Shown in pieces: positions 1 to 9,457 of a stretch of DNA of 9,457 nt. The translations under genes and the position numbers were made by a program. The stretch comes from Gammaproteobacteria bacterium (GTDB lineage Bacteria > Pseudomonadota > Gammaproteobacteria > PS1 > Pseudothioglobaceae). Below the pieces are notes generated by a model. The model saw only the letters and a program-made list of their open reading frames with translations. It did no database searches and was not told the DNA's origin. How positions within the stretch are numbered: the stretch's first letter is position 1; each line of letters begins with the position of its first letter. The DNA is taken from contig JAJRPY010000005.1 of assembly GCA_024280535.1 (NCBI GenBank), positions 1 through 9,457 on the forward strand. The letters run 5' to 3'.

Positions 1-20
1 GTGTCGGCCAAAATGAATGG

Positions 21-458
21 CTAAACGGGCTTTACACCTTGTTTTCTGTGCAGTACAAAACGCCAGTGCGTGAAAAATAGTATGGTGCTTATTAAAATAA
101 CAATAAATTCAAAAATCAAATCCCTTGTGGCACTTCTTTTTTCTATAGCAATAACATTTTGATAACTATCGAGCCTTTGCTTAGTCAGTTCACTTTCTGT
201 TGGGCGTTGAATGGGATTGCTATCTTTTTGGGGGTTGGGAGCAAATATATTCATTCTAGAAATATTTGAGCGACCAGATTGGTCTTGCCAATAATTATTA
301 TTGTTTTGATGCGTTGTGTATTGATGATCACTAATGGTTAAATCAGGCTTAACCAAGCTAACAACATTGTAAATCATAAGCCCCATATTGACTGCTAGAC
401 AAATCATTGCCCCAAGACAAATGATGAGTGCGTAAATTTCTATGGCAGTTTTTTTCAT
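21..458 (-). CDS. Hypothetical two-helix inner-membrane protein
   Basis: A 145-residue protein that I do not recognise. Residues about 8-30 form a strong hydrophobic helix and residues about 114-131 (LIFEFIVILISTILFF region) a second one. Between them lies a polar, Asn/Gln-rich stretch of some 80 residues (residues 40-110) that should sit on one side of the membrane, probably the periplasm given the Lys at the N-terminus and the basic C-terminal tail (HRKQGVKPV). The ATG at 458 is preceded by an AGGA-type ribosome site about 6 nt upstream, which supports this start. It stands alone: the next gene on the right is on the other strand and no partner is visible on the left. No catalytic motif is visible, so no function is proposed. 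The open frame, ribosome site and membrane pattern make it likely to be real. Confidence 0.7.
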   Translation of the reverse strand: MKKTAIEIYALIICLGAMICLAVNMGLMIYNVVSLVKPDLTISDHQYTTHQNNNNYWQDQSGRSNISRMNIFAPNPQKDSNPIQRPTESELTKQRLDSYQNVIAIEKRSATRDLIFEFIVILISTILFFTHWRFVLHRKQGVKPV

Positions 459-603
459 AAATTCCTGTTTAATTGCCTAACGATAAAAATGATAATTTGG
501 TTAATAACTCTCAAAGTATACGCTATTTTTAGATTTTTTAGGTTTGACTGGCTTGTTAAATGTCATAAGTGGATAACGTGTTAATTTTTTTATTACAATG
601 TGC

Positions 604-640
604 GTTTCAGTTGCTGGCTATTTAGGTTATGATGTGCTGG
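604..640 (+). repeat. Direct repeat copy A, upstream of small peptide gene
   Basis: This 37 bp segment matches 838-873 with three substitutions and one gap. The two copies share 10 identical bases at the left end (gtttcagttg) and 16 at the right end (ggttatgatgtgctgg). The copies are 234 bp apart start to start and bracket the 49-codon peptide gene. Copy A ends 23 bp before that gene's ribosome site. The function is unknown; it may be a duplication scar, a cassette boundary or a regulatory site. Confidence 0.8.
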
Positions 641-675
641 ACAAGAAGTTAAAAATACAAATAAAGGAGAATAAA

Positions 676-825
676 ATGAAAAAATTGTTGTTAAGTGTAT
701 TATTTTTAGCTGGTGTAGCATTAGCTGGCTCACCTGAAATGGTACCAAATGTAGATAATGTAATAGTAGACAGTTGGTGGCCATTTCCTTGGCCTACTGG
801 CAGTTTTGGTCAATGGGGCGGCTAA
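676..825 (+). CDS. Small secreted Trp/Pro-rich peptide precursor
   Basis: A 49-residue pre-peptide. Residues 1-17 form a textbook Sec signal (MKK, then a Leu/Val/Ala core, then ALA before the likely cut). The mature part would be about 32 residues with four Trp (34, 35, 39, 47), five Pro, two Phe, a WWPFPWP core and a Gly-Gly end. It has no Cys, Lys or Arg and carries three acidic residues, so it is not a typical cationic antimicrobial peptide. The frame is open back to an ATG at 598, but the start at 676 is preferred because AAAGGAG lies 6 nt upstream and the signal peptide starts there. The upstream codons would also run through direct-repeat copy A. I do not recognise a family. The peptide could be an envelope-associated, signalling or toxin-type product, and the sequence does not decide between these. 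Confidence 0.65.
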   Translation: MKKLLLSVLFLAGVALAGSPEMVPNVDNVIVDSWWPFPWPTGSFGQWGG

Positions 826-837
826 ATTTAATAAAAA

Positions 838-873
838 GTTTCAGTTGATGGTTGTTTGGTTATGATGTGCTGG
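838..873 (+). repeat. Direct repeat copy B, downstream of small peptide gene
   Basis: This is the second copy of the 36-37 bp repeat, starting 13 bp after the stop codon of the small peptide gene. The right half (858-873) is identical to copy A at 625-640. The left end (838-847) is identical to 604-613. I found no third copy in this window. Confidence 0.8.
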
Positions 874-1203
874 TTCCTTTTTTCTGCTAAATTTTACCTC
901 AGCTTGGTGTTTAAAGTGATTCAGCCTAGTGCGAGCATAGGGTGAATAATTAATGAAACATTTTGCCTGAAAATAAGAGAGTGCAAATAATAAACTTGAA
1001 TAGTGTTTTGTTCTTTTGGTGTTGGTTTGTTTTTGTTGCTATTGTATTGTAATTTGCTAGGTTGTTATGGTACCAAAAAAATAAACACCAGTCTCTTGGA
1101 TTTTCAATATATAATTTTCCTCAAGCATAAGCAGAGAGTGTAAAGAGTAATTATCTGGGTATTTTCTGTTTTTGAATTGAATAATTTATTTTAAAATAAT
1201 ATC
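874..1203. other. Long AT-rich spacer with no gene seen
   Basis: There is no coding frame with a ribosome site and no RNA gene recognisable on either strand between the direct repeat and the ribosome site of the six-cysteine protein. The last 60 bases are very AT-rich and probably hold the promoter of the downstream gene, but I could not pick a convincing -35/-10 pair. Confidence 0.5.
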
Positions 1204-1216
1204 AGGAGATAAAAAA

Positions 1217-1561
1217 ATGTACCAATCAAAATTTGTAGCAGTGTTAGTGGTAGGCTTATTTTCTACGGGAGCTAGTGCTTATGTTGGGGCTTTTTGTGGA
1301 AAGGATAAGCAGGCAACGACAGGAGATAGTTATGGCTGTTGTAGTAATAGTGATTGGGATAGAGGGGGAACGTTATGGGTAAATCTGGCGCCTAATTATG
1401 ATAGTTGCCCAATGGGGAGCACTATTAGCTTTTCTTGTAAGAAAGATACAGGGATTGTTTCCTCTAATCCGCCGAATATCACAGTGACTGAAGATTGTAA
1501 TAACCACGGTTATCCGTATGTAGAATTTTCCTCACTTGGTAAAGATCTTTCGATAGATTAA
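1217..1561 (+). CDS. Small secreted six-cysteine protein, unknown family
   Basis: A 114-residue protein with a Sec signal peptide. The hydrophobic stretch FVAVLVVGLFSTG is followed by ASA and a likely cut after residue 21. The mature chain of about 93 residues has six Cys (27, 41, 42, 64, 74, 94), including an adjacent pair, which suggests three disulfides and an extracytoplasmic location. It is rich in Ser, Asn, Gly and Asp and has no transmembrane helix after the signal. The ATG has an AGGAG site 8 nt upstream in the context tcaggagataaaaa, nearly the same leader as phoX has. It lies on the same strand as the Trp-rich peptide but 391 bp away, so co-transcription is uncertain. I do not recognise the family. 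A small periplasmic or surface protein is the most that can be said. Confidence 0.75.
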   Translation: MYQSKFVAVLVVGLFSTGASAYVGAFCGKDKQATTGDSYGCCSNSDWDRGGTLWVNLAPNYDSCPMGSTISFSCKKDTGIVSSNPPNITVTEDCNNHGYPYVEFSSLGKDLSID

Positions 1562-1607
1562 GCAGCTTTTTTTAAAATATCGAATAAAAATATATATAGG
1601 TCTTAGA

Positions 1608-2215
1608 TTATTTTGATAACGATATTAATAGCCAAATAGCCACCAATACTAATGAAATAGAAAAAAAGTAATTTAAGCTTTTTTCGATGATTGGGTGGTG
1701 GGTTAATTTGGATAGGCTGTTGCTAGTTGCTACCCAAACAAAATGGGTTGAAATGTTTAATATTGCCAGCATAATGATTAAATAACTAATTTGCATAGTC
1801 CTATCAAAACTGCCGTCAAGTAATACTGAAAACATTAAAAATAGCATAGTCCAGCCTTTTGGATTGAGTGACTGGAGGAGAATGCCATCTGTAAATGTGT
1901 AGTATTTTTGTTGTGGCTGGCTCGTCTTCTTTTGCAGGTTGGATAAATTTATAGGCTAAATAGAGGATGTGTAAAGCACCTAATAATTGCAATACGGTGA
2001 TTACATTTGAATAATGCTTTAAAATTTCGCCCAATCCAAAGCCAATAATAAGCGAATACACAATAAAAACCAAATCTACACCTATGATTAATGGGATTGA
2101 GTTTTTAATTCCTTGCCGCATGCCAGACATGGCGAATACGATATTGGCAGGTCCAGGGCTAAATGCTAAAGGAAACATTAGACTAAAAAAATAATAAGAA
2201 ATATTGCAAATTCAT
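1608..2215 (-). pseudogene. LysE/RhtB-family amino-acid exporter, two frameshifts
   Basis: Joined frames give a 201-residue protein, the normal size of LysE/RhtB translocators, which export amino acids through the inner membrane. The family signature is clear: FSPGPANIVF near the N-terminus, RQGIKNSIPLIIGVD, LGALHILYLAYKF, then TDGILLQSLNPKGW and a hydrophobic C-terminal half. The natural start is the ATG at 2215 (MNLQYFLLFF), out of frame with the body. Dropping one base from the run of seven A at 2185-2191 (T in the gene) joins it as FFSLMFPLAFSPGP. A second +1 shift falls at or next to the run of five T at 1905-1909, where removing one base gives PATTKYYTFTDG. As written, only a 120-residue first part (2178-1816) and a separate tail frame are open. 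Decay is the simplest reading; base-call error or slippage rescue remain possible because both shifts sit in homopolymers. Confidence 0.85.
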
Positions 2216-2246
2216 TGTTCTGTTTGATTGAAATAGTTGTATCGAG

Positions 2247-2252
2247 ATTATA
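2247..2252 (-). promoter_or_regulatory. Possible -10 element of the LysE-type gene
   Basis: The minus strand reads a perfect TATAAT 31 bp upstream of the ATG at 2215, which would give a leader of about 25 nt. No good -35 hexamer lies 16-18 bp before it, so this is a weak call. Confidence 0.3.
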
Positions 2253-2427
2253 GTAGCGTTTTTGCAATCATTGTTTGGTAAGTGTTGTAAATGACTAAGG
2301 TGTGTAGCGTTTGGTTATTTTATAAAAAATAAAGGTAAAAAATTTGATTGGCAATGTTGTCTAAGGTGGGACGGATAAATTAAGTGATTTGGTCAATTCA
2401 AGTGTACTTTTAGCCTTTCGGGAGTGG

Positions 2428-2493
2428 ATATGCCCCATGCCAATCAAGTATAGAGCGCTGACATAACCCACATCAAAATTGCATGGGGTATAT
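2428..2493. repeat. Imperfect inverted repeat inside the gene remnant
   Basis: Arms at 2428-2440 (atatgccccatgc) and 2481-2493 (gcatggggtatat) pair at 12 of 13 positions around a 40 nt loop. The left arm is part of the old coding sequence; the right arm lies in the extra DNA that interrupts the remnant. A second weaker pair (2441-2453 with 2499-2511, 10 of 13) marks the edges of that extra DNA. The two pairs cross each other, so they cannot both form one simple hairpin. Confidence 0.5.
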
Positions 2494-2509
2494 GGCTACT
2501 ATTATTGAT

Positions 2510-2525
2510 TAGCCTTCAAAGGCTA
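2510..2525. repeat. Short perfect hairpin downstream of porin
   Basis: Seven-base arms (tagcctt / aaggcta) with a 2 nt centre lie about 50 bp after the porin stop codon. There is no T-run after it on the porin's strand, so I do not call it a terminator. It may simply be inherited from the remnant coding sequence, since gccttggaaggc in the paralogue is also near-palindromic. Confidence 0.4.
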
Positions 2526-2575
2526 TGCTGTCACACAAAAATATCTAATACAGTGGACAGCTAGTTGGTGATGTT

Positions 2576-3496
2576 TTAAAATTTAACCATCAAACCAAGG
2601 CCAAAGAGATCGTCTTCGTTGTTTTCTTTGCCAAGTTTGATTACTTCTGCAACAAAAGTAACCTCTTTGAATAAAGCATAACTATAACCCAAACTTTTTT
2701 CTATGCGAGATTTTTTCTGACTTTTTCTAACTGTCTGGATGGCGAATTTTAGTTTGCTTTTTTGATTCATTTTATAACTTAAACCAATACCATTGTATTC
2801 TGTTTTGATGGAATTTTTATTATCCGCAAAGGTCAAAATATTCAACGTAGTATTGTCTATTTTGTACCAAGCTGTTGCACCTATTTCATTTCTTGTTGCA
2901 TTTTTTCCACCACCCAGTGAAAATCCATAATCTTTATTAGCATACTTGACTACCAATGATTTATGCGTCTTATTAATATCCTCTTTTGGGTTGTTTGAAA
3001 AACCAGCAATAATATTAAAATTATTAAATTTTGGAGTTTTGTATTGTATTTGATTGTTTTTAGAAGAAATTGTACTTGCTTCACTAACATTTAAAAATTT
3101 GCCATAACCCAATGCTTCGGCAATATATTTTTCTACAGGATCGTCGTTATTTTTGCTAAAGAATAATTGACCGTATTGCTTGTGTTGTATGCCAAAAACA
3201 ATATCATCAGTATTAACTGCTCCTTTGCCATCAGAGGAAAACGCATTGCTACCTAATTGAATTTTGCTGAAAATTTTAATATCTTCATTAATTTCTTTTG
3301 CAAACTTAAATTCAATTTCGTTGCCGCCGCCGTTTAGTTTTGTTGTTTTTGCCCCATTTGTGTCAACTTTTTGTCCAAGGAAAACAGATACTTGTCCGTT
3401 GACTTCAAATTTATTTTCTTTAAGATCAAGCTCTACAGATTGAGCTGATGTTGTTAATAAAGATAAAGCTGATAGCGTGTAAATCATTTTTTTCAT
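2576..3496 (-). CDS. Outer-membrane porin, probable Pho-regulated anion porin
   Basis: A 306-residue protein of the Gram-negative general porin type. A Sec signal (MKKMIYTLSALSLLTTSAQS, likely cut after residue 20) is followed by VELDLKENKFEVNGQVSVFL, the usual first strand of these porins. Alternating amphipathic strands with Asn/Lys-rich loops follow, ending in GLGLMVKF with the C-terminal Phe needed for insertion by the BAM machinery. The ATG at 3496 has AAGGAAAG just upstream. It would form a water-filled channel for small solutes. Two things point to anions such as phosphate: the Lys-rich chain, especially residues 225-270, and a Pho-box promoter shared in mirror image with phoX. It is not clearly an OprP/OprO relative by sequence, so selectivity is inference. 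The family call is strong; the substrate is not. Confidence 0.88.
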   Translation of the reverse strand: MKKMIYTLSALSLLTTSAQSVELDLKENKFEVNGQVSVFLGQKVDTNGAKTTKLNGGGNEIEFKFAKEINEDIKIFSKIQLGSNAFSSDGKGAVNTDDIVFGIQHKQYGQLFFSKNNDDPVEKYIAEALGYGKFLNVSEASTISSKNNQIQYKTPKFNNFNIIAGFSNNPKEDINKTHKSLVVKYANKDYGFSLGGGKNATRNEIGATAWYKIDNTTLNILTFADNKNSIKTEYNGIGLSYKMNQKSKLKFAIQTVRKSQKKSRIEKSLGYSYALFKEVTFVAEVIKLGKENNEDDLFGLGLMVKF

Positions 3497-3553
3497 TTTC
3501 TTTCCTTAATTTATAATAATTATTAATGTTGCTCAAAACGAGTAACACGGCAA

Positions 3554-3587
3554 ATTCTATCCAGTGAATATTTCATTTTTATGACAA
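3554..3587 (-). promoter_or_regulatory. PhoB-type promoter of the porin gene
   Basis: The minus strand reads TTGTCATAAAAATGAAAT from 3587 to 3570, matching the enteric Pho box (two CTGTCAT units with 4 AT-rich bases between) at about 14 of 18 positions; the first unit is 6 of 7. Ten bases further on is TAGAAT (3559-3554), five of six to the -10 consensus. A Pho box 10 bp before a -10 is the standard layout of PhoB-activated promoters, with the box replacing the -35. The start would fall near 3547, about 50 nt before the porin ATG. Confidence 0.65.
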
Positions 3588-3623
3588 GAAAAAATATTTT
3601 TTTGTCATAAAAATGAAATATTC
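3566..3623. repeat. Perfect 22 bp inverted repeat between porin and phoX
   Basis: Arms at 3566-3587 and 3602-3623 are exact reverse complements over all 22 bases, with a 14 nt A/T loop (3588-3601) that is itself nearly palindromic. The element lies centrally in the 194 bp spacer between the two divergent start codons. Each arm carries the same Pho box pointing outward. No T-run follows, and it lies upstream of both genes, so it is an operator-like structure and not a terminator. Confidence 0.95.
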
Positions 3624-3635
3624 CGTTATTACAAT
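3602..3635 (+). promoter_or_regulatory. PhoB-type promoter of phoX
   Basis: The plus strand reads TTGTCATAAAAATGAAAT at 3602-3619, the same Pho box as on the porin side. TACAAT follows at 3630-3635, exactly 10 bp later and five of six to the -10 consensus. The start would be near 3642, giving a leader of about 49 nt with AGGAG at 3677-3681. PhoX enzymes are typically Pho-regulon members, which fits. Confidence 0.7.
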
Positions 3636-3690
3636 GAGCGACGAAACACAAGTTAGGAGTCTTATTTTTTTATAACAGGAGATAAAAATA

Positions 3691-5568
3691 ATGAAAAAAA
3701 CTACAAAAAACAAAACAGTTGAATTTGACCAAGTGATGGATAATGCCATATCAAGACGTCGCTTTCTTAGGGACGGAGCCATAATATTTGGTGCCTCTAA
3801 TTTTGTTATGAGTACAGGTATTGCGGCGTTGACGTCAAAACAAGCCATTGCTCATTTGGATAGTCAGCCATTATTATTGGAATTTACAGAAATTGCGACC
3901 AACACCCTAGATACAGTAACTGTGCCAAAAGGTTTTGGCTGGTACACGGTAATGAGCTGGGGAGATCCATTATGGTCTGAGGGTAAAAACTTTGATTATC
4001 ATACTGCTGGTGATGCCAAATCTCAGGCGTTGTCATTTGGAGATAATAACGATGGAATGGATATTTTTACTCGTGATGGTAGAACTATCTTGGCAGTTAA
4101 TAATGAATATGTCAATAACTTGTCTATGTATCATAATAGAGATTCTAAACTAGCAGAGAATTTAGATGATGTTGTGAAGGGTAAACAAGCGCATGGTGTT
4201 AGTATTGTTGAATTAGAGAAAAAGAATAATCAATATACTATTGTTAAAGATTCATTGTATAACCGCAAAATCACAGTAGATACGCCAATGGAAATTACCG
4301 GACCAGCAAGAGCGCATCAATTAATGAAAACCAAGCAAGATCCTACGGGCACGCAATCTTTAGGTACTTGGAATAATTGTGGCAATGGAAAAACACCATG
4401 GGGCACTTATTTGACTTGTGAAGAAAATTTTAATGGTTATTTTTCCAGTAGCGATAAAAACCTAACCTTGTCTAAAGAGTTTAAGCGCTACGGTATAAAG
4501 CATGAAGAGAGCAAGCAATATTCATGGGGTAAATATGACGAGCGCTTTGATATTGCACTTAACCCGACAGAGCCAAATAGAGTTGGATATGTAGTAGAGA
4601 TTGATCCATTAAATCCAAAGGCTACGCCAAAGAAACGCACTGCTTTGGGACGTTTTAAACATGAAAATGCAGAGGTAGTCATTGCCAAGAGTGGACATAT
4701 TGTGGTTTATTTAGGTGATGATGAGCGTGGTGAATACCTATACAAATTTGTCTCTACAGGTAAATATAGCAAATATGGTGATAATTCAGATTTACTTGAA
4801 GATGGCAATCTATTTGTTGCTAAGTTTAATGACAACAACACAGGCGAATGGTTGGCGTTAACACCAAAAAGCACCGGAATGAGCAAAGCGGAAATTTGTA
4901 TTCATACACGCCTTGCTGCATCTAAAGTAGATGCCACTACAATGGATAGACCAGAATGGGTGGCCGCTAATCCTAATAAACCTGAAGTATATTGCGCACT
5001 GACTAATAATAAAAATAGAGCAATCAAGCCAAACAAAGGTGGCGATGCAACGCCAATTAATGCAGTAAACCCAAGAATGGCTAATAAATATGGACAAATT
5101 GTTCGATGGATGCCTAAAAATAGAGAACATACTGATATTCATTTTAGTTGGAATTTGTTTGCATTAGTTGGCAACCCTGAAGTTCACAAAAACAATTTAA
5201 AATCAGGCTCTAAAAATATTACTAAGCATAATATGTTTAATTCGCCAGATGGTTTAAGTTTTGATTCTAAAGGGGGGCTTTGGATTCAAACTGATGGTAA
5301 ATATAGCAATAAGGGTGATTTTGCTGGCATGGGCAATAATCAAATGCTTTTAGGTGATCCAAATACTGGTGAAATCAAACGCTTTTTGGTTGGTCCAAAA
5401 GAATGTGAAATTACCGGGCTTACCTGGAGTGTTGATAAAAAGACAATGTTTGTAGGCATACAGCACCCTGGCGAGAAGGGCAATTCTAGCTTCCCTGGTA
5501 ATCATGGGCATATACCTAGATCTAGTGTTGTTGCTATTTATCGTAAAGATGGTGGCACAATTGGATAA
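3691..5568 (+). CDS. phoX: PhoX-family calcium-dependent alkaline phosphatase
   Basis: A 625-residue protein of the PhoX (DUF839) family, enzymes that release phosphate from a wide range of phosphomonoesters in the periplasm or outside the cell, using iron and calcium. A twin-arginine signal, SRRRFLRDG at residues 21-29, is followed by a hydrophobic stretch ending near 54 (QAIA), as expected for Tat export of a folded metalloenzyme. Family motifs are in order: NCGNGKTPWGTYLTCEENF at 229-247, with a Cys (243) and acidic residues of the kind that bind the metal centre, GRFKHENA at 320-327, and LGDDERGEYLYKFV at 341-354. Later come IHFSWNLFALVGNP and a C-terminal GLxWxxDxKTMFVxIQHPGE block typical of the family. 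Length is normal and the frame is intact. AGGAG lies 9 nt before the ATG. A Pho box promoter precedes it and a terminator follows. Confidence 0.93.
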   Translation: MKKTTKNKTVEFDQVMDNAISRRRFLRDGAIIFGASNFVMSTGIAALTSKQAIAHLDSQPLLLEFTEIATNTLDTVTVPKGFGWYTVMSWGDPLWSEGKNFDYHTAGDAKSQALSFGDNNDGMDIFTRDGRTILAVNNEYVNNLSMYHNRDSKLAENLDDVVKGKQAHGVSIVELEKKNNQYTIVKDSLYNRKITVDTPMEITGPARAHQLMKTKQDPTGTQSLGTWNNCGNGKTPWGTYLTCEENFNGYFSSSDKNLTLSKEFKRYGIKHEESKQYSWGKYDERFDIALNPTEPNRVGYVVEIDPLNPKATPKKRTALGRFKHENAEVVIAKSGHIVVYLGDDERGEYLYKFVSTGKYSKYGDNSDLLEDGNLFVAKFNDNNTGEWLALTPKSTGMSKAEICIHTRLAASKVDATTMDRPEWVAANPNKPEVYCALTNNKNRAIKPNKGGDATPINAVNPRMANKYGQIVRWMPKNREHTDIHFSWNLFALVGNPEVHKNNLKSGSKNITKHNMFNSPDGLSFDSKGGLWIQTDGKYSNKGDFAGMGNNQMLLGDPNTGEIKRFLVGPKECEITGLTWSVDKKTMFVGIQHPGEKGNSSFPGNHGHIPRSSVVAIYRKDGGTIG

Positions 5569-5669
5569 TTTTTAACTGGTAACTTTTAAAATTATTCAAA
5601 CATTTGGTTCACAATGGTATAGTTCAGATTTTTTTGATAACATTGTTGTATTAATCCTGATGGCATTTT

Positions 5670-5706
5670 AAGCATTAGCGACTTTTAAGGTTGCTGATGC
5701 TTTTTT
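5670..5706 (+). terminator. Rho-independent terminator of phoX
   Basis: A 13 bp stem (5670-5682 with 5690-5702, 11 Watson-Crick pairs and two G-U type pairs in RNA) with a 7 nt loop runs into a T-run at 5701-5706, about 100 bp after the phoX stop. The T-run is on the plus-strand side only, so it serves phoX and not the minus-strand operon. The rest of the spacer up to 5858 holds only a weak A/T hairpin at 5761-5790. Confidence 0.75.
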
Positions 5707-5858
5707 GTAATTTTTTTTAAACTGTGTCTTAGTCCTCCCAGAGGATTGTTGTGTGGTGCTGATTTTTCTAGGACTGGGTTTTAGAAAATCACCTATTCAA
5801 CAAAAATTGAATTTTGCCACTTATCTCTATATTATGCAAAAGTTTCAAATAAAAACAA

Positions 5859-6629
5859 CTAAAAAACTTGATTAGCAATATTGTCCAAAGTGGGAACAGA
5901 TAGATTAAACGATTTAGCTAATTCAAGTGCGCGTTTTAGCCTGGTGGGGGCAGATCTGCCCATGCATTGGTGGGTTAAATCGCCTTGGAAGGCTTGTAGC
6001 ATGCCTTGTTCTAATTTTTGTTTGTCAAAAGTTTGTCCGGTGAGTTGGGTTTGTAGGGCGAGAATGTCAGTTGAGACATCACGCATTAAGTCTAAGTGTT
6101 GAGTGCGTAGGTCGTTGACGGTTGCGTTTTTTTCGAGCAATAAGCCAGCAATATTGGTAGTTAGGATGTAGAGATTTTTTAGCACCAATTCGAATAATAA
6201 TGCGTCTTTAGACTTTAGCACGTGGGCGGGGATGTCAATCAATGCTAAAGAATCTACTAGGATTTGTGCGTTTTTGCCATAGGCGGGGGATGAAATTAGG
6301 ATGTTGGAATCTATGCCTTTTTTCTTTTCAAACCAGACTGAAATTACGCTCGGATTGGTAAAATGATGTGTTGCCCAATCGCGTGGTAATAGTTCATTTT
6401 ACATCATTGCCACTTTGTCTTTCCAGGGTTTGGGAATGGTGAGAAGAGCGGCTTGCAAATCAGCCTCTGCGGTGCAGATTAAGATCAGTTCTGGGTCGAT
6501 GGTAGCGGCCAGTTCGTTAATATTGGTTTGTCGGGTGACGGGGTAAACAGGGTGGTTATTTTTTAGAAAAGCACGCGAAAAAACACTGCCTAATTCGCCA
6601 ATACCGAGTACAACAATGGGTTTTTTCAT
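5859..6629 (-). pseudogene. Rossmann-fold, ketopantoate-reductase-like gene, one stop
   Basis: Reading from the ATG at 6629 (AAGGAAA about 8 nt upstream) the frame runs 256 codons to 5859 with a single internal stop, TAA at 6401-6399 (codon 77). The N-terminus PIVVLGIGELGSVFSRAFL carries the GxGxxG nucleotide-binding loop (residues 9-14), then the alternating strands and helices of an NAD(P)-binding fold. The C-terminal part is helical, as in ketopantoate reductase or 6-phosphogluconate-dehydrogenase-like proteins. Just after the stop the frame continues NELLPRDW, then VISVWFEKKKG, so the lost codon was very likely CAA for Gln in a QNELLPRDW motif, one C-to-T change. No frameshift is needed. 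It lies 62 bp after the small membrane protein gene at the end of the sucCD operon. A 76-residue stump is all that would be made without readthrough. The exact substrate is unknown. Confidence 0.8.
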
Positions 6630-6691
6630 GATGTTTCCTTGATTAGAGGCCTTTGTATTAAAAGGGCTGGGGCGTCTTGATACTGCATATT

Positions 6692-7018
6692 TTACCAATT
6701 AGAATGGCCAGAATGAGCCTTGTAGTCATCATCATCCCTATTTTTGTTGGGTTGGTGGAGGGTTTGGTCGTATAGCCAGTTTTGGATAAATTTGGGTATT
6801 AAAGTGTAGTGAAAACGGCATTCTTCAGCTTGGTGGGTGAAGCGTAGTATGAGTGCGAAACCGATCATAGGTATGAGCCAAATGAAAGCGATGCGGGCAA
6901 TTTTTATCCACAAATGGCGGATGTCTTTTGCTTGCACGGCAATGATAGAAGCGGCAATATTTAGGTACACAATAGAGGTTAAAAAGATAAGGATGATACT
7001 AATCGTGGTATATTTCAT
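6692..7018 (-). CDS. Small two-helix membrane protein, coupled to sucD
   Basis: A 108-residue protein with hydrophobic helices at about 4-28 and 41-59 and a polar tail ending in an Asp-rich, His-containing segment ([18 protein letters not shown]). The second helix, [15 protein letters not shown], preceded by WIKI, resembles the short PLDc_N-type membrane module found in small proteins and ahead of some phospholipase D nucleases, but no nuclease domain follows. Its ATG overlaps the sucD stop as ATGA (7018-7015), so translation is probably coupled to that of sucD and the protein is part of the same operon. No function in succinyl-CoA metabolism is evident from the sequence. The overlap and the membrane pattern support it as a real gene. 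Confidence 0.7.
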
Positions 7019-7884
7019 GGTAATAAGTCTAGTAAGGTTTTGCCCATGGTTGCGGGTGTTGGCGCGATTGCCACACCGGCTTTTTTTAAGGCGTTGATTT
7101 TGTCAATCGCCTTGCCAGTGCCGGCGCTGATTACTGCACCTGCATGCCCCATACGTTTGCCTTTTGGTGCGCTAAGCCCAGCGATGTAGGAGACGATGGG
7201 CTTGGATATATGAGATTGGATGTATTCTGCCGCTTCTTCTTCGGCTGATCCGCCAATTTCACCTACCATAATAATGGATTGAGTCTGTGGATCTGCTTCA
7301 AATAGGGCGAGACAATCGATAAAACTCATGCCTTGAATGGGGTCGCCGCCGATGCCGATGCAAGTGCTTTGTCCTAAGCCAGCTAGCGTGGTTTGATGCA
7401 CAGCCTCGTAAGTGAGCGTGCCTGAGCGAGAGACCACGCCAACACTGCCAGCTCGGTGAATATTGCCAGGCATAATGCCGAGTTTGCACTCATCAGGGGT
7501 GATTAAACCAGGGCAGTTTGGGCCAATTAAGATGGAATTTGAGTCTGCTAGAATGGCCTTGATTTTAAGCATATCTTGTACTGGAATACCCTCGGTGATA
7601 CAGGCAATAACGGGCATTTGCGCCTCAATGGCCTCGATAATTGAGGCGTACGCAAAACGGGGTGGTACGTAAATCATGGTGGCATTTGCACCAGTTGCGA
7701 CCATAGATTCTTTGACTGAATTAAATACAGGCAAATTTAAATGCGTTTGACCCCCTTTTCCAGGGGTGACACCGCCGACAAACTGTGTGCCATAAGCAAT
7801 AGATTGTTCGGAATGAAAGGTGCCTTGTTTGCCGGTAAAGCCTTGGGTGATGACTTTTGTCTCTTTATTAATCAATACGCTCAT
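7015..7884 (-). CDS. sucD: Succinyl-CoA synthetase, alpha subunit
   Basis: A 289-residue alpha subunit of the TCA-cycle enzyme that converts succinyl-CoA, ADP (or GDP) and phosphate to succinate, CoA and nucleoside triphosphate; it works in the cytoplasm as an alpha-beta complex with SucC. The sequence is collinear with the E. coli protein: CoA-binding Rossmann part with [17 protein letters not shown] (residues 11-27) and GGVTPGKGG (37-45), then IGPNCPG (120-126), [11 protein letters not shown] (151-161), [12 protein letters not shown] (208-219) and [10 protein letters not shown] (241-250). The His at 247 is the phosphorylated catalytic residue. Length is normal and the frame is intact. Its ATG overlaps the sucC stop by 4 bases (7884-7881), the usual coupling of the two subunits. 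Confidence 0.98.
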
Positions 7885-9053
7885 GTTGAAGCCTCCTTGG
7901 ACAATGCCACAATTTTGATCGCCGCCTGGGTTAAATCAGACTCGGTGTGTATGCCCACAGTTGTACGGTCTAATAATGCCAATCCAGCGGCAGCATTAGT
8001 ACCTTCGAGGCGTACTACAATAGGTAAATTAAGCCCAACTTTTTCGATGGCTTGCAAAATGCCTTGCGCAATTAAATCACAACGTACAATACCGCCAAAA
8101 ATATTAACCAAAATACCAGTGACGTTTTTTTCTGTTTGGATCAATTCAAACGCTTTTGCAACGCGCTCAGCCGTTGTACCACCGCCCACATCTAAGAAAT
8201 TTGCCGGCGAGCCACCATGATGCTCAATCAAATCCATAGTTGCCATGGCTAAGCCTGCGCCATTCACCATACAGCCAATCGTGCCATTAAGTGAGATGTA
8301 ATTAAGTTGATATTGACTGGCCTGGTTTTCTTTTTGATCCTCTTGTGAAGTGTCTCGTAGCGCCAGTATATCTTCATGACGATACAAGCCATTATCATCA
8401 AAGTCAATTTTGCCATCAAGGGCGATTAGGTGGTCATCAGTAGTGGTAATCAACGGGTTAATTTCAATCAAACTAACGTCTTTACTGATAAAAATTTCAT
8501 ATAAGCCCAGTAGGGTGGTGATAAATTGATCCGCCAAAGAAGCTTTAAGATGAAGTTGAGTGGCAATTTGGCTGCAATCATCAGCCGTTAATAAACCCAA
8601 TGGATTCACACCAAATTTAATGATTTTATCAGGCGTTTCATTGGCAACTTGTTCAATATCCATACCGCCTTCCGTGGAAGCCAAGACGGTGATTTTTTGC
8701 GTTTGCCTATCCACCAACAACCCCAAATACAATTCGCGCTCAATCGTCTGCCCTGCCTCAATCAACAGCTGGTTAATCGGCAAACCCTTGGCATCAGTCT
8801 GCGGGGTAATAAGTTGCGTACCAAGCAATTGCCGCACAGCATCTTCCACCGCCTGAACAGAGCGACAAAGCACCACCCCGCCACCCTTACCCCGCCCACC
8901 TGCATGCACTTGCGCTTTCACCACCCAAACCTCACCCCCCAATTCGGTGCAAGCCTTGCTTGCATCTGCAATATTGTCAATCAAAACCGCCTTAGGGATT
9001 AGGATGTGGTGTTGGTTGAATAATGTTTTGGCTTGGTGTTCGTGTATGTGCAT
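7881..9053 (-). CDS. sucC: Succinyl-CoA synthetase, beta subunit
   Basis: A 390-residue beta subunit, two residues longer than the E. coli one. It supplies the ATP-grasp nucleotide site and partners SucD. Seen in order: N-terminal [12 protein letters not shown], the ATP-grasp loop [17 protein letters not shown] (44-60), [10 protein letters not shown] (107-116), the metal-binding ALIEINPL-type stretch SLIEINPL (194-201), DGKIDFDDN (213-221), and the C-terminal ligase domain with [15 protein letters not shown] (260-274), NFLDVGGG (285-292) and [12 protein letters not shown] (318-329). All key motifs are intact. There is no clear Shine-Dalgarno site before the ATG; instead TATAAT stands 5 nt upstream. 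No other TCA-cycle genes (sucAB, sdh) adjoin it: the gene upstream is a nuclease. Confidence 0.98.
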
Positions 9054-9058
9054 AATAA

Positions 9059-9087
9059 ATTATAGTTTTTGTCGATAAATTACAAAA
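9059..9087 (-). promoter_or_regulatory. Candidate sucC promoter, possibly leaderless
   Basis: The minus strand reads TATAAT at 9064-9059, only 5 bases before the sucC ATG at 9053. A poor -35 (TTTTGT at 9087-9082, 17 bp spacing, or TTGTAA at 15 bp) precedes it. If used, transcription would begin at or very near the ATG, giving a leaderless mRNA, which agrees with the missing ribosome site. Promoters further upstream in this AT-rich spacer are equally possible. Confidence 0.3.
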
Positions 9088-9166
9088 TTGTCATTTTTTA
9101 TATCTTTGTTTTTGATTAATATTTTTAGATTTCTAGGTGTTCCTTATACTCTAGTTATGATAAGTA

Positions 9167-9192
9167 AAGTAAATTAAATAAATAATTTACTT
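9167..9192. repeat. A/T-only inverted repeat at the end of the nuclease gene
   Basis: Ten-base perfect arms (9167-9176 and 9183-9192) with a 6 nt loop overlap the stop codon of the HNH-type gene. The stem has only two G-C pairs and no clear T-run follows, so it is at best a weak terminator. Confidence 0.4.
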
Positions 9193-9457
9193 GTATCTCC
9201 ACTTGCATTCGTATGCTGTTTTTCGGTTCCCTCTGCAGCAACTACAGATATTACCTTGAGATGCCTTAGTAAATCCTTTTTTTATTAAATATCGCACTGC
9301 TTCGTGTTGGCTTGCAAACTCTCTCTCTGGTCTACCGTCTAATGGCAGCATAACTACGGGTTTGTGCTGGTCAGATAGTTTTCCTGATTTTCTATCTTGA
9401 TGACCTTTAGCCCTATTCTCAGCCCAAGTCATCAAATTTATATTATCAAAGAAGTAA
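9187..9457 (-). CDS. HNH endonuclease with NUMOD1-type tail, C-terminal part
   Basis: The frame stays open to the window edge at 9457, so only the last 90 or so codons are present and the N-terminus lies outside. The first visible residues, YFFDNINLMTWAEN, match the end of an HNH nuclease domain (the DN..NL.W.T..EN pattern). A linker with DQHKPVVMLPLDG leads to REFASQHEAVRYLIKKGF, then SQGNICSCCRGNRKTAYECKWRY, the DNA-binding NUMOD1 module usual in free-standing homing-type and phage HNH endonucleases. A TTG/ATG pair at 9435-9430 could be mistaken for a start, but it lies inside the HNH motif and is not one. The catalytic His residues would be upstream of the window. Such genes are often mobile, and this one sits 133 bp before sucC. 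Confidence 0.75.
   Translation of the reverse strand, partial: YFFDNINLMTWAENRAKGHQDRKSGKLSDQHKPVVMLPLDGRPEREFASQHEAVRYLIKKGFTKASQGNICSCCRGNRKTAYECKWRYK

Follow-up and report, generated by a model that had tools for sequence, protein, structure and literature searches.

What does a perfect palindrome do between two divergently transcribed genes, and does its symmetry matter? The question was raised by the window, that is, the whole 9,457-nucleotide stretch of DNA analysed here (positions 1 to 9,457 of contig JAJRPY010000005.1, assembly GCA_024280535.1, from a gammaproteobacterium of the Pseudothioglobaceae). In the window, a gene for a Porin_4 outer-membrane porin (2576 to 3496, reverse strand; PF13609, E 1.2e-17) diverges from phoX, which encodes a PhoX-family phosphatase (3691 to 5568, forward strand; PF05787, E 8.8e-168). 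As the first-pass annotation had described, a 22-bp perfect inverted repeat lies between them, with the left arm at 3566 to 3587 on the reverse strand and its perfect complement, the right arm, at 3602 to 3623 on the forward strand. When one mismatch was allowed, the arms grew to 27 nt (3566 to 3592 and 3597 to 3623). The repeat is the longest perfect one in the window, and the longest found in each of 60 dinucleotide shuffles (loop of 3 to 40) was 8 to 14. The centre, at 3588 to 3601, is all A/T bar one G and places the boxes described below 14 bp apart, the distance that had been annotated. The bases outside the arms had been said to differ between the two sides, and they agree at 30 of 70 positions, so the perfect symmetry ends where ATTC, the last four bases of each arm, ends.

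Each arm contains the same 18-mer reading outward, TTGTCATAAAAATGAAAT, at 3602 to 3619 on the forward strand and at 3587 to 3570 on the reverse strand. These are the predicted Pho boxes, with half-sites at 3602 to 3608 and 3613 to 3619 on the right and at 3581 to 3587 and 3570 to 3576 on the left. Using a scoring matrix built from Escherichia coli boxes, we found that no other site in the window scored as high as the two arms, which tied at 10.9 bits (the next best was 8.2). The E. coli consensus quoted in PMC3465305 is CTGTCAT-A(AT)A(TA)-CTGT(CA)A(CT). Compared with it by eye, the first half-site matches at 6 of 7 positions and the second at 5 of 7, with a linker of AAAA; this outer half-site, ATGAAAT, is degenerate, which counts against a PhoB reading. 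On both sides the 18-mer is followed by ATTC and then by a TA-hexamer starting 10 bp past the 18-mer, which confirms the annotated arrangement of a -10-like hexamer after exactly 10 bp. The predicted -10 of the porin promoter is TAGAAT (3554 to 3559, reverse strand) and that of the phoX promoter is TACAAT (3630 to 3635, forward strand). The -35 place is occupied by ATAAAA on both sides, and no sigma-70 match including a -35 was found at either predicted -10. One other sigma-70-like match, at 3490 to 3517 on the forward strand, is expected given a shuffle mean of 1.6. The distance from hexamer to ATG is 57 bp for the porin, whose start follows a ribosome-site-like AAGGAAAG, and 55 bp for phoX.

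The regulator that such boxes would require appears to be encoded in the same genome. A genome lacking phoB and phoR would have contradicted the first-pass annotation; both were found on contig C82, where a single run holds pstA, pstB, phoU, phoB and phoR. PhoU, PstB and PstA each score above the cut-off of their NCBIfam model; the best families of PhoB and PhoR were TIGR02154 (266 bits against a cut-off of 296) and TIGR02966 (331 against 334). The solved sequences closest to the DNA-binding domain of PhoB were three entries named PhoB, including 1gxp, and its stretch ERTVDVHILRLRK differs at two positions from DRTVDVHIRRLRK of the solved PhoB entries. No pstS was detected in this genome (83% complete, 177 contigs) by TIGR00975 or PF12849 at cut-off. 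The TIGR00975 search covered four genomes and found none, and eight other PstS proteins of the family match TIGR02136, not TIGR00975. A 297-aa frame scoring 24.7 bits with PF12849, under the cut-off, was not taken as PstS.

We then searched 83 genomes of the family for the pattern of box, ATTC, 5 to 7 bp and TANNNT, with a total length of 32 to 34 bp. This search uncovered 14 sites in 11 genomes, and the reversed-pattern control gave 0; the other 72 genomes had no site. All 14 sites are 33 bp long, with six bases after ATTC and 10-bp spacing, and 12 of them lie outside the window. The genes behind them are pstS in nine cases (G023, G052, G061, G069, G070, G071, G008, G010 and G051), pstC in two (G061 and G066), phoX in two (G051 and the window's own genome, G000) and the porin in one (G000). 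The pattern was written with six sites already seen, namely the two of the window, that of G051 phoX and those of pstS in G008, G010 and G051; the remaining eight are thus independent, and all eight precede pstS or pstC. Every one of the nine pstS products has a PstS-family or PF12849 match: the eight checked with NCBIfam all match TIGR02136, all under its cut-off, and the seven run against Pfam (six of those eight and that of G051) all pass PF12849. Both pstC products pass the TIGR02138 cut-off. Seven pstS-type loci of relatives were also scanned with the Pho-box matrix. In G008, G010 and G051 the box is C/TTGTCATAATTCTGTCAT, followed by ATTC, with a TA...T hexamer at a distance of 10 bp; the loci of G005, G012, G013 and G082 have weaker boxes only (best 7.5 to 15.6 bits). 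Two further matches were set aside. The third match of a looser pattern in the window's own genome (control 0), on contig C161, overlaps the start region of a gene that looks lptF-like by eye and was taken as chance, and a site with 2 mismatches in G052, between mur-like genes and beside a short regulator-like ORF (by eye), was not counted.

Box, ATTC, 10-bp spacing and -10 are arranged as in the pstS and pstC promoters of the family, and phoB and phoR are present, so the annotated prediction of PhoB promoters is well supported for both sites at the level of sequence. We consider it likely that the palindrome consists of two back-to-back PhoB-dependent promoters, predicted to serve phoX and the porin, one box probably being an inverted copy of the other. 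PhoB binds its box as a tandem dimer and recruits RNA polymerase. Under phosphate limitation, phosphorylated PhoB would occupy each box in this way, substitute for recognition of a -35 and recruit sigma-70 RNA polymerase outward. With a likely PhoB site on each arm and a promoter-like -10 directed outward from it, both genes would switch on together in phosphate shortage, inducing PhoX for the hydrolysis of organic phosphate and the porin for passage across the outer membrane.

To what extent relatives retain this arrangement depends on how many of them have the genes. We found phoX in 4 of the 83 family genomes (G000, G051 and, as remnants, G052 and G067) and the porin in 3 (G000 and, as remnants without the gene start, G051 and G052). 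Both genes are intact only in the window's own genome. The porin had two other relatives in the database, one of them a Candidatus Thioglobus porin with 38% identity, and no match among solved structures up to E 1. The Thioglobus match suggests that the genome may belong to the SUP05/Thioglobus lineage. In G051, phoX is 85% identical with one in-frame stop, and upstream of it the right arm is kept at 22 of 22 positions, with the same -10 hexamer and spacing. A second relative is P0004, a PhoX of 89% identity with 35 member sequences that is annotated with an upstream start. Its N-terminus, MKYSVITM, equals the translation of window positions 3613 to 3636 at 8 of 8 residues, and G051 would encode the same; the outer half-site, ATTC and the -10 stretch are thus kept there, as far as a protein shows. 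The predicted phoX-side promoter is therefore conserved in both readable relatives. The porin-side arm has an intact counterpart in no relative, the two other family genomes with a porin holding it as a remnant. In G051 the porin side is instead occupied by a stretch resembling a transposase remnant (by eye). The roughly 17 bases preceding the G051 arm, TATTACAAG, are similar to the centre and inner left half-site of the window, TATGACAAG, a thin hint that the left site may once have been present there. G052 has lost the spacer, and its remnants of porin and phoX abut in unchanged divergent order.

In G051 and G052 the porin-phoX pair has neighbours other than those in the window, which points to a pair that is mobile or frequently lost. 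Among 11 other genomes of the genus, neither phoX nor the porin was found. A panE-like gene is present in 10 of these 11 and adjoins sucD in all 10, as it does in the window. Several side observations concern this setting. The 3' end of the panE-like gene (named by eye) recurs as a 107-bp direct repeat (78%) that brackets the pair at 2336 to 2440 and 5860 to 5965 and looks as if the pair had inserted there with target duplication. The panE-like gene (5859 to 6698, reverse strand) is in two pieces in the window and forms one 255-aa frame in G001 (L170:1458-2225). A LysE-type transporter gene (1816 to 2178, reverse strand) is a 120-aa piece matching only positions 3 to 85 of a 193-position profile. 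Elsewhere (L093:1501-3369, L109 and L110, in the single-contig relatives G051 and G052), phoX and porin are decaying or split by transposase-like insertions. For P0002, a 41%-identical porin, and P0007, a 69%-identical PhoX, the longest contig recorded has 4857 bases in each case, possibly a single contig with this gene pair.

We next considered why the two arms are identical. The first-pass annotation had argued from the identical spacing on both sides that the symmetry is functional. Equal spacing does not by itself establish this, as 10-bp spacing occurs at all 14 family sites. The pst-type box of G008, G010 and G051 is TGTCATAATTCTGTCATATTC; the two window arms and the phoX arm of G051 depart from it in the same way at five positions (AAA for TTC and AA for TC), and the boxes before pstS in G052 and G070 also carry one of the five. 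Five shared departures would be unexpected for independently optimised boxes and suit inverted copying. This suggested that one arm was probably copied inversely from the other, or that template switching made an imperfect palindrome perfect, which weakens the argument for a functional mirror symmetry. We infer that the perfect match of the arms chiefly reflects descent or template-switch copying.

An alternative that we hold to be unlikely is that the symmetry itself functions, with four PhoB protomers cooperating on one helix face, or polymerases competing for the A/T centre, so that the two promoters are coupled. The half-site centres at 3573, 3584, 3605 and 3616 are separated by steps of 11, 21 and 11 bp, close to whole helix turns, and the four half-sites would therefore face roughly one way. 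In addition, PhoB sites overlap the -35 region and the initiation-complex model extends DNA upstream for the alpha-CTD, according to PMC3348028; that upstream DNA would here be the shared 14-bp centre. However, the 21-bp step is without a second intact case, and inverted copying suffices to explain the identity. In its fullest form, which we offer tentatively and likewise doubt, the palindrome would be a single operator with four in-phase protomers (11-21-11 bp) and the alpha-CTDs of two polymerases on one 14-bp A/T patch; phosphatase and porin would be coupled, and a Pho promoter copied into mirror image by template switching would have made the palindrome perfect. The evidence from conservation, limited to the phoX-side arm, would also be in keeping with a phoX box that works alone, the porin-side arm having arisen incidentally through inverted copying and its -10 by chance. 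This appears quite improbable to us given that on the left, too, the 10-bp spacing is exact and is accompanied by TANNNT, AAGGAAAG and a porin ATG at nearly the same distance as that of phoX.

The earlier suggestion of a cruciform, or of an RNA hairpin, draws on a strong predicted fold: as single-stranded DNA, 3566 to 3623 reaches -21.9 kcal/mol (z -10.9), and 0 of 200 shuffles were as low. A predicted fold is no demonstration of extrusion, however, and a promoter element accounts for the arms. With 0 terminators in 3480 to 3710 and 0 Rfam matches across the window, an RNA hairpin or terminator was rejected, and both predicted starts (near 3547 and 3642) lie outside the arms, which places the palindrome in neither transcript. 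We regard a role as cruciform or hairpin as very improbable. The draft state of the genome, 83% complete in 177 contigs, might raise the concern that the second arm was created by misassembly, which we judge very improbable because the palindrome lies mid-contig with unique flanks on both sides and the G052 remnants adjoin each other with their divergent order kept. Two outward PhoB-dependent promoters remain our preferred reading.

Is such a mirrored pair found elsewhere? Upstream regions of 77 other phoX loci were scored; these were the best 80 of a larger number, minus L027, L051 and L071, which have short upstream sequence. A forward Pho-box-like site above the region's own 95% shuffle limit was present in 41 of 77, where about 4 would be expected; the other 36 had none, and a reverse site above the limit occurred in 16 of 77 (the box being scored without the -10). 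Mirrored pairs of at least 8 bits occurred at three loci (L009, L039 and L079) and were rejected as comparable cases, since the nearest upstream ORF is co-directional with phoX in all three. With a strict class-wide mirrored pattern, 11 sites came up in 10 of 369 genomes (reversed control, 3). The pattern demands TGNCAT, for which reason the window's own pair escapes it and G000 scored 0. At the 11 loci the left box scored between -6.1 and 9.5; each window box scored 12.3. The top locus, L158 (9.5), is without a divergent ORF. At L161 a weak pair of 8.2 and 7.9 bits lies between a divergent heavy-metal response regulator and a copper-resistance oxidase and was taken as a metal-regulator site. 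Thus, no comparable divergent mirrored pair was found with this one strict pattern in the 368 other class genomes or at the 77 phoX loci. As a separate observation, in genus g142 (L159 and L158) a Pho-box-like TTGTCATATTCCTGTCAT precedes a 492-aa gene at L159 and overlaps the stem of a GC-rich hairpin there; the gene has no NCBIfam match at E 1e-20. The passages of open-licence literature that were available contained no mirrored Pho-box pair, which leaves its absence from the literature unproven.

Two back-to-back promoters of this kind would place the porin in the likely phosphate regulon of the lineage and tie it to phoX. The locus is a compact natural construct in which independent and cooperative action of mirrored PhoB sites could be told apart, and a case for studying how a divergent promoter could originate by inverted copying of one box. 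Box, ATTC and TANNNT at 10 bp also form a signature with which the regulon can be predicted in genomes of this family.

Finally, we compared the locus with known systems. The pstS promoters of the family have in common with the window arms the TGTCAT-N5-TG..AT box, ATTC, 10-bp spacing and a TANNNT -10; they differ in pointing in one direction without a mirror copy and in their outer half-site, TGTCAT where the window has TGAAAT. Strict spacing has been noted for PhoB promoters (PMC10294691). Like E. coli Pho box promoters, the window sites have two 7-bp repeats, a 4-bp A/T linker and a box over the -35 position (PMC3348028), whereas the window has two mirrored boxes forming a perfect palindrome. 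In the Streptomyces phoRP-phoU bidirectional promoter, too, two Pho boxes lie between divergent genes, but both are in the phoU direction and unmirrored, and the regulator is PhoP (PMC6283541). In E. coli, two divergent gene pairs each share one putative PhoB site (PMC3465305). There, as is predicted for the window, one PhoB region serves two divergent genes; the E. coli pairs share the site, whereas in the window each direction has its own complete box.
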